Position numbers and translations under genes: made by a program. From Pseudomonas sp. MM223 (lineage in GTDB: Bacteria; Pseudomonadota; Gammaproteobacteria; Pseudomonadales; Pseudomonadaceae), in contig OX352322.1 of the NCBI GenBank assembly GCA_947090765.1, positions 3,579,501 through 3,643,500 of the forward strand: 64,000 nucleotides of DNA, given 5' to 3'. Positions 1 through 64,000 of this stretch are shown piece after piece. Within the stretch, counting starts at the first letter, position 1. Every line of letters begins with the position of its first letter. The notes under the pieces are model-generated. The model saw only the letters and a list, made by a program, of their open reading frames with translations. It was not told the origin of the DNA and ran no database searches.

Positions 1-609
1 CCGCCGGGCACCGTCATCGGCCAAGGCGCGCCCTTGTCGACATTGCTGATGGCTATCACGCAGCGCGCCAGCAAGCCGGCCCATGCTCAGGTATTCAGCA
101 ACGAGCCGGCAGCCCAGCAGCCCCACCCCGAGCCTATAGCCTGGATGGTTGGTACTGCCTTCTGGTGGACCAAAGAAGAGGCAGAGAGGGATGCGGCGGT
201 GACTGGGCTGCAGATTGTTGGGCTGGGGCCGATGACTGCCTCCATCCCTGCCGAGCAGAGCCAGGGCATTCCGGTGGGCGAAGTTGTGGCATTCGGCAAA
301 GCCCTGCATGAAATCGCTTGGGCAGCCGGGCGCATGCCGAAGCTCGGCGCCAAGCTATACACCCACGCCGATCCTGGCGAGGTTGAGCGCCTGCGCGCCA
401 CTCTTACCGAATGGAAAGATTCACTCAAATACTGGATGAAGCGCACGGCCGATCTAAATCAGCAACTGGCCGAGCGGGATGCGCTGCTGCGAGAACTGGC
501 GGAGGCCCCGCCAGCCGCTATGGAGTTCAGGTTACAGCAGAAAGTGCGCGCCGCCCTATCCGCCAGCGCAGAGCCGAGCGCTCAAGTTACGGCGGAGGTC
601 GAGCAATGA
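1..609 (+). CDS. Phage Ea22-like accessory protein (5' end probably outside window)
   Basis: The frame is open to the window edge, so the true start may lie upstream; the first candidate start inside the window is TTG at 34. The product resembles the Ea22-like/accessory proteins of Pseudomonas and lambdoid prophages: a short N-terminal part mentioning a GTAFWWTKEEAE stretch, then a charged coiled-coil-like C-terminal half (residues about 115-175, rich in E, R and L). Its stop overlaps the next start in an ATGA arrangement, as in tightly packed phage accessory operons. No enzymatic motif is visible and the function is unknown. Confidence 0.55.
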   Translation, partial: PPGTVIGQGAPLSTLLMAITQRASKPAHAQVFSNEPAAQQPHPEPIAWMVGTAFWWTKEEAERDAAVTGLQIVGLGPMTASIPAEQSQGIPVGEVVAFGKALHEIAWAAGRMPKLGAKLYTHADPGEVERLRATLTEWKDSLKYWMKRTADLNQQLAERDALLRELAEAPPAAMEFRLQQKVRAALSASAEPSAQVTAEVEQ

Positions 610-1055
610 GCAAATTCAAACCAATCCCAAAGGGCGAGCGCCCGAGGCTCTACCGGTATGGATGGGAGTCCGGCGCATATGGCGAGGTGTCCGTCTATTG
701 CCAGCGCTACGTGGCCTACGCCGAAACCGAGGTCTGCTTCTACATCATCGAAGATCGGCACGAACACCAGGTTGACTCCCCGCACAGCTGGGATCAGCAC
801 TGGGTGAAGAGATATCGCCGGCGCGTACTGAAGAGCCAAGAAGGCAAGCGCTATGCCTACATCGACCAGAAGCAGGCGCTGCGCTCGTATGTCAGACGCA
901 AGGAAGTCCACCTGAGCTTTGCCCAGGCCGCTGTCGAGCGCGCCAAAGCCGGGTTGCAGGCCGCAAAACAGGCCCTTGAAAGTGGGATCTTGGTCGACAG
1001 CTCAGACCACCTGCGCATGCCATGCGAGTTCTTCGAAGGCTGGGTCGAGATGTAG
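606..1055 (+). CDS. Hypothetical phage-island protein
   Basis: A 149-residue basic protein starting at an ATG that overlaps the stop of the preceding gene (ATGA), which is the reason for choosing this start over longer alternatives. It contains many Tyr/Trp/Arg residues (for example RYGWESGAYGEVSVYC) and a helical, Ala/Lys-rich stretch near residues 100-130. I recognise no domain. The position in a run of small overlapping co-directional genes upstream of an excisionase and integrase suggests a phage early or accessory gene. Confidence 0.5.
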   Translation: MSKFKPIPKGERPRLYRYGWESGAYGEVSVYCQRYVAYAETEVCFYIIEDRHEHQVDSPHSWDQHWVKRYRRRVLKSQEGKRYAYIDQKQALRSYVRRKEVHLSFAQAAVERAKAGLQAAKQALESGILVDSSDHLRMPCEFFEGWVEM

Positions 1056-1131
1056 CCGACCCAAGAGCACACTTGTACTCCTCACAGCTGCAACCCCTCT
1101 CCCCTCTATTCACTGCCGCGATATGGCGGAG

Positions 1132-1380
1132 TTACTGGCAGGAAACCGGAGCTCGGCGCTGCTGTTTCGTCCACATGGACTGATCTTTATACGAGCCCTT
1201 GAGCCATGTCTCGGTGACTTTATTGCAGTTCCCATTGATGTTCTCGATGTACGTCCTTGGATAGCCCTTGGGCTCGTCACCGATTCTCAACCAGTTTGGA
1301 TCGGTCGAGGTCACTTTCGAATCATGGGAACTGCAGGCGGATACGGCCGCGAGCGCCAGCATCAAAACAGCTTTTTTCAT
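1132..1380 (-). CDS. Small predicted lipoprotein
   Basis: An 82-residue protein on the strand opposite to its neighbours. It begins MKKAVLMLALAAVSACSS, a signal peptide ending in a lipobox (VSAC), so the mature protein should be lipid-anchored at Cys16. A purine-rich GGGG lies 5 nt upstream of the ATG. The mature part has two further Cys residues (positions about 52 and 81) that could form a disulfide. Single antisense lipoprotein genes inside prophage accessory clusters are often morons expressed in the lysogen; that role is an inference. A GC-rich hairpin at about 1394-1414 lies just upstream. Confidence 0.5.
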   Translation of the reverse strand: MKKAVLMLALAAVSACSSHDSKVTSTDPNWLRIGDEPKGYPRTYIENINGNCNKVTETWLKGSYKDQSMWTKQQRRAPVSCQ

Positions 1381-1478
1381 AGTTACCCCGGAAACCTCGG
1401 CAAGAGCGCCGAGGCTCTATCTTGCCACTTTCCCTAGCCACTGGCACCCAGACAAACCTGTCAGGAAAGGACAAAGCT

Positions 1479-1775
1479 ATGCCCAAAACTCAGTATCCCT
1501 TGGAAATCATAAGTGTCGGCAGCGACACCTACATCGCGATGAGCAAGGGTCACCACGACCTTGAAGCGTTCATGGCCGCAGCCGTGAAGGAATGCCCGGG
1601 ATGGTTCCTGGGCGGTCCTCAGCACAAATGGTGCAAGTCGGTGCCGGATCGCTCGGGCGAGTTCGCGCACCGATACGTGTTCGTCGAGGAAGGCACGCCA
1701 GGCGCATGGCCGGCGACCTACTGCTGGGAGTTCGGCGAAGACTACAAGCGCTACAACGCCGAGGTGCAGCCATGA
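1479..1775 (+). CDS. Hypothetical phage-island protein
   Basis: A 98-residue protein starting MPKTQYPLEI, with a good ribosome binding site (AGGAAAGGA) 7-15 nt upstream, which fixes the start at 1479. The composition is rich in aromatic residues and includes a WCKSVPDRSGEFAHRY stretch. It is the first gene of a new run of overlapping genes that continues to 2941. No family recognised. Confidence 0.5.
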   Translation: MPKTQYPLEIISVGSDTYIAMSKGHHDLEAFMAAAVKECPGWFLGGPQHKWCKSVPDRSGEFAHRYVFVEEGTPGAWPATYCWEFGEDYKRYNAEVQP

Positions 1776-2023
1776 CCCGCCTCGCCCTCTGCCTCCTGCT
1801 GCTGGCCACCGGCGCCAGCGCAACCGAGAACGTCATTGACGTGCAGCACGACAGCCAGCGCGGCGTCACCTGCTACCTGCTGAATGGGGTCGGCATCAGC
1901 TGCATCCCCGACAGCCAGCTGCAGGCCGGCAACCAGCGCCAGCTCTCCCCGCACGAAACCCAACCCGAACCTACACCCGCTCTGGCGCCTGGGCGCTGGA
2001 TTGATGAGAGGTATCAGCTGTGA
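1772..2023 (+). CDS. Small secreted hypothetical protein
   Basis: An 83-residue product starting MTRLALCLLLLATGASA, a classical cleavable signal peptide (cut expected after ASA near residue 17). The mature region contains two Cys residues and a proline-rich tail, suggesting a small periplasmic protein. The ATG overlaps the preceding stop (ATGA) and its own stop overlaps the following GTG start, so it is translationally coupled on both sides. Function unknown. Confidence 0.5.
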   Translation: MTRLALCLLLLATGASATENVIDVQHDSQRGVTCYLLNGVGISCIPDSQLQAGNQRQLSPHETQPEPTPALAPGRWIDERYQL

Positions 2024-2343
2024 GCAAAAAGAAAACTCACTTCACCATCGTGTCCAGCGCTGAGCTCGAGGAATTGCGCCGGGACCGTGAACGCTTGAAC
2101 GCCCTGGAGTCGTGCTGCTGGGATGTCCGCTTCGATAGCCACTCCAACGGCATGGACGGGGACTACAGCATTAGCATCGAGATCATCGGCCACTACGAGG
2201 GTAAGCCGCACGAGCGGGTCATGGGTGAGAACTACAACGAGAACCTGCGCGCCGCCATCGACCAGGCGCTCACCGCTGAGGCATACCCGCCAGAGCGCCC
2301 GGAGTACGACCAGTATGGCAATCCCGAGCGGAGGCGCGCATGA
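2020..2343 (+). CDS. Hypothetical phage-island protein
   Basis: A 107-residue protein with a GTG start in a GTGA overlap with the preceding stop. Residues 12-30 are charged and helical (SSAELEELRRDRERLNAL), a pattern common in small phage early proteins; the rest is acidic, with a DYSISIEIIGHYEG beta-strand-like stretch. It is coupled to the following ninX-like gene by a 4-nt overlap. No enzymatic signature seen. Confidence 0.5.
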   Translation: MSKKKTHFTIVSSAELEELRRDRERLNALESCCWDVRFDSHSNGMDGDYSISIEIIGHYEGKPHERVMGENYNENLRAAIDQALTAEAYPPERPEYDQYGNPERRRA

Positions 2344-2759
2344 CCGACCTGATCGAAGTGAGGGTATCCAACCTCTCCGGTGAGGCGCTTGGCTGGGCAG
2401 TCGGCAAAGCCGAAGGACTGGACGTATTCGTGGCCCCGCCGGAGTACGGCAATTCCTGGCGCGTGTTCGCCCGGTACCAGGGCCAGGCCATTGAGCACAC
2501 CAAGCGCTTCAACCCTTGGGAAGACTGGGCGGTCGGTGGTCCATTGATCGACAAGCACCATATTCAAACCAGCTTCAACGGTTGCGGGTTCAGTCGAAGC
2601 CCAACCGGAGAGTTTTGGTGCGCTTATGTGTGCAAGGCGACGGGCCAGGAAGTGCTTCCAAGTGGTGATGGCCCGAATGCCCTGACTGCTGCTTGCCGAG
2701 CAATAGCCCAGGCCAAGCTCGGGGATACCGTCCAGGTGCCGAAGGGGCTGTTGCCATGA
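2340..2759 (+). CDS. NinX-like phage protein (DUF2591)
   Basis: The 139-residue sequence has the arrangement of the NinX/DUF2591 family of phage nin-region proteins: an N-terminal V-S-N-L-S-G-E-A-L-G-W-A-V-G block, a central WEDWAVGGPLI segment where the record is being located, and a C-terminal TAACRAIAQAKLG block. The biochemical role of this family is unknown. It overlaps both neighbours by 4 nt. Assignment rests on remembered family layout rather than an alignment. Confidence 0.65.
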   Translation: MTDLIEVRVSNLSGEALGWAVGKAEGLDVFVAPPEYGNSWRVFARYQGQAIEHTKRFNPWEDWAVGGPLIDKHHIQTSFNGCGFSRSPTGEFWCAYVCKATGQEVLPSGDGPNALTAACRAIAQAKLGDTVQVPKGLLP

Positions 2760-2941
2760 TCGAGCAATTCAACCTCCACGAAATCGAAGCCGTGCTGAAA
2801 GGCTTCAAGCCCGTCGACCTCCACCCCGGTGAAACGATCGCCCAGTATTTGCATCGTGGCATCCAGCGCCTGGCAACCGAACGCGACAAGCTGCGACGGG
2901 ACCGCGACGGCCTGCTCGAGTCCGGCGCCCACCTGCTGTAA
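2756..2941 (+). CDS. Small helical phage-island protein
   Basis: A 61-residue protein starting at the ATG that overlaps the stop of the ninX-like gene. It is predicted to be almost entirely helical, with a charged C-terminal half (LATERDKLRRDRDGLLE). Similar short, highly charged proteins are common in Pseudomonas prophage accessory operons. No function can be assigned. Confidence 0.45.
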   Translation: MIEQFNLHEIEAVLKGFKPVDLHPGETIAQYLHRGIQRLATERDKLRRDRDGLLESGAHLL

Positions 2942-3060
2942 CCCCTGCCCCTACTACTCAAGCCCGCCAGCCAGGCGGAACCATATTGTCGAAGCCGACG
3001 AAATGGTTATCCTCAACCATCAAGAAAGCCTGCCGGGAACCGCGCGGGCGAGGACCACCT

Positions 3061-3981
3061 ATGTCTGAACGCAAAACGATGTGCATCTACCACGGCAACT
3101 GTGCTGACGGCTTCGGCGCCGCCTGGGTTGTTCGCAAGGCCCTGGGCGACCAGGTGGAGTTTGTGGCCGGCTTTTACGGCCAAGAGCCACCAGATGTTAC
3201 CGATAAAGACGTGATCATCGTCGACTTCAGCTACAAGTACGACGTGCTCGCGCGGATCAGTTGGAAAGCCCGAAGCATCATCGTCCTGGACCATCACAAA
3301 TCAGCGGCAGAGGATCTTGCGAAGTTCCCGCCTTTCCATGCCGGCATTCGGTTAGATGGCCGGCACGCCGACGGATCCACCGCTCTGGGCTGGGAAAGCG
3401 CGCACACCTTCATGTATTCGCAGAACTCACCGGCCATTGCCTGCTGCTTCGACATGAACCACAGCGGCGCCATTCTTGCCTGGGACCACTTCTTCCCCGG
3501 GCAAGAGCCGCCAATGCTGCTGCGCCACATCGAGGACCGCGACCTCTGGCTATTCCAGATGGACGGCACCCGCGAAATCCAGGCCAACCTGTTCAGTTAC
3601 CCCTACGACTTTGAAGTCTGGGACAAGCTCATGGCCGCCGATGTGGAAACCTTACGCTCGGACGGCGCAGCAATCGAGCGCAAGCACCACAAGGACATTG
3701 CCGAACTGGTCGCCGTGATGAAGCGCCGCCTGGTCATCGGTGGTCACGACGTACCGGCAGCCAGCCTTCCCTACACGCTCACCAGCGATGCGGGGCACCT
3801 AATGGCCCAGGGCGAGCCATTCGCCGCCTGCTACTGGGACACACCCGACGGTCGCGTTTTCAGCCTGCGCAGTACTGACGAAGGCCTCGATGTTTCGGAA
3901 ATCGCCAAGCAGTACGGCGGTGGCGGTCACCGCAACGCCTCCGGTTTCCGCGTGCCTTTCGGCCACGAACTGACCAAGTAA
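3061..3981 (+). CDS. DHH-family phosphoesterase (phage NrnA-like)
   Basis: A 306-residue protein of the DHH/DHHA1 phosphoesterase superfamily. Visible motifs: CIYHGNCADGFGAAW (first Asp-containing motif, residues about 9-23), VIIVDFSY (second), VLDHHKSA (the DHH motif, about 77-84) and a C-terminal GGGGHRNASGF, the substrate-binding motif of the DHHA1 domain. Relatives hydrolyse short oligonucleotides or 3'-phosphoadenosine phosphate. All expected metal-ligand Asp and His residues appear present, so it should be active. ATG at 3061 is preferred over upstream starts because it matches the family N-terminus. Phage-island copies probably act in nucleic-acid salvage or counter-defence, which is inference. 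Confidence 0.75.
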   Translation: MSERKTMCIYHGNCADGFGAAWVVRKALGDQVEFVAGFYGQEPPDVTDKDVIIVDFSYKYDVLARISWKARSIIVLDHHKSAAEDLAKFPPFHAGIRLDGRHADGSTALGWESAHTFMYSQNSPAIACCFDMNHSGAILAWDHFFPGQEPPMLLRHIEDRDLWLFQMDGTREIQANLFSYPYDFEVWDKLMAADVETLRSDGAAIERKHHKDIAELVAVMKRRLVIGGHDVPAASLPYTLTSDAGHLMAQGEPFAACYWDTPDGRVFSLRSTDEGLDVSEIAKQYGGGGHRNASGFRVPFGHELTK

Positions 3982-4034
3982 TTCCCATCTTCCATTCAAG
4001 GCCGGCGGCAATGGCTGCCGGTCGAGGGTCTCCT

Positions 4035-4514
4035 ATGTCCGCGATAAACCGTTTCCACGAAGTAGCCAACGATGCCCTGGTGCAGATCAGCGACCATCTG
4101 GTGCCAGGAGCCAAGCTCGCCCTGGCGATCTACGTACCAGGCGAACCTGAGCAAGACATCGTCCTGATGGGCCCTGGTGTCGCTGCTGATGAGGTCGTGA
4201 ACACCCTTCGCCGGCGTGCCGCCCTGAGCCTTGATGGCGACAACGCGTACAAGCGCGGGGTATGCGATGTAGCCGTAGGAGCAATGGCGGCTGGGAAACA
4301 GAACAATAACCAGCCTCCCGAGGGGCACTGGGGCCAGCGGTTTTGGGAAATCGGCCGTGCCGAGGGTGAGCTGCAGGAGGAGATTGTTTCGGCGCTCAAG
4401 AAGACAGTGGCCGACCTCTTCTACCAGATCGAAGCCAAACACGGGGCGAAAGCGGCAGCCGAGTACCCATCCATTGTCAAGGCAAAAGCGCTCATCGCGA
4501 AGCTTCAGGCCTGA
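4035..4514 (+). CDS. Hypothetical phage-island protein
   Basis: A 159-residue protein starting MSAINRFHEVANDALVQI. The N-terminal half is mixed alpha/beta; the C-terminal 70 residues are helical and charged (GELQEEIVSALKKTVADLF). It sits between the DHH phosphoesterase and the excisionase genes, all in the same direction with short gaps. No family recognised. Confidence 0.45.
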   Translation: MSAINRFHEVANDALVQISDHLVPGAKLALAIYVPGEPEQDIVLMGPGVAADEVVNTLRRRAALSLDGDNAYKRGVCDVAVGAMAAGKQNNNQPPEGHWGQRFWEIGRAEGELQEEIVSALKKTVADLFYQIEAKHGAKAAAEYPSIVKAKALIAKLQA

Positions 4515-4550
4515 CCACCAACCTGCCGCCACCGGCGGCGTGGAGACCCT

Positions 4551-4925
4551 ATGCACTCAAAAAGGAAAAAGCCGGGCGATGAAAATGCCGGGCAAGAACA
4601 AGCCGTTGCCCAGGAAATGGACAAGGTGACGGAAGAGAAGATGGCCGATCTGTTGGGCATTACGCTGCGCGCGCTTCAAACCAGGCGCCAGCGAGGAAAG
4701 ATCCCTGAGGGCGTCTGGAACAAAAACGGCCGCAACATCATGTACAGCAGATGGAGATACGAGGAATGGCTAGAAAGCCTGTGGGTCTGCCCCCTGGAAT
4801 TGAAATCCGAGGAGACTCGCTCCGAATCCGTTTCACTTGGAACGGTGAGCGTCGCGGGGAAACCGTCGCACATCCCCCGACAGCGCAGGGGATCAAAGCT
4901 GCCAGCCGTTTACGTGATCAAGTAG
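4551..4925 (+). CDS. Excisionase-family DNA-binding protein
   Basis: A 124-residue protein with a winged-helix excisionase layout: residues about 25-75 contain EEKMADLLGITLRALQTRR, then an IPEGVW turn, then a [12 protein letters not shown] helix. Such proteins bind att-site DNA and direct the adjacent tyrosine integrase towards excision. Its 3' end overlaps the integrase gene in another frame, a common int-xis arrangement in Pseudomonas islands. The C-terminal tail after residue 85 is low in structure. Confidence 0.7.
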   Translation: MHSKRKKPGDENAGQEQAVAQEMDKVTEEKMADLLGITLRALQTRRQRGKIPEGVWNKNGRNIMYSRWRYEEWLESLWVCPLELKSEETRSESVSLGTVSVAGKPSHIPRQRRGSKLPAVYVIK

Positions 4926-6160
4926 TCAACCTCATCCGACACAACTTGCTTGATGACGAGAAGTACGCCGAGCTCTTCCCGGGCTCAGAGGCGGCGCGGC
5001 AAGCTGCAGACGCCATGCCCAGTCTGGGCGCCTACACACAGATGTGGCTGGATAGTCGAGACATCGTTCAGGGTACCCGGGACAACTACAAGAGCGTCTT
5101 CAACATCTATTGGATGCCCTACCTCGGCTTACGCCGGATCGACATGATCACGCCTACCATGCTTCGCGGTGTTATCTCGCAGATCCAATGGACGTCGGTC
5201 GGGGTCAAGCGCAATGCCATCATCAAGCTGGCGAGCGTGTTCAAAACAGCGGTTTTCGACGGTTTGATCACCAAGAACCCTACCGCCTCGCTCGACAAGC
5301 CGAGGGTTGTCAAAAAAGTTGTGGACCCTTACACCAGGTCGGAGGCAGAGACGATTATCTCGCACCTCTACACGACGCTTCAGAAATACTGCCAGATCTA
5401 CGCTGCGTTCTTCGAGTTCTGCTTCTTCACCGGGGTCCGGCCTGGCGAAGCAATGGGCCTGAAGTGGGAGGATGTCGACCTAGATCAGCGATCAGCAACG
5501 ATTCGCCGGATCATCGTCAATCGGGCGCCTGAGGAGCGTACCAAGACCAAGTATCACCGGGTGGTGTTGCTCAACGAGCGCGCGCTGAACGCCATCAATC
5601 AGGCCCAGCGGATGGCGACACTTCGACGCATGGCATCCAAATCGGCCCACCCAGTAAGCCCTTTTGTGTTCCAACCGAGCAAAGGTGGGCTGTGGATCAA
5701 CGAGCCAAGTGTTACAATCCGCCACTTCAAATCAGCGCTCAAGGCGCTGAATATCCGTGAACGCCGTCAGTATGACACCCGCCACACCTACGCAACCATG
5801 TGCCTAATGTCTGGGATGAACCCTGCGTTCATAGCGAACCAGCTTGGCCACAGCGTTGAGATGTTGCTTTCTACCTACGCGAAATGGATCAGCTCCTCCT
5901 CGGACTGGAGGGGCTGGAGAAGCTGCCGCCCCGAGTCGAATTGGCCCAAAATTGGCCCAAAACTGACACGAAGGCCTAAATACACCTCTGGAACCCCCGC
6001 AGGACAAGCACTTGATCTCCACAGCAAACATCACCATGCAGTTCGGCTCCAAGCCGCTGTTCGAAAACGTTTCCGTAAAATTCAACAACGGCAACCGCTA
6101 CGGCCTGATCGGCGCCAACGGTTGCGGCAAGTCGACCTTCATGAAGATCCTCGGTGGTGA
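4766..6160 (+). CDS. Tyrosine site-specific integrase with abnormal C-terminus
   Basis: A phage-type tyrosine recombinase that would integrate and excise the island to its left. An N-terminal arm-binding domain starts [16 protein letters not shown], typical for this family, hence the ATG at 4766. The catalytic domain shows TGVRPGEAM (Arg), KTKYHR (Lys), DTRHTYAT (His/Arg), LGHS and the nucleophile Tyr in STYAKW. After this Tyr the frame continues past the expected end and runs 149 nt into the next gene, which is read in another frame. A competing frame from about 5884 would end at a TAA at 5977-5979. So either the gene has a small indel near 5910-5925 or its natural stop was lost at the island junction. 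Confidence 0.8.
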
Positions 6161-7598
6161 CCTGGAGCCTTCCGGTGGCCAGGTCATGCTTGAGCCGAAC
6201 ACCCGCCTGGGCAAGCTGCGCCAGGACCAGTTCGCTTATGAAGAATTCACCGTGATCGACACCGTGATCATGGGCCACGGCCAGCTGTGGAAGGTCAAGG
6301 CCGAGCGCGACCGTATCTACTCGCTGCCGGAAATGACCGAGGAAGACGGCATGGCCGTCGCCGAACTGGAAACCGAGTTCGCCGAAATGGACGGCTACAC
6401 CGCCGAATCCCGCGCCGGTGAACTGCTGCTGGGCCTGGGTATCCCCCTGGAGCAACACTTCGGCCCCATGAGCGAAGTGGCACCAGGCTGGAAGCTGCGT
6501 GTGCTGCTGGCCCAGGCATTGTTCTCGGACCCGGACGTGCTGCTGCTCGACGAACCAACCAACCACCTGGATATCAACACCATCCGCTGGCTGGAAACGA
6601 TCCTCACGGCGCGTAACAGCACCATGATCATCATTTCCCACGACCGTCACTTCCTCAACAGCGTCTGCACCCACATGGCCGACCTGGACTACGGCGAGCT
6701 GCGCCTGTTCCCAGGCAACTATGACGAGTACATGACTGCGGCCACCCAGTCGCGCGAGCAGTTGCTGTCGGACAACGCCAAGAAAAAGGCCCAGATCGCC
6801 GAACTGCAGACCTTCGTCAGCCGCTTCTCGGCCAACGCCTCCAAGGCCAAGCAGGCGACTTCGCGTGCCAAGCAGATCGACAAGATCCAGCTGGCCGAGG
6901 TCAAACCTTCCAGCCGTGTCAGCCCGTTCATCCGTTTCGAGCAGACCAAAAAACTGCACCGTCAGGCGGTGGTGGTCGAGAAGATGGCCAAGGCCTTCGA
7001 CGACAAGGTGCTGTTCAAGAACTTCGACATTACCGTCGAAGCGGGCGAACGCGTAGCGATCATCGGCCCCAACGGTATTGGCAAGACTACCCTGCTGCGC
7101 ACCCTGGTCGGCGAAATGACCCCGGATGCAGGTTCGGTGAAATGGACCGACAGCGCCGAAGTAGGCTACTACGCCCAGGACCACGCTCACGACTTTGAAG
7201 ACGACCTGAGCCTGTTCGACTGGATGGGCCAGTGGACCTCCGGCGAACAGGTAATCCGCGGCACCCTGGGGCGCATGCTGTTCTCCAACGACGAGATCCT
7301 CAAGTCGGTGAAGGTGATTTCCGGTGGTGAGCAAGGCCGCATGCTGTTCGGCAAGCTGATCCTGCAAAAGCCGAACGTACTGGTAATGGACGAGCCGACC
7401 AACCACCTGGACATGGAATCGATCGAGGCGCTGAACCTGGCGCTGGAAAACTACCCGGGTACCCTGCTGTTCGTCAGCCACGACCGCGAGTTCGTGTCGT
7501 CGCTGGCCACACGCATCATCGAGCTGTCGCCCGATGGCGTGGTGGACTTCAGCGGCACCTACGACGATTACCTGCGTAGCCAGGGCGTGCTGGTCTGA
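6012..7598 (+). CDS. ABC-F family ATPase, YbiT-like
   Basis: A 528-residue protein with two ABC ATPase domains and no membrane segments, so it is an ABC-F ribosome-associated factor rather than a transporter. Walker A motifs are GANGCGKS (about 34-41) and GPNGIGKT (about 350); signature motifs include SGGEQGR, and both Walker B motifs read DEPTNHLD. The inter-domain linker (about 240-300) is Lys/Ala-rich, as in the P-site tRNA interaction motif. The N-terminus [18 protein letters not shown] matches YbiT, with TTG at 6012 as start behind AGGAC. The island integrase ends in its leader, so its native promoter may have been displaced. Confidence 0.88.
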
Positions 7599-7606
7599 TT
7601 GACGAA

Positions 7607-7633
7607 GGCCCGGCCAGTTACGCTGACCGGGCC
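7607..7633 (+). terminator. GC-rich hairpin after the ABC-F gene
   Basis: An 11-bp stem with one mismatch (GGCCCGGCCAG / CTGACCGGGCC) around a 5-nt loop, placed 9 nt after the ABC-F stop. No T-run follows, so it may be a weak or Rho-assisted terminator or simply a 3'-end stabiliser. Confidence 0.4.
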
Positions 7634-7739
7634 AGCCTGTTGGCGGGCAAAACCGCTCCCCAGGTACGGCGCAGCCATCAAAGCCAGTGCGGTATCCAGG
7701 GAAGCGGACTTGCCGGTGATAGAGCCCCGACAGTTCAGG

Positions 7740-8669
7740 TCACTCGCGCTGCCATACTGCCCCGGCAATGTCGACCCGCTTGGGCAGTACCTTGTTGTCA
7801 AAGAACAGGTCGGCGGTGCGCTGTTGCGCCGCCACGATCTGATCACTCACCGGCAACACCGGTGATGCTGGCCGGTGGCTGAAACTGCGCTGCACCACTG
7901 CTTCTGACAAACCCATGAACTGCGCCAGCAAGCGGATACTCCCGGCCTCGTCGCTGCGGGTAAGCGCCTCGGCGCGGCTGATTTCGTCCAGCAATTGGCC
8001 GACAAAGGCACCATGGGCTTCGACATAGGTGCGTGAACCCAGCATGAACGGCCCAATCAACCCCAACCCTTGGCCGTCCGCCAGCAGCCGCGCCTTGCCC
8101 TCCAGGTCGATAGCCGAGTAGAACGGGTCCCAGATTGCCCAGGCATCCACACTGCCCCGCTCGAATGCCGCCCGGGCATCAGCAGGTGCCAGGTACACCG
8201 GCTGAACATCGCGAATGCTCAGCCCGGCCTTGGCCAAGGCACGCAACAGCAGGTTGTGTGCACTGGAGCCCTTCTGCAAGGCAATGCGCTTGCCCTTGAG
8301 CTCAACCACCGCGCGGATCGGGCTGTCTTTCGCCACCAAAATCACTTCGGCCTGGGGCTTGGGCGGTTCGGCACCGATGTACAGCAGGTCGGCGCCGGCG
8401 GCCTGGGCGAAAATCGGCGGGATATCACCGGTTGAGCCAATATCGAGGCTGCCGATGTTCAACGCTTCAAGCATCTGCGGGCCGGCGGGGAACTCAATCC
8501 ATTGCACGCGGGTGTTGGCAAAGCGTTGCTCCAGCAGTTGATGCTGCTTGGCCAGCACCAGGCTGATCGAGCCTTTCTGGTAACCGATGCGCAAGGTAGC
8601 CGGGTCTGCGGCCTGGGCCGCGCCGGCCAGGGCCAGCAACAGCAGCGTGGCAAGGTGTAGCAAGCGCAT
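7740..8669 (-). CDS. SsuA-like sulfonate/organosulfur-binding periplasmic protein
   Basis: A 309-residue periplasmic binding protein of the SsuA/TauA class that would deliver an organosulfur ligand to an inner-membrane importer. It starts with a signal peptide (MRLLHLATLLLLALAGAAQA, cleavage after residue 20). Family features include RIGYQKGS near the mature N-terminus, GSLDIGSTGDIPP at about 75-87 and AIWDPFYS at about 180. It is the last gene of an operon with the aldo/keto reductase (3-nt gap) and the flavin monooxygenase. No cognate SsuBC genes are adjacent, so it probably uses a transporter encoded elsewhere. Confidence 0.8.
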   Translation of the reverse strand: MRLLHLATLLLLALAGAAQAADPATLRIGYQKGSISLVLAKQHQLLEQRFANTRVQWIEFPAGPQMLEALNIGSLDIGSTGDIPPIFAQAAGADLLYIGAEPPKPQAEVILVAKDSPIRAVVELKGKRIALQKGSSAHNLLLRALAKAGLSIRDVQPVYLAPADARAAFERGSVDAWAIWDPFYSAIDLEGKARLLADGQGLGLIGPFMLGSRTYVEAHGAFVGQLLDEISRAEALTRSDEAGSIRLLAQFMGLSEAVVQRSFSHRPASPVLPVSDQIVAAQQRTADLFFDNKVLPKRVDIAGAVWQRE

Positions 8670-8672
8670 GGG

Positions 8673-9716
8673 TCACTCCTTCCAGTCGGTCGCGGGTTTT
8701 TCCCACAGGTTGATCCCGCCTTCCACAGCGTACTGGTCAATCGCGGCCAGCTCTTCTGCGCTGAATGCCAGGTTGTCGAGGGCGGCCACGTTCTCGGTAA
8801 TCTGCTCGGGCCGGCTGGCACCGATCAGCGCAGAGCTCACCCGTGGGTCGCGCAGTGTCCAGGCCAGGGCCAGTTGGGCCAGGCTCTGGCCTCGCTGACG
8901 GGCAATCTCATTCAGGGCGCGTGCTCGGGCGATATTGGCTGCCGACAAATGTTCAGGCAGCAGCGAGCCACCACCTGCGCGGTTCACCCGGGCGTCGGCC
9001 GGGATGCCATTCAGGTATTTGTCGCTGAGCAGGCCCTGGGCCAGCGCAGTGAATACGATCACCCCGGCACCCAAGGCATCGGTGGTGTCGAGCAGGTCCC
9101 TCTCGATCCAGCGGTTGAACAGGTTGTACGACGGCTGGTGGATCAGCAGCGGTACCTTCAACGCGTGAAGCAACGCCGCAATTTCCGCGGTTTTTCCGGC
9201 CGAATAGGACGAGATGCCGATGTACAGCGCTTTGCCCTGGCGCACGATGTCGGCCAGTGCGATGGCCGTTTCTTCCAGCGGGGTGTCGGCATCGAAGCGG
9301 TGCGAATAGAAGATGTCGACGTAATCCAGGCCCAGGCGCGCCAGGCTCTGGTCCAGGCTGGCGAGCAGGTACTTGCGCGAGCTGCCGCCCTGCCCATAAG
9401 GCCCTGGCCACATGTCCCAGCCGGCCTTGCTGGAAATGATCAGCTCGTCACGGTGGCTGCGCAGGTCTTCACGCAGCAGCCGGCCAAAGTTGGTCTCGGC
9501 ACTGCCATAGGGTGGGCCATAGTTGTTGGCCAGGTCGAAATGGTTGATACCGGCATCGAACGCCGTGTGCAGCAAGGCCCGCTGAGTGCTGATAGGCGTT
9601 GCGTCGCCAAAATTGTGCCACAGGCCCAGGGACAGGGCCGGCAGCACCAGGCCGCTGCGACCGACACGGCGGTAAGGCATGCGCGCATAGCGCTCGGGGT
9701 TGGCGGTGTAGCTCAT
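8673..9716 (-). CDS. Aldo/keto reductase, YghZ-like
   Basis: A 347-residue NADPH-dependent oxidoreductase of the AKR superfamily, closest in layout to YghZ / Kv-channel beta-subunit-like reductases. The N-terminus has RRVGRSGLVLPALSLGLW; the catalytic tetrad can be seen as Asp and Tyr in FDLANNYGPPYGSAE, Lys in ISSKAGWDMW and His in YSHRFD. The C-terminal cofactor motif is SALIGASRPEQI. It is expressed with a flavin monooxygenase and a sulfonate-binding protein, which suggests it reduces a carbonyl product released by desulfonation. That substrate is inferred, not shown. Confidence 0.85.
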   Translation of the reverse strand: MSYTANPERYARMPYRRVGRSGLVLPALSLGLWHNFGDATPISTQRALLHTAFDAGINHFDLANNYGPPYGSAETNFGRLLREDLRSHRDELIISSKAGWDMWPGPYGQGGSSRKYLLASLDQSLARLGLDYVDIFYSHRFDADTPLEETAIALADIVRQGKALYIGISSYSAGKTAEIAALLHALKVPLLIHQPSYNLFNRWIERDLLDTTDALGAGVIVFTALAQGLLSDKYLNGIPADARVNRAGGGSLLPEHLSAANIARARALNEIARQRGQSLAQLALAWTLRDPRVSSALIGASRPEQITENVAALDNLAFSAEELAAIDQYAVEGGINLWEKPATDWKE

Positions 9717-9727
9717 GGTTGGCCTCG

Positions 9728-11047
9728 TTAGGCAAAGTAAGGGTTGGCTGGGCGCGGCAGGCCCAGGTGCTCGCGCAGGGTGTGGCCCTCGTACTGACGG
9801 CGGAACAGGCCGCGGCGCTGCAACTCGGGCACCACGTGCAGCGCGAAGTCTTCCAGGCCCAGTGGCAGGTGCGGCACCAGCACGTTGAAACCATCGGCGC
9901 CACCGCCTTCGAACCAGGCTTGCAGTTCATCGGCGATCTGCGTCGGGGTGCCGACCAGGCTGTAGTGCCCTCGCCCACCGGCGATACGCCGGCCCAGCTG
10001 GGCCAGGGTGAGTTGTTCGTTGCCGGCCAGTTCGGTCAGCAGTTGCTGGCGGCTGCGCTGGCCGTCTTCGGTGGGCGGCAACTCTGGCAGCGGGCCGTCT
10101 AGCGGGTAACCGGAAAGGTCAAAGTTGCCGAGCATTCGCCCGAGCAGGCCAACACCGACCCGTGGGTCAACCAGTGCCTGGAACTGTTCGTACTTCTCTT
10201 CGGCCTGTGCCTGGCTTTGCCCCACCACCACGAACACGCCGGGCATGATCTTCAGCGAATGCTCATCACGCCCATGGCGGGCCAGGCGGCCTTTGAGGTC
10301 GGCGTAAAAAGCCTGTGCGCGGGCCAGGCTCGGCTGGGCGGTAAACACCACCTCGGCGCTTTGCGCGGCAAGCTCGCGGCCGGTTTCGGACGAGCCTGCC
10401 TGCACCAGCACCGGCCGCCCCTGTGGTGAACGGGCGACGTTGAGTGGGCCTTTGACATGAAAGTGCTCGCCCACGTGATCGAGGGCACGCACGGCCTGCG
10501 GGTGGTGGAACAGGCCGCTGGCCTTGTTGCGCACGAACGCATCATCGGCCCAGCTGTCCCACAGCCCCTGCACCACCTGCTGGAATTCGCAGGCGCGGGC
10601 ATAGCGCTCGGTATGCGGGATGTGTGCCTGGCGGCCAAAGTTGCCGGCCTCTGCCGCAGCGTCGGAGGTGACCAGGTTCCAGCCGGCACGCCCTGCGGAC
10701 AAGTGATCCAGCGAGGCGAACTTGCGTGCCACATGGTACGGCTCGTTGTAACTGGTGGTGGCCGTGGCGATCAGGCCAATGCGGTCGGTGACTGCGCTCA
10801 GCGCCGACAACAGGGTCAGTGGCTCGAAGTACACCGAGCGGGCACTGTGGCTGGCCAGCGGGTCGCTGGGCGCGGCGACGCTGTCGGCGACGAACAAGGC
10901 ATCGAAGCACGCCGCTTCGGCGATTTGCGCGGTGCGTTTGTAGGTGGCGAAATCCAGCGGGTCTGCCGGCACGTCCGGGTGGCGCCAGGCGGCCACGTGG
11001 TGACCGGTGGCCATGAGGAAGGCGCCCAGATTCATTTGGCGGGGCAT
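9728..11047 (-). CDS. FMNH2-dependent monooxygenase, NtaA/SnaA/DszA family
   Basis: A 439-residue bacterial luciferase-like monooxygenase of the NtaA/SnaA/SoxA(DszA) subgroup. These soluble enzymes use FMNH2 from a separate reductase to oxidise sulfones, sulfonates or aminocarboxylates. Family hallmarks: an N-terminal LGAFLMATGHHVAAWRHP, GRAGWNLVTS near residue 130 and a C-terminal ARGxxR-like tail with LREHLGLPRP. It heads the operon that continues through the aldo/keto reductase to the binding protein (11-nt gap). Confidence 0.85.
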   Translation of the reverse strand: MPRQMNLGAFLMATGHHVAAWRHPDVPADPLDFATYKRTAQIAEAACFDALFVADSVAAPSDPLASHSARSVYFEPLTLLSALSAVTDRIGLIATATTSYNEPYHVARKFASLDHLSAGRAGWNLVTSDAAAEAGNFGRQAHIPHTERYARACEFQQVVQGLWDSWADDAFVRNKASGLFHHPQAVRALDHVGEHFHVKGPLNVARSPQGRPVLVQAGSSETGRELAAQSAEVVFTAQPSLARAQAFYADLKGRLARHGRDEHSLKIMPGVFVVVGQSQAQAEEKYEQFQALVDPRVGVGLLGRMLGNFDLSGYPLDGPLPELPPTEDGQRSRQQLLTELAGNEQLTLAQLGRRIAGGRGHYSLVGTPTQIADELQAWFEGGGADGFNVLVPHLPLGLEDFALHVVPELQRRGLFRRQYEGHTLREHLGLPRPANPYFA

Positions 11048-11076
11048 GTGGTTCTCCTTGAATGCGCAGCCTGATT

Positions 11077-11170
11077 TGTAGGAGCAGCCTTGTGCTGCGA
11101 AGAGGTCCGCCAGGCCAGCACATCTCTACTCAACATGCCGGCCCTTTCGCAGCACAAGGCTGCTCCTACA
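11077..11170. repeat. REP-type inverted repeat pair
   Basis: Two 25-nt arms (11077-11101 and 11146-11170) are reverse complements centred on GTAGGAGCAGCCTTGTGC. This is the intergenic palindromic family typical of P. putida-group genomes. It lies between the monooxygenase operon promoter and the end of the TonB receptor gene. Confidence 0.7.
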
Positions 11171-11196
11171 CAATTGTGGTGTTTGCTATGTCAGCC

Positions 11197-13421
11197 TCAG
11201 AAATCCTTGCGTAATTGCACGCCGAAGTAGCGCCCGTCATCCCGCGGTACCGAGCGGTAGATGTAGTCGCCACCACTGGCCAGCATCTGCGCATACGATT
11301 TGTCACCCAGGTTTTTGCCCAGCAGGGCTACGCGCCAGCCGTCGTTGTAGTCGGCCAGGGCGATGCTGGCATTCCAGATGCCATAGGCGCCCTGCACGGT
11401 GTCCGGGTTCTGGTCCAGGCTGAACTGCACGGCGTCCTGCCAGCTGTAATCGCTGCTCAACTCCACATCCAGGCCGTTATCCAGCGGGATCACGTAATCG
11501 GCGCGCAGGTAGGTCTTCCAGTCCGGCGTGAATGGCAGGCGGCCGCCGTCGATGTTGCAGTTGGCCGCCGCGCCCGCCGGGCAGTTGAAGTGGTCGACAC
11601 GGGCCTTGGTGTAGGCCACGGCTGTCGACAGCTTCAGGCGCGAGGTGGCCTGGAAGCTGGCATCCAGCCCACACCCTGGGTCTTGACCTTGCCGGCGTTG
11701 ACCAGGCGGGTCACCACCTGGTTGGCCACGGTGTCGAAGAAGTTGGCCTGGTAGTTATCGTAGTCGGTGTGGAAAACGGCCAGGTTGGCGGTCAGGCGAT
11801 TGTCCAGCGCCGTGCTTTTCAAACCAATTTCGTAGGCATCCGAGGTCTCGGGCTTGAGTGCCTCGGTGTCGCGTGGCTGCATGTTGAAGAACACGTTGTA
11901 GGCCGGGCCTTTGTAGCCGCGCGAGTAGGTGACGTAGCCAGTCAGGTTGTCGTTGAAGTCGTATTGCAGGCCGGTGCGCCCGCTCCAGCCGTCCTCGTCC
12001 ACCGAACCGGAACTTGCGGTCGAGGGCTGGATACCGGTCACTGCAGTGGCCGAGGTGGAGACCCGCCGGTGGTCGTACTCAAGGTCGTCGTGCGTCCAGC
12101 GCAGGCCGAAAATGGCACGGAAGTCGTCGGTGAAGTTGAAGGTGTTCTCACCAAACAGCGCGACACTGTCGTTGGTGGTGGAGTAGTCGGCGCGGCCGCT
12201 GTTGGCTACACCGCCATTGACCGACAGCCGCTGGTACGTCTCGTTGGACGTGCCATGCATGTAGAAGGCGCCCAGCACGTATTCATTGAACTGCCCTTTG
12301 GGCGACGTCAGGCGAAACTCCTGACTGTACTGGTCATAGTCAACCGTGCCCTTGTCATGGGACGCCGTCACCGGCAGCAAGGCACGGCGGTCGCCGTCCT
12401 GGTACTGGGTATTGTCCCAGCCCCGCCACGCACTGATCGAAGTCAGGGTGTAGTCGCCCAACTGCCAGTCCAGCTGCGCCGAAAGCCCCTGGTTTTCGTC
12501 CTCGACGTGGGTCTTGAAGTCGCTGTTGATGTCGCGGTTGTGCGCACTTGGCGTCACCGGGCGCAACTGGCTGGCAAATGCCGCGCTGGCGCTGGTGATG
12601 ACGCCGCTGGGCAAAGTGTCCTCGCCCTTCATGTAATCGGCGATCAGGGTCAGGCGCACGCCTTCGTTGGGTTCGAACTCCAGCTTGCCGCGGGCGCCTT
12701 TGCGTTCGTAGCCATTGACGTCGTGACCATTGGCAACGTTTTCGACATTGCCGTCGTAGTCGCCCCACAAGGTGCTCAACGAACCCTTCAGCTGCTCGCT
12801 CAGGCGCCCGCCAATCCCAAAGCGCAGGCGGTTCTCGTCGCCACCGCCAAAGTGCGAATAGTCCACATAGCCCTGGGTCTGCTCGGGGATGGCTTTGCTG
12901 ACCACGTTGAGTACGCCGGCCGAGGCGTTCTTGCCAAACAGCGTGCCCTGCGGCCCGCGCAGTACCTCGATGCGTTCAAGGTCAAGCAGGTCGAGGGTCG
13001 ACTGGCCCGGGCGCCCGAATACCACGCCATCGACCACCGTCGCCACGGTTGGCTCGACGCCGGGCGAGGTAGAAATGGTGCCCACGCCACGGATGAACAG
13101 CGAGGTGTCCTTGTTCGAGGCGCCGGCGCGGTAATTGAGGGTAGGCACCTGCTGGACGATGCTGGCAACGTTGTTGCGGTTGTCGCGCTCTAGCTGTTCG
13201 CCATCGATCACCGACACGGCCACTGGCACTTCCTGCAGCGTGGCTTCGCGGCGCGTGGCAGTCACAGTGACCGCGCCCAATGCAGTGGCCTGCGGAGCCG
13301 CTGCTTCGGCCGGCTCGGCGGCGTGGGCAGCTTGGCCAAAAGCGGCCAGCAGGATGGCTGCGGCCAGCGGCCGACGTTGCGTAGCGGGGAACGGTGTACG
13401 GCTTTTATGCATGGTGCTCAC
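11197..13421 (-). pseudogene. TonB-dependent outer-membrane receptor, frameshifted
   Basis: After correction it would encode about 741 residues: a signal peptide (cleaved after AAHAA), a plug domain (VTVTATRREATLQEVPVAV, RGVGT, LRGPQGTLFGKNASAG) and a 22-strand barrel ending in ...GVQLRKDF with a terminal Phe. Such receptors import iron chelates or other large ligands. The frame breaks near 11667: a single missing base in the codon after QGVG converts GLDASFQATSRL into a premature stop, after which the frame resumes to the true C-terminus. The gene is divergent from a LacI-type regulator whose operator-like palindrome lies in its promoter region, so it is probably controlled by it. Either a recent pseudogene or a sequencing indel. 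Confidence 0.8.
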
Positions 13422-13528
13422 TGCCTCGGGAAACCAGACCAGGCCCCATCTGGCGGGGCCGACACGGAGTTGCTGTGGTTGTCTGGTCTCGCTCGTGCGA
13501 GTGGCAGGCGCTTGCCAACAGCTGCGCT

Positions 13529-13542
13529 TGTTAGCGCTAACA
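13529..13542. promoter_or_regulatory. LacI-type operator palindrome
   Basis: A perfect 14-bp palindrome TGTTAGCGCTAACA in the intergenic region between the TonB receptor and the divergent LacI-type regulator. Its centre GCGC and flanks fit LacI/GalR-family operators. Confidence 0.65.
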
Positions 13543-13631
13543 TAAGCAAGTATCAGAGGCCTGCGCTTAGCACGTCAAATACTTAAAAGTCAGATTGATA
13601 TGCAATATAGCTATTTGCCAAGCGCCGTCCC

Positions 13632-13643
13632 GTTAGCGCTACC
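13632..13643. promoter_or_regulatory. Second LacI-type operator half-match
   Basis: GTTAGCGCTACC repeats the core TTAGCGCTA of the perfect palindrome 90 bp away, placed about 30 bp before the regulator's start. This suggests autoregulation or looping between two sites. Confidence 0.55.
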
Positions 13644-13672
13644 ATCGCGCCATTTCCCCAGGAGGCAGCCCG

Positions 13673-14719
13673 GTGAGCCAGGCCAAGGATACCCCCCGCA
13701 AGCGCCGCGGCGCAGGCCGTGTCACCCTTGCCGAGGTGGCACGGGCCGCCGAGGTTTCGGCCATCAGCGTGTCGCGCTACTTCAACCAGCCAGACCAGGT
13801 TTCGCCGCCGTTGCGCGAGCGTATCGAAGCCGCCGTGCAGGCGCTGGGCTATGTGCCCAACCTGGTGGCCGGGGGGCTGGCCTCGGCCCGCGGGCGCATT
13901 GTCGGCATGGTGATCCCGAACATTTCCGGGCCGATCTTTGCCCAGACTATCCAGGCGTTCAGCGACACCCTCAGCCGCCATGGCTACCAGTTGCTGCTGG
14001 CTTCCAGTTATTTCAGCGAAGCCCAGGAAGAAAGCGCAGTACGGGCCTTCCTCGGTTGGTCGCCGGCAGCGTTGGTGGTGACCAGCCATTTCCACAGCCC
14101 AGCCACCGAAAGGATGCTGGCCGACGCAGACGTGCCCGTGGTGGAAATCTGGGACTACCGCCCGGAGCGGGCGCCCATGCAGGTGGGTTTCCTGCATCAC
14201 CAGGTGGGCGTTCAGGCCTGCCGCTACTTGCTGGGCAAGGGCCACCGGCGCATCGCTTTCGTGCAGAACAGCGCGGCCGGCGACCTGAGTGCGCTGGAGC
14301 GGCGCGATGGCTATATCGAGGCATTGCATGAAGCCGGGCTGGAGCCCTGGGTGTTCGTGCCCTCGGCCGACTGCGCGCCGTTCGAGGCGGGCAAGCAGGC
14401 CATGGACGCGTTGATCCGCCGCACCCCACGGCCCGAGGCGATCATCTTCGCCAATGACAACCTGGCTGCCGGCGCCCTGCTGGCGGGCCAGCGCGCCGGT
14501 TTGCGCCTGCCCGAAGACATGGCCATTGTCGGCTTTGGCGACTACCCCTTTGCTGACATGCTGTTGCCCAGCCTGACCACCCTGCGCCCGCCCTCGCGAG
14601 AAATTGGTGAAATGGCGGCGTTGCGGGTGCTGCAGCACCTGGGTGTGGTGGCGTGTGAGGGTGAAGTGCAGCGGCTCAACCTGTTGACGTGTGAGTTGAT
14701 TGCCCGCGAAAGCGCGTGA
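13673..14719 (+). CDS. LacI-family transcriptional regulator
   Basis: A 348-residue LacI/GntR(Eco)-type regulator. The N-terminal helix-turn-helix reads VTLAEVARAAEVSAISVSRY with a hinge helix at QALGYVPN, followed by a periplasmic-binding-protein-like sensor domain (GMVIPNISGPIF, FANDNLAAGALL, VGFGDYPFADML). It is divergent from the frameshifted TonB receptor, and two TTAGCGCTA sites lie between them, so it most likely represses the receptor and itself until a ligand binds. RBS: CAGGAGG 7 nt before the GTG/ATG region at 13673. Confidence 0.88.
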   Translation: MSQAKDTPRKRRGAGRVTLAEVARAAEVSAISVSRYFNQPDQVSPPLRERIEAAVQALGYVPNLVAGGLASARGRIVGMVIPNISGPIFAQTIQAFSDTLSRHGYQLLLASSYFSEAQEESAVRAFLGWSPAALVVTSHFHSPATERMLADADVPVVEIWDYRPERAPMQVGFLHHQVGVQACRYLLGKGHRRIAFVQNSAAGDLSALERRDGYIEALHEAGLEPWVFVPSADCAPFEAGKQAMDALIRRTPRPEAIIFANDNLAAGALLAGQRAGLRLPEDMAIVGFGDYPFADMLLPSLTTLRPPSREIGEMAALRVLQHLGVVACEGEVQRLNLLTCELIARESA

Positions 14720-14803
14720 GGTGCACAGGTGCTGTGACAATTCGGTGATTGAGGATTATTCTCCTCTGGTATGTCCCACCGCCCCAATATGTGAGCGCCG
14801 AAT

Positions 14804-15694
14804 ATGAAAATCGATGACATGGACGCCTTCGTGGCGGTCATCCGTTGCCAGTCGACCAACCTCGCCGCCGAGGCCCTGCAACTGACCCAGCCGGCCATCA
14901 CTCGCCGGGTGCAGAACTTCGAGGAAGACCTGGGCGCCACCCTGCTCGACCGCAATACCAAGCCGCTGAAACCGACTCCCATGGGCCTGCGGGTGTACGA
15001 GCAGTGCAAGGCGATCTTGCGTGAGATCGACTCGCTGCGCGAGCTGGTGGCCAACGACGGGGCCCCGTCCGGTACCCTGCGCCTGGGCGTGCCGCAAACC
15101 CTTGGCGATGTGGTGCTGCTGGATGCGTTGGCACAAATGCGTGAAACCTACCCTGACCTGCGCACCCAGGTCACCAGCGGCTGGGGCAGCAGCCTGATCG
15201 CACGCATGGAAAACGGCGAGCTGGATGCCGCTGCGGCACTGTTCCCGCCGGGCAAGATCTTCCCCGAGGGCATCGCCAGCCAGTCGATTGCACGCATGCC
15301 ACTGCGGGTGGTAGCGGCCAAGGGCAGTACCGGCAAGCGCAGCCTCAAGCTCAAGGACTGCTACACCCGTGGCTGGGTGCTCAACCCCGATGGGTGCGGC
15401 TTTCGCGCCGGGCTGCAGCGCGCCTTGAGCGAACAAGGGCTGAGGCTGTCGATCAACCTGGAGACCTTTGGCACCGAGCTGCAACTGGGGCTGGTGGCCA
15501 ATGGGCAGGGGCTTGGGCTGGTGCCCGAACCCTTGTTGCAGAACAGCCGCCACCGGGATGCGCTGGACGTGGTCAATGTGACGGACTTCAAGCCGCAGGT
15601 GGATTTGTGGCTGTTCCACCCACGCTACCTGGGCAACCTGCAGGAGCCAGTCGAGCTGTTTGGCCGCGTGGCCGGGCAGCAGCTGTGCGGTTGA
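14804..15694 (+). CDS. LysR-family transcriptional regulator
   Basis: A 296-residue LysR regulator. The N-terminal winged HTH covers residues 4-62 (MDAFVAVIRCQSTNLAAEAL, TQPAITRRVQNFE), followed by an effector-binding domain with LRLGVPQTLGD at about 90. It precedes the acyl-CoA dehydrogenase/2-hydroxyacid dehydrogenase/aldolase operon in the same direction, separated by a 216-bp A+T-rich spacer, and is a good candidate for its activator. In sulfur-scavenging operons such LysR proteins act together with CysB; this is inference from context. Confidence 0.85.
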   Translation: MKIDDMDAFVAVIRCQSTNLAAEALQLTQPAITRRVQNFEEDLGATLLDRNTKPLKPTPMGLRVYEQCKAILREIDSLRELVANDGAPSGTLRLGVPQTLGDVVLLDALAQMRETYPDLRTQVTSGWGSSLIARMENGELDAAAALFPPGKIFPEGIASQSIARMPLRVVAAKGSTGKRSLKLKDCYTRGWVLNPDGCGFRAGLQRALSEQGLRLSINLETFGTELQLGLVANGQGLGLVPEPLLQNSRHRDALDVVNVTDFKPQVDLWLFHPRYLGNLQEPVELFGRVAGQQLCG

Positions 15695-15711
15695 GCACAA
15701 AGCGCAATCCC

Positions 15712-15755
15712 CTGTAGGAGCGGCGCTGCGTCGCGATCGGGCTGCGTAGCAGCCC
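15712..15755. repeat. REP-like palindromic sequence
   Basis: A GTAGGAGCGGC... element of the same family as the other intergenic repeats, followed by an inverted GGGCTGC/GCAGCCC stem. It separates the LysR gene from the downstream promoter region. Confidence 0.5.
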
Positions 15756-15911
15756 TAGCATTTAATTGGCAATAAAATAACCAACTCGCATAACAAAATA
15801 CCAATGTAATTCTCTCAATTAATAATTAGCATAGAACCAAAAAGACTTTTACAGCAATCATCCATACGAATACGGTCTTAGAAACCCACCGTGTTCCAGG
15901 GATGAATACCC
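15756..15911 (+). promoter_or_regulatory. A+T-rich promoter region with shared motif
   Basis: The 156-bp region before the oxidase operon is strikingly A+T-rich compared with the genes around it. It contains ATAATTAGCATAGAACCA at 15822-15839, the same 18 bp found before the monooxygenase operon at 24320. ATAAT could be a -10 element. No good -35 is spaced from it, which fits an activator-dependent promoter such as one driven by CysB or the adjacent LysR protein. Confidence 0.5.
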
Positions 15912-17048
15912 ATGAGTCACCCCCTTTCCGCCAGCGCGCTTGCCGAGCTTACCCAGGCCTTGGCCGCCAACGCCGAACGCTACGACCGCAGCAGCCAGTT
16001 CCCCGCCGACAACTTCGACCTGCTGCACCGCCACGGCCTGCTGGGTTTCACCGTGCCCCGCGCATTGGGCGGCGCTGGCGCCGACCTGGCCAGTGCGCGT
16101 CAGGTTATCGCCGCAGTCGGCAAAGGTTGCCCGTCCACCGCACTCATCCTGGTGATGCAGTACCTGCAGCACTTTCGCCTGCAAGACGAGGACCGCTGGC
16201 CCGAGCACCTACGCCTGCAGGTAGCCCGCGACGCGGTGGCCGACGGCGCGCTGATCAACGCGTTTCGCGTGGAGCCAGAGCTGGGTACACCCGCCCGCGG
16301 TGGCCTGCCAGCCACCGTCGCCCGGCGCACCGCAGAAGGCTGGCGGTTGTCCGGGCGCAAGATTTACTCCACCGGCAGCCATGGCCTGACCTGGTACCTG
16401 GTCTGGGCCCGCAGCGACGACCAGGATCCACTGGTAGGCGGCTTCCTGGTGCACAAGGACACCCCGGGCATTCGTATCATCGAAGACTGGGACCACCTGG
16501 GCATGCGCGCCACCTGCAGCCATGAGGTGCAGTTCGACGAGGTGCTGATCCCGCTCGATCATGCCGTCAGCGTTAGCCCGGCCAGCGCACCGCGCCCCGA
16601 GCTGGACAGCACAGGCCTGCTGTGGATGGCGGTGTTGCTGCCTGCGCTGTACGACGGGGTGGCCCAGGCCGCACGCGACTGGCTGGTGCAGTTCCTGAAC
16701 CACCGCGCGCCGTCTAACCTGGGCGCACCGCTGGCCAGCCTGGCGCGCTTCCAGGACGTGGTCGGGCGCATCGACACGTTGCTGTTCGCCAACCAGAGCC
16801 TGCTGAATGCGGCCGTGTCCGGGCAGGTCGACCCGCGCCACGCCGGGCAGCTCAAGCACCTGGTCAGCCGCAATGCCATCCAGGCCGTGGAACTGGCCAT
16901 CGAGGCTGCCGGCAACCCTGGCCTGTCGCGGCGCAACCCGCTGGAGCGGCACTACCGTGATGTGCTGTGCAGCCGCATCCACACCCCTCAGGACGACGTG
17001 GTGCTTGGCCATGTCGGCCGTGCCGCCCTGGCGGAGGTGGCAGCATGA
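15912..17048 (+). CDS. Acyl-CoA dehydrogenase-like flavin monooxygenase (DszC/SfnB type)
   Basis: A 378-residue member of the acyl-CoA dehydrogenase fold. The order of motifs (GLLGFTVPRALGGAGADL at the N-terminal helical domain, STGSHGLTWYLVWAR in the central beta domain, and a C-terminal helical bundle) and the sulfur-scavenging context point to the DszC/SfnB/XiaF-like subgroup that uses FMNH2 and oxygen rather than dehydrogenating a CoA thioester. No catalytic Glu typical of true acyl-CoA dehydrogenases is obvious. Its stop overlaps the next start by 4 nt. Confidence 0.8.
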   Translation: MSHPLSASALAELTQALAANAERYDRSSQFPADNFDLLHRHGLLGFTVPRALGGAGADLASARQVIAAVGKGCPSTALILVMQYLQHFRLQDEDRWPEHLRLQVARDAVADGALINAFRVEPELGTPARGGLPATVARRTAEGWRLSGRKIYSTGSHGLTWYLVWARSDDQDPLVGGFLVHKDTPGIRIIEDWDHLGMRATCSHEVQFDEVLIPLDHAVSVSPASAPRPELDSTGLLWMAVLLPALYDGVAQAARDWLVQFLNHRAPSNLGAPLASLARFQDVVGRIDTLLFANQSLLNAAVSGQVDPRHAGQLKHLVSRNAIQAVELAIEAAGNPGLSRRNPLERHYRDVLCSRIHTPQDDVVLGHVGRAALAEVAA

Positions 17049-17989
17049 GCCACTCGATCATCGCCAGCCAGCTGGACGCACCGGCCAACCAATACCTGCG
17101 TGATCGATTACCCGACCATGAGGTAATCGATATCGCCCCCGGCCAATTGCAGCTGGACGTACCCGCCGATGTGTTCATCGTGCGCCCGATCAATGTACGC
17201 GGTAACCGCGTGGACAACCCGCCAGCCGGCTGGCCATGGTCGTTGCGTTGGGTGCAGGTGGTGTCCTCGGGTATCGACTTCTACCCCGACTGGGTGTTTC
17301 AGGGCCCGCCGGTCACCAGTGGCCGCGGCGCCAATGCCGAGCAGGTGGCCGAATTCGCCCTGGCCCTGGTGTTTGCCGCAGCCAAACAACTGCCGGGCCT
17401 GTGGGTCAAGGACGCCGACTGGCGCCTGACGCCGCTGGCCCCGGTACGTGGCCGCACCTTGGGCATATTCGGCTTCGGCAGCATCGGCCAGAGCCTGGCG
17501 CGCAAGGCAAACGCCCTGGGCATGCCGGTATTGGCGCTGAACCGCCCAGGCCAGCCCATCGCCGAGGTGCCGGGCGTGCAGCGCGTCGACAACCTGCAAC
17601 AGCTGTTTGCCGGCAGCGATCACCTGGTCATCGCCGCCCCGCTCACCCCCGCCACCCGTGGCCTGATCGACCGCCAGGTGCTGGCCCAGGCCAAACCCGG
17701 GCTGCACCTGATCAACATTGCCCGTGGCGGGTTGCTGGACCAGGGCGCCCTGCTCGAAGCGCTGGACAACGGGCTGATCGGCCGCGCCAGCCTCGATGTC
17801 ACCGAACCCGAACCGTTGCCGGCAGGCCATTCGCTGTACCACCACCCTCGGGTATTTCTGTCGCCACACACTTCGGCGATTTCCGAGGACGGCTACCCCG
17901 CGCTGCTCGAGGCATTCCTCGACAACTTTGCCCGTTACCGCGAACAGGCGCCGCTGCTCAACCTGGTCGACACCCAGCGCGGCTACTGA
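17045..17989 (+). CDS. D-isomer-specific 2-hydroxyacid dehydrogenase
   Basis: A 314-residue NAD(P)-dependent dehydrogenase. The Rossmann motif GIFGFGSIG lies at about residues 139-147. Catalytic residues follow the family pattern: Arg in NIARGGLLD, Glu in DVTEPEPLP and His in LSPHTSA. It starts at an ATG overlapping the previous stop (ATGA) and is followed after 23 nt by a class II aldolase. A 2-oxoacid or 2-hydroxyacid released from an imported organosulfur compound is a plausible substrate, by context only. Confidence 0.88.
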   Translation: MSHSIIASQLDAPANQYLRDRLPDHEVIDIAPGQLQLDVPADVFIVRPINVRGNRVDNPPAGWPWSLRWVQVVSSGIDFYPDWVFQGPPVTSGRGANAEQVAEFALALVFAAAKQLPGLWVKDADWRLTPLAPVRGRTLGIFGFGSIGQSLARKANALGMPVLALNRPGQPIAEVPGVQRVDNLQQLFAGSDHLVIAAPLTPATRGLIDRQVLAQAKPGLHLINIARGGLLDQGALLEALDNGLIGRASLDVTEPEPLPAGHSLYHHPRVFLSPHTSAISEDGYPALLEAFLDNFARYREQAPLLNLVDTQRGY

Positions 17990-18012
17990 ACCCACACCTA
18001 TTGGAGAACACC

Positions 18013-18807
18013 ATGACTGCACTGTCTGCCGTCACCACCCAGGAAAACACCGTACGCCAACGGGTCAGCGCCGAAGAATGGGAGGTGCGGGTCAAACTGG
18101 CGGCGGCCTACCGCCTGGCCGCGCTGTTCCGCTGGACCGACCACATCTACACGCACTTCTCGGCACGCGTTCCGGGGCCTGACGAGCACTTTCTGATCAA
18201 CGCCTTCGGGCTGCTGTTCGACGAAATTACCGCATCCAACCTGGTGAAGGTGGACGTGGACGGCACCATCATCGACGACCCGCTGGGCCTGGGCATCAAC
18301 CAGGCAGGCTATGTGATTCACAGCGCCATCCACCGCGCCCGCCATGACCTCAAGGCCGTGCTGCACACCCACACCCGCGATGGCGCGGCGGTGTCGGCCC
18401 AGCGTGATGGCCTGCTGCCGATTTCGCAGCACGCCCTGGCCTACTACAGCCGGGTGGCGTACCACGATTACGAAGGCGTCGCCCTGGACCTGGACGAACA
18501 GCAGCGGCTGGTGGCCAACCTGGGTGACAGCAACATCCTGATCTTGCGCAATCACGGGCTGCTGACCGGGGGTGTCAGCGTGGAACATGCCTTCCGTGAG
18601 CTGCATGGGCTGGAGCGGGCCTGCAACATCCAGGTAGCGGCGCAGGCCGGGGGCAATGACCAGTTGCTGCATGCTGCACCTGCGGCGATTGCCAAGGTAC
18701 ATGAGCAGTCCAAGCGGTTTTCCGATGGGTTGGGCGAAGGGATCCAGCGACATTGGGATGCGTTGATCCGGCAGCTGGACCGGGAGGGGCTGGATTACCA
18801 GAACTGA
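18013..18807 (+). CDS. Class II aldolase/adducin-family protein
   Basis: A 264-residue protein with the class II aldolase fold. Zinc-binding His residues are visible in AVLHTHTRDGAA and in ILRNHGLLTGG; an N-terminal helix-rich part contains YRLAALFRWTDHIYTHFSAR. Members cleave or epimerise phosphorylated sugars or related hydroxy-carbonyl compounds. It ends the oxidase-dehydrogenase-aldolase operon and precedes the Dpp-type importer across a REP-rich spacer. RBS TTGGAGAA 5-9 nt upstream supports the ATG at 18013. Confidence 0.85.
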   Translation: MTALSAVTTQENTVRQRVSAEEWEVRVKLAAAYRLAALFRWTDHIYTHFSARVPGPDEHFLINAFGLLFDEITASNLVKVDVDGTIIDDPLGLGINQAGYVIHSAIHRARHDLKAVLHTHTRDGAAVSAQRDGLLPISQHALAYYSRVAYHDYEGVALDLDEQQRLVANLGDSNILILRNHGLLTGGVSVEHAFRELHGLERACNIQVAAQAGGNDQLLHAAPAAIAKVHEQSKRFSDGLGEGIQRHWDALIRQLDREGLDYQN

Positions 18808-18827
18808 CAGTTTCTGTGGCCTGTACC

Positions 18828-18973
18828 GGCCCTATCGCCGGCAAGCCAGCTCCCACAGAGACTGCACTGGATTCAGGCCTGTGGTGATCCTGTAAGAGTC
18901 AGCACCCACAGGGACTGCACTGGATTCAGGCCTGTGGCGATCCTGTGGGAGCTGGCTTGCCGGCGATAGGGCC
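18828..18973. repeat. REP pair with internal 34-bp direct repeat
   Basis: Outer arms at 18828-18857 and 18943-18973 are near-perfect inverted copies carrying CGCCGGCAAGCCAGCTCCCA. Between them a block of about 34 bp beginning GACTGCACTGGATTCAGGCC occurs twice (about 18862 and 18913). The whole unit could form a large cruciform or act as a transcript 3' end between the aldolase and the transporter. Confidence 0.65.
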
Positions 18974-19010
18974 CCAACAAACACCTCAAACTTCACTGAA
19001 GGAACGCCCA

Positions 19011-20639
19011 ATGCCCCCATTCCACCTGGCCAGAAACCTGCTGGCCTGCGCCACCTTGGCCTTCACACTCGCCGGCTGCTCCCCTTCCAGCGAAGAAAGC
19101 ACCAGCAAAACCCTGAACATCGCCTTCTGGGGCGACAACACCACGCTGGTCAGCGTCGACCCGTTCCAGGTCTACTGGCTGGAGCACCGCGTACTGCTGC
19201 GCAACGTGGCCGAATCGCTCACCGACCAGGACCCGGCCACCGGCCGCATCATCCCATGGCTGGCAAGCAGCTGGGAGGTTAGCGATGACGCCCTGCAGTA
19301 CACCTTCCACCTGCGTAACGACGTCACCTTCAGCAACGGCGAGCGCTTCGACGCCCAGGCCGTGAAAACCGCTTTCGACAGCAACAAGGCCTTCGCCACT
19401 CAGTTGCCCGCCACCTTCGGCGCCACCTACCTGGCCGGTTTCGACCATGCCGAAGTGGTTGATCCGTTCACCGTGCGCCTGGTGTTGTCGCGGCCCAACG
19501 CCGGTTTCCTGCAGGCCACCTCCACCACCAACCTGGCCATCCTCGCCCCGGCCTCCTATGCGCTCAGTGCCCAGGAGCGTTCGCTGGGCAAGATCATCGG
19601 CACCGGCCCGTTCATCCTCGAACATTACACCCCGGAAGTCGGCGCACGCCTTGTGAAGCGAGCGGACTATGCCTGGGCCTCGGCCAACGTCAAAAACCCC
19701 GGCGCTGCCCACCTGGACCGCGTGGAGATCAGCTACATCCCCGAAGAAAGCGTGCGCAACGGCCTGTTCCTGCAAGGCAAGGCCGACATCCTCTGGCCAC
19801 GCAACCCGTTTTCCGAGGTTGACCTGAAGCTGTTCCAGGCAAAAGGCGCGACCATCCAGAGCCGCTCGTTGCCAGGCCCGGCACTCAACCTGTACCCCAA
19901 CACCCGCAACGACCGCCTGCTGGGCGACCGCCAGGTGCGCCTGGCCTTGCAGAAGGCCATCGACCGCACCAGCTACGCGCACACCGTATACAACGCCGAG
20001 TTCCCGGTGGTGGCCGGGGTGTATGACGTGACCACGCCGTACTTCAAGCCCCAGGCTGACAAGCTGGCCTACGACCCGCTGGGGGCCGAGCGCCTGCTGG
20101 ACGCTGCCGGCTGGAGCAAGGGTGACGACGGCTACCGGCACAAGGACGGCAAACGCCTGACCCTGCGCTACAACATCTCCCCCGCCGAAAGTGCCGGTGA
20201 TGTGCTGGTACAGGATCAACTGCGCAAGGTCGGCATCGACCTCAAGCTGAACGTGTTGACCCGTGCCGAATGGGTGGCCGGCAACGCCTCGGGCAACTAC
20301 GACCTCACCTCCACCTACATGACCCGCGCCGACCCGATCATCCTGCAGACCATCCTCGACCCACGCGCCGCCAGCAGTGCCACTCTGGCCACCAATACCT
20401 ACGAGCCACACACCCTGGCCCAGGCACAGACCCTGTTCGACAACGGCATTACCGCCACCCGCGACGAACAACGCGCCCAGGCCTATGGCCAGTTGCAAGA
20501 CCTGCTGGTTGACGAAGCTTCGGCCTTCCCGCTGTACGAACGCGTGTGGCAAGCCGCCACCGCCCCCCGGGTCAAGGACTTCCGCTGGACAGCCGAAGGC
20601 TTTGCCTTCCTCAGTGACATTCAGGTCGCGCAGCCATGA
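19011..20639 (+). CDS. Dipeptide/opine-type ABC transporter substrate-binding lipoprotein
   Basis: A 542-residue SBP_bac_5-family protein. The start at 19011 gives MPPFHLARNLLACATLAFT followed by a lipobox LAGC, so it is predicted to be a lipoprotein anchored at Cys23. The domain order is typical (LTDQDPATGRIIPWLASSWE near 65, IIGTGPFILEHY near 200, and a C-terminal EASAFPLYERVWQ). It binds a peptide-like or other hydrophilic ligand and delivers it to the permeases that follow with a 4-nt overlap. Confidence 0.88.
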   Translation: MPPFHLARNLLACATLAFTLAGCSPSSEESTSKTLNIAFWGDNTTLVSVDPFQVYWLEHRVLLRNVAESLTDQDPATGRIIPWLASSWEVSDDALQYTFHLRNDVTFSNGERFDAQAVKTAFDSNKAFATQLPATFGATYLAGFDHAEVVDPFTVRLVLSRPNAGFLQATSTTNLAILAPASYALSAQERSLGKIIGTGPFILEHYTPEVGARLVKRADYAWASANVKNPGAAHLDRVEISYIPEESVRNGLFLQGKADILWPRNPFSEVDLKLFQAKGATIQSRSLPGPALNLYPNTRNDRLLGDRQVRLALQKAIDRTSYAHTVYNAEFPVVAGVYDVTTPYFKPQADKLAYDPLGAERLLDAAGWSKGDDGYRHKDGKRLTLRYNISPAESAGDVLVQDQLRKVGIDLKLNVLTRAEWVAGNASGNYDLTSTYMTRADPIILQTILDPRAASSATLATNTYEPHTLAQAQTLFDNGITATRDEQRAQAYGQLQDLLVDEASAFPLYERVWQAATAPRVKDFRWTAEGFAFLSDIQVAQP

Positions 20640-21586
20640 ACCGCTACCTGATCGGCCGCATCGGCCAGGCGCTGCTGGTGCTGTGGGGCGCCTACACCAT
20701 CACCTACTTCATCCTCTACCTGCTGCCCGGTGACACCCTGGCGATCATGCTCAGTGCGTCGGGCATGGAAGCCGATGGCCTGTCGCCCGAGGACTTGGCC
20801 AAGGCCCGTGCCTACTACGGGCTGGACAAGGGCATTTTCGAGCAGTACTTCGACCTGCTGTGGCGGGCCTTGCATGGCGACCTGGGCCAGTCGCTGTCAC
20901 TCAACCGGCCGGTGACCGCGCTGCTGGCCGAGCGCCTGCCGCAAACACTGGCCCTGGCCGGGTTTGCCATTGTGCTGTCGCTGCTTGGCGGCATCGGCCT
21001 GGCCTACCTCACCGCCTACCTGCAATGGCAACCGTTGAAAGTGGCGCTGTCGCGTTTGCCGTCACTGGGTTTTTCGGTGCCGGTGTTCTGGATGGGGCTG
21101 CTGCTGATACAGGTGTTCGCCTTTGGCCTGGGCTGGTTTCCGGCCACCGGAAGCCAGGGGTTTGCCAGCCTGGTGCTGCCGGCGGTGACACTGGCCATCC
21201 CCAGTGCTGCGGTGTACGCGCAGGTATTGCAGCGCGGCTTCCAGAGCATATGGCAGGAGCCCTACATCGCCACCGCCTTCGCCAAGGGCCTGAGCCGTGG
21301 GCAGGTACAGGCACGGCACGGCCTGCGTAATGCTGCCCTGCCAATCCTTACCCTGGTCGGTTTGCAGGTAGGCAATACGGTGTCTGGGGCGGTGCTGGTC
21401 GAGACCATTTTCTCGCGCAATGGCGTTGGCCGCCTGGCCCAGGAAGCCGTGCTACGCCAGGACATTCCGGTGGTGCTGGCGATTGTCGCAGTGTCGGCGG
21501 CAGCCTTTGTGCTGGTGAACCTGCTCGTCGACCTGCTGTACCCATACCTTGACCCCCGTATCGCCCACGCCACAAAGGTGACCTGA
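20636..21586 (+). CDS. ABC transporter permease, DppB type
   Basis: A 316-residue inner-membrane permease. It shows the DppB/OppB N-terminus (RIGQALLVLWGAYTITYFILYLLPGD), about six hydrophobic segments and the EAA loop region ATAFAKGLSRGQVQARHGLRNA that couples to the ATPase. It overlaps the binding-protein gene by 4 nt and is followed after 2 nt by the second permease. Confidence 0.9.
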   Translation: MNRYLIGRIGQALLVLWGAYTITYFILYLLPGDTLAIMLSASGMEADGLSPEDLAKARAYYGLDKGIFEQYFDLLWRALHGDLGQSLSLNRPVTALLAERLPQTLALAGFAIVLSLLGGIGLAYLTAYLQWQPLKVALSRLPSLGFSVPVFWMGLLLIQVFAFGLGWFPATGSQGFASLVLPAVTLAIPSAAVYAQVLQRGFQSIWQEPYIATAFAKGLSRGQVQARHGLRNAALPILTLVGLQVGNTVSGAVLVETIFSRNGVGRLAQEAVLRQDIPVVLAIVAVSAAAFVLVNLLVDLLYPYLDPRIAHATKVT

Positions 21587-21588
21587 CC

Positions 21589-22479
21589 ATGACCGCCGAT
21601 ACCCACCCCCTGCGTGCCGCCGCCCCGCCAGTAACCTGGAAGCGCCGCACACGCCTGCAACGCCTGGGCCAGGCACTCGCGCCGTTGCTGGCCCGCCCGG
21701 GCTTCAGCCTGGCGTTGCTGGTGGTGTTGTTCGCCCTGCTGGCGGCACTGGCGCCGCACTGGCTGACCAGCTTCGACCCTTACGCCACATCCCCCGCCGA
21801 CAAGCTGCGGGCACCTGGCGCCGTGCATTGGTTCGGCACCGACGAGCTGGGCCGCGACCTGTACACCCGCGTGGTGTATGGCGCCAGCCTGTCGGTGCAG
21901 GCGGCATTGCTGGCGGTTGGCATTGCCCTGGCAGGCGGGTTGACCCTGGGCGTACTTGCCGGGTTTGCCGGCGGCCGCCTGGATGCCGCCCTCATGCGCC
22001 TGGTCGATGTGCTGCTGGCCCTGCCCGGCTTGCTGCTGGCCCTGGCCATTGTCACCGCCATCGGTTTTGGCACGGTGCCGGTGGCAATCGCCGTTGGCGT
22101 CGGCATCATCCCCGGCTTTGCCCGCACCACCCGCGGCGAAGTGCTGCGGGTCAAGACCTTGCCCTATGTCGAGGCCGCACGCCTGGGTGGCGCCAGCTGG
22201 CGCCGTACCTTGCTGCGGCATGTGCTGCCCAATGCCTGGGGGCCGGTGGCCGTGCTGGCCACGCTGGACTTCGGTGCCGCCATCCTGGCCACTGCCGGCC
22301 TGAGCTTCCTCGGTTTTGGCGCCGCACCGCCAGCGGCCGAATGGGGCACCTTGATTGCCAACGGCCGCCACTTCCTGATCACCGCCCCCTGGGTGTCGCT
22401 GCTGCCCGGCCTGTTCGTGGTCGCCGTGGTATTCAGCCTCAACCACCTTGCCCGTACCTTCGAGGAGCACCCACGATGA
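21589..22479 (+). CDS. ABC transporter permease, DppC type
   Basis: A 296-residue permease of the DppC/OppC type. It has an N-terminal cytoplasmic stretch, a first membrane segment near residues 35-55, the family loop HWFGTDELGRDLYTRVVYGA, and the EAA motif YVEAARLGGASWRRTLLRHVLPN near 195-217. It partners with the DppB-type permease and the fused ATPase gene, which starts before its stop (ATGA overlap). Confidence 0.9.
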   Translation: MTADTHPLRAAAPPVTWKRRTRLQRLGQALAPLLARPGFSLALLVVLFALLAALAPHWLTSFDPYATSPADKLRAPGAVHWFGTDELGRDLYTRVVYGASLSVQAALLAVGIALAGGLTLGVLAGFAGGRLDAALMRLVDVLLALPGLLLALAIVTAIGFGTVPVAIAVGVGIIPGFARTTRGEVLRVKTLPYVEAARLGGASWRRTLLRHVLPNAWGPVAVLATLDFGAAILATAGLSFLGFGAAPPAAEWGTLIANGRHFLITAPWVSLLPGLFVVAVVFSLNHLARTFEEHPR

Positions 22480-24098
22480 ACGACCAGCCATTGCTTGTGG
22501 TACGCGACCTCAACATCAGCTATCACGCCTCAGGCCAGGCCACGCAAGCCGTCAGGCACCTTGCCTTCAGCCTGGCTCAAGGCGAAACCGTGGCCATTGT
22601 CGGCGAGTCAGGCTCGGGCAAGTCGACCTTGGCCAACGCCCTGCTCGGCCTGCTGCCGGGCACCGCCCGCATCGACAGCGGCCAGCTGTGGGTCGACGGG
22701 CTGGATGTGGTGCGCGCCAGCGAACGGCAGAAACGCCAGCTGCGCGGGCGTACCGTCGGCCTGGTGCCGCAAGACCCGATGGTCAGCCTTAACCCCACCC
22801 TGCGCATCGGCCAGCAGATCGGCGAGGCGCTGGTGCTGGCCCAAGGCGGCCGCTCGCGCAGCGTCGATGCGGATGTGCTGGAGTTACTTGCCCAGGTTGG
22901 CCTCGACAACCCAGCCATGCGCGCCCGCCAGTATCCGCACGAGCTGTCTGGTGGCATGCGCCAGCGGGTGCTGATCGCCATCGCCCTGGCGGGCAACCCA
23001 CGCCTGATCATCGCCGACGAACCCACCAGCGCGCTGGACGTGACCGTGCAACGCAAGATCCTCGATCACTTGCAGCGGCTGGTGGCAGAGCGTGGCATCT
23101 CGTTGCTGATCATCACCCACGACCTGGGTATGGCCACCGACCGCGCCGACCGCCTGCTGGTGATGAAGCAGGGCGAACTGGTGGAGCAAGGCCCACCCGC
23201 GCAGATCGTGCAGACACCCCAGCACCCGTACACCCGCGCCCTGCTCAATGCCGCACCGGCATTCAGCGCTCGTCGCCAGCCGCGGCAACTGGCGCCCGGC
23301 ACAAAGCCGATCCTCAGCCTGCAGGGTGTTGGCAAAACGTTCGAGCTGCCCAAGGTCAAAGGCCAGGACAACCGCTTTGTCGCGTTGCAGGGCCTCGACT
23401 TGCAGGTTCACCCGGGGCAAACGCTGGCCATCGTCGGTGAATCCGGTTCGGGCAAGAGCACCGCCCTGCGCATTGCCCTGGGCCTGGAAGCGCCCAGCCA
23501 AGGCCATGTGCTGTTCGACCAGCAGGATGTCACGGGCCACGGCTGGCGCCAGTTCCGCCCCTTGCGCCGACGCATGCAACTGGTACAGCAAAACCCCTTC
23601 GCCGCCCTCGACCCGCGTTTCACGGTGTTCGACAGCATTGTCGAGCCGCTGGTGTCGTTTGGCCTGCTCAAAGGTGCGGCACTGGAGCAGCGCGCCCGTG
23701 AACTGATCGAACGCGTGCACCTGCCTCTCCATTACCTTGACCGCCTGCCCCGCGAACTGTCCGGCGGCCAGCGCCAGCGGGTGGCGATTGCCCGGGCGCT
23801 GGCGCTACAGCCAGAACTGTTGCTGCTCGACGAGCCAGTGAGTGCGCTGGATGTGTCGGTGCAGGCGCAGATTCTGGCACTGCTGGATGAGCTGCAACGG
23901 GAGCTGGGTATGGCTTATGTGCTGGTGTCGCATGACCTGGCAGTGGTGGCGAGCATGGCCGACCAGGTGCTGGTGCTGCGACAGGGGCAGGTGGTGGAGC
24001 GAGGGACGGTGGCGCAGGTGTTCGACAGGCCGACGAGTGAATACACGCGGGAGCTGATTGCCGCCGTGCCCGGGCGGTTGGTCACTCTAGCAGCTTGA
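22476..24098 (+). CDS. Fused DppD-DppF ABC transporter ATPase
   Basis: A 540-residue protein with two complete ABC ATPase domains in one chain. Each has Walker A (GESGSGKST at about 46-54 and again at about 324), a signature (LSGGMRQRV and LSGGQRQRV) and Walker B ([11 protein letters not shown] and [11 protein letters not shown]). The end of the first half ([14 protein letters not shown]) is the DppD/OppD C-terminal motif. It energises the importer encoded by the three preceding genes. Confidence 0.92.
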
Positions 24099-24142
24099 TT
24101 GCGGCTTGAGCTTAAGGGCCTCGGGGGCTGCTTTGCAGCCCA

Positions 24143-24224
24143 TCGCGACACAAGGCCGCTCCTACAGGGGACCGTGTTTTTTCAAGGCAACGCGACCCCC
24201 TGTAGGAGCGGCCTTGTGTCGCGA
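24143..24224. repeat. REP-type inverted repeat pair
   Basis: Arms at 24143-24170 and 24197-24224 are 28-nt inverted copies containing GTAGGAGCGGCCTTGTGTCG, separated by 26 nt. They lie just downstream of the transporter operon and could serve as its transcript end. Confidence 0.7.
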
Positions 24225-24280
24225 AAGGGGCGCAAAGCGCCCCCAGCAATGTCAGATCAGTGTCAAACACTAAAATGCGC

Positions 24281-24441
24281 AAAAAGCATTGGTTAATAGT
24301 TTTTTTATTTGTTTATTTCATAATTAGCATAGAACCACAAAGCCTTTCACAACCCCACCCCACACCCGCTAAGGTCACTCCAGACCGACCCCATTCCTGG
24401 CGGAGGCCGTCCATCACGACCACGCCAGGAGCCTTGCGCGC
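24281..24441 (+). promoter_or_regulatory. A+T-rich promoter with shared motif, long leader
   Basis: The stretch 24281-24345 is A+T-rich and carries ATAATTAGCATAGAACCA at 24320-24337, identical over 18 bp to the motif before the oxidase operon. It is followed by a leader of about 200 nt before the monooxygenase start. CATAAT at 24319 could be a -10 box. The shared motif suggests common control of the two operons, for example by sulfur limitation. Confidence 0.5.
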
Positions 24442-24546
24442 ATGCACCTCTCTCACCCACAACCCTGCTTCATCTGCCCCCACGGGCCAGGTGACGCATG
24501 GCTGTCTCCATTCCATTTGCAGCACAACCCACAGGTATTCCGATGA
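24442..24546 (+). CDS. Candidate 34-codon leader peptide with two Cys codons
   Basis: A short frame starting [17 protein letters not shown], with GGAG about 10 nt upstream, ends in a TGA that overlaps the ATG of the monooxygenase gene (ATGA). The two clustered Cys codons and the stop-start overlap would fit a translational leader that senses cysteine supply in a sulfur-scavenging operon. This is inferred; conservation has not been tested. Confidence 0.3.
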
Positions 24547-25877
24547 GCAAACGACAGATCCGCCTGGGCGCCATGATCCATGGCGTCGGCCACGGCTGGG
24601 GCGAATGGCGCCACCCGCAAGCGTTGGCCGATGCCAGTGTCAATTTCGGCTTTTACAAACAGCAGGCCAAGCTGGCCGAAGCGGCAAAGTTCGACTTCGC
24701 CTTCATCGCCGACAGCCTGCATATCCACGCCCGCTCCAGCCCTCACTACCTCAACCGTTTCGAGCCTTTGACCATCCTTTCGGCGCTGGCTGGGGTAACC
24801 GAACACATCGGCCTGGTGGCCACGGTCACGGTCAGCTACACCGAGCCGTTTCAGGTCGCTCGCCAATTCGCCTCGCTGGACCTGATCAGCGGCGGGCGCG
24901 CAGGCTGGAACGTAGTGACCTCCTGGCTTTCCGGCACTGCGGACAACTTCGGCAAGGCTGAACACCCGCCGCATGCCGTGCGTTACCGGATTGCCCGTGA
25001 GCACGTGGACGTGGTCAAGGGGCTGTGGGACTCATGGGAGGACGACGCCTTTGTTCGCAACAAGCAAAGCGGGCAGTTCTTCGACCCGGCCAAACTGCAC
25101 ACCCTCGGCCACCAGGGTGAGTTCTTCAAGGTCAAGGGGCCGCTTAACATCCAGCGTTCGCCCCAAGGCCAGCCGCTGATCTTCCAGGCAGGCGTGTCGG
25201 AAGACGGCCGCAACTTCGCGGCGCAAAACGCCGACGCCATCTTTGTAAGCCCGGAATCGTTCGACGACGCCCACGCCTATTACCAGGACCTCAAGCAGCG
25301 TGCCGCGCGTCATGGCCGCGCCCCGGACGCACTGTTCATCCTGCCTGGCATCCGCCCTATCGTCGGCCGCAACGCCGAAGAGGTCGAGCAGCGCTACCAG
25401 CAGGCCGTCGACCTGGTGAGCATCGAAGATGCCCTGGTTGCCCTGGGGCGCCCCTTCAACGACTACGACTTCAGCCAGCATGACCTGGATGCGCCCTTCC
25501 CCGATCTCGGCACCCTGGGTAACGACAGCCACAGGGGCACCTCGGACCAGCTCAAACAACTGGCCCGCGATGAAGGCCTGAGCCTGCGCGAACTGGCACT
25601 GCGCTTCTCGCGCCCACGCAGAGACTTTGTCGGCACGCCGGAGCAGGTTGCCGATGCCTTGCAGCACTGGTTCGAAAACGGTGCTGCCGACGGTTTCATC
25701 ATCAACTCATTGCTACCCGACGGCCTGCAGTACTTCACCGAGCATGTGGTGCCGCTGCTGCAAGCCCGTGGCCTGGTGCGCAGTGAGTACACCGGTACAA
25801 CCCTGCGCGACAATTTCGGCCTCAGCGTGCCAGCAAACCGCAACACCCTGCGCCGTACCCAGACAGCGGTTGCGTGA
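24543..25877 (+). CDS. FMNH2-dependent monooxygenase, NtaA/SnaA/DszA family
   Basis: A 444-residue luciferase-like monooxygenase of the NtaA/DszA subgroup, paralogous to the products at 9728 and 63499. Family features include [20 protein letters not shown] at the N-terminus, [11 protein letters not shown] near 125 and a C-terminal [15 protein letters not shown]. It is followed after 27 nt by an SsuD-like enzyme, so two FMNH2-dependent oxygenases are co-transcribed. The ATG at 24543 matches the family start better than the upstream alternative at 24498. Confidence 0.87.
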
Positions 25878-25904
25878 GCCCACCCAGACAAGGAGTTTTG
25901 TTTC

Positions 25905-27005
25905 ATGAGCCTCGAATTCATCGGCCTCATCGGCCCGCAGGAAAGCAGCGAATCCCAGGCGCCACGTGGCCCACTGGTCGATCTGGAGTTCATCAAGGCC
26001 TTCTCCCAGGCCCAGGAATATGGCGGCTTCGACAAGGCGTTGCTGGCGGTCAACACCAGCGCGCCGGACTCCCTCATCCTGGCCAGCTACGTGGCCGCCC
26101 TCACCGAGCGCATCGGCCTGCTGGTGGCCCACCGCCCGGGCTTCCAGGCCCCAACCTTCGCTGCCCGCCAGTTCGCTACCCTCGACCAGCTGAGCCGTGG
26201 CCGGGCCTCGATCAATGTCATTACCGGCGGCGACAGCGGCGACCTGCAGCGCGATGGCGACTTCCTCGACAAGGATGCGCGTTATGCGCGCACCGACGAG
26301 TACTTGCAGGTACTGCGCAACACCTGGACCCGCCACGAGCCCTTCGATCACCAAGGTGCTCACTATCGCATCGAAGACAACCTGACCTTGGTCAAGCCGG
26401 TGCAGCATTTGCCCATCTACTTCTCGGGCGCGTCGGACGCCGCAGTCGAAGTGGCCGCCAAGCATGCCGACGTCTACATGATGTGGGGCGAACCACTGGA
26501 GCAGGTACGCGAGCGCATCGCCAAGGTGCGCAAGGCTGCCGCCCGCTACGGGCGCGAGAAGCACATCCGCTTCAGCCTGTCGTTGCGGCCGATCCTGGGC
26601 GGCACCGAAGCCGAAGCCTGGGCCCGCGCCGAACGTATTCTGGCCGATGCCCAGGCGCGTATCGGTATCCGCCAGGGCAACCGCCGCGAGAAAAATTTCG
26701 GCAAGAGCAACGCCGGCTCCGAACGCCTGGTGCAGCTGGCCAGCCAGCGCAAGGTGCATGACACCCGGCTGTGGACCGAGATTGCGGCGCTGGGTGGCGG
26801 TGCAGGTAACTCCACCTCGTTGGTAGGGACTGCGGACCAAGTCGCCGAGGCGGCGCTGGCGTACTACGAACTGGGGGTTACTACCTTCCTGTTCCGTGGG
26901 TTCGACCAGTTGCGTGATGCGGTGGAATACGGGCAGGACCTCATTCCCCGTATTCGTGCGTTGGTAGAACAGCATGAGGCTGGACGCAGCACCCGCACAG
27001 CCTAG
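25905..27005 (+). CDS. SsuD/MsuD-like FMNH2-dependent alkanesulfonate monooxygenase
   Basis: A 366-residue luciferase-like enzyme with SsuD-type motifs: ERIGLLVAHRPGFQAP near residues 65-80, GRASINVITGGD near 103, and GDFLDKDARYARTDEY near 118. SsuD enzymes release sulfite from alkanesulfonates using FMNH2 from a reductase that is not encoded nearby. It is co-transcribed with the NtaA-type monooxygenase upstream. A strong REP hairpin follows the stop. Confidence 0.82.
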   Translation: MSLEFIGLIGPQESSESQAPRGPLVDLEFIKAFSQAQEYGGFDKALLAVNTSAPDSLILASYVAALTERIGLLVAHRPGFQAPTFAARQFATLDQLSRGRASINVITGGDSGDLQRDGDFLDKDARYARTDEYLQVLRNTWTRHEPFDHQGAHYRIEDNLTLVKPVQHLPIYFSGASDAAVEVAAKHADVYMMWGEPLEQVRERIAKVRKAAARYGREKHIRFSLSLRPILGGTEAEAWARAERILADAQARIGIRQGNRREKNFGKSNAGSERLVQLASQRKVHDTRLWTEIAALGGGAGNSTSLVGTADQVAEAALAYYELGVTTFLFRGFDQLRDAVEYGQDLIPRIRALVEQHEAGRSTRTA

Positions 27006-27016
27006 ATCTCTGCTCG

Positions 27017-27062
27017 CTGTGCCGGCCTCTTCGCGGGTAAACCCGCGAAGAGGCCGGCACAG
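27017..27062. repeat. Perfect 21-bp stem REP hairpin
   Basis: A 21-bp perfect inverted repeat around a TAAA loop (arms 27017-27037 and 27042-27062). It is a REP-type palindrome and probably also ends the monooxygenase transcript. Confidence 0.7.
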
Positions 27063-27147
27063 ACAAAACACCTTCCCATACCCCTCACGCCAGCCCAATC
27101 GGGGCCTGGCGCCTATTCGCCTGCGTGCTCCACCGTAAACCGAGGAC

Positions 27148-29625
27148 ATGATGTCTAGAACACCGCTTTTCGCCCTCCCCCTGGCCTGCCTGCTCTCCCC
27201 GCTGGCCAACGCTGCCCCAACCTCCGAAGACCAACGCCTGGATACCGTCACGGTGATCTCCACCGGCCTGCGAGGCAACCAGCGCACCGTCGCCGACAGC
27301 CCGGCGCCAATCGACGTGATCAGCAGCGATCAACTATTGCGTACCGGCCGCGCCGAGCTGTCCGAGGCCATTTCCAAACTGCTGCCCTCGTTCAACTTCG
27401 GCACCAACATCGCCGGCTTCCAGTCTGGCGTGCGGCCGCTGAGCAACCGCAGCCTGGGCCCGGCCTACACCCTGGTGCTGGTCAATGGCAAACGCCGCCA
27501 CAACAGCGCCGTGCCGGCCAGCGGCTCGACCGATAACAGCGGTGCCAACGCCGTGGATATCGACATGATCCCGGTCAGCGCGGTGTCGCACATCGAGGTC
27601 CTGAAAGACAGCGCCGCCGCCCAGTACGGCTCGGATGCGGTCGCCGGGGTGATCAACATCATCCTCAAGAGCGCCAGCAGCGGCGGCCATTACGAAAGCA
27701 GCTACGGCCAGTTGTACAGCGGCCAGGGCGAAACCATCAAATTGGCTGGCGACCAGGGCTTCAGCCTGGGTGACGGTGGTTTCCTGCACCTGTCCGGGGA
27801 GGCACGCAAGCGCGGTAGCGCCAACTGGATCGACAAGGCCGCCCCCGATTACCGCGCCTACTTCGAAGACGACCGCCAGGCCGCCTGGGACCACCGGGCA
27901 GTGAAGAACGGCGACCCCGACCTGCGCGCCTTCAACCTCGGCTACAACGCCGAGTTGCCGATCAACGACGCCCTCAAGCTGTATTCGTTCGCCACCTACG
28001 CCGAACGCAAGCTGGAGGCCTTCAACAACTACCGGCTGCCCAACAGCAACGCATCGATCCCGGAACTGTTCCCTGATGGCTATTTCCCGCTCAACAACAT
28101 CAAGGACACCGACTACCAGTGGCTGCTCGGCGCCAAGGGCGCAGCGGGAGCCTGGGACTGGGACCTGTCCACCACCTACGGGCGCAACAAGAACCAACAG
28201 TCCAGCGACCTCACCATCAACCCCACCTACGGCCCTGCCTCGCCGACCTCGTTCGATGACCTGGCCACCTTGCAGTTCGACCAGTGGGTGAACAACCTGG
28301 ACATCACCCGCGCCTTCGACGGGCTGTTTGGCCTGGCCGTGCCGACCCGCGTCTCGGCAGGCCTGGAGCACCGCTGGGAGCGCTTCCAGACCTTCGCCGG
28401 CGACCCCATTGCCTACAGCGTCGGCCCCTACACCTACCCGGCTACCCTGGCCGATGGGCGCCCTAACCCGCTCTATGCGCTGGCCAACGGCCAAACTGCC
28501 GTTGGCGCCCAGGCCGCGCTGACCATTCGCCCGGAAGACGAGGCCGATGTGAAGCGCAACAACTACGCCGCCTACATCGACCTGGGCCTGGACCTGACCC
28601 CGCGCTGGTACCTGGGCGCCGCCGCGCGCGTCGAGCACTACGACGACGACTCGGGCAACACCGCCAGCTTCAAGCTCAATTCACGCTATGAACTGAGCGA
28701 AACCGTGGCGGTACGCGGCACCTTGGGCAGCGGTTTCCGTGCACCGTCGCTGACACAGAGCGGCTATACGGTCAGCGACAACCGCACCGCGCTGGATGCC
28801 GACGGCAATGTAGTGCCGGCCCTGCGCCGCACCGTGGCGCCCGGCAGTGCTGCCGCGCTGGCATTCGGTGGTGACAAGCTCGACCCGGAGAAGTCGCGCA
28901 ACGCCGGCCTTGGCCTGACCTGGCAGCCGGCGCGCCGGACCAGCGTCACCCTGGACACCTACCTGATCGACATCGACGACCGTATTCTGCTGACCGAAAA
29001 CCTCTACGACCGGCAGAACGGTGCCGGTGCCATTGGCGACATTCTCGAATCGTTGGGCCTGGCGCGCACCACCTGGATCAACTACTACACCAATGCCTTC
29101 GACACCCGCACCCGTGGCCTTGACCTGGTGGGTGACCACACCAGCGAGTTCGGTGCCTGGGGCGATGTGCGCTGGACCTTGGGCTTCAACTGGAACAAGA
29201 CCACCGTGCGCGGCACCCGAGGCACGCCCGCAGCGCTGGCCGCTGCCGGTATCGACGTGGTCGGCCATGGCCGCGAAGGCGACCTGGTAGCGGCCTCGCC
29301 TAAAACCAAATGGGTACTGGGCAGCCAGTGGTTGCTGGGTAACTTCACCGGCACCTTGCAGACCACCCGCTACGGCAAGGTCGAAACCTGGCAGCAGAAC
29401 CAGGCCCAGGACCGCACCTTCGGCGCCAAGTGGATCACCGACCTGGACCTGTCGTACCTGCTGTTCGACAGCCTCACGGTCAGCCTGGGCGGCACCAATA
29501 TCTTCAATGTGCGGCCAGACAAGAACGGCGTGTACAACGCCAACGGCAACCAGGCGGCGTACGGCAACCCGCCGTTCCACCCGGGTGGCGGCTATTGGTA
29601 CACCAAGCTGGCCTACGACTTCTGA
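27148..29625 (+). CDS. TonB-dependent outer-membrane receptor
   Basis: An 825-residue TonB-dependent receptor with a signal peptide (cleavage after PLANA), a plug domain (VTVISTGLRGNQRTVAD as TonB-box-side region, SDAVAGVINIILKSAS) and a long beta-barrel ending GGGYWYTKLAYDF with the terminal Phe needed for outer-membrane insertion. Following two organosulfur monooxygenases, it may import a sulfur-containing ligand too large for porins, but no ligand can be read from the sequence. Confidence 0.88.
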   Translation: MMSRTPLFALPLACLLSPLANAAPTSEDQRLDTVTVISTGLRGNQRTVADSPAPIDVISSDQLLRTGRAELSEAISKLLPSFNFGTNIAGFQSGVRPLSNRSLGPAYTLVLVNGKRRHNSAVPASGSTDNSGANAVDIDMIPVSAVSHIEVLKDSAAAQYGSDAVAGVINIILKSASSGGHYESSYGQLYSGQGETIKLAGDQGFSLGDGGFLHLSGEARKRGSANWIDKAAPDYRAYFEDDRQAAWDHRAVKNGDPDLRAFNLGYNAELPINDALKLYSFATYAERKLEAFNNYRLPNSNASIPELFPDGYFPLNNIKDTDYQWLLGAKGAAGAWDWDLSTTYGRNKNQQSSDLTINPTYGPASPTSFDDLATLQFDQWVNNLDITRAFDGLFGLAVPTRVSAGLEHRWERFQTFAGDPIAYSVGPYTYPATLADGRPNPLYALANGQTAVGAQAALTIRPEDEADVKRNNYAAYIDLGLDLTPRWYLGAAARVEHYDDDSGNTASFKLNSRYELSETVAVRGTLGSGFRAPSLTQSGYTVSDNRTALDADGNVVPALRRTVAPGSAAALAFGGDKLDPEKSRNAGLGLTWQPARRTSVTLDTYLIDIDDRILLTENLYDRQNGAGAIGDILESLGLARTTWINYYTNAFDTRTRGLDLVGDHTSEFGAWGDVRWTLGFNWNKTTVRGTRGTPAALAAAGIDVVGHGREGDLVAASPKTKWVLGSQWLLGNFTGTLQTTRYGKVETWQQNQAQDRTFGAKWITDLDLSYLLFDSLTVSLGGTNIFNVRPDKNGVYNANGNQAAYGNPPFHPGGGYWYTKLAYDF

Positions 29626-29662
29626 AGCATCTGCACACCTGCCCCGGGCTTGCCGTACGCCT

Positions 29663-29749
29663 CTGTGGGAGCGGGTTCACCCGCGAAGAATCCAACCCGG
29701 TGCATGGCACCGGCAAAGCCGGTGTTCGCGGGTAAACCCGCTCCCATAG
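29663..29749. repeat. REP-type repeat pair
   Basis: Two inverted copies of the GGGAGCGGGTTTACCCGCGAA family (29663-29687 and 29725-29749) flank a shorter CACCGGC/GCCGGTG stem. They lie between the TonB receptor and the cobalamin riboswitch. Confidence 0.65.
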
Positions 29750-29815
29750 GTGTGCGTTGCACCTTCGGTACTTGGCAATTGACGCAAAGCCCGCCCCATG
29801 GTCTCCTTATGCCTC

Positions 29816-30017
29816 ACGTTCAGGTGCCCCCACAGGGGGTGAAACGGGAAACCGGTGCGTCCCAGGCCCTCCAGCAGGGCCGGACAAGACCGGTGCTGCC
29901 CCCGCAACGGTAAGCGAGTGAAGTGTCTGTACCACTGTGCCTTGTAGTCCGGCATGGGAAGGTGACGCTTTGCAGGAGCCCTGCTCCTCCTCGCAAGCCC
30001 GGAGACCGGCCTGGCGT
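29816..30017 (+). promoter_or_regulatory. Cobalamin riboswitch
   Basis: The region shows the conserved blocks of the AdoCbl riboswitch in order: an AGGTGCCCC start, GGGAAACCGGTGC, a GCTGCCCCCGCAACGGTAAG core, and the B12 box AAGCCCGGAGACCGGCCTG at about 29995-30014. It lies about 100 nt before cbtB and would lower expression of cbtB-cbtA-cobE-cobM when cobalamin is plentiful. Confidence 0.92.
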
Positions 30018-30122
30018 TCATGAACACCCCGCGGTGGGCGGGCGCTGTTGCATTCCCCTGGGCGGTCACGCATCGGGGATGCCGCGCTTGCCCGTTGCCC
30101 ACAAAAAGCAGAGGAACGCGTC

Positions 30123-30311
30123 ATGCCCGTCACCAGCACCAAGCAACACAGCCTTGCCACCCCCGTCACCCTCAGCCAGCGCGTCGTCATCGCCGTCGGT
30201 GCCAGCCTGCTGGGCCTGTGCCTGGTGTATTTCGCCGGCTTCTCGCACATCGAGGCCGTGCACAACGCCGCCCACGACACCCGCCACAGCGCCGCCTTCC
30301 CCTGCCACTGA
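30123..30311 (+). CDS. cbtB: CbtB, cobalt transporter small subunit
   Basis: A 62-residue single-span membrane protein. One hydrophobic helix (about residues 20-42, VVIAVGASLLGLCLVYFAGF) is followed by a His-rich tail (HNAAHDTRHSAAFPCH) that is the CbtB metal-binding signature. It lies under the cobalamin riboswitch and 9 nt before cbtA, together forming the predicted cobalt uptake system. Confidence 0.9.
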   Translation: MPVTSTKQHSLATPVTLSQRVVIAVGASLLGLCLVYFAGFSHIEAVHNAAHDTRHSAAFPCH

Positions 30312-30320
30312 GTACGCCTG

Positions 30321-31007
30321 ATGATTACGCGCATTGCCCGTACTGCGGGCTTCAGCGGGCTGCTTGCGGCCCTGCTGCTGACCCTGCTGCAAAGTTTCTG
30401 GGTTGCCCCGCTGATTCTTGAGGCGGAAACCTACGAATCCTCGGCCCCGGCCGCACAGCACGAACATGGTGGCGAAGTGGCCGCCCATGAGCACAGTGCC
30501 GAAGCCTGGTCACCGGAAGACGGCTGGCAACGGGTGCTGTCTACCACCGGTGGCAACCTGGTTGTCGCGGTCGGCTTCGCCCTGATCCTCGCCGCCCTGT
30601 ACAGCCTGCGCGCACCGCAGCGTGCCGGCACCGGCGCGCTGTGGGGCCTGGCCGGTTTCGCCGTGTTCTGCCTGGCCCCGACCTTGGGGCTGCCACCCGA
30701 ACTGCCCGGCACTGCTGCCGCCGACCTGGGCCAACGCCAGGCTTGGTGGATTGGCACGGCCAGCGCCACCGCCCTTGGCCTGGCCTTGCTGGTATTCGCC
30801 CGCCACTGGTTGCTGAAGGCACTGGGTGCCGTGCTGCTGGTAATCCCCCATGTCATCGGCGCGCCACAGCCAGAAGTACATGAAAGCCTGGCCCCCGAAG
30901 CGCTGGAGACCCAGTTCAAAGTGGCCTCCTGGCTGACCAATGCTGCCTTCTGGGTGGCCTTGGGCCTGCTCAGTGCGTGGCTGTTCCGCCGCTCCAGCCA
31001 GGCCTGA
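30321..31007 (+). CDS. cbtA: CbtA, cobalt transporter membrane subunit
   Basis: A 228-residue inner-membrane protein with about five hydrophobic segments and a His-rich loop after the first (AAQHEHGGEVAAHEHSAEAW), the layout of CbtA. It works with CbtB in B12-regulated cobalt uptake. Its stop overlaps the cobE start by one base (TGATG). Confidence 0.9.
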   Translation: MITRIARTAGFSGLLAALLLTLLQSFWVAPLILEAETYESSAPAAQHEHGGEVAAHEHSAEAWSPEDGWQRVLSTTGGNLVVAVGFALILAALYSLRAPQRAGTGALWGLAGFAVFCLAPTLGLPPELPGTAAADLGQRQAWWIGTASATALGLALLVFARHWLLKALGAVLLVIPHVIGAPQPEVHESLAPEALETQFKVASWLTNAAFWVALGLLSAWLFRRSSQA

Positions 31008-31393
31008 TGCCGGCTTTCTACGCCGGCTTCGGCTGCCGTCGGGGTTGTCCGGCGGACACCCTGCAAACCCTGCTACACCAAGCCCTGGCTAGCCAGGGCC
31101 TGGCGCTTGCCGACCTGCGCGGCATTGCCAGCATCAGCCTCAAGGCCGACGAAGCTGGCTTGCAGCAACTGGCCGAACGCCTTGGCTTGCCCTTGGTGCT
31201 GTACCATAGCGCACAACTGCAAGCCTTTGAGCCGCTGCTCAGCCACCGCTCAGCCACAGCCCATGCCCACAGTGGCTGCTGGGGCGTGGCCGAAAGTGCG
31301 GCACTGGCCCTGGCCAGCCAGCAGCTGGGAACGGCAAGGTTGCTGCTACCCCGCGAGGTACTGGGCCCGGCAACCCTCGCCCTGGCCTGCTGA
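31007..31393 (+). CDS. cobE: CobE / CbiG C-terminal-type cobalamin biosynthesis protein
   Basis: A 128-residue protein matching the CobE/CbiG_C fold: FYAGFGCRRGCP at the N-terminus, ISLKADEAGLQQLAERLGLPL in the middle and GVAESAALALA near residue 96. CobE is required in the aerobic corrin pathway, where it supports the ring-contraction stage; its exact reaction is less well defined. It is coupled to cbtA and followed by cobM. Confidence 0.85.
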   Translation: MPAFYAGFGCRRGCPADTLQTLLHQALASQGLALADLRGIASISLKADEAGLQQLAERLGLPLVLYHSAQLQAFEPLLSHRSATAHAHSGCWGVAESAALALASQQLGTARLLLPREVLGPATLALAC

Positions 31394-31426
31394 ACATTTC
31401 GCTTTTATATCCTGCAAGGACTTTCC

Positions 31427-32179
31427 ATGACGGTGTACTTCATCGGTGCCGGCCCCGGCGACCCGGAACTGATCACGGTCAAGGGCCAACGGCTGATCCG
31501 CCAGTGCCCGGTGATCATCTATGCCGGCTCACTGGTACCTGCTGCCGTGCTTGAAGGCCACCAGGCCGAGACCGTGATCAACAGTGCCGAGCTGCACCTG
31601 GAACAGATCATCGCCGCCATGCGCAGCGCACACGAACAAGGCCAGGATGTGGCGCGGGTACACAGCGGCGACCCCAGCCTGTACGGCGCCATCGGTGAAC
31701 AGATCCGCCACCTGCAGGCACTGGGCATCGATTACCAGATCGTCCCCGGGGTCACCGCCACGGCGGCCAGCGCTGCGCTGCTCGGCTGCGAGCTGACCCT
31801 GCCACAGGTAGCGCAGACGGTGATCCTCACCCGCTATGGCGACAGCTCGCCAATGCCGCCCGGCGAACAACTAGGCGATCTGGCGCGCCATGGCAGTACC
31901 TTGGCCATTCACCTGGGGGTCAAGCACCTCTCGCGGATCGTTGAAGAACTGCTGCCGCACTACGGCGCACACTGCCCGGTGGCGGTGGTACATCGTGCCA
32001 CCTGGCCAGACCAGGACTGGGTGCGCGGCACCCTGGGCGATATCGTCGAACTTGTTGCGGCAAAAGATTTCCGCCGCACGGCGCTGATCCTGGTAGGCCA
32101 TGTGCTCGGGGATACGCCATTCGCCGAGTCGGCCTTGTACCGTGCCGGGCACGCCCACCTGTATCGCCCTGGCGACTGA
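31427..32179 (+). CDS. cobM: Precorrin-4 C11-methyltransferase
   Basis: A 250-residue SAM-dependent uroporphyrin-III methylase-family enzyme. The N-terminal VYFIGAGPGDPELITVKGQR, the P-loop-like HSGDPSLYGAIGEQ near residue 82 and the VPGVTATAASAALLG stretch are diagnostic. CobM methylates C11 of precorrin-4. It is the last gene under the riboswitch, with an RBS AAGGA before the ATG. Confidence 0.92.
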   Translation: MTVYFIGAGPGDPELITVKGQRLIRQCPVIIYAGSLVPAAVLEGHQAETVINSAELHLEQIIAAMRSAHEQGQDVARVHSGDPSLYGAIGEQIRHLQALGIDYQIVPGVTATAASAALLGCELTLPQVAQTVILTRYGDSSPMPPGEQLGDLARHGSTLAIHLGVKHLSRIVEELLPHYGAHCPVAVVHRATWPDQDWVRGTLGDIVELVAAKDFRRTALILVGHVLGDTPFAESALYRAGHAHLYRPGD

Positions 32180-32245
32180 GCATTGCCAGCACTGCCACGG
32201 GCGTAGCAGACTCCAGGTTCCCGCCTGCGAACAGGAGTCACGCCC

Positions 32246-32488
32246 ATGCTGGAATTACGCCCCAATTGCGAGTGCTGCGATACTGACCTGCCGGGCGACA
32301 GCCCCGATGCGCTGATCTGCTCCTTCGAATGCACCTTCTGCCGCGCCTGTGCCGACACTCGCTTGCAGGGCCGCTGCCCGAACTGCGCCGGCCAGCTGGT
32401 AGCCCGCCCGCCACGGGTTGGCCAGGCACTGGCCAATAACCCCGCCTCCACCCAACGCGTGAACAAAGCGCACGCTGCCTGCGCCTGA
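32246..32488 (+). CDS. DUF1272 zinc-ribbon-like protein
   Basis: An 80-residue protein with four Cys pairs: CECC, a CTFCRAC block and CPNC, typical of DUF1272. The spacing suggests zinc binding. Function unknown. It follows cobM by 66 nt and may be read through from that operon. Confidence 0.8.
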   Translation: MLELRPNCECCDTDLPGDSPDALICSFECTFCRACADTRLQGRCPNCAGQLVARPPRVGQALANNPASTQRVNKAHAACA

Positions 32489-32709
32489 GCCCCCCTTCAA
32501 AACAGGCATCGCCGCTTTTTCAGGGTGATGTCTTTCCCGTTACTTGTAGGACTTTTCAACAACAAGTACGCGGATTTTCAACACTTCTATACTCGGCATT
32601 ACCAAACCTCGGGATTGGTCGTATCTTGCAGCGCTTCCGATTAACCCACTTGCAGACGTATTCCTGAGTGATCCAGGAAGCGGACCACATCCCGACAGGA
32701 GTTTTCCAC

Positions 32710-33324
32710 ATGACAACCGTGCTAATCGTCGACGACCACCCCATTGTCCGGCTGTCCTTGCGCCTACTGCTCGAACGTGAACGCTTTCATGTGGTGGGTG
32801 AGGTTGGTAACGGCAGCGAAGTGGCTCAGGTCGCCCGCGAGTTGCGCCCGGACGTGGTCGTGCTCGACATCGGCCTACCCGGCCTGGATGGCATGGAAGT
32901 GATCAAACGCCTGCAGTGCCTGGAACCGATGCCCAAGATCATGGTGCTGACCGGCCAGGCCACCGACCTGTACGTGCGCCGCTGCCTGGATGCCGGCATC
33001 GGCGCATTCGTCACCAAGGAAGAAGACCACGAAGCCCTGCTGTTTGCCCTCAAAGCCTTGGTCAAAGGCTATTCGACCTTCCCGCAAATGTCGGTGAACA
33101 GTAACTCGCTGGAAAGCGAACCGGTGCGCCTGGCCAGCCTGTCGAACCGTGAAATGGAAGTGCTGCGGCGCCTCGCCCGCGGCGAAAACAACAAGAATAT
33201 CGGTACCTGCATGAACCTCAGCGCCAAGACCATCAGCACCTACCGGGGCCGTATCATGGAAAAGCTCAAGACCGAATCGTTGGTCGAAATGGTCGACCTG
33301 GCCAAACGCAACAGCGTCTACTGA
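32710..33324 (+). CDS. EvgA/NarL-type response regulator
   Basis: A 204-residue two-domain regulator: a receiver domain (VLIVDDHPIVR; phospho-acceptor Asp in VVLDIGLPG near residue 53; Lys in FVTKEED) and a LuxR-type HTH (LSNREMEVLRRLARGENNKNIG). The RBS GACAGGAG before 32710 fixes the start. It is 13 nt upstream of the interrupted hybrid kinase, with which it would form an EvgAS/BvgAS-like phosphorelay. Because the kinase is broken, this regulator should now be an orphan. Confidence 0.9.
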   Translation: MTTVLIVDDHPIVRLSLRLLLERERFHVVGEVGNGSEVAQVARELRPDVVVLDIGLPGLDGMEVIKRLQCLEPMPKIMVLTGQATDLYVRRCLDAGIGAFVTKEEDHEALLFALKALVKGYSTFPQMSVNSNSLESEPVRLASLSNREMEVLRRLARGENNKNIGTCMNLSAKTISTYRGRIMEKLKTESLVEMVDLAKRNSVY

Positions 33325-33337
33325 GCGCCCGGCCGCC

Positions 33338-35267
33338 ATGAAGCGCCTGCTGGCGTGCATGCTCCTGGCCATCGGCCTTGCCAGCCCCACCGCACTGCTG
33401 GCCAGCAGCGAACCTCGTCAACTGCTGGCGCGCTCGGTCAGCGCCGCAGCCCCGTTGCAACTGTCCAGCGAGGACCGCGATTGGCTGCAACGGCGTCAAT
33501 ACCTGGTGCTGGGCAGTTCGCGGCCAGACTACCCGCCGTTCGAAATCAACGCCAGCCAACAGGACTATGAAGGCATTAGCGCAGACTATGCGGGCATCAT
33601 CGCCGAGCAGCTGGGCATAAGCGTTGAGGTGCGCCGGTTCGACAGCCGCCACGAAGCCATCGCGGCGTTGCGTGAAGGCAGTATCGACCTGCTGGGCAAG
33701 CTCCAATGCCTTCGAAGCGGCAGACGCCCAGCTTAACCTGAGCACCCCGTATGCCGACGACTTGCCGGTGATCGTCACCCGAGAGGGGGGCAGCCTGAAA
33801 AACACGCCCGACCTTGCCGGCTTGCGCCTGGCCATGGTCGATCACTACCTGCCGGCCAGCGCCGTACGCAACCTGTACCCCAAAGCACAATTAAGCCTGT
33901 ACCGCTCGACCCTGGCCGGGCTGGCCGCCGTCGACCTCGGCGAGGCCGATGCCTACCTGGGCGATGCGATCAGCACCGACTTCACGATTGGCAAGAGTTA
34001 CCAGGGCACCCTGAAAATCGACCATTTCTGCCAGGTGCCGCCAGGGGCGTTTGCCTTTGCCCTGGCCAGTGACAACCCTCGTTTGCATCGCTTGGTCGAC
34101 AAGGCACTGGCCCGCATCAGCGAAAGCGAGCGCCTGAATATCCTGCGCCGCTGGAGCAGTGGCAATACCAGCCTGCTGCTCCAGCGCCACCTCACCGCAC
34201 TGAGCAAAGAAGAAGAAGCCTGGATCACTGCCCATCCCAACATCGACGTATTGGTCAATACCGCGCTGGCGCCACTGACCTTCAACGACGCCGAACACCG
34301 CCCAACCGGCATCACCCTTGACCTGCTTAAACAGATCTCGCTGCGTACCGGGCTGCAGTTCAGGCCTGTCGAAAGCGACTCGGCGCATGCAATGGTCGAG
34401 CGCCTGGCCCGCGGCGATGCACAAATGATCGGTGCCTTGGGTTACGGCTCGGACCGTTCGAAACAACTGCGCTATACCCGCCCCTATCTGGTCAGCCCAC
34501 GCGTACTGATTACCCGCAGCGACAGCACTTACCCCGCACAAGCCAAGGCGCTGGATGGCCAACGCATCGCCGTGGTACGCGGATCGCCGCTGCGGGCGCT
34601 GCTGCAACAACGCTATCCACAGGCGCGGCTGATCGAAGTGGACAACCCGCTCGGCCTCATGGAGGCAGTGGCCGGCGGGGCTGCCGACGTTGCCCTTGGC
34701 AGCCACATCACTGCCGCCTACTACATCAGCCATGTCTTCAAGGGCCGCTTGCGCATCGCCAGCGTGCTGGACGACGACCCGGCCATTGCCGCTTTCGCCG
34801 TGGCCGCGGACCAGCCGCAGCTACAGGCCATCCTCGACAAGGCGCTGCTGAGCATTCCACCCGAAGAGCTGGACCAACTGGTAAACCGCTGGCGCACCAG
34901 CACCTTGGTCAGCGACAGCCCCTGGCGCGACTATCGCACCCTGGCCTTGCAGGTACTGGTTTTGTCGGCCCTGTTGCTGGCAGGCGTGGTGTTCTGGAAC
35001 AGCTACCTGCGCAAGCTGATCAACCAGCGTACCGAGGCCCAGCACGCGCTCCAGGCGCAGTTGGCGTTGAGCCGCGGCCTGCTCGAACAACTGCGCCAGG
35101 CCAAGGACGACGCCGAACAGGCCAGCCAGACCAAAAGCACCTTCCTGGCCACCATGAGCCATGAAATCCGCACCCCGATGAATGCAATAACCCGTGACAT
35201 TCGTAGAAAATATCGCCAGCTGGCTTCTGTAACACAAAAAAGCCCCAGTCAGGGATATGAAACCTGA
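33338..35267 (+). pseudogene. N-terminal fragment of BvgS-like hybrid kinase (frameshift plus insertion)
   Basis: The 5' part encodes a signal peptide (MKRLLACMLLAIGLASP), two tandem periplasmic SBP_bac_3 sensor domains (first about 45-260, second about 290-510), a membrane helix (VLVLSALLLAGVVFWNSY) and the phospho-acceptor H-box MSHEIRTPMNA. Two lesions are visible. First, an extra base near 33699 (GGCAAGCTCC instead of GGCAGCTCC) shifts the frame inside the first sensor domain. Second, at 35185 a mobile element interrupts the H-box, replacing the rest with about 27 element-encoded residues up to the stop at 35267. Joining 33338-35185 to 49715-51137 and removing one base gives exactly 1089 codons plus stop. 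Confidence 0.9.
35175..35211. other. attL of the serine-recombinase element
   Basis: The chromosomal half carries CCGAT (35175-35179) then GAATGC; the element half begins AATAACCCGTG and ends GTAGAAAAT (35203-35211). The crossover dinucleotide is most likely GC at 35184-35185. Confidence 0.85.
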
Positions 35268-35273
35268 ATGGGG
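35235..35273 (-). terminator. Intrinsic terminator facing out of the element
   Basis: On the minus strand AGCCCCATTCAGG pairs with CCTGACTGGGGCT across a short loop and is followed by TTTTTTG. It would stop transcription leaving the element towards the kinase fragment. Confidence 0.7.
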
Positions 35274-35354
35274 CTAAGAGATGTGCATTACATAGGGGGA
35301 ATGCACGAGCTGGATACTCCTAGAACAAGCCCCACAGGTCAAGGATAGAGCACA

Positions 35355-35378
35355 AAAAACCGCCCTTTCGGACGGTTT
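35355..35378 (-). terminator. Second terminator-like hairpin, minus strand
   Basis: An ACCGTCC / GGGCGGT stem with a small loop is followed on the minus strand by GTTTTTTGTG. With the hairpin at 35235 it forms a double barrier at the left end of the element. Confidence 0.55.
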
Positions 35379-35513
35379 GATAACAACGTTAGCTAAATAT
35401 TTAATAACAACAAAAAACACCAGCTAAAAACAGCGTAACATTTAAAACACTAACTGCAAGGCTAAAAAAAATAAAAAGTGGTAGGATAGTTAATATAACA
35501 AACATCAACACCA

Positions 35514-36065
35514 ATGAAAATCAAAACAAGGAACAGCGGCGGGCTTACATTAATCGAGGCCCTTATATGGTTCGCAATTTTTGCAGCAGTTGTAGCGGGA
35601 GTATTTGCACTTTACTCACAATCACGAAATTCTAGCAATGCATCAACAGTTAATAAAGAGCTATCAACAATATTCTCTCAAACGGAACAGCTTTTTGCAT
35701 CAGAAGATACTGCCCAGCTGACATCTGGTGGCAACAGATTAGCCATGAACCTTGGTATCTACCCAAGCAGCCTAAAAACCACCAAGGGCGGCATTAAGGT
35801 TCAAAACGTGTTTGGCGGAGAGGTGACAATTGAAGGGCAAAGTCCAAGCGGATTTTCTATTCAATACACAAACATCCCCAAGGGTGAGGTTTGTGCGAAC
35901 ATCGTGAAATCTCAAAAAGCAGTAGGATGGGATAGTGTCGGAACTGTTAAATACAATGACAGCTACAAAATCTCAGACGTATCTACTTACTGCGGAACCA
36001 ACGGCAGCGGAGTTATTGCGCTGAAATTCAGTAGAGATAACGCAAATGGAGCCACAACACCTTAA
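35514..36065 (+). CDS. Type IVb prepilin (PilS-like)
   Basis: A 183-residue prepilin. A short basic leader is followed by the processing site G-G-L-T-L-I-E-A-L (Glu at +5), then a hydrophobic helix (IWFAIFAAVVAGVFALYS) and a globular domain with two Cys (in GEVCANIV and STYCGTNG) able to form the C-terminal disulfide loop of type IVb pilins. In conjugative plasmids such pilins build thin pili for mating-pair contact. Here no assembly ATPase, platform or peptidase gene accompanies it, so it must rely on host machinery or be incorporated as a minor pilin. A+T-rich codon usage differs from the host. Confidence 0.8.
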   Translation: MKIKTRNSGGLTLIEALIWFAIFAAVVAGVFALYSQSRNSSNASTVNKELSTIFSQTEQLFASEDTAQLTSGGNRLAMNLGIYPSSLKTTKGGIKVQNVFGGEVTIEGQSPSGFSIQYTNIPKGEVCANIVKSQKAVGWDSVGTVKYNDSYKISDVSTYCGTNGSGVIALKFSRDNANGATTP

Positions 36066-36077
36066 AGCTCTTGACCA

Positions 36078-36102
36078 AACCGCCTAACAAGGCGGCTTTT
36101 AT
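36078..36102 (+). terminator. Terminator after the prepilin gene
   Basis: A CCGCC/GGCGG stem with a TAACAA loop is followed by CTTTTATT, 12 nt after the prepilin stop. Confidence 0.7.
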
Positions 36103-36176
36103 TAGACCAAAGTATTATTGCCTTGGGTAAAGAATTATTTTTAGTGTCGTGAAACACCAAAAGCAGGAGGCAAAGG

Positions 36177-36452
36177 ATGCGACAGAAAATTATCGAAATC
36201 CATAGCATTTCATCGGTTCAGGACTGGTATTTCGACTTGGACAATGGAAATGACCCGAACGATTATGAGGGAATTGTCTGCTTGGCGTTAGTCACCACTA
36301 TGGATCTCGACGATGAAGACCATAGGATAGAAAAGAAAATTGTCCCGGTAGAATCACAAGACTTTTATGCTTTTCGAGTCGGAGAGATTTACCAACTAAA
36401 ATGTGAGGCTCTGGTCAGAGGGAATCACATTCGGATGCGCAATCCAAAATGA
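36177..36452 (+). CDS. Hypothetical acidic protein of the element
   Basis: A 91-residue protein with a strong RBS (AGGAGG, 7 nt before the ATG). The composition is acidic (DLDNGNDPNDYEG, TMDLDDEDH) with a short basic tail. Its stop overlaps a following ATG (ATGA). It could be a single-strand-binding or regulatory accessory protein of the replication region, but no domain is recognised. Confidence 0.5.
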   Translation: MRQKIIEIHSISSVQDWYFDLDNGNDPNDYEGIVCLALVTTMDLDDEDHRIEKKIVPVESQDFYAFRVGEIYQLKCEALVRGNHIRMRNPK

Positions 36453-36637
36453 TACGCGCTTTGCGCCGTGTTGGTTTGAATACCCATGGCGCATTCCAGA
36501 GCAAAATTTTAAGTGCATATGTGAACAGCCTTCGCCAAGATGTTCCCCCACGGGCTATTATCCCTGATATAGTTAAATTCCAACTTTTGTCTCACCAAGC
36601 CTTTCGTGCGATGGTAAATAAATTGACAGCCTTATAG
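36449..36637 (+). CDS. Short ORF overlapping an origin-like repeat
   Basis: A 62-codon frame starting in an ATGA overlap with the preceding gene. Its C-terminal half is formed by one copy of the repeated origin-like sequence (36533-36597), so coding potential is doubtful. Reported because of the coupled start. Confidence 0.25.
   Translation: MIRALRRVGLNTHGAFQSKILSAYVNSLRQDVPPRAIIPDIVKFQLLSHQAFRAMVNKLTAL
36533..36597. repeat. Origin-like repeat, copy A
   Basis: About 65 bp repeated almost exactly at 37027-37093. The conserved blocks are GGGCTATTATCCCTGATATA and CAACTTTTGTCTCAC. Read on the minus strand, the TATCAGGGATAATAGC block resembles the core of ColE2-type replication origins. Confidence 0.6.
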
Positions 36638-36675
36638 GCTGTATATATGCTTGGGGAAAAAGGGAGTGCGTGGCA

Positions 36676-36993
36676 ATGGATAAAGCAAAGGATTATGAAG
36701 GCGCAGTAATTCAGATCAATAATTCAATTCGTGAATTAGAAAGGATAATCCTATCCGACCGAATCGAAGGGATAAAAGTCTTAGAGTTTTTCCTTTCTTT
36801 CAATCCTGCAATATTTAATCAAGACGATTTGAGCATTAAAATGGATGCATGGCGACTTCTTGATGGACATTGCAAAGCTCATGCACGCCTGATTGTTGAG
36901 CAAAGCATATCCTTTGATATACCCATCTGGAAAACCTATCGGGAGAAAATCCAAAAGGTGATTGACCGTAGAAGAGAAATGTTTTCGGTGTAG
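36676..36993 (+). CDS. Hypothetical protein between the origin-like repeats
   Basis: A 105-residue protein; ATG at 36676 is chosen because AGGGAG lies 9-15 nt upstream, whereas the in-frame GTG at 36670 is too close. It is predicted to be helical (NSIRELERIILSDR, KTYREKIQKVIDRRREM). Its location between two origin-like repeats and next to rep suggests a replication or maintenance role, without direct evidence. Confidence 0.5.
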   Translation: MDKAKDYEGAVIQINNSIRELERIILSDRIEGIKVLEFFLSFNPAIFNQDDLSIKMDAWRLLDGHCKAHARLIVEQSISFDIPIWKTYREKIQKVIDRRREMFSV

Positions 36994-37026
36994 GCAAAAA
37001 TATTGGACTAGTAGGGAGAAAGTCCT

Positions 37027-37093
37027 GCCAAGACACTTCCCCTACGGGGCTATTATCCCTGATATAGTAAAAGTGCAACTTTTGTCTCACGCC
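37027..37093. other. ColE2-type origin candidate (repeat copy B)
   Basis: The second copy of the 65-bp repeat lies at the very end of the rep gene and just downstream of it, which is where ColE2-family plasmids keep their origin. On the minus strand it contains GAGAC followed by TATCAGGGATAATAGCCCC, close to the ColE2 core as I remember it. Confidence 0.6.
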
Positions 37094-38100
37094 AACTCAA
37101 TCGTCCCATCTTTAACTTTCCTGTAAAATGTGGCTCGGCTTATTCCAAGCTTCTCCCACGGCTTGGCCTCTGAAATGGTTTGACGCTCGGACTCAACGCC
37201 ATTTGCCTTTCTATAATAGTAGGTTCGTTTAGGAATACCTTCTGTCTCCCAAGGCTTATCGCCCGTGTAAATCACATTCCCTTTGCTTTTCTGCCTTGAT
37301 TGCTTGGCTCGCTCGCTTTTCAGTTCGTTCAATCTTTCAATAGAGAACTGCTGCGTTATGAAGCGATAGACGCTATCTGCGATGGTTCGCACCTCATTCA
37401 TACCTAACGGGCATTCAAAGGTGTTGAATAGCATCGCTTGGTCAAGAATTTGGGCGTTTAGCTCCACCTGGTGAAATCTGTGCCAGTTTGAATATGCCCA
37501 ATGGCGCAGGTTATCGAATAACGTGCAGTTCCTGCCAGACGCAAACCCATCCTCTACATTTTTCTTTTTCTTGGCTTCTCGCTGCTGCTTTACAAGGTCT
37601 TTATCTACAAACTCATTAAGATAGTCCAGGTCATACGGTTCATCCTCAAAGGAGAAAACGCTATATTCTGAACTCTGAAATGGATTCTTGGTTAAAAGTC
37701 CATTGTAATTCATATCTGCGCCTACTCTAACCGCAAGGCCGTGTTCAACATCGGAACAGTATTTTAACGGCTTTAATCGCCCGCTAACGTCTATTTTGAC
37801 TGATGTTTTGAGAATGTAGGTCATATGGGAGCGCCCATTGTCTAAATTTCTGACGATGAGGTGGGGAGCTGGTAGTCCTTTATTGGACCAGTCCATGGCG
37901 CTGATTTCACTATCTAAGTCAAAAATAAGGAAGTATTTGTGAGTAGCTGAATTTGGCTGTATGTAGTTTGATTTAAGGGCTGTTTTTAAACTAGTAACCT
38001 TTTTGCCAAATGAATAGTTGTTTGTGTAGTAGGGCTTTGGTGGTAGTTTTGACTTGTATAGTTCAAGAGCGCTTTCAAGTCTGGAAGGTGCATATCTCAT
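37087..38100 (-). CDS. ColE2-type replication initiator (replicase plus PriCT domains)
   Basis: A 337-residue Rep protein. The N-terminal replicase domain shows YFLIFDLDSE (near residue 55), LPAPHLIVRNLDNGRSHMTY (about 75-95) and a GLLTKNPF block (about 154); a PriCT-type segment follows with GRNCTLFDNLRHWAY (about 208). The C-terminal third is basic and contains two HTH-like repeats (KPWETEGIPKRTYYYRKA and KPWEKLGISRATFYRKV) that would contact the origin. ColE2-type Rep both binds the origin and primes leading-strand synthesis. RBS AGGAG 3 nt before the ATG. The origin candidate overlaps its 3' end. This gene implies that the excised circle can replicate. Confidence 0.85.
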   Translation of the reverse strand: MRYAPSRLESALELYKSKLPPKPYYTNNYSFGKKVTSLKTALKSNYIQPNSATHKYFLIFDLDSEISAMDWSNKGLPAPHLIVRNLDNGRSHMTYILKTSVKIDVSGRLKPLKYCSDVEHGLAVRVGADMNYNGLLTKNPFQSSEYSVFSFEDEPYDLDYLNEFVDKDLVKQQREAKKKKNVEDGFASGRNCTLFDNLRHWAYSNWHRFHQVELNAQILDQAMLFNTFECPLGMNEVRTIADSVYRFITQQFSIERLNELKSERAKQSRQKSKGNVIYTGDKPWETEGIPKRTYYYRKANGVESERQTISEAKPWEKLGISRATFYRKVKDGTIELA

Positions 38101-38417
38101 TATCTCCTCAATTATTTTAATTATTTAGGAGAAGATCTTGAGTTTTACCCTTGCAACTTAGTTTTCAAATGTTAAACTGATTAAGCAAACGATAATTGTA
38201 GAAATTAAATTGGTTGGTCCCTCCTAATCTCTACTCCTTTAACCAAAATACCATTTAACCCTTAAAGCGCAAGTTTTAAGGGTTTTGTATTTTTCAAGCT
38301 GTCGGATTAATTAAATTATACTATGGGTGGGCGAAATTATGCTGCACGGCAATTATGACCATTTTGAATACTATCTCTACTGCCGTGCAGTAAGGCTCTT
38401 AGCTTACCCTCTCTGAC
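38101..38417. other. Intergenic region with hairpin and 10-bp inverted repeat
   Basis: A 317-bp A+T-rich stretch upstream of rep and downstream of the PD-(D/E)XK gene. It holds a CCCTTAAA/TTTTAAGGG hairpin at about 38259-38282 and a perfect inverted repeat CTGCACGGCA/TGCCGTGCAG (38342-38351 and 38381-38390). The rep leader with its copy-control antisense RNA should lie at the left side, but I cannot delimit it. Confidence 0.4.
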
Positions 38418-40439
38418 TCAAACCACTAAGCCCTGAGCCTTGCATCTGTCTAGGAATGTCAGGCGATTTACAAACTCAGTATATGTATCTCTGCTACCAG
38501 TTGTTACTCCTATGAAACTTTTAATGTGTTTAAAAAAATCATTAGGAGTATCGGAGTTTTCAAGAACCATCATTATCTGCGGGATGCTCATGAATAGGGA
38601 GTTATGAAATGGAACTCTACCTTCACCAAACTCACCATTTGTCACTGCTAAATTCTTTAAGCCTTCTGAGTGCTTGCGCCACTTGTTTAACTTCTTATCC
38701 TCTGCACTATCCTGATGCTTGAAGCTGCTAACGGCAGCTATGGTGAGAAGTCTTTGCAACACCGTTTTATCTTGTAAAGCCCCAAAATCTGGAAGGCTTA
38801 CGGAAATCCGTCTGACATTTCGATTATCCAACAGTATGGTTTTCTCGCCATCCTTGTTTTTAAGACGCAAAGATCCATTTGTTTTTAGCGAATTTTCAAT
38901 CCTCATTGCCTGAAAGTGTGATGCTAAAACACTATCGGCAAGATCTATCAAAATTTGGCCTTCATCACCAGATTGAGCTTGCCTAGTAAGACCTTTTTTC
39001 TTCATCTCGAAAATATAAAGATCTTCGTCAGTATCACACAACAAATCTACTTCTAGTTTAGATTCGCCACCAACACGTTCACCATAAGTTATGCTTATCC
39101 CTTTATTGGCGAACTCACTTCGGAGATAATCCTCAATGACGTAACCTAATCTACTATCTTTTTCGTTATCCCATTTTCCATTTGGATGAGATATAGCAGC
39201 ACATACAGTATTTACACACGCAACAGAGGCTATGCTCTTAGGGAGGATTTTGTAAGATTTCCCGAGCTTAATTGTGGGCTTAAAATAGTGATTTATATCC
39301 AGGCTAGATGGTGGGAATTTTAGCTCTAAATTTACTAAGCCGGACTCTGCACTCAACAGCCCATCCATTACGGCTGTTACTTTAAACTCCGACAAATTGC
39401 ATTTTTGCGAAAGTTCCTTAGATGTTACAGTAATGAGTTTCTTTGTCTCGGACTTGGATATTAGCGCAATGGCAACTCTGGCAGCATCTTTTACTGAAAC
39501 ACCATATGACCTATATTCATCTCCATCAAATCGGGCGGATAAAAGCGAGATCAAAGAAGATGCATAGCTAGCCTTGGCTTGCGTTACGCCAACGAAGTTA
39601 TCATAAAATATGTTATTCCTAATAAATTCGATCAGCTTTTCTTCCGTGAGGTGCATTGCTTCAAACTGACTATAAGGTTGCACCTCATAAACAACAACAA
39701 TATCTCCCACAATATTCACCAGCCGCTGAAAAAGGCCATCGCTCTTATTTCCACGAGTGCCCGCATACTTTGAAGCTACGGCTAGGAGATAACCGAACGG
39801 AATAGCTGCGTGGATTTCCGTCGTTCCCATTGATAGGTTACGATACTCCATAAACCGTCCAGTCGTAGGATTGTATGTCCGACCAAGACAGCTAGCTAAT
39901 GAGTCTAGTAAGTTATCACCGCCATATTCTCGACATATTCTTTCAATTTCCGAATTAATCAATCCATTGCTGCCTTCGGAAATATAAAACTTATAGTCAA
40001 TCTCAGAAAACTCAACGCCAATAGATAGTAGCCGTATATATGAAAAAGCGAATGTGTGAAGTTTATCCTCATTGAACAAGGGATGCTGTTGATCAAAATA
40101 AACAAGTTCTTTGCGATTCTCTATGATTATTTTTATCAGCTGAACCCAGTCAGTTTTTGGTGGGATTTGTAAATCGTGTTTTACATCACATCTTGCAGCT
40201 TCTCGAATTGAGTCCAACACTGGGATGTATTTAGTGTAGTCTAGCTTTCCCTGATGATGCAGAATTACGAGCTTTTGCCTAAGATAAACTACTGCCGAAA
40301 ATATCTCGCCTGAATCCCCAATTTTTTGCCTTGCCTTTTCATATACTTCTTTGTAGCCTTCCCTAGTTCTATATTCAGCGGCTTCACAGCTGGCAAGATA
40401 TTTATCACAAATTCCGACAAAAGCCTCGTAGTCCATCAT
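38418..40439 (-). CDS. PD-(D/E)XK nuclease-like protein, candidate defence effector
   Basis: A 673-residue protein without recognised full-length relatives. The N-terminal 420 residues are mainly helical with an HTH-like stretch (VTSKELSQKCNLSEFKVTAVM, about 340). Around residues 433-480 it has the restriction-nuclease signature: Glu in YVIEDYL, Asp in KLEVDLLC and E-x-K in IFEMKKK, in the right order and spacing. The remaining 190 residues are alpha/beta. Start at one of two adjacent ATGs; AAGGA lies about 10 nt upstream. A hexanucleotide repeat sits 16-63 nt before the start and an XRE regulator gene lies just upstream in the same direction. Cargo position on a mobile element suggests anti-phage or anti-plasmid defence; this is inference. 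Confidence 0.6.
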   Translation of the reverse strand: MMDYEAFVGICDKYLASCEAAEYRTREGYKEVYEKARQKIGDSGEIFSAVVYLRQKLVILHHQGKLDYTKYIPVLDSIREAARCDVKHDLQIPPKTDWVQLIKIIIENRKELVYFDQQHPLFNEDKLHTFAFSYIRLLSIGVEFSEIDYKFYISEGSNGLINSEIERICREYGGDNLLDSLASCLGRTYNPTTGRFMEYRNLSMGTTEIHAAIPFGYLLAVASKYAGTRGNKSDGLFQRLVNIVGDIVVVYEVQPYSQFEAMHLTEEKLIEFIRNNIFYDNFVGVTQAKASYASSLISLLSARFDGDEYRSYGVSVKDAARVAIALISKSETKKLITVTSKELSQKCNLSEFKVTAVMDGLLSAESGLVNLELKFPPSSLDINHYFKPTIKLGKSYKILPKSIASVACVNTVCAAISHPNGKWDNEKDSRLGYVIEDYLRSEFANKGISITYGERVGGESKLEVDLLCDTDEDLYIFEMKKKGLTRQAQSGDEGQILIDLADSVLASHFQAMRIENSLKTNGSLRLKNKDGEKTILLDNRNVRRISVSLPDFGALQDKTVLQRLLTIAAVSSFKHQDSAEDKKLNKWRKHSEGLKNLAVTNGEFGEGRVPFHNSLFMSIPQIMMVLENSDTPNDFFKHIKSFIGVTTGSRDTYTEFVNRLTFLDRCKAQGLVV

Positions 40440-40455
40440 GCCATGAATATCCTTA

Positions 40456-40502
40456 GTTGCGGTTGCGGTTGCGGTTGCGGTTGCGGTTGCGGTTGCGGTT
40501 GC
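40456..40502. repeat. Hexanucleotide tandem repeat (GGTTGC)n
   Basis: Seven full and one partial GGTTGC units (GCAACC on the coding strand of the downstream gene). The tract lies between the XRE regulator gene and the nuclease-like gene, within the latter's leader or promoter. The unit is a multiple of three and the frame through it is open but lacks a normal start codon. Confidence 0.9.
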
Positions 40503-40551
40503 GGTCAGAGATGAGGCTTTGGAATCAAAACTTACAGATTTAGCTGCTTAA

Positions 40552-40893
40552 CTAACTACCATTTTTCAAAATAATTTTTTTGGCGGCACCTACTATCTCC
40601 ACAAGAGTCTGCTCATCTGCCTGATAGGCAATATCGCAAAGATCATGGCGCAGCTTCGCCGCCGTAGGTTCTGTGTCGTCCTGGCTGGCGAAGAAATCGC
40701 CCACTCCTACACCAAGCGCAGTAGCAATCTGCTCTAACACCTCAATGCTAGGGGCGTATTCGCCTCTCTCGTAACGACTCACCGTCATTGACTCGCAGCC
40801 AAGGGCCTCCGCAAGGGTGGCTTGTGTCCATCCTTTGTCTACTCGTAAGCCCTTGATTCGCTTACCAAGAGCTTTGGCGGCTGGCTGCGTCAT
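40552..40893 (-). CDS. XRE-family transcriptional regulator
   Basis: A 113-residue protein with an N-terminal HTH_3 domain (RIKGLRVDKGWTQATLAEAL, then TVSRYERGEYAPSIEVLEQIA) and a C-terminal helical tail probably used for dimerisation. It lies 112 bp upstream of the nuclease-like gene on the same strand and divergent from the lipoprotein gene. A palindrome around its own start codon suggests autorepression. It may act as the control protein of the nuclease-like gene, in the way C proteins control restriction genes. Confidence 0.85.
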   Translation of the reverse strand: MTQPAAKALGKRIKGLRVDKGWTQATLAEALGCESMTVSRYERGEYAPSIEVLEQIATALGVGVGDFFASQDDTEPTAAKLRHDLCDIAYQADEQTLVEIVGAAKKIILKNGS

Positions 40894-40918
40894 CTGAAAA
40901 TTTCCTGAAAATCAGATG
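40891..40918. promoter_or_regulatory. Operator-like palindrome at the XRE start
   Basis: CATCTGA (40891-40897) and TCAGATG (40912-40918) form a perfect 7-bp inverted repeat, with an inner direct repeat TGAAAAT. It covers the start codon and RBS of the XRE gene. Confidence 0.5.
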
Positions 40919-41045
40919 CTTACACCTATTCTACCACCCTTGAAGGTCATGATTTGGCTACTGTATTGCGATCATATAGCTATATCTCGTATAGTCTTTT
41001 CCCGTATAGCTCGGCGGTTCGAGCAAGCGAAAGGAGAAAATGGCT

Positions 41046-41345
41046 ATGAAACAGGTAGTTATGGCGTTGGCGCTCGGGTGTGGTGTGGTTGGGTGTGCAG
41101 AGATGCAGCAACAGGCTGGATCTCTCCTTGGGCAACCAGCCCAACCTCAGCAGGTAGCTATGGAAGGTGGCCAGCCGGTGCAGTCGCTGGGTGGTGGCCA
41201 GTCGAACCAAGGCACGGTGCAGAGCGCCGTAGCTCAGGAAGGGTCGTCTATGGCGTCGGACATGGCGAAGGAGGCATCCAGCACGCTAAAAAATGAGGTG
41301 AGTTCGTCCATTCGCTCTGCCATACGTGGTGCTTTCAGCCGTTGA
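41046..41345 (+). CDS. Small predicted lipoprotein of the element
   Basis: A 99-residue protein starting MKQVVMALALGCGVVGCAEM; AGGAG is 9 nt before this ATG but only 3 nt before the one at 41040, hence the choice. The lipobox VVGC predicts lipid attachment. The mature part is rich in Gln, Gly and Ser with a helical C-terminus. It is the first gene of a rightward run of small envelope proteins. Function unknown; entry exclusion or surface-modifying roles are possible for plasmid lipoproteins. Confidence 0.55.
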   Translation: MKQVVMALALGCGVVGCAEMQQQAGSLLGQPAQPQQVAMEGGQPVQSLGGGQSNQGTVQSAVAQEGSSMASDMAKEASSTLKNEVSSSIRSAIRGAFSR

Positions 41346-41350
41346 TAAAT

Positions 41351-41376
41351 AAGAGCCCCTTATAGGGGCTTTTTGC
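41351..41376 (+). terminator. Intrinsic terminator after the lipoprotein gene
   Basis: AGCCCC/GGGGCT stem with a TTATA loop followed by TTTTTGCT. Confidence 0.75.
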
Positions 41377-41390
41377 TGGGATGCTGAAAA

Positions 41391-41753
41391 ATGAAGCAAG
41401 ACGAAAACGGACTGTATATAGCTAATGATGGCTCGAAGCATGGAAACGAATATCACGCTTTGAAACATGATGAAGAGGCTTTTAGAGCAGCGTTAAATCA
41501 TGGCCTCAAACCAGCTGATTTAAACGGGAAGCTGGCGCAGATTGTCACGCTACTATTCTTTTTCTTTGCAGGATGGTTTTTTTGGGATAACAAATCCTAC
41601 TTTTTCGCATTGCTAATGGCCCCATTAGGTTTGACGGTAATGATGCTTGTGGATTGGTGCGTTAAGCGCATCCATCCTTTTCTTAGGCTCTTGCTGATGA
41701 TCTTTTTTGCGTGGTTTGCTTTATATGTCGGAAATGGTGGGTGGTGGCGATGA
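41391..41753 (+). CDS. Small membrane protein of the element
   Basis: A 120-residue protein with a hydrophilic N-terminal 50 residues (KHGNEYHALKHDEEAF) and then about three hydrophobic segments (LLFFFFAGWFFW, FFALLMAPLGLTVMMLVDW, LLLMIFFAWFALYV). It is coupled to the next gene by an ATGA overlap. The N-terminal hydrophilic part followed by helices resembles DUF2628-like membrane proteins, but I would not assign it. Confidence 0.5.
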   Translation: MKQDENGLYIANDGSKHGNEYHALKHDEEAFRAALNHGLKPADLNGKLAQIVTLLFFFFAGWFFWDNKSYFFALLMAPLGLTVMMLVDWCVKRIHPFLRLLLMIFFAWFALYVGNGGWWR

Positions 41754-42283
41754 GAAAGTTGATTCTACTACTGGGGTTAGGGTTGGTGAGTCAAAGCTAT
41801 GCAGCCTGCCAAGATAGATATTATTACTATCGACCAACGCTAAGCGTAACGAATATCAAAGGCTGGCAAGTCTACGATGACAAAGGCTTTATTGGGAGTC
41901 GAGAACATTCCGATATAGGGCAGATGGTCAAGGAATGTGGATCCCCTGCCAGTGGCGGCAAATACAACATTCAAGCGATAGTGAATATTGTGGTTCCAGC
42001 TAGTTTCTATCAGCTTAAAAAACCATTGTTTAACTATCCAGACATTCGCCTTCCGAGTGGTGTTAATGGTGGGCAAGGTGTTTATCTCGACATTCGACAA
42101 CAGGCAGGGTTCTCTAATGTTCAAGCGCAATACTCTGGTGAAGTCAGAAAAGACGGAAACATTGGAATTGTTCAGGTCTATCTGGTCCGGGAAGGGAAAG
42201 ATGAATTGAAAACCCCTGAATGGTTCTACAAAAACCATTCTTATTTGAGTGGAAAAGGATACAGCTACACAACCTTTAAATAA
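41750..42283 (+). CDS. Secreted hypothetical protein of the element
   Basis: A 177-residue protein starting MRKLILLLGLGLVSQSYAAC, a cleavable signal peptide. The mature protein begins with a Tyr-rich stretch (CQDRYYYYR) and has a second Cys in KECGSPASGG. It overlaps the preceding membrane-protein gene by 4 nt and is probably a periplasmic partner of it. No family recognised. Confidence 0.55.
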   Translation: MRKLILLLGLGLVSQSYAACQDRYYYYRPTLSVTNIKGWQVYDDKGFIGSREHSDIGQMVKECGSPASGGKYNIQAIVNIVVPASFYQLKKPLFNYPDIRLPSGVNGGQGVYLDIRQQAGFSNVQAQYSGEVRKDGNIGIVQVYLVREGKDELKTPEWFYKNHSYLSGKGYSYTTFK

Positions 42284-42332
42284 ATTTGCGTTTACCTTTG
42301 CAAAGGTTACGATAATTGAAAAGGATTATGTA

Positions 42333-42542
42333 ATGAAAAAAATTGCTCGGTTGTTTTTGATTTTTTGTGCTTTGTTTTCTGTCGGGGCTTACGCTGGTAA
42401 TGGTAGTGGAAACCCTAAGAATGACTTGGGGTATGGTGCCAAATATGACCAGAAACCCCATTATATTTGGAAAGATGGGAAGTTGGTAAAGAATCCAGAC
42501 AACACCACTTCAAAAAAACAAGAAGTTGCGAAAAGCAAATAA
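42333..42542 (+). CDS. Small secreted protein of the element
   Basis: A 69-residue protein starting MKKIARLFLIFCALFSVGAYA, a signal peptide followed by a short polar, Lys- and Asn-rich mature peptide. RBS AAGGA lies about 10 nt before the ATG. It is the last gene before a strong terminator. Confidence 0.5.
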   Translation: MKKIARLFLIFCALFSVGAYAGNGSGNPKNDLGYGAKYDQKPHYIWKDGKLVKNPDNTTSKKQEVAKSK

Positions 42543-42553
42543 GCTACGACGGC

Positions 42554-42586
42554 AGGCGCCCCAATGACAGTTGGCGGCGCCTTTTT
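42554..42586 (+). terminator. Intrinsic terminator
   Basis: AGGCGCC/GGCGCCT stem followed by TTTTTATTT, 12 nt after the small secreted protein gene. Confidence 0.8.
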
Positions 42587-42627
42587 ATTTGCGTGATACA
42601 ATTTAAGTATACGCAAATAAACACCAA

Positions 42628-44301
42628 ATGAAATTTTCAAAAACGCTCTTACCTTTGCTGCTCTCTATCCTGTTACCGAATGCATATGCGGACGGAGGAA
42701 GTGGGTCAAACTCATCTACAACCTGTTCGGGAGTGGCTGCATGTCCAGCAGGCCAAGCCGGGTCAGTCTCTTTCACATATAGGATTCAGTTTTATGACAA
42801 AGGAAGATGTCCGGGAATAACGGATGAAGTTCAGAATAGGTTCCAGCAAGGACAGAGCAATGAAGATGTTATGTATTATCTGCACAAGGCAACACATTAT
42901 GCTGGGACGCAGAATATAAATATATCAAGAAACTGCATTGATGCTGGGCCAACTTACCAGTCAACTCAAACTGAAACGCAAAATTTACAGTGCCCAGCGA
43001 CTCAGCCAGGTGGTGTATGGACACAAAGTAGAACTTATGAGTTATGGTCTGACGGTAGCCATAGAAACCCTTCTGCGTGGGCTGATGTAATCAAGACCTG
43101 CGTAGCGGCCCCAGTAGGCAGAGGCACGGATACGCAAAGCCTGAATTGCCCTGCATCGGCTCCCAAAGGAATATGGACGCAGACTAGGACATATGACCTT
43201 TGGTCTGACGGCACTAAAACGAATTTCTCACCTTGGGTTGACTCGGCAAAAACTTGTGCGGCTGGAATACAGAGCAGAGAAACCGAGTCTAGAACTGTTA
43301 GCTGTGCGATTGGTGAAATAGGATCAATTCAACAGAAACAAACCTATGAAATTTGGACCGATGGGTCGAAGAAAAACTATTCTGGCTGGGTCGTTAGCTC
43401 TAAGAATTGTAAAGCTGTTCCTACAACAACGACTGAGACAAGAGAAGGTGTGCAAGAAGAAACATGCGACTCTTACAACGAAGTTCCAGCAGGAACCTTC
43501 TCTGGAACCGTCTACAAATACGGGACATACATAACAACATATAGCGAGACAACAAAACAAACTGACACAAAATTCAAGCTCAGATCATTGGACTTTACTT
43601 CTTGTGTTTATCAGTTTGATGAAATCATAACGGAAACTCAGGAGCTACAATGCCCTGCGGGACAAAGTGGGTCTATCCAACAATATAGAATTAGAGTCAA
43701 AACAACATCTGGCGCATTGATTTACCCTGACAGGCTTGCACCTGACGGAGTAAATAAGATAAGTGGAAAAACTTGGATTACTAGCAATAATAGCTGTGCA
43801 ACAACACAGAAAGAAATTCAGAATTCAAATATTGAAACTCCGCCAGAAGGTTTGTTAAGCAATATATCTGTAACCTCGTCCAGCTTGCAGGGCGGAGAAG
43901 TATTTTCGAACTATCTTAATAGCCTTTCTGCTTCAAGCTGGGCGACGAATGAGCGTCACAAATTGATAGTGAATATAGATGACCTGAGCAGTGGGAAATA
44001 CAGTGCCAGCAAGATTGGTGCAGTCGTTTCTAAATTCCAATCCGTGGTGGGTGCTAGGAATGCTGATATTGAAATAGCCCTACCTAGGACGATAGATAAA
44101 TATGTCGGCAATGGCGAGATAACTGCCCAAGCAGTGAAGGAAAAGACAGTGCTGATGAAAGACGTTTATTTTGAAGGGGGTGATGTAAGGCTGACCTACA
44201 TGCAGCTTGGCAAGAAAACAATAGAAAAGCCTCAGTCAAAGGAGGTCGTGATTAATGTTATCCCAAAAAATTTAGGCATAAGAGGCGTATTTTCAAATTG
44301 A
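42628..44301 (+). CDS. Large secreted Cys-rich repeat protein, possible adhesin
   Basis: A 557-residue protein with a signal peptide (cleavage after NAYA). From about residue 118 it contains repeated modules of about 50 residues with the pattern L-x-C-P-A ... G-x-W-T-Q-x-R-T-Y-x-L-W-S-D-G ... K-T-C (starting near 118, 172 and 224, with a degenerate one near 336). Each module has two Cys that could be paired. The C-terminal 150 residues lack Cys and look like a separate alpha/beta domain. The architecture fits an extracellular adhesion or pilus-tip protein and the element also carries a prepilin, but no homology is certain. Confidence 0.5.
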   Translation: MKFSKTLLPLLLSILLPNAYADGGSGSNSSTTCSGVAACPAGQAGSVSFTYRIQFYDKGRCPGITDEVQNRFQQGQSNEDVMYYLHKATHYAGTQNINISRNCIDAGPTYQSTQTETQNLQCPATQPGGVWTQSRTYELWSDGSHRNPSAWADVIKTCVAAPVGRGTDTQSLNCPASAPKGIWTQTRTYDLWSDGTKTNFSPWVDSAKTCAAGIQSRETESRTVSCAIGEIGSIQQKQTYEIWTDGSKKNYSGWVVSSKNCKAVPTTTTETREGVQEETCDSYNEVPAGTFSGTVYKYGTYITTYSETTKQTDTKFKLRSLDFTSCVYQFDEIITETQELQCPAGQSGSIQQYRIRVKTTSGALIYPDRLAPDGVNKISGKTWITSNNSCATTQKEIQNSNIETPPEGLLSNISVTSSSLQGGEVFSNYLNSLSASSWATNERHKLIVNIDDLSSGKYSASKIGAVVSKFQSVVGARNADIEIALPRTIDKYVGNGEITAQAVKEKTVLMKDVYFEGGDVRLTYMQLGKKTIEKPQSKEVVINVIPKNLGIRGVFSN

Positions 44302-44344
44302 TATGCTATCCTGGTATTGTCATATTTGACTTTAATTATTTATC

Positions 44345-44365
44345 GCCACCTTCGGGTGGCTTTTT
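44345..44365 (+). terminator. Intrinsic terminator
   Basis: GCCACC/GGTGGC stem with a TTCG tetraloop followed by TTTTT; it ends the Cys-rich protein transcript and meets the end of the convergent relaxase gene. Confidence 0.8.
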
Positions 44366-45974
44366 ATGGCCTGATAATTTTGCGCCTTATCTCCTTAGCT
44401 GGTGGTATTTCAAGAAGCTCATTGCCATACAGCTCTAATTCAGCTAATTGCGTATCTACCTGAGCCTCTGCCTTCTTGGTGAAACGACCATCCTCGGACT
44501 TATCATTCTCACGAACTCTCTCATAAGCTTTTCTTGCACGTTCCAAGCATTTGTCTTGAATATCTTTGCGTCGAGCGGAGAAAGTTTCTTCAAGCCAATT
44601 TGTAATTCCATCCATTAGCTCAGACATATTATTTCTAAACAATCTTAAATCAGATTTGATTCTTGCATGCACGGCCTCTTCTTGTGCTCTATTAGCACGG
44701 TCCTTGGTAAGAACGTCCTGATAATACTCAGATTTACGACGATAGGAATCTGCCTGCTCGTATTCCTCTATGGTAGCCTCGACAGCCAGTCTATGACGCT
44801 CTGTGGCGTCTTGTGCGGCTTGTTGCGCCTGCTTAGCTTTTTCCTCTTCAATCTCTCTGACCTGCTGCGCCTGCTTCGCCTTCTGTTCGGATTCTTTCTG
44901 TCTCTCTTGGGCGAGGGTGTAGAGGTTGAAAGCACGTTCAGATTTCGGCTTCATCGCCTCCATCTGGATTTGGCGAAGCTTGCGAGTATGTTCCTCGGTT
45001 TTAGCGTGCTTGCGTGCTCTGGTAGACGTTTCTTTCAGGAGATAGTTATTGGTGAATGCATAGAACATATCCTGAATGTATCCGCCAAATAGCTGTGATT
45101 CAGCCCATGTCATGGGGTAATTGAGTTGTGGAGCTTTGGGCTTGTGTTTTTTCAGATATTCATTAACCACTGCGACCTGACTTCGCTTTATATCATACAG
45201 TCCAGTTTTTGAGTTTCTGCCAGACACAAAAACATGGGGATGGTCGCCGTGCTCTTTTCCATCCAAATTTTCATCGCCATGAAAGGCTGCGAACAAGACT
45301 GGATAATCCGGCAATGTAGCTTTATAAAAGCGTAGAATGTGGTTTATACGGTCCTCTGGTGAAATTCCCTCGACTTGATTCTTATCAGGAAATTTGAAGA
45401 ACGCTTCTTGTAAGACTGTCGAGTCAATGCGTGTTTTGGGAATGGTTAAAGCCTGAATTTTGTTGTGGCACTCCAAGAGTTTTCTGGCATTCGCCATCTT
45501 TTGATTTTTGCGCTTAATGTCGAACTGGTCGAGATCGCCCAACAGTTGATCAATATCAGCAACGCCACTGACGTTTAAGATATTTTGAAATGCTTGAATC
45601 GTGGCTACATCGGTTTCCTGCTTGGATGCTTTGTTGAATTTGTGTTTTAGCTTGCTGCGCTCATTCACCAGCTCAGATTTTTGCTCTGCCGATTCTTTGA
45701 CCTGTATCGCATCAGAGGCAATTTTTTCAAGCATACCTTCTCGCTGTTCCTTCGATATTGAGTCAAGTGGAACAATGCCAGTTTTTGGAGTCCATATCAG
45801 ATTGCGATTGGAATACTCGTCGAGCCATTCCAGCTTTTTAGGTTCGGTCTGAGGGATACGGAGCGAGTGTCTGATACTTTTATGATACTGCCTGCGACCG
45901 CCAATTTTCGTTTTTATCTTATTTGTATAATTGGCGATTTTGAAAATCATTGTAGTTGTCTTTTTGTCATTCAT
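44364..45974 (-). CDS. MOBV-like relaxase / mobilisation protein
   Basis: A 536-residue protein. Its central part has HGDENLDGKEHGDHPHVFVS (about 233-252), which matches the histidine triad of Mob_Pre/MOBV relaxases (H-x-D-E ... H-x-H), preceded by a helix (INHILRFYKATLPDYPVLF) as in MobM. The N-terminus is basic and could carry motif I. The C-terminal 200 residues are a long charged coiled coil (Glu/Lys/Gln/Ala-rich). Relaxases nick oriT and pilot the transferred strand. An oriT-like inverted repeat lies 67 bp upstream of the start. RBS GGGAGAG 4 nt before the ATG. Family assignment is by motif only. Confidence 0.65.
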   Translation of the reverse strand: MNDKKTTTMIFKIANYTNKIKTKIGGRRQYHKSIRHSLRIPQTEPKKLEWLDEYSNRNLIWTPKTGIVPLDSISKEQREGMLEKIASDAIQVKESAEQKSELVNERSKLKHKFNKASKQETDVATIQAFQNILNVSGVADIDQLLGDLDQFDIKRKNQKMANARKLLECHNKIQALTIPKTRIDSTVLQEAFFKFPDKNQVEGISPEDRINHILRFYKATLPDYPVLFAAFHGDENLDGKEHGDHPHVFVSGRNSKTGLYDIKRSQVAVVNEYLKKHKPKAPQLNYPMTWAESQLFGGYIQDMFYAFTNNYLLKETSTRARKHAKTEEHTRKLRQIQMEAMKPKSERAFNLYTLAQERQKESEQKAKQAQQVREIEEEKAKQAQQAAQDATERHRLAVEATIEEYEQADSYRRKSEYYQDVLTKDRANRAQEEAVHARIKSDLRLFRNNMSELMDGITNWLEETFSARRKDIQDKCLERARKAYERVRENDKSEDGRFTKKAEAQVDTQLAELELYGNELLEIPPAKEIRRKIIRP

Positions 45975-46040
45975 CTCTCCCTCATGTTGATAATTAATTT
46001 TGGATTCTGCGCTGCTTTTGCTTCTGCCATTCCGGCCAGG

Positions 46041-46109
46041 AACTCGTTATCACTACCGCAAGCGAAGCGTTTTTACGAAGTAAAATGTGGTAGTGATATG
46101 AAACGAGTT
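46041..46109. other. Candidate oriT inverted repeat
   Basis: AACTCGTTATCACTACCGCA (46041-46060) is matched in inverted form by 46086-46109, with a 4-nt bulge and one mismatch, around a 25-nt spacer. TTTTTACGA occurs in the spacer and again just after the right arm. It lies directly upstream of the relaxase gene, the usual place for an oriT. Confidence 0.55.
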
Positions 46110-46182
46110 TATTTTTACGACAGGCAACACGGAGTAATTTTATAAATACATTATAACATGCGCTGCGGACTGCTTTTGCTCT

Positions 46183-46341
46183 TAGCCGGATTTGTCCGGC
46201 TAGACCTGATTTGTCAGGTCTGCTTTTCGCTGGATTTGTCCAGCGACTCGGACTTGTCCGAGGCTTTGGTTTTTAGCCGGATTTGTCCGGCTGGCCCTGA
46301 CTTGTTAGGGCCTGCTTTTGGCGCTGGATTTGTCCAGCGCC
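46183..46341 (+). ncRNA. Array of seven hairpins with invariant A(T/C)TTGT loops
   Basis: Seven consecutive stem-loops: 46183-46202, 46202-46221, 46228-46245, 46247-46262, 46275-46292, 46293-46312 and 46320-46341. Every loop is ATTTGT or ACTTGT, while stems differ in sequence but stay paired (5-8 bp). Hairpins 1-3 and 5-7 look like a duplicated unit with TGCTTTT before the third hairpin of each; between copies, hairpin 2/6 shows compensatory changes (A-T to G-C, A-T to C-G). The array ends 98 nt before the EAL gene. It could act as a structured 5' leader RNA or as single-stranded DNA structures. Confidence 0.7.
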
Positions 46342-46439
46342 GTCACGCAGAGCCTGATGGTGGAAAATGCTCGGAGAGGCTCTATGCAAGCCCTCAGAGA
46401 TGTGGCATAAAACCGAAATAGGGGTCATGGGTGGTGCGC

Positions 46440-47990
46440 ATGAAAAAACTCGAAAAAGGCACTCTGTGCTATTTAGCTGGATGCATGACGGTTGGAGTGC
46501 TGTTCTCGTTTGGCGTGTCACAGGCTCTATGGTTGGTGAGTGCAGATAACAGAATAGAATCCTACGCTAACGTTGTTCTGAACCATGCCGAAATGGTCGC
46601 AGGAAACCTTACAGCTGCGCTTGATGAACTAAACAATACATCTGCCCTGTCATGCGGACCACCTGACCTAGATACGCTAAAAAGAGTTACCTTTGACTAT
46701 CGCTTTGTAAAAGATGCTGGACGAATAGAAAACAATACAATTACTTGCTCTGCTATGTGGGGAATAATCCCCGCTTTCAGGTTGGATGGTGAAGGTAGAC
46801 TTACGAAAAACAATGTTAGGCTGTGGGGTGGAGCTTCAAGCTATTTTCCTGGCGCAATAAAAATTGATGTTTCAGCAAAAGAAAACTCATTTGTGGTTAC
46901 GTCACCCACCGCATTTGCACCTTTTGAATCACCGCCAGCAGAATTAAGTGCATTTGTTGTCTCTCGTGACGGCAAAGCCATCATGCGCACGTTCGGCGAT
47001 TTTCAGCAAGGAAATATCCTAAGCAGCGCATCTGCAAGAGTGTGCTCTGAAAAATACGACATTTGTGTTAACTCGAACATTCAAGCAAATGTTTTCAAGG
47101 CCAGCAAACCTAGCCTTATCTTGTTTGTCACATTAATTGGCTGTTCTTTGGGGCTGTTGGCTTTCTATGCTGCCCACCAATATCGTAGAGTTAGAAACTC
47201 ACTTTCATATCGATTGAAATACGCTATTAATAATGGACTAATATCAACTGCATATCAGCCGATTGTTCATGGCAAAACTGGCAAGGTTTCCGGATTCGAG
47301 GTTTTGGCACGCTGGCACGATAAGAAATTCGGATCAGTCCCTCCAAATGTCTTCATCCAAAAAGCGGAAGATCTTGGTTTGCAAGAAAAGCTGAGTAAGC
47401 TGATTGTTAATAGGGCTTTGGAAGAGTGTTCGAGAGGCCTGGCATGCAATCCGGGGATATATTTGAGTTTTAACATTGAAACCAAAGACCTGCTGGATGG
47501 CGGTCTAATTCGACACATATCAGATACAGCAAGAAATCACGGTGTATCAGCTAGTCAGATTGCAATTGAAATTCTTGAAGGGGCAACGGCTGAAATCAGC
47601 CAGGTTGAACAAAAGATTGAGTCCATCCGAGCGTCTGGTTATAAAGTATTAATTGACGATTTCGGCTCAGGATATTCAAGTCTATCCTATCTGGCCGGGC
47701 TCAATGTTGATGTTATAAAAATTGACAAGTCGTTCTCACAAGCTGCTGGAACAGATTCTCCGGCAGCAGTAGTGCTGCAAAAGATTCATGAAATAGCAAA
47801 AGCTTTAAACGCAAAAATAATTTTTGAGGGCGTGGAGACGGAAGCGCAGAAAAAAGCAATTCTTGATTTCTGTCCTGATGCACTTGTTCAAGGATGGCTA
47901 TTCAGCAAGGCATTGCCAATTAGCGAACTCACTGAAAAAGTCAGATCGCAAAGAGCTAGGGGAGAAGCGATGAATTTTGCACATGAATAA
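46440..47990 (+). CDS. CSS-motif EAL-domain c-di-GMP phosphodiesterase
   Basis: A 516-residue membrane protein. Two membrane helices (about 8-30 and 224-246) bracket a periplasmic CSS-type domain with conserved Cys (SALSCGPP and TITCSAMW). The cytoplasmic EAL domain shows the catalytic set: Glu in FEVLARW (EVL variant), Asn in SFNIETKD, Glu in IEILEG, the DDFGSGYSSL loop, Lys in VIKIDKSF and FEGVETEAQ. These residues predict active hydrolysis of c-di-GMP, with redox or disulfide control through the CSS domain as in Enterobacterial PdeB/PdeC-type enzymes. A phosphodiesterase on the element could bias the host away from biofilm. Confidence 0.85.
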   Translation: MKKLEKGTLCYLAGCMTVGVLFSFGVSQALWLVSADNRIESYANVVLNHAEMVAGNLTAALDELNNTSALSCGPPDLDTLKRVTFDYRFVKDAGRIENNTITCSAMWGIIPAFRLDGEGRLTKNNVRLWGGASSYFPGAIKIDVSAKENSFVVTSPTAFAPFESPPAELSAFVVSRDGKAIMRTFGDFQQGNILSSASARVCSEKYDICVNSNIQANVFKASKPSLILFVTLIGCSLGLLAFYAAHQYRRVRNSLSYRLKYAINNGLISTAYQPIVHGKTGKVSGFEVLARWHDKKFGSVPPNVFIQKAEDLGLQEKLSKLIVNRALEECSRGLACNPGIYLSFNIETKDLLDGGLIRHISDTARNHGVSASQIAIEILEGATAEISQVEQKIESIRASGYKVLIDDFGSGYSSLSYLAGLNVDVIKIDKSFSQAAGTDSPAAVVLQKIHEIAKALNAKIIFEGVETEAQKKAILDFCPDALVQGWLFSKALPISELTEKVRSQRARGEAMNFAHE

Positions 47991-48001
47991 AATTTATGGT
48001 G

Positions 48002-48044
48002 GCCCTAAAAGGTGCCCAATCTTTGATTGGGTGCATTTTAGGGC
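48002..48044. terminator. Bidirectional hairpin between EAL and recombinase genes
   Basis: GCCCTAAAA/TTTTAGGGC and GCCCAATC/GATTGGGT arms form a long stem with small internal loops. It separates two convergent genes and probably stops transcription in both directions. Confidence 0.65.
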
Positions 48045-48054
48045 TGGTAGCAAT

Positions 48055-49650
48055 TTAGAGATGGGGCCTATTTTCGGCAGTGTATCCATCCGGAGTGACA
48101 CTGATGCGGTCAATGTGCTCATCAGCCAAGTGAATATCCATGATGAAATGTTTTTTCTTAATAGGCGTTATAGTGAGTCTTACGTTTTGACCGATTAGGA
48201 AATTATTTACTCGCATTCGCCCATGCTCGGTTAAAAGGAGCTTGTAAATTTCCATAACGTTAAGCATGGATTTACTGGCCAGATGCAGTGAACTAATTTT
48301 TAGGCTAATTTCATTATGTTTTGCTTTAAGCTGATCCAAGTCGTGAGCTACTTCCTCAATTTTGCTTAAAATGTATTTTTTGGCCGTTTCCGAGGCATTA
48401 GTAAGAATGTCGAAATTGCTTGCTAATGATTTTTCCTGTTGAAGAATTTTTCCAGCTAGCTCTTGCTTTTCATTTTCGAGCGACTTAATGTCCTTAGACT
48501 TTGGTATTATTCTGTGAAAAGGGATAAGAGATTGGTAGGCAAGGAATATTTCCTCTATTCGTGCATATCTATATCTGACGCCTTTTCCTGGTGATGCATA
48601 CGTGCAGCGTCCAGCCAATGAGGCCGAGCACACTAAGTCAACATACTCTCTTTTCTGGGCGTGGTAACGGAAGCCCGAGCCACAGGCACAAAAAACAATC
48701 CCTCGTAAGATGTTTTTGAATTCTGCGACCTTCCGCCCTGCAAGTTTTGGGTCTTGTCGCTCACTCAATTTTGCGCCGACCCTATAAAACTCTGCCTCTG
48801 AAATTACTGCCGGATAATAGCCTTTAATCTCTTTTTTGACCTGAATCGGCTTACCTGATTCGTCCCACTCCATAGCGATAAAAGACCCGTAAATTGCGGG
48901 CTGTCGAAGAACCTTCCCAACAACGCTTTCAGTATATTTCTTGGGGAAGTTCATCTTGTTTAATTCTTGGGCGATTGCTCTTGCACCCATTTCAAAACAG
49001 AGTTCTGCGGCACGTTTCACGGCTTCTGCATGTTCGTTAAGGATGAATCCCTCATCAACATAGCTGATCCAGAAAGGGCATCGCCTTGTGATTATCTCGC
49101 CGCTTTCACCTTTCAATAAGTTTCGTGCCTTGGCGTCTGATATACGCTCTGACTTGTTACGACTTTCATCGTTTGCCCGTTCCAATATATTTTGGATTAG
49201 GCTTATATCGACACTGCTATCTCGCTTCCTACGCGAGTAGAGGCGGTTATCAAAGAGAGTGTAAATTGCACAATCGGCTTGGATGATTGAGATTATTAGT
49301 TCAAGGGCGTCATAGCCACCCATCCGGCTGATACGGTCGAATGACTCGACCAGCAGTAGGGCATTGGGAAGGATCTCTTTGGCTTTGATTCGCTCCACGA
49401 AGCGAGCCAACTGACCGGATTTCAGGTTCTTGCCCTTGAAGGCAGATACGCCCAAATCCTCGTAGTGCTCGACCTGCCTCGCCTGCGGGTATTGCTCAAA
49501 AAACCGGGTAAGCTGGTCTAATTGCCGTTTCTCGCCAAAGCCCAGCTTTTGGGCTTTGGATGAAAAACGGATGTAGCTGTAAACGTTGATGGTGTCGTCG
49601 CCCTGGAACACCTCCGCAAAGGCTCTGGGCAAGGGATTTGTGCTGGTCAT
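48055..49650 (-). CDS. Large serine recombinase (integrase of the element)
   Basis: A 531-residue large serine recombinase. The N-terminal resolvase domain contains Y26-x-R28-x-S30-x3-Q34 (nucleophile Ser30) and LLVESFDRISRM near 105. A recombinase domain follows (AIAQELNKMNFPKKYTESVVGKVLRQP near 240), then a zinc ribbon (FCACGSGF ... DLVCSASLAGRC) and a coiled-coil insertion (KSLENEKQELAGKILQQEKSL near 400). ATG at 49650 is preceded by GTGGAG at proper spacing, unlike the GTG at 49665. It reads away from attR, whose crossover is 64 bp upstream. No recombination directionality factor is obvious in the element. Confidence 0.93.
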   Translation of the reverse strand: MTSTNPLPRAFAEVFQGDDTINVYSYIRFSSKAQKLGFGEKRQLDQLTRFFEQYPQARQVEHYEDLGVSAFKGKNLKSGQLARFVERIKAKEILPNALLLVESFDRISRMGGYDALELIISIIQADCAIYTLFDNRLYSRRKRDSSVDISLIQNILERANDESRNKSERISDAKARNLLKGESGEIITRRCPFWISYVDEGFILNEHAEAVKRAAELCFEMGARAIAQELNKMNFPKKYTESVVGKVLRQPAIYGSFIAMEWDESGKPIQVKKEIKGYYPAVISEAEFYRVGAKLSERQDPKLAGRKVAEFKNILRGIVFCACGSGFRYHAQKREYVDLVCSASLAGRCTYASPGKGVRYRYARIEEIFLAYQSLIPFHRIIPKSKDIKSLENEKQELAGKILQQEKSLASNFDILTNASETAKKYILSKIEEVAHDLDQLKAKHNEISLKISSLHLASKSMLNVMEIYKLLLTEHGRMRVNNFLIGQNVRLTITPIKKKHFIMDIHLADEHIDRISVTPDGYTAENRPHL

Positions 49651-49686
49651 GGATGTTCTCCACACCTATGGATAGAGGATGCTAAC

Positions 49687-49723
49687 ATTTTCTACCAAAA
49701 GCGCTTGTGATTGCCGTGATCGG
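49687..49723. other. attR of the serine-recombinase element
   Basis: The element half carries ATTTTCTAC (49687-49695), the inverted match of GTAGAAAAT at attL, then CAAAAGCGCTTGTGATTGC; the chromosomal half continues CGTG then ATCGG (49719-49723). The crossover GC is at 49713-49714. Confidence 0.85.
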
Positions 49724-51137
49724 CCTGCTGGAGCTGGCCCTGGAAGACAGCCGCGAGGGCCGCTGCGACGCCCAGACCCTTCAGACTGCCCATGACTCGG
49801 CCATCGGCCTGCTTGAGTTGATTGGCGATATTCTCGACATTTCCCGTATCGAAACCGGGCACGTTACCCTGCAACCGGTACCCACCAACCTGGTCGACCT
49901 GGTGCGCACGACAGTACGGGTATTTGAAGGCAACGCGCGGGCCAAAGGCTTGCATCTGCACGCAGAACTGCCTGCCGAGCCAGTCTGGGTACTGGCAGAC
50001 CCTCTGCGCCTCAAGCAGGTCCTGTCCAACCTGATCAGCAACGCCATCAAGTTCACTGACCGCGGCGAGGTGCAGGCCAGCTTGCTGATGGCTTCAGCCG
50101 ATGAGCACAATAACCTGCCCATCGAACTGTGCGTGCGTGACACTGGCATCGGCATCAGCCCCGCTGATCAGGCGCGGCTGTTCAACGCCTTCGTTCAGGC
50201 TGACGGCCCACGGGCACGCCAAGGGGCAGGCCTGGGGTTGGTCATCAGCCGCGCCTTTGCCGAACTGATGGGCGGCAGCTTGAGCCTGCAAAGCGTCCAG
50301 GGCGTCGGTACCAAGGTGCAAGTCGGCCTGCAATTGCCAGCCTGCCCGGCACCGGCGCCTGCCCGGCAACATGCCCCGGCAACTGAAAGCAGCAGTGGCC
50401 CACTGAATATCCTGGTGGTCGACGACTACCCGGCCAACCTGTTGTTGCTGGAGCGGCAGTTGCACACCTTGGGCCATCACGTGACCTTGGCAGAAAACGG
50501 CCAGGTCGCGCTGGAGCGCTGGCAGGCAGCGCGCTTCGACCTGGTGATCACCGATTGCAGCATGCCTGTCATGGACGGCCACGAACTCACCCGTCGCATT
50601 CGCAGCCTTGAAGCCGAGCGCGGTCTGCCGGCGTGCCAGATACTCGGCGTGACCGCCAACGCCCAGGCCGAAGAGCGTGAACGTTGCCTGACCAGCGGCA
50701 TGAACGAATGCCTATTCAAGCCGATCGGCCTGCGCACGCTAAAGGCTTCCCTGCCCCAAGCCCTCAGCGCCCAAGTGCCGCCATTGCGCGGTAGCGGCTT
50801 CAACCTGGCTGAGTTGCGCCACCTGACCCAAAACGACAAGCAACTGACGCGGCACCTGCTGGAACAGCTGTCGATAAGCGTTGGCGAAGACTTGGCCAGC
50901 TTGCGCGCACTCACGCCTGAAGCCTCGGATGAGGCCGTCCGCACCCTGGCCCACCGCATCAAGGGTGGCGCGAAAATGATCAGGGTGCGCGGCGTGGTCG
51001 AGGATTGCGAAGCCATCGAACACGCCCACGCACGCGGCCTGCCAACGGTTGCTCAACGTGAACAGCTGCAAATCAGCCTGCAGGCCCTGCTGAACGAGTT
51101 AAGCGATGCGCTCAATGCAATTGCAGCGTCGAGCTGA
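49715..51137 (+). pseudogene. C-terminal fragment of BvgS-like hybrid kinase
   Basis: This fragment resumes the kinase exactly after the H-box (VIGLLELALEDSREG). It contains the rest of the HisKA helix, an HATPase domain (DPLRLKQVLSNLISNAIKF and GAGLGLVISRAF), a receiver domain (ILVVDDYPANLLLL; phospho-Asp in LVITDCSMP) and an Hpt domain (LAHRIKGGAKM). A GTG at 49707 at the junction could start a soluble HATPase-receiver-Hpt protein of about 476 residues, without the H-box. Whether it is made is unknown. The stop overlaps the convergent MCP gene by 26 bp. Confidence 0.88.
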
Positions 51138-52431
51138 TCTGGCTGATTGCATCCACCACGTGCCGTGAACCCTGCTGGATTTCCATGATCACCGTACCGG
51201 CTTCATTGGCCAGCGCAACCCCATGACCGGTACGGGTCAAACTCGACTGCATGCTGGCCACGGCCAGCAGAGACAGGTCGTGGTTTTGCCGCACGACATC
51301 GACGATTTCCAGGGTGGCCTTGCTGGTCCGCGCCGCCAGGTTGCGCACTTCGTCGGCAACCACGGCAAACCCGCGCCCGTGATCACCGGCACGGGCCGCC
51401 TCAATGGCCGCGTTCAGGGCCAACAGGTTGGTCTGGTCGGCAATGCCACGTATGGTCAGCACAATCTGCCCGATCACATCCGACTGCTTGCTCACGGCAT
51501 CGATGCTGCGTGCAGCGTCGTTCAGTTCCTGGGATATCTGCTCGATCACCTGCACCGTCTGCTGCACCACCTCGGTACCCTTGCGCGCGCAGGCATCGGT
51601 CTGCATGGAGCTGGCATGGGCCGCATCGGCGGCGGTTTGCTGTGTGCTGACCTGGCGGGTGATGTCACTGGCGAACTTCACCACTTTGTACAAACGGCCC
51701 TTGCTGTCGAATATAGGGTTGTAGGAGGCCTCCAGATAGACCATCTGGCCCTGCTTGTTGATGCGTTCGAAGCGGTGTGAGTGGTACTCGCCGCGGTTGA
51801 GCGACGCCCAGAACTCTCGGTACTCGGCCGATTCGCGCTCATGTGGCAGGCAAAACAACCCGTGATGGCGGCCGACCACTTCTTCCAGGCGATAGCCCAT
51901 GGTGTCGAGGAAGTTCTGGTTGGCCTTGATCACCCGGCCTTGGGGAGTGAACTCGATTACCGCCATGGAGCGACCGATCGCCTTGAGCAGGCTCTCGCTC
52001 TCGTGCTCCTGCACCACCCGCTGGCTGATGTCGGTGGCCACCTTGATCACGCTGATGACTTGGCGCTGCTGGTCCAGCACCGGCATGTAGCTGGCCTCCA
52101 GCCAGACCTCGCGGCCGGCCTTGTCGAGGCGCTCGAAAGTACCGCTGATGGCCTTGCCCTCGCCCAGCTCGCGCCATAGTTGCTGGTACTCGGCACTTTT
52201 CGTGTAGTTCGGCTCGCAGAACAGCCGGTGGTGCTTGCCACGCAGCTCGTCGGCGCTGTAGCCCATGGCCTGGCAAAAACGCTCGTTGGCATCGAGGATG
52301 GTGCCATCGGGGGCGAACTCGATCATCGCCATCGAACGGCTGATTGCCGCCAGTTTGGCTTGTGCGCCGGCCAAGGCCTGGTGACTACGCTGGATTTCAA
52401 CCAAATCGGACTTGCGATGGAAATCGAACAT
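51112..52431 (-). CDS. Soluble PAS-PAS methyl-accepting protein, BdlA-like
   Basis: A 439-residue cytoplasmic chemoreceptor-like protein with no membrane helix. Two PAS domains ([20 protein letters not shown] near 32; [20 protein letters not shown] near 154) precede a signalling domain with the MCP hairpin ([37 protein letters not shown] region near 350). This layout matches BdlA, which links energy or redox state to biofilm dispersal through c-di-GMP. ATG at 52431 is behind GGAG. It ends inside the end of the hybrid-kinase gene. Confidence 0.8.
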
Positions 52432-52565
52432 GACGCCGGGCTCCTTTATGCGCGGTGTCCTGAGCATAGATCGCCGTTGGCGCCGTGCAAGCACAGTGCT
52501 ATCACTTTAGAATTACTACATTGCTGTTACAAAGTACCGCTCCCAAGCAGCAACAGGCCTGAACG

Positions 52566-53585
52566 TTACGAACTCTCACGCACCATGAGCTCAAAGCCCA
52601 GGTCCTGCTGGGTATGCGCCACCCGCTTGCCATCGAGCAACGCCAGAAGTGCCTGCGCGGCACCACGCCCCACGGCAGCCCTGGGCGTGCGAATCGAGGT
52701 CAGGCGCGGCACCATGTGTGCCGAAGCCGGCAAGTCATTGAACCCCACCATGGCCACCTGACGGGGTACGTCCACCCCTTGGCGCAATGCCTGCAGCACC
52801 GCCCCCTGGGCCAGGTCGTCGTTGCAGAAGAAGATACCGTCGACATCCGGCGCCTGCTGCAGCAACTGGCTGAACAGCACACTGCCCAGGGCAATCGATG
52901 AAGGCTCCGGTGCCAGCACCTCCAGCTCGGTTGCCTGCAAGCCGGCCTCGGCCAACGCCTGGCGGAAACCTTCGGCCCGCTGCATGACCCGAGGGTCCAG
53001 TTGCGCGGCAATGAACGCCAGGCGTTTGCGCCCGCGCTCGATCAGGTGACGGGCCGCGGCGCGCCCAGCCTGCTGCTGCGAGAAGCCGACCGACAACGCC
53101 CCTGGCTCGCCGTTGAGTTCCATCATGTGCACACACGGTACACCGCTGGCGGTCAACATCTGCCGCGCCGCGTCGCTGCGCTCGAAACCGGTCAACAACA
53201 TGCCGCAGGGCTGGTAGGCCAGGTAATTGCGAATCAGGTTTTCTTCTTCGGCAAGGTCGTAGTGATAGTTGCCGATCAGCACCTCAAGCCCACGCGGGCG
53301 CATGACCTCGTGGATGGCCTCCAGGGTGTCGATGAACAACTGGTTGGACAGCGACGGGATCAACACCACCACCGACTGGCTGCGGGCCGAGGCCAGGGCG
53401 CGGGCCGCCGGGTTGGCCACATAGCCCAGGCTCGCCGCTGCAGCGACCACCTTTTCCACCAGCTCAGGCGCAACGGTGCTTACCCCGCGCAAGGCACGCG
53501 AAGCGGTAATCGGGGAAACCCCGGAAAGCCTGGCAACTTCGGCCAGGGTGGGACGACCTGTAGTACGGGAGCCGGTGCGGGACAT
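52566..53585 (-). CDS. gnuR: LacI-family gluconate regulator
   Basis: A 339-residue LacI regulator. HTH: TLAEVARLSGVSPITASRAL with hinge SLGYVANPAARAL; effector domain with VVVLIPSLSNQLFID and FFCNDDLAQGAVL. It is divergent from a gluconokinase gene and a gluconate permease gene. Palindromes of the type GACAGCGCTATC occur before gnuR, gnuK and gntP, so it very likely represses all three until gluconate or a derivative is present. The symbol follows P. putida usage. Confidence 0.87.
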   Translation of the reverse strand: MSRTGSRTTGRPTLAEVARLSGVSPITASRALRGVSTVAPELVEKVVAAAASLGYVANPAARALASARSQSVVVLIPSLSNQLFIDTLEAIHEVMRPRGLEVLIGNYHYDLAEEENLIRNYLAYQPCGMLLTGFERSDAARQMLTASGVPCVHMMELNGEPGALSVGFSQQQAGRAAARHLIERGRKRLAFIAAQLDPRVMQRAEGFRQALAEAGLQATELEVLAPEPSSIALGSVLFSQLLQQAPDVDGIFFCNDDLAQGAVLQALRQGVDVPRQVAMVGFNDLPASAHMVPRLTSIRTPRAAVGRGAAQALLALLDGKRVAHTQQDLGFELMVRESS

Positions 53586-53631
53586 GGATGTTGTAATTTT
53601 ACTACTTGCAAGGATAGGGAACGGCCACTAA

Positions 53632-53645
53632 GGTAGCGCTGTCTC
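53632..53645. promoter_or_regulatory. GnuR operator site 1
   Basis: GGTAGCGCTGTCTC, about 47 bp upstream of gnuR, matches the inverted form of the two downstream sites; it points to autoregulation. Confidence 0.65.
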
Positions 53646-53758
53646 AGGACGCAGGCAATGTAATCTTTGGCAGCAGCCAGCACACGCTCGCTACCAAGCG
53701 TCCATACTGCGTAAGCACAAGACCAATAACACCGGGGAGATGGCTGTTCGTCTGCAAC

Positions 53759-53774
53759 GAGACAGCGCTATCTC
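53759..53774. promoter_or_regulatory. GnuR operator site 2
   Basis: GAGACAGCGCTATCTC, a 16-bp near-perfect palindrome, lies 19 bp before the gnuK start. Confidence 0.7.
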
Positions 53775-53792
53775 ACCCCGCAGGAGGTACTG

Positions 53793-54332
53793 ATGAATTC
53801 TCCCCTGTCCGCCATCGTGGTGATGGGCGTGGCCGGTTGTGGCAAAAGCAGCATGGGCGCCGCCATCGCTGCCAGAAGCGGCGGCCGCCTGATCGAAGGC
53901 GACGCTTTCCACCCTGCCGAAAACATCCGCAAGATGAGCGTTGGCATTGCGCTTGACGACAGCGACCGTGCCGGCTGGCTGGTGCGCCTTGGCCAGGAGT
54001 TGCAAACCACAAGCCAGGCTGGAGAGCGCCCGATCCTGACCTGCTCGGCACTCAAGCGCCGGTACCGCGATACCCTGCGCGATGCCATGCCCGGCCTGGT
54101 ATTCGTGTTTCTCGAACTGACGCCTGCCGAGGCTGAAAAACGCGTGCTGGCCCGCCCAGGGCACTTCATGCCGGCCAGCCTTATCGACAGCCAGTTTGCC
54201 GCCCTGGAATCACCTCGCGGCGAGCCGCTGACGTTGGCGCTGGACGCCACCCAGCCCATCGAAGCGCTTGCCGAAGCGGTAGACCGCTGGCTAAAGCGCT
54301 GCGGTGAGCAGGGGCTGGCGCAAACCGCCTGA
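53793..54332 (+). CDS. gnuK: Gluconokinase
   Basis: A 179-residue P-loop kinase that phosphorylates gluconate to 6-phosphogluconate for the Entner-Doudoroff pathway. The Walker A motif is GVAGCGKSS (about 10-18); further hallmarks are IEGDAFHP near 34 and LTCSALKRRYRDTLR near 82. It lies between gnuR and the gluconate permease, with an operator-like palindrome in front. RBS CAGGAGG 5 nt before the ATG. Confidence 0.92.
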   Translation: MNSPLSAIVVMGVAGCGKSSMGAAIAARSGGRLIEGDAFHPAENIRKMSVGIALDDSDRAGWLVRLGQELQTTSQAGERPILTCSALKRRYRDTLRDAMPGLVFVFLELTPAEAEKRVLARPGHFMPASLIDSQFAALESPRGEPLTLALDATQPIEALAEAVDRWLKRCGEQGLAQTA

Positions 54333-54357
54333 CCCGGCGGTTTTCCCGGCTCACCAA

Positions 54358-54372
54358 AGACAGCGCTATCCC
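54358..54372. promoter_or_regulatory. GnuR operator site 3
   Basis: AAGACAGCGCTATCC lies about 70 bp before the permease start; the same core as sites 1 and 2. Confidence 0.65.
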
Positions 54373-54442
54373 GACCCGTAAACGCGGGTAAAGTTCCAAA
54401 ATGCTCCGCCAAAAACAACGATAAGATCGAGGCCTTCAAACC

Positions 54443-55795
54443 ATGTTCGGACTGGCTACTGATACCTTCCTGCTGCTCGACGCGCTGGTTACCATCGTCG
54501 GGCTGATCCTGCTGATCACCCACTTCAAAGTGCACCCCTTCGTCGCCCTCACCCTCGCGGCCGGCTTCCTGGGCCTGACCTCCGGCATGCCGGTGGCCAA
54601 GGTAATGAAGTCGTTTCAGGACGGTTTTGGCGGCGTGCTCGGCTTTGTCGGCATCGTGCTCGCATTGGGCACCATGCTCGGCAAGCTGATGGCCGACTCT
54701 GGGGGGGCCGACCAGATCGCGCAAACCCTCATCCGCGCCTTCGGCAAGAAGAATGTGCATTGGGCCATGATGTTCGCCGCCTTCCTGGTGGGCATTCCGT
54801 TGTTCTTCGAAATCGGCTTCGTGTTGCTGATTCCGCTGGTGTTCATCGTTGCGCGGCGCTCCGGGGTGTCGCTGGTGAAAATCGGCATTCCGCTGCTGGC
54901 CGGCCTGTCGGTGGTGCACGGTCTGGTGCCGCCACACCCGGGCCCATTGCTGGCGATCGGCATTTTCCACGCCGACATCGGCAAGACCATCTTCTACGGC
55001 CTGATCGTCGCACTGCCCACCGCGATCATCGCCGGCCCGCTGTTCGGTAACTTCATTTCCCGCTACATCCCGGGTAACCCGTCCCAGGAACTGATGGACC
55101 AGATCGCCAAGGAGTCCGACCAGGGCAACCTGCCAAGCTTCAGCATCACCCTGATCACCGTGCTGCTGCCGGTGGCGTTGATGCTGCTCAAGACCTTCGC
55201 CGACGTGGTGCTGCCGGCCGAGCACATCGTGCGCCAGTGGATGGACCTGATCGGCCACCCCATCACTGCCCTGCTTGCAGCCCTGTTGCTGGCCTTCTAC
55301 ACCTTTGGTTCAGCCCGCGGCTTCGACCGCCAGCAAATCATGAAGATGCTTGACCAGAGCCTGGCCCCCACGGCCGCCATCGTGCTGATCGTGGGTGCCG
55401 GTGGCGGGTTCAAGCAGATGCTGGTAGACACTGGTGTGGGCAACGTGATCGGGCAGATGGCCGTGCAGGCGGAAATTTCGCCCATCATGCTGGCCTGGCT
55501 GGTGGCCGCGGTGATCCGCATCGCTACTGGCTCCGCCACGGTCGCCACCATTACCGGTGCAGGCATCGTCGCACCGGTGATCGATTTGGTTCCAGGGGTA
55601 AACCGTGAGCTGCTGGTACTGGCCACTGGTGCCGGCTCGTTGATCCTGTCGCATGTGAACGACGCCGGTTTCTGGCTGGTGAAGCAATATTTCAACATGA
55701 CCGTAGCGGAAACCTTCAAGACCTGGAGCATGATGGAAACCATCCTCTCGGTGGTGGGCATCATCTTCATCATGTTGTTGGCACAGGTGGTGTAA
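54443..55795 (+). CDS. gntP: Gluconate permease, GntP family
   Basis: A 450-residue transporter with about 12 hydrophobic helices. GntP-family features include ITHFKVHPFVALTLAAGFLG near the N-terminus, FEIGFVLLIPL near 125, and VPPHPGPLLAI near 170. It should import gluconate with protons. Expression is probably controlled by GnuR through site 3. The start has only a weak RBS-like sequence (GATCGAGG). Confidence 0.9.
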   Translation: MFGLATDTFLLLDALVTIVGLILLITHFKVHPFVALTLAAGFLGLTSGMPVAKVMKSFQDGFGGVLGFVGIVLALGTMLGKLMADSGGADQIAQTLIRAFGKKNVHWAMMFAAFLVGIPLFFEIGFVLLIPLVFIVARRSGVSLVKIGIPLLAGLSVVHGLVPPHPGPLLAIGIFHADIGKTIFYGLIVALPTAIIAGPLFGNFISRYIPGNPSQELMDQIAKESDQGNLPSFSITLITVLLPVALMLLKTFADVVLPAEHIVRQWMDLIGHPITALLAALLLAFYTFGSARGFDRQQIMKMLDQSLAPTAAIVLIVGAGGGFKQMLVDTGVGNVIGQMAVQAEISPIMLAWLVAAVIRIATGSATVATITGAGIVAPVIDLVPGVNRELLVLATGAGSLILSHVNDAGFWLVKQYFNMTVAETFKTWSMMETILSVVGIIFIMLLAQVV

Positions 55796-55879
55796 CCGTT
55801 GATCGGGGTAATGGCACCTTGATGCTTTGGGTAGGGCCGAAGGAAAGCATGAGACCTACCCGAAGCAAAGGAGCCTGCC

Positions 55880-56173
55880 ATGCCCCGCTCAAGCATTCTG
55901 CTGATTGCCCTGCTCGCCTCACCACTGGCCCTGGCGGTCGGCACCGGCCCCACCTACCCCGACGACCCGCATAATCCGGCGCCACGGCCGGGCGTGGACA
56001 GCACCCTCAACCCGATCGAAAAGCCCATGCCGCGGGATACTGACGCGCGCTTGCCGGGCGATGAACCGGAAAACCCGCCGGCCACGCAGAATGATGAACG
56101 TGATTTGCCGGGAATGGGGGGTAGTGAGGTGCAGGGAACTGACGGACAGGCAGCCCCTGATAATCAGCAATAA
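55880..56173 (+). CDS. Small secreted Pro/Asp-rich protein
   Basis: A 97-residue protein with a signal peptide (SSILLIALLASPLALA) and a low-complexity mature region rich in Pro, Asp, Gly and Asn (GPTYPDDPHNPAPRPG). It has an RBS AAAGGAG before the ATG. Likely a disordered periplasmic protein of unknown function. Confidence 0.55.
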   Translation: MPRSSILLIALLASPLALAVGTGPTYPDDPHNPAPRPGVDSTLNPIEKPMPRDTDARLPGDEPENPPATQNDERDLPGMGGSEVQGTDGQAAPDNQQ

Positions 56174-56196
56174 GCCATGGGGGCGCGTTGCACTCC

Positions 56197-56280
56197 AATC
56201 GCCGGCAAGCCAGCTCCCACAGGTATTGCACAACCTCTCAGGGTAGCGCTCATTCTGTGGGAGCTGGCTTGCCGGCGATT
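56197..56280. repeat. REP-type inverted repeat pair
   Basis: Arms at 56197-56222 and 56255-56280 are inverted copies of the TCGCCGGCAAGCCAGCTCCC family, also seen at 18828-18973. They lie between the small secreted protein gene and the convergent regulator gene. Confidence 0.7.
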
Positions 56281-56299
56281 GGGCTGCAAAGCAGCCCCA

Positions 56300-57727
<1,428 letters not shown>

Positions 57728-59190
57728 GGTCCCCTCCCGCTGCGATATTGAATGTAAGGCTGACGCGGGTTCCTTCCTCTTCGCGGCTGCTCAGGCTAAC
57801 CGAACCGCCAAAACGTTCCATGATGCGCTTGACCAGGGCCAGGCCTACACCGAGGCCACCCTGCTTGGTCGTGAAGAATGGCTTGAACACCATCCGCTCC
57901 TGCTGTTGGCTCATGCCTTTGCCAGTGTCGGTGAGCACGAATTCGGCGCGCAGGCCATCCTGTACATTGACCTGGGCAGTCAGCATGCCGCCGGCCGGCA
58001 TGGCTTCCAAAGCATTGGAGAACAGGCTGTTGAGAATCTGCGTGAGCCTGCAGCGGCTGGCTGGCCACCCACTGCGCATCAGGCCCTTCGAAATGAAAGC
58101 GCACACCATTGCGCTCGATCTGCTGGATAAACGCCAGGTAGGTGTCTTCGATGGCTGCCACCAGGTCCACTGCCTCGGCCTCGTCGCTGACCGGGCGCAA
58201 CGACACCAGCAGGTCGCGCACCCAGCGCGACATGCGGTCCACCTGGCTGATGATGTCGGTGATGTTTTTCTGCGCCGCAGGGTTGGCGATGTCCTGGGCC
58301 AGTTCGGCGCTTGAGCGAATGTTGGCCAATGGGTTGCGCAGGCTGTGCGCCACTGCAGACGACATTTCGCCCAGCGCCACGTAGGTTTCACTGGCCACCA
58401 GCCGGTCCTGTTGCAGGTGCAGCATTTGCGCCGCCCGGCGCACGATCCAGAACAGCCCGAAGTAGATCAGCGCCCCGCCCACCAGGGTCGAAGCCCAGAT
58501 CAGTACATAGCCGCGCTGGATACGCCGAATCAGGTCCTGCGGCTCCTTGTAGATCTCCACCATGGCCATTACCTGTTCACCTTGGCTGTCAAACAGCGGA
58601 ATGTAGTTCTCGATGAACAGGTAACGCGGTTCACGCAGAAACTTCTGCTCTTCGCGATCATCCTCAGCCTTGTGGTAGCTGGCCGACACCGCCTTGCGCG
58701 AACGGAAGGCTCGGTCCAGATCGCCATCGGCCTCTATCCGTTTGCCGATCAGCTCGACGTTGGTGGACCAGACGATGGTGCGGTCGCGAGCGTAGACATT
58801 GGCCAGCAAGGTATCAGGCAGGTGCTCGACATGGTCGAGAAACTCCACCCGGGTCGATTCGGCCAGCGCCGGGGTGAACTGCAGGTGCTGCTGGTCCAGG
58901 CGCGGGTCGAGCAGCTCGCCCATGGTGGTGCCTGGTGGCAGCTGCGAATGGCGCACCTCGGCCTGGGCCATGGCCTGGATGAACTGCGCGGTCAGCATGG
59001 CATCACGCTGCACGCTGTCGCGCACCACGAAGCGCGTGGACACGTAACCCAGCCCGCCTGCCACCGCAGTGATGATCAACAGGCTGATGACCGAAAACCA
59101 GCGCAGCAGGTTGAATTCACGCAATGGCACAGCTAAGCCGCTGGCACTCGCACTGGCCTTGTCGCGAACTTCGTTTTCCAGCATCTGCAT

Positions 59191-59488
59191 CGCGTGGTTC
59201 CCGCACAGGGCGTCCGTTCAGAAATGCATCAAGGCCAGACAAAAGCAGCCAGTTGATAGCACCCCGCCTGAGCAGCAAAAGCTGCCATTTGTCGCGTGTT
59301 GCGCTTCACACATCACGTAGCAAGAACTTGGCCAGCAAAGACTAAAAAAGCTATATCTATATTTTTCAGTACCTTATGAGGTGTTTTTAAAAACGATCGA
59401 AAGAAAAGGCCCCACTTTTGGGTAATATGTACCCAAAAACAAATATATTCTTTTATATCAATAGCTTAAGAAATGTTCTTAACACCCA
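59191..59488. other. A+T-rich intergenic region
   Basis: A 298-bp gap between two paralogous kinase genes, both leftward. The central part (59335-59480) is A+T-rich and has no coding features; it probably holds the promoter of the downstream kinase-regulator pair. No terminator hairpin was recognised. Confidence 0.4.
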
Positions 59489-60949
59489 TTAGCAAGCAGT
59501 CGCCAAGCGGAAGTTCAACGACACCCGCGTACCATGGCCCTCACTGCTGCTGAGCCGGACCGTGCCACCAAAGCGTTCCATGATGCGTTTCACCAGTACC
59601 AGCCCCACCCCCAGCCCACCCTGCTTGGTGGTAAAGAACGGCCGGAAGGCCATGCGCTGCTGCTCTTCGTTCATGCCTTTGCCATTGTCGGACAGGCGCA
59701 AGGTGAGGCTACGCCGGTCGTGGCGTACCACCTCGATACGCAAACGCCCCCCCTGCTCCATCGATTCCAGGGCATTGGCGATCAGGCTGCTGAAAATCTG
59801 CCGCAGTAACGCCGGATGCCCCAATACCTGCACCGCCGGTAACGGTTGCAGGTCCAGGCTCACCCCGCCACGCGCCAGCGGCACGGCGTAGGTCTGCAGG
59901 CTTTCCTGCAAGGCCAGTGGCAGGTCCACCGCAACCGCCTCATCGTTCAGCGGGCGCAGTGACTGCAACATCTGGCGGATCCACTGCGACATCCGGTCAA
60001 CCTGGCTGATGATGTCGTTGATGTTGCGCTGCGCCGGGCCCTCATCGAACGCCTGTGCCAGCTCGGCACTGGAGCGGATACTGGCCAACGGGTTGCGCAG
60101 GCTGTGGGCCACCGCCGAAGACACCTCGCCCAGCGCCACGTAGGTTTCGTTGTTGATCAGCCGCTTCTGCTGCACCGCCAGCAACCGTGCTGCGCGGTGC
60201 ATGATGCCGTACAGGCCGACGTAGACCAGCGCGGCGCCGACGGTGATCGCCAGCCAGATCAGTATCAGGCCATGCTCGATGCGCACGATCAGGTCATGGG
60301 GCTCTTTATAGATCTCGACCATTGCCGTGACGTGCTCGCCATCGGCGTCGAACAGCGGAATGTAGTTTTCGATGAACAGTTGCTCGGGCGGGGTGACAAA
60401 CTTCTGCTCGGCGCGGGCCTGCTCGAAGTTGTGGTAGCTGGCCGAGACGCGCATCTTGTACTCGAAAGCCCGCTCCAGGTCGTCGTCGCTATCAATCAGC
60501 TTGCCGATCAACGCCGGGTTGGTGGACCAGATCACCGTACGGTCCGGGGCATAGATATTGGCCAGCAGCATGTCTGGCAGGTGGGCGATGTGATCAAGGA
60601 ACTCGCCGCGCGCTTTGCGCCGGGCATCCGGGTCGACGTCTGGCAAATTGCTGCGGTCGGTGCGCGGGTCGATCAGCTCGCCCATGGTACGCACGTTGGG
60701 GATCGAAACATGGCGTACTTCGGCGTCGGCGATGGAAGTAATGAACTGCGCCGTGAGCAAGGCATCGCGCTCGACGCTCTCATCAATGATGAAGCGACTG
60801 GAAATCAGCCCAAGCCCGGCAGCCACTGACAGAATGATGGCCAGGCTTACCCAGGCATACCAGCGCAGCAGGTTGAACGGCTTGCGTGGGGCTGCCGGCT
60901 CGTTACCGGCAGGCACTTCCAAGGCGTCGGAACGAGGGGCGATGTCCAT
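59489..60949 (-). CDS. Sensor histidine kinase (paralogue)
   Basis: A 486-residue membrane kinase, clearly homologous over its length to the frameshifted kinase downstream. Helix near 30-50, periplasmic sensor domain, second helix near 235-258, H-box (EVSSAVAHSLRNPLASI) and HATPase (NALESM, DNGKGMNEEQQ, GGLGVGLVLVKRIM). ATG at 60949 is behind GTGGAG. No regulator gene of its own is adjacent, so it may signal to the NtrC-type regulator at 56300. Confidence 0.88.
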   Translation of the reverse strand: MDIAPRSDALEVPAGNEPAAPRKPFNLLRWYAWVSLAIILSVAAGLGLISSRFIIDESVERDALLTAQFITSIADAEVRHVSIPNVRTMGELIDPRTDRSNLPDVDPDARRKARGEFLDHIAHLPDMLLANIYAPDRTVIWSTNPALIGKLIDSDDDLERAFEYKMRVSASYHNFEQARAEQKFVTPPEQLFIENYIPLFDADGEHVTAMVEIYKEPHDLIVRIEHGLILIWLAITVGAALVYVGLYGIMHRAARLLAVQQKRLINNETYVALGEVSSAVAHSLRNPLASIRSSAELAQAFDEGPAQRNINDIISQVDRMSQWIRQMLQSLRPLNDEAVAVDLPLALQESLQTYAVPLARGGVSLDLQPLPAVQVLGHPALLRQIFSSLIANALESMEQGGRLRIEVVRHDRRSLTLRLSDNGKGMNEEQQRMAFRPFFTTKQGGLGVGLVLVKRIMERFGGTVRLSSSEGHGTRVSLNFRLATAC

Positions 60950-61098
60950 GGCGGGCTCCACAGCTGGGCACCTTCAGAAGGTTATAGCCCAGAACTGGGG
61001 AAACCGTAGTGCTAAATTAATGGCATCCGCCGAAGGGTAACGTTTTTTTCACTTCGTGCTCGCGGCCGCTCCAGGCGCGGCAGCCGTACCCGGCCCAG

Positions 61099-61692
61099 TC
61101 AGAAAGAGCCATCATCTGCCAGCCCCTGCAACTTGCGATATTCGCGCAGCACCGTGGGCACATAGCGCCGGGTCTCGGCAAACGGCGGCACGGCGCCGCG
61201 CCGCATAACGGCATCCGGCCCGGCGTTGTAGGCTGCCACGGCCAGGGTAATGTCGTTGTCGAACAGTGTAAGCATCTGCTTGAGGTAGCGTGCCCCGCCC
61301 TGCACGTTGTCTTCCGGGTCCAGGCGGTCTTCCACCCCCATCTCACGTGCGGTGTCCGGCATCAGTTGCATCAACCCCACCGCCCCCGCACGCGAACGGG
61401 CCTTCGGGTTGTAGCCGGACTCGGCCTTGATCAGCGCATGCAGCAGCGCCGGCGGCACGTTGTGGATGCGCGCTGCCGTGGCGACCACCTCGGCGTAAGG
61501 GCGACCGGTGATCATCTGCGCATTGGCCGGGCCAGCCTGGGCCAGCGGTTCGTTGATCACCTTTTCATAGTGGCGCCCGGGCCGATGGACGTTGGTCAGT
61601 ACGTAGCCGCCCTTGGCATCGATGGAGATGTACACATCGGCCTGGGCAGCACCTGCCGCCAGCCAGATCAAACCGAGGATGAGTCCACGCAT
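61099..61692 (-). CDS. Lytic transglycosylase (SLT domain)
   Basis: A 197-residue secreted protein. A signal peptide (MRGLILGLIWLAAGAAQA) precedes an N-terminal strand region and an SLT family 1 domain with the catalytic Glu in IKAESGYNPKARS, GAVGLMQLMPDTAREMG and AVAAYNAGPDAV. It cleaves peptidoglycan glycan strands with 1,6-anhydro product formation. It is divergent from gspG by 185 bp and may open the wall for the type II secretion apparatus. Confidence 0.88.
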   Translation of the reverse strand: MRGLILGLIWLAAGAAQADVYISIDAKGGYVLTNVHRPGRHYEKVINEPLAQAGPANAQMITGRPYAEVVATAARIHNVPPALLHALIKAESGYNPKARSRAGAVGLMQLMPDTAREMGVEDRLDPEDNVQGGARYLKQMLTLFDNDITLAVAAYNAGPDAVMRRGAVPPFAETRRYVPTVLREYRKLQGLADDGSF

Positions 61693-61877
61693 GACGGTTG
61701 CCTCTTCGTCGTGGCCCCCGATGTGGGGGAAATGCCCCGGAAAACCCGAGGTTGATGACCACAACGCAAGCACTGTGCCGCTTCCTGTGCCGCATGGCGC
61801 AAGGCCCCGAGGCAGACGTGCACGGCTGTTGCATGGTGCCTGTCAACCTGTGTCCCCATGCAGTGGAGGGCTTCACC

Positions 61878-62303
61878 ATGCAGCGCAGAACCAACCCGCA
61901 ACGTGGCTTCACCCTGCTTGAACTCCTGGTGGTGCTGGTGGTGCTCGGCTTGTTGGCCGGCATCGTCGCGCCCAAGTACTTCAGCCAGCTCGGTCGCTCC
62001 GAAGCAAAGGTGGCACGGGCGCAGATTGAAGGGCTGAGCAAGGCGCTGGATTTGTATCGCCTCGAAGTCGGCCACTACCCCAACAGTGAGCAAGGCCTGC
62101 AGGCCCTGGTAGTCGCCCCCAGTGGCGAAGCACGCTGGACCGGCCCGTACCTGCAGAAGGCCGTGCCGCAGGACCCATGGGGCCGCCCTTACATCTACCG
62201 GCAACCTGGCGAGAACGGCGGTGAGTACGACTTGCTGTCCATGGGCAAGGACGGCCAACCCGGCGGTGACGGCGAAAACGCCGAAATTACCAGTTGGCAG
62301 TAA
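61878..62303 (+). CDS. gspG: Type II secretion major pseudopilin GspG
   Basis: A 141-residue pseudopilin. The prepilin site is R-G-F-T-L-L-E-L (Glu at +5) followed by a hydrophobic helix, and the C-terminal half has the GspG calcium-loop pattern (QDPWGRPYIYR and GKDGQPGGDGENAEI). It forms the pseudopilus of the type II secretion system. RBS GTGGAGGG about 9 nt upstream. Followed by gspF after 11 nt. Confidence 0.93.
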   Translation: MQRRTNPQRGFTLLELLVVLVVLGLLAGIVAPKYFSQLGRSEAKVARAQIEGLSKALDLYRLEVGHYPNSEQGLQALVVAPSGEARWTGPYLQKAVPQDPWGRPYIYRQPGENGGEYDLLSMGKDGQPGGDGENAEITSWQ

Positions 62304-62314
62304 GGAGAGTGGCC

Positions 62315-63505
62315 ATGCGCTACAGCCTTAAAGCCCTGGGCAGACAGGGCGTGGTGCAGTTGCAGATAGACGCCGAGGACGCCGACCAGGCCCGCCGCCA
62401 GGCCGAGAACCAAGGCCTGCGCGTGCTGAGCCTGCGCAGCAATGGCGGCGCTTTGCGCAGCATGGCCTGGCGACGCGAAGCGGCATTCGACCTGGTGCTG
62501 TTCAGCCAGGAACTGTCTACCCTGCTCAATGCCGGGCTGCCGCTGATCGACGCCCTGGAAAGCCTGGCGGAAAAGGCGCCAGCCGCCTCCACCCGCAAGG
62601 TGCTGGCCGAGCTGGTACGCCAGTTGTACGAAGGCCGTTCGTTGTCCCAGGCCCTGGGCCAGCAACCGCGGATATTTCCACCGCTGTATGTGGCGCTGGT
62701 GCAGTCCAGCGAACGCACCGGTGCGCTGGGTGACGCCCTCACGCGCTACATCAGCTACCGCCAGCGCCTGGACCTGGTTCGGCAGAAACTCGTGGGGGCT
62801 TCGGTCTACCCGTTATTGCTGTTGCTGGTAGGTGGCGGCGTGGTGCTGTTCCTGCTCGGCTACGTGGTGCCGCGTTTCAGCCAGGTATTCGAGGGCATGG
62901 GCACGGAATTGCCTTGGCTGTCACGGGTATTGATGCAAATCGGGCTGTTCCTGCATGCCCAGCAACTGCCGCTGGCGCTAGGCACGGTCGGTGGGGTAAC
63001 GGCACTGTGGCTGGTACGCCGTCACCCACGGGTACGCCGCTGGGCATCTTGCCAATTGCGCCGCCTGCCAGCGCTGCATCAGCGCTTGATGATGTACGAG
63101 CTGGCGCGCTTCTATCGCTCGTTGGGCATCCTGCTGCAAGGTGGTATTCCCATCCTGACCGCCATGGGCATGGCCCGCGGCCTGCTCGGTAGCGCAGCAG
63201 CCCAAGGCCTGGGGCAGGCCAGCCAACGGGTGGGCGAAGGGTTGCCACTGTCCGATGCGCTGGAGGCCGGGCACCTGGTCACGCCAGTGTCGTTGCGCCT
63301 GCTGCGTGCCGGCGAGCAGTCCGGCAACCTGGGCGAGATGCTGGAACGCTGCGCCGACTTCCATGACCAGGAAATCGGCCGCTGGGTGGAATGGTTCGTG
63401 AAACTGTTCGAACCGCTGCTGATGACCTTCATCGGCCTGCTGATCGGCCTGATCGTAATCCTGATGTACATGCCGATCTTCGAACTGGCCTCAAGCATTC
63501 ACTGA
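62315..63505 (+). CDS. gspF: Type II secretion inner-membrane platform protein GspF
   Basis: A 396-residue protein with the two T2SSF domains of GspF/PilC: FSQELSTLLNAGLPLIDALE near 65 and RFYRSLGILLQGGIPILTAM near 265, with three membrane helices (about 165-190, 215-235 and 365-390). It organises the secretion platform with GspE/L/M. Only gspG and gspF are in the window and the following gene is unrelated, so the rest of the system must lie elsewhere. Confidence 0.93.
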   Translation: MRYSLKALGRQGVVQLQIDAEDADQARRQAENQGLRVLSLRSNGGALRSMAWRREAAFDLVLFSQELSTLLNAGLPLIDALESLAEKAPAASTRKVLAELVRQLYEGRSLSQALGQQPRIFPPLYVALVQSSERTGALGDALTRYISYRQRLDLVRQKLVGASVYPLLLLLVGGGVVLFLLGYVVPRFSQVFEGMGTELPWLSRVLMQIGLFLHAQQLPLALGTVGGVTALWLVRRHPRVRRWASCQLRRLPALHQRLMMYELARFYRSLGILLQGGIPILTAMGMARGLLGSAAAQGLGQASQRVGEGLPLSDALEAGHLVTPVSLRLLRAGEQSGNLGEMLERCADFHDQEIGRWVEWFVKLFEPLLMTFIGLLIGLIVILMYMPIFELASSIH

Positions 63506-64000
63506 ATGGCCAGGCCCAGGCTTTCGCGCAGTGTGCTGCCCTCGTAAGCCGTGCGGTACACCCCGCGCGCCTGCAGCAGCGGCACCACCTCCTGGGTAAA
63601 CCGGCGAAACTGCCCTGGGTGGCCGATGTAGATATTGAAGCCATCCAGTGCCCGTGCCTCGAACCACTCGGCCATTTTTGCCGCTACCGTTTCGGCCGAG
63701 CCAACGAAGGCGCCTGGACGAAGCTTACGGCCGAACTCCACCGCCTGGCGCAGGCTGAACCCCTGCTCCCGGGCCTGGTCAGCGATGCGTTTGGCATTGG
63801 TGAAGAAGCTGCTGCGTGCGTGCTCCAGGCTTTCTTGCGGGAACGGTGCATCAAGGTCGTACTGGCTGAAGTCGTGCCAGCCGAAGTTGCGCCCGAACTC
63901 CTTGAGTGCCAGCTCGAAGCTGTGGTCCTGCTGGTGGTAATGGCGTTCTATCTCGCGGGCGTGTTCGTCGGTGTCGCCCACGTAGATCTCGGCTCCGGGC
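63499..64000 (-). CDS. FMNH2-dependent monooxygenase, NtaA family (C-terminal part)
   Basis: The C-terminal 166 residues of a luciferase-like monooxygenase; the rest lies beyond the window. It has the family tail [27 protein letters not shown] and the FVGSAETVAAKMAEWFE stretch, and is paralogous to the enzymes at 9728 and 24543. Its stop overlaps the end of the convergent gspF by 7 bp. Confidence 0.85.
   Translation of the reverse strand, partial: PGAEIYVGDTDEHAREIERHYHQQDHSFELALKEFGRNFGWHDFSQYDLDAPFPQESLEHARSSFFTNAKRIADQAREQGFSLRQAVEFGRKLRPGAFVGSAETVAAKMAEWFEARALDGFNIYIGHPGQFRRFTQEVVPLLQARGVYRTAYEGSTLRESLGLAIQ

Follow-up and report, generated by a model that had tools for sequence, protein, structure and literature searches.

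A covarying string of fixed-loop hairpins beside an oriT-like palindrome in a family of integrated, probably mobilizable islands

A string of small hairpins, in which a near-fixed loop sits on stems that differ and covary, lies beside an oriT-like palindrome in a family of relaxase-bearing islands, with the same strand relative to the relaxase gene and a similar spacing in all 10 arrays compared. We interpret the array, with moderate confidence, as a conserved cis-acting part of the transfer origin in these integrated, probably mobilizable islands, where its likeliest job would be to prime the complementary strand. How Gram-negative mobilizable islands make the incoming single strand duplex is poorly known. 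The array offers a compact DNA element open to experiment, a covariance model with which to find it and a candidate binding domain, and it brings to view a relaxase family that the copies of Pfam, NCBIfam and PHROGs used here miss.

The island and its genes

The window, a 64,000-nt stretch of the Pseudomonas sp. MM223 genome (G000), contains an AT-rich island some 14.5 kb long (approximately 35.2–49.7 kb), whose GC content per whole kilobase is 38–49% versus 56–69% in the rest of the window. The island interrupts a hybrid histidine kinase gene (domains SBP_bac_3, HisKA, HATPase, receiver and Hpt). The insertion point falls in the kinase's H-box codons (HEIRTPMNA), with island ends at 35170–35200 and 49690–49730, and a second island in the same genome, L069, ends with the identical H-box sequence. 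Because both islands end there, the large serine recombinase (a probable integrase; 48055–49665, minus strand; phrog_95 integrase) seems to be aimed at this conserved kinase motif.

Other island genes encode a replication protein (Rep; 37087–38100, minus strand) with primase-like PF03090 Replicase and PriCT-1 domains, a PilS-type prepilin (35514–36065, plus strand; PF08805, 51.9 bits), a MobM/MobA-like relaxase of 536 aa (44364–45974, minus strand) and, in some elements only, a CSS-EAL c-di-GMP phosphodiesterase (46431–47990, plus strand) to the right of the array. The array lies between the start of the relaxase gene and the EAL gene. No transfer apparatus was recognized among the island genes scanned, and a search of the genome for PF10412 coupling proteins was negative. 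Besides the PilS prepilin, the island encodes a protein of 557 aa whose start resembles a signal sequence (window 42628–44301), and it perhaps adapts the type IVb mating pilus of a helper; a third PilS gene lies outside the genome's two islands, at G000:C1:838797-839180. A short run of tandem GGTTGC hexamers (window ~40455–40505) is located 5′ of the gene for an uncharacterized 673-aa product.

Structure and covariation of the hairpin array

All seven hairpins are written here on the plus strand. Hairpin 1 (TAGCCGGA-TTTG-TCCGGCTA, 46183–46202; R1 29.4 bits) abuts hairpin 2 (GACCTGA-TTTG-TCAGGTC, 46203–46220; R1 26.7 bits in the genome search), followed by hairpin 3 (TCGCTGGA-TTTG-TCCAGCGA, 46227–46246; R1 27.3 bits) and hairpin 4 (CTCGGA-CTTG-TCCGAG, 46247–46262; R1 25.2 bits in the genome search). 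Hairpin 5 (AGCCGGA-TTTG-TCCGGCT, 46275–46292; R1 29.3 bits) has the core of hairpin 1, and is followed by hairpin 6 (GGCCCTGA-CTTG-TTAGGGCC, 46293–46312; R1 26.5 bits in the genome search) and hairpin 7 (GGCGCTGGA-TTTG-TCCAGCGCC, 46320–46341; R1 27.9 bits). The loop is TTTG in five hairpins and CTTG in two, an A-T pair closes all seven, and the stems span 6–10 bp with a single G-T pair, at the second pair of hairpin 6. Since hairpins 1 and 5 share a core, as do hairpins 3 and 7, and hairpins 2 and 6 differ by compensatory changes, hairpins 1–3 and 5–7 form a duplicated unit. The related locus L017 carries one copy only of this three-hairpin unit.

The hairpins are beyond chance. A strict non-overlapping count gives five hairpins, not seven, because neighboring stems have bases in common; 2000 dinucleotide shuffles averaged 0.11 and never exceeded 2. 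The RNA minimum free energy of the array has a z-score of −10.5 (300 shuffles). When GAYTTGTY sites were chosen blind to stems, 29 of the 30 within the array regions of the 10 loci proved to have a stem of at least 5 bp, a count that two longer nested hairpins (below) enter, versus 1 of 22 elsewhere in the loci; for the window alone, the figures are 7/7 in the array and 0/5 outside it. No Rfam family reached its gathering score on the array; within the window, the only element above threshold was a cobalamin riboswitch (29805–30028, 103.8 bits).

We then compared 24 distinct hairpins from the window and its relatives. Of their cells, 92.7% are paired versus 67.8% in shuffled controls, although the rows were pre-filtered for at least five pairs and this percentage holds partly by construction. 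Double-changed cells number 51 versus 17 when shuffled (0/500 shuffles reach this), changes on both sides are seen at seven of eight stem pairs, and the covariation, scored at 0.704 versus 0.236, is matched by 0/500 shuffles; many rows are paralogues or close orthologues, so that events are fewer than cells. The signal is lost when partners are slid out of register. The preliminary description of this DNA had proposed seven tandem hairpins with near-fixed loops and differing but paired stems, a duplicated unit with a compensatory middle hairpin, and selection on structure plus loop, and these measurements confirm the observation. Because the loop is fixed while the stems take many sequences, we read the array as hairpins rather than as duplex DNA.

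Reading along the plus strand, the order is the relaxase gene (on the minus strand), the nested palindrome, an AT-rich stretch and the hairpins. Some hairpins are paired at a spacing of −1 to 2 nt in 8/10 arrays (the exceptions are L018 and L021), and the linkers between hairpins contain GCTTT; this close pairing, the linkers and the large palindrome to the left go beyond the preliminary description. Over 33 tabulated hairpins, for which at least five pairs were required and which include four from L057, the loop is YTTG and rarely TATG, TGTG or CTTT. Four loci (L014, L019, L022 and L202) have a longer nested hairpin right of the array, with a CTTG loop, a GGTG/TGCG-like internal loop and stems that vary by locus. 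In L021 the linker left of the array has grown into a run of TTTTTTGC repeats, and L018 has a shorter run.

The wobble pairs have a strand polarity. Three hairpins of L014/L022, with two wobbles apiece, had failed the filter behind the 33-hairpin table; they make two distinct rows, both of which were added afterwards. Because that filter was also blind to A-C pairs near the loop, the count was redone treating G-T and A-C alike. Across pairs 1–7 of 35 hairpins from the ten arrays, the plus strand has eight G-T wobbles (pair 2 in six cases, pair 7 in two), which sit in related hairpins, and no A-C. The partial hairpin of L202 adds one G-T, and the single A-C in the hairpin table is at pair 8.

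Distribution of arrays and the associated relaxase

Matches to the 536-aa protein were found in 13 of 398 genus genomes (E 1e-10) and in 5 of 398 family genomes (E 1e-60; the two sets partly overlap), and a peptide-pattern search of the species collection genome_contigs gave 12 loci. Several entries are the same places (L201 is L021; L002, L003 and L004 are L017, L018 and L019), and L013, L016 and L026, whose upstream DNA was not seen, were left out of the array counts. Ten distinct loci, including the window, encode a relaxase relative at least 46% identical, and all 10 have an array or its remains, with 2–7 hairpins; nine of the 10 come from Pseudomonas and one (L202) from another GTDB genus of the family. 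No array was present in the nine loci with visible upstream DNA whose relaxase relatives are at most 42% identical. In L202 one hairpin is intact, one is partial and the others have decayed, and L019 is partly decayed. All hairpin copies therefore cannot be essential, since both arrays lie beside intact relaxase frames.

A three-loop pattern, independent of the protein but blind to two-hairpin arrays such as that of G073, matched 15 of 398 genus genomes, seven of them with hairpin arrays (two in G000). At the class level it matched 6 of 369 genomes, with arrays in G000 only. The remaining matches, judged by their matched letters only, are direct repeats or have no such stems. Three arrays without a relaxase (G227, G245 and G077; L056, L057 and L058, from three species) proved to be no counter-examples to the relaxase link: they are decayed island copies that retain four hairpins, with DNA that includes an IS66-type transposase in place of the rep-to-relaxase part (Pfam on L057), and they were excluded from the 10 arrays. 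Within the window's own genome, a single-hairpin model applied to 150 of 1523 first-look candidates gave 13 matches, 10 of them inside the two islands; the top one of the three isolated matches outside scored 24.5 bits (GCCTGTATTTGTACAGGC). Viral contigs hold no relative of the relaxase and at least 120 loop-pattern stretches, among whose listed matches one (L184) has repeated palindromes of a different kind. Plasmids hold two distant relaxase relatives (Vibrio, Photobacterium). The preliminary description had named model matches scattered without gene context as a result that would count against it; among the matches inspected, arrays are confined to one element family. We found no such array in print in the open-access literature.

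The 536-aa protein had no match in Pfam, PHROGs or NCBIfam (E 0.1), and neither Pfam nor PDB gave a meaningful sequence hit. It has the MobM-like HUH fold of a MOBV relaxase; the entries shown in its VIA-align list include no other relaxase families, which is no evidence of their absence. MOBV relaxases carry the motif HxDE...HxH and use a histidine nucleophile. Here, H232-x-D-E and HPH (245–247) are invariant in 32 sequences, with a longer spacing than in that motif, and among candidate nucleophiles H36 is invariant and there is no invariant Tyr before residue 217.

A tree of 26 relaxases has one fork comprising exactly the ten array rows (support 96/98). Just outside it branch P0078, P0081, P0083, P0084 and P0086, which are not among the loci scored for arrays. 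With segment HMMs built from 28 close relaxases, the window's included, segment 431–536 scores 120–157 bits in 10/10 array-bearing relaxases; in 10 relaxases from distant loci (one, L013, is a fragment), it has no match in nine and 14.7 bits in L203, whereas all 10 give a hit to the HUH segment. Segment 431–536 is also present in P0078 and P0081–P0083, proteins outside the array comparison, and no hit to it was obtained in P0084 and P0086. Since the arrays belong to one relaxase clade, their tie to this segment counts as one event, not ten. We also considered other island genes as the array's partner. Rep alone was weakened as a candidate, with Rep relatives present in the array-less L064, L067/L023, L068/L024 and L025, and the recombinase was discarded as a partner because L063 (= L010) lacks an array although its recombinase is 70% identical; its relaxase is 33% identical.

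The neighboring palindrome and the transferred strand

An oriT-like nested palindrome (AACTCGT...ACGAGTT; 46041–46109, plus strand) ends about 75 bp left of the array and encloses an inner hairpin, TTTTAC-GAA-GTAAAA, at 46071–46085. Its ends read AACTCG...CGAGTT in the window and AACCCG...CGGGTT in relatives. A palindrome of similar type is located 5′ of the relaxase gene in all 19 loci compared; over eight sequences, 8 of its 25 consensus pairs are double-changed. By analogy, it is probably the oriT of this island family.

Passages of two papers on pMV158 describe a hairpin 5′ of the nick and the site TAGTGTG/TTA (PMC5090054, PMC5863519). After the inner hairpin, the window's plus strand reads ATGTG, and a script limited to GTGTG and two listed variants found GTGTG in 16 and GTCTG in two of the 19 loci. 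The analogy predicts a nick after ATGTG, between 46089 and 46090 on the plus strand. Differing from the MOBV1 site 5′-GTGTG/TT, the base after GTGTG in these loci is G or A, not T. The nicked strand of pMV158, in a passage of PMC5863519, is the relaxase coding strand, unlike here, where GTGTG lies on the opposite strand. The palindrome, like the hairpins, has plus-strand G-T pairs. We take the plus strand as the active one because the position of GTGTG and the G-T polarity both point there. If the analogy with pMV158 holds, the array would lie on the leading side of the transferred strand, with its first hairpin 67–93 nt from the predicted nick in 9/10 arrays and 169 nt in L021.

Proposed function and alternative explanations

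In the proposed mechanism, the relaxase would nick the plus strand at the neighboring palindrome and the strand would be unwound. The array, approximately 70–250 nt behind the nick and so presumably in the DNA that leaves first, would fold into a string of hairpins. The unit recognized would be the constant A-YTTG-T loop carried by a stem of exchangeable sequence, the GCTTT linkers would remain single-stranded, and the several units would allow multiple binding. The likeliest task would then be to start complementary-strand synthesis, as sso and ssi sites do, on a transferred strand or one displaced by rolling-circle replication, with priming by host RNA polymerase or primase, or by the island's primase-like Rep. 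Of the three options in the preliminary description, single-strand DNA structures for transfer fit best; we favor single-stranded DNA as the active form because the array reads as hairpins and its right-hand neighbors vary. Against this explanation, no exact known-origin motif is common to the 10 array regions (TATAAT 0/10, TTGACA 1/10, TAGCGT 3/10, AAGCGG 0/10), the predicted nick departs from that of pMV158 in its next base and its strand, the G-T polarity is also compatible with plus-strand RNA, and the part-decayed arrays of L019 and L202 lie beside intact relaxase frames. CTG sites for DnaG in the linkers, sought by eye, are unconserved.

We rate next a role in relaxosome docking or T-strand loading, a doubtful reading in which the loops are bound by the helical C-terminal segment specific to this relaxase clade, or by a partner, so that several relaxases or a pilot complex collect there on the leading strand. 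The distribution of segment 431–536 favors it, as does the linker-like GCTTTTGCTT that lies left of the palindrome too in many loci. Yet a single clade is a single evolutionary event, and faster divergence at C-termini may be all that is seen: scores for the coil segment 313–430 drop too, to 8–37 bits in distant relaxases. We suggest only tentatively that the array represents a new class of leading-strand element, a fixed-loop hairpin string read by the relaxase C-terminal domain or Rep that would load several copies of it on the transferred strand. Improbable, in our estimate, is a small RNA or leader, that is, a plus-strand transcript that would use its hairpins to sequester an RNA-binding protein or to control the gene on the right. 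Covariation and plus-strand G-T (G-U) pairs would suit RNA, as would a right-hand gene pointing away from the array, which is EAL in the window, L017, L018 and L021 (EAL also lies right of the decayed L056–L058 arrays) and a DNA-methylase-like gene (PF01555, L022:8442-9566) in L022. The array is nonetheless retained where no such gene directly follows. A recombinase gene reads toward it from the right in L014/L069, L005/L070 and, about 0.4 kb off, L020, and tRNA-Ser is located there in L019 (= L004) and L202. Because the right-hand neighbors vary in this way, an RNA role tied to one gene is unlikely, and the EAL leader proposed earlier fails as a general account, although a leader may still act in the loci whose right-hand gene points away. 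A sigma-70 site scan of 45900–46500 found none, and DNA folding parameters predict seven local hairpins (hairpin 6 in shifted form), whereas RNA parameters cross-pair hairpins 1 and 5. A CsrA/RsmA sponge, also proposed earlier, is not supported: it expects GGA exposed in hairpin loops, but here GGA lies in the paired stem, outside the loop, and 8/33 hairpins carry TGA, ATA or GAA instead.

The remaining explanations are each less probable than an RNA. A single-strand, Frpo-like promoter, from which RNA polymerase would transcribe the genes that enter first (EAL or the methylase-like gene, for example), appears very improbable: five arrays do have a gene directly right on the predicted transferred strand, and the methylase-like L022 gene recalls the T-strand methyltransferase genes that a passage of PMC11541004 gives as typical of conjugative plasmid leading regions, but five arrays lack such a gene immediately on that side and, in a scan for exact hexamers only, TATAAT occurs in none of the 10 regions and TTGACA in one. 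Still fainter is the prospect that the hairpins are transcription terminators in tandem, shielding the relaxase region from cargo. Three plus-strand terminator-like matches were found versus 0.9 expected, because TGCTTTT follows hairpins; these tails, however, are interrupted (GCTTTT) and are present before the first hairpin too, terminators do not require one loop sequence, and in L005, L014 and L020 the recombinase gene is read from the opposite direction, in which, by eye, the hairpins are not followed by a U-tract. Least probable of all is control of the relaxase promoter through operators or cruciforms in duplex DNA. Such sites would account for an array 5′ of the relaxase gene at similar distance in 10 loci, but arms that vary freely around a fixed asymmetric center are the opposite of a dyad operator.

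Comparison with known systems

The task proposed for the array, complementary-strand initiation, is that of ICEBs1 sso1, which lies downstream of oriT (a passage of PMC4595007), and the sso elements of rolling-circle plasmids and ICEBs1 resemble the array in having several stem-loops in one strand near an oriT, given our predicted oriT and transferred strand. The array differs in comprising up to seven near-equal small hairpins in tandem with one loop motif. CS-6, TAGCGT, is the ssoA-type motif, and its presence in only three of 10 regions sets the array apart from that type. The Frpo and ssi sites of conjugative plasmids are likewise folded DNA in a leading region near oriT, which for the array is a predicted location. 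Frpo has −35/−10 elements within a promoter-like stem (a passage of PMC11541004), unlike the array, by the hexamer counts above.

The MOBV1 systems of pMV158 (MobM) and IMESag-rpsI share with the island the HUH relaxase fold and an oriT hairpin 5′ of a GTGTG nick, placed here by analogy, and IMESag-rpsI is also an IME with an sso-like element. The relaxase here differs by a large helical insertion and the C-terminal segment, its gene is opposite the GTGTG strand, the probable oriT is a long nested palindrome and there is a hairpin array rather than ssoA. IncQ plasmids use ssi sites with a plasmid primase. Both these and the pRN1 origin combine a stem-loop origin with a primase-family Rep, as the island's PF03090 and PriCT Rep would with the array. 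The pRN1 origin, however, is one 100-nt stem-loop beside the rep gene (a passage of PMC4234260), whereas the island's rep is about 8 kb from the array and related Reps occur without arrays. Near rep, a near repeat of about 60 bp (CTATTATCCCTGATATAG...AACTTTTGTCTCA; window 36532–36591 and 37026–37090) flanks a small reading frame; it is also matched in L059 and L060, and is a candidate replication origin.
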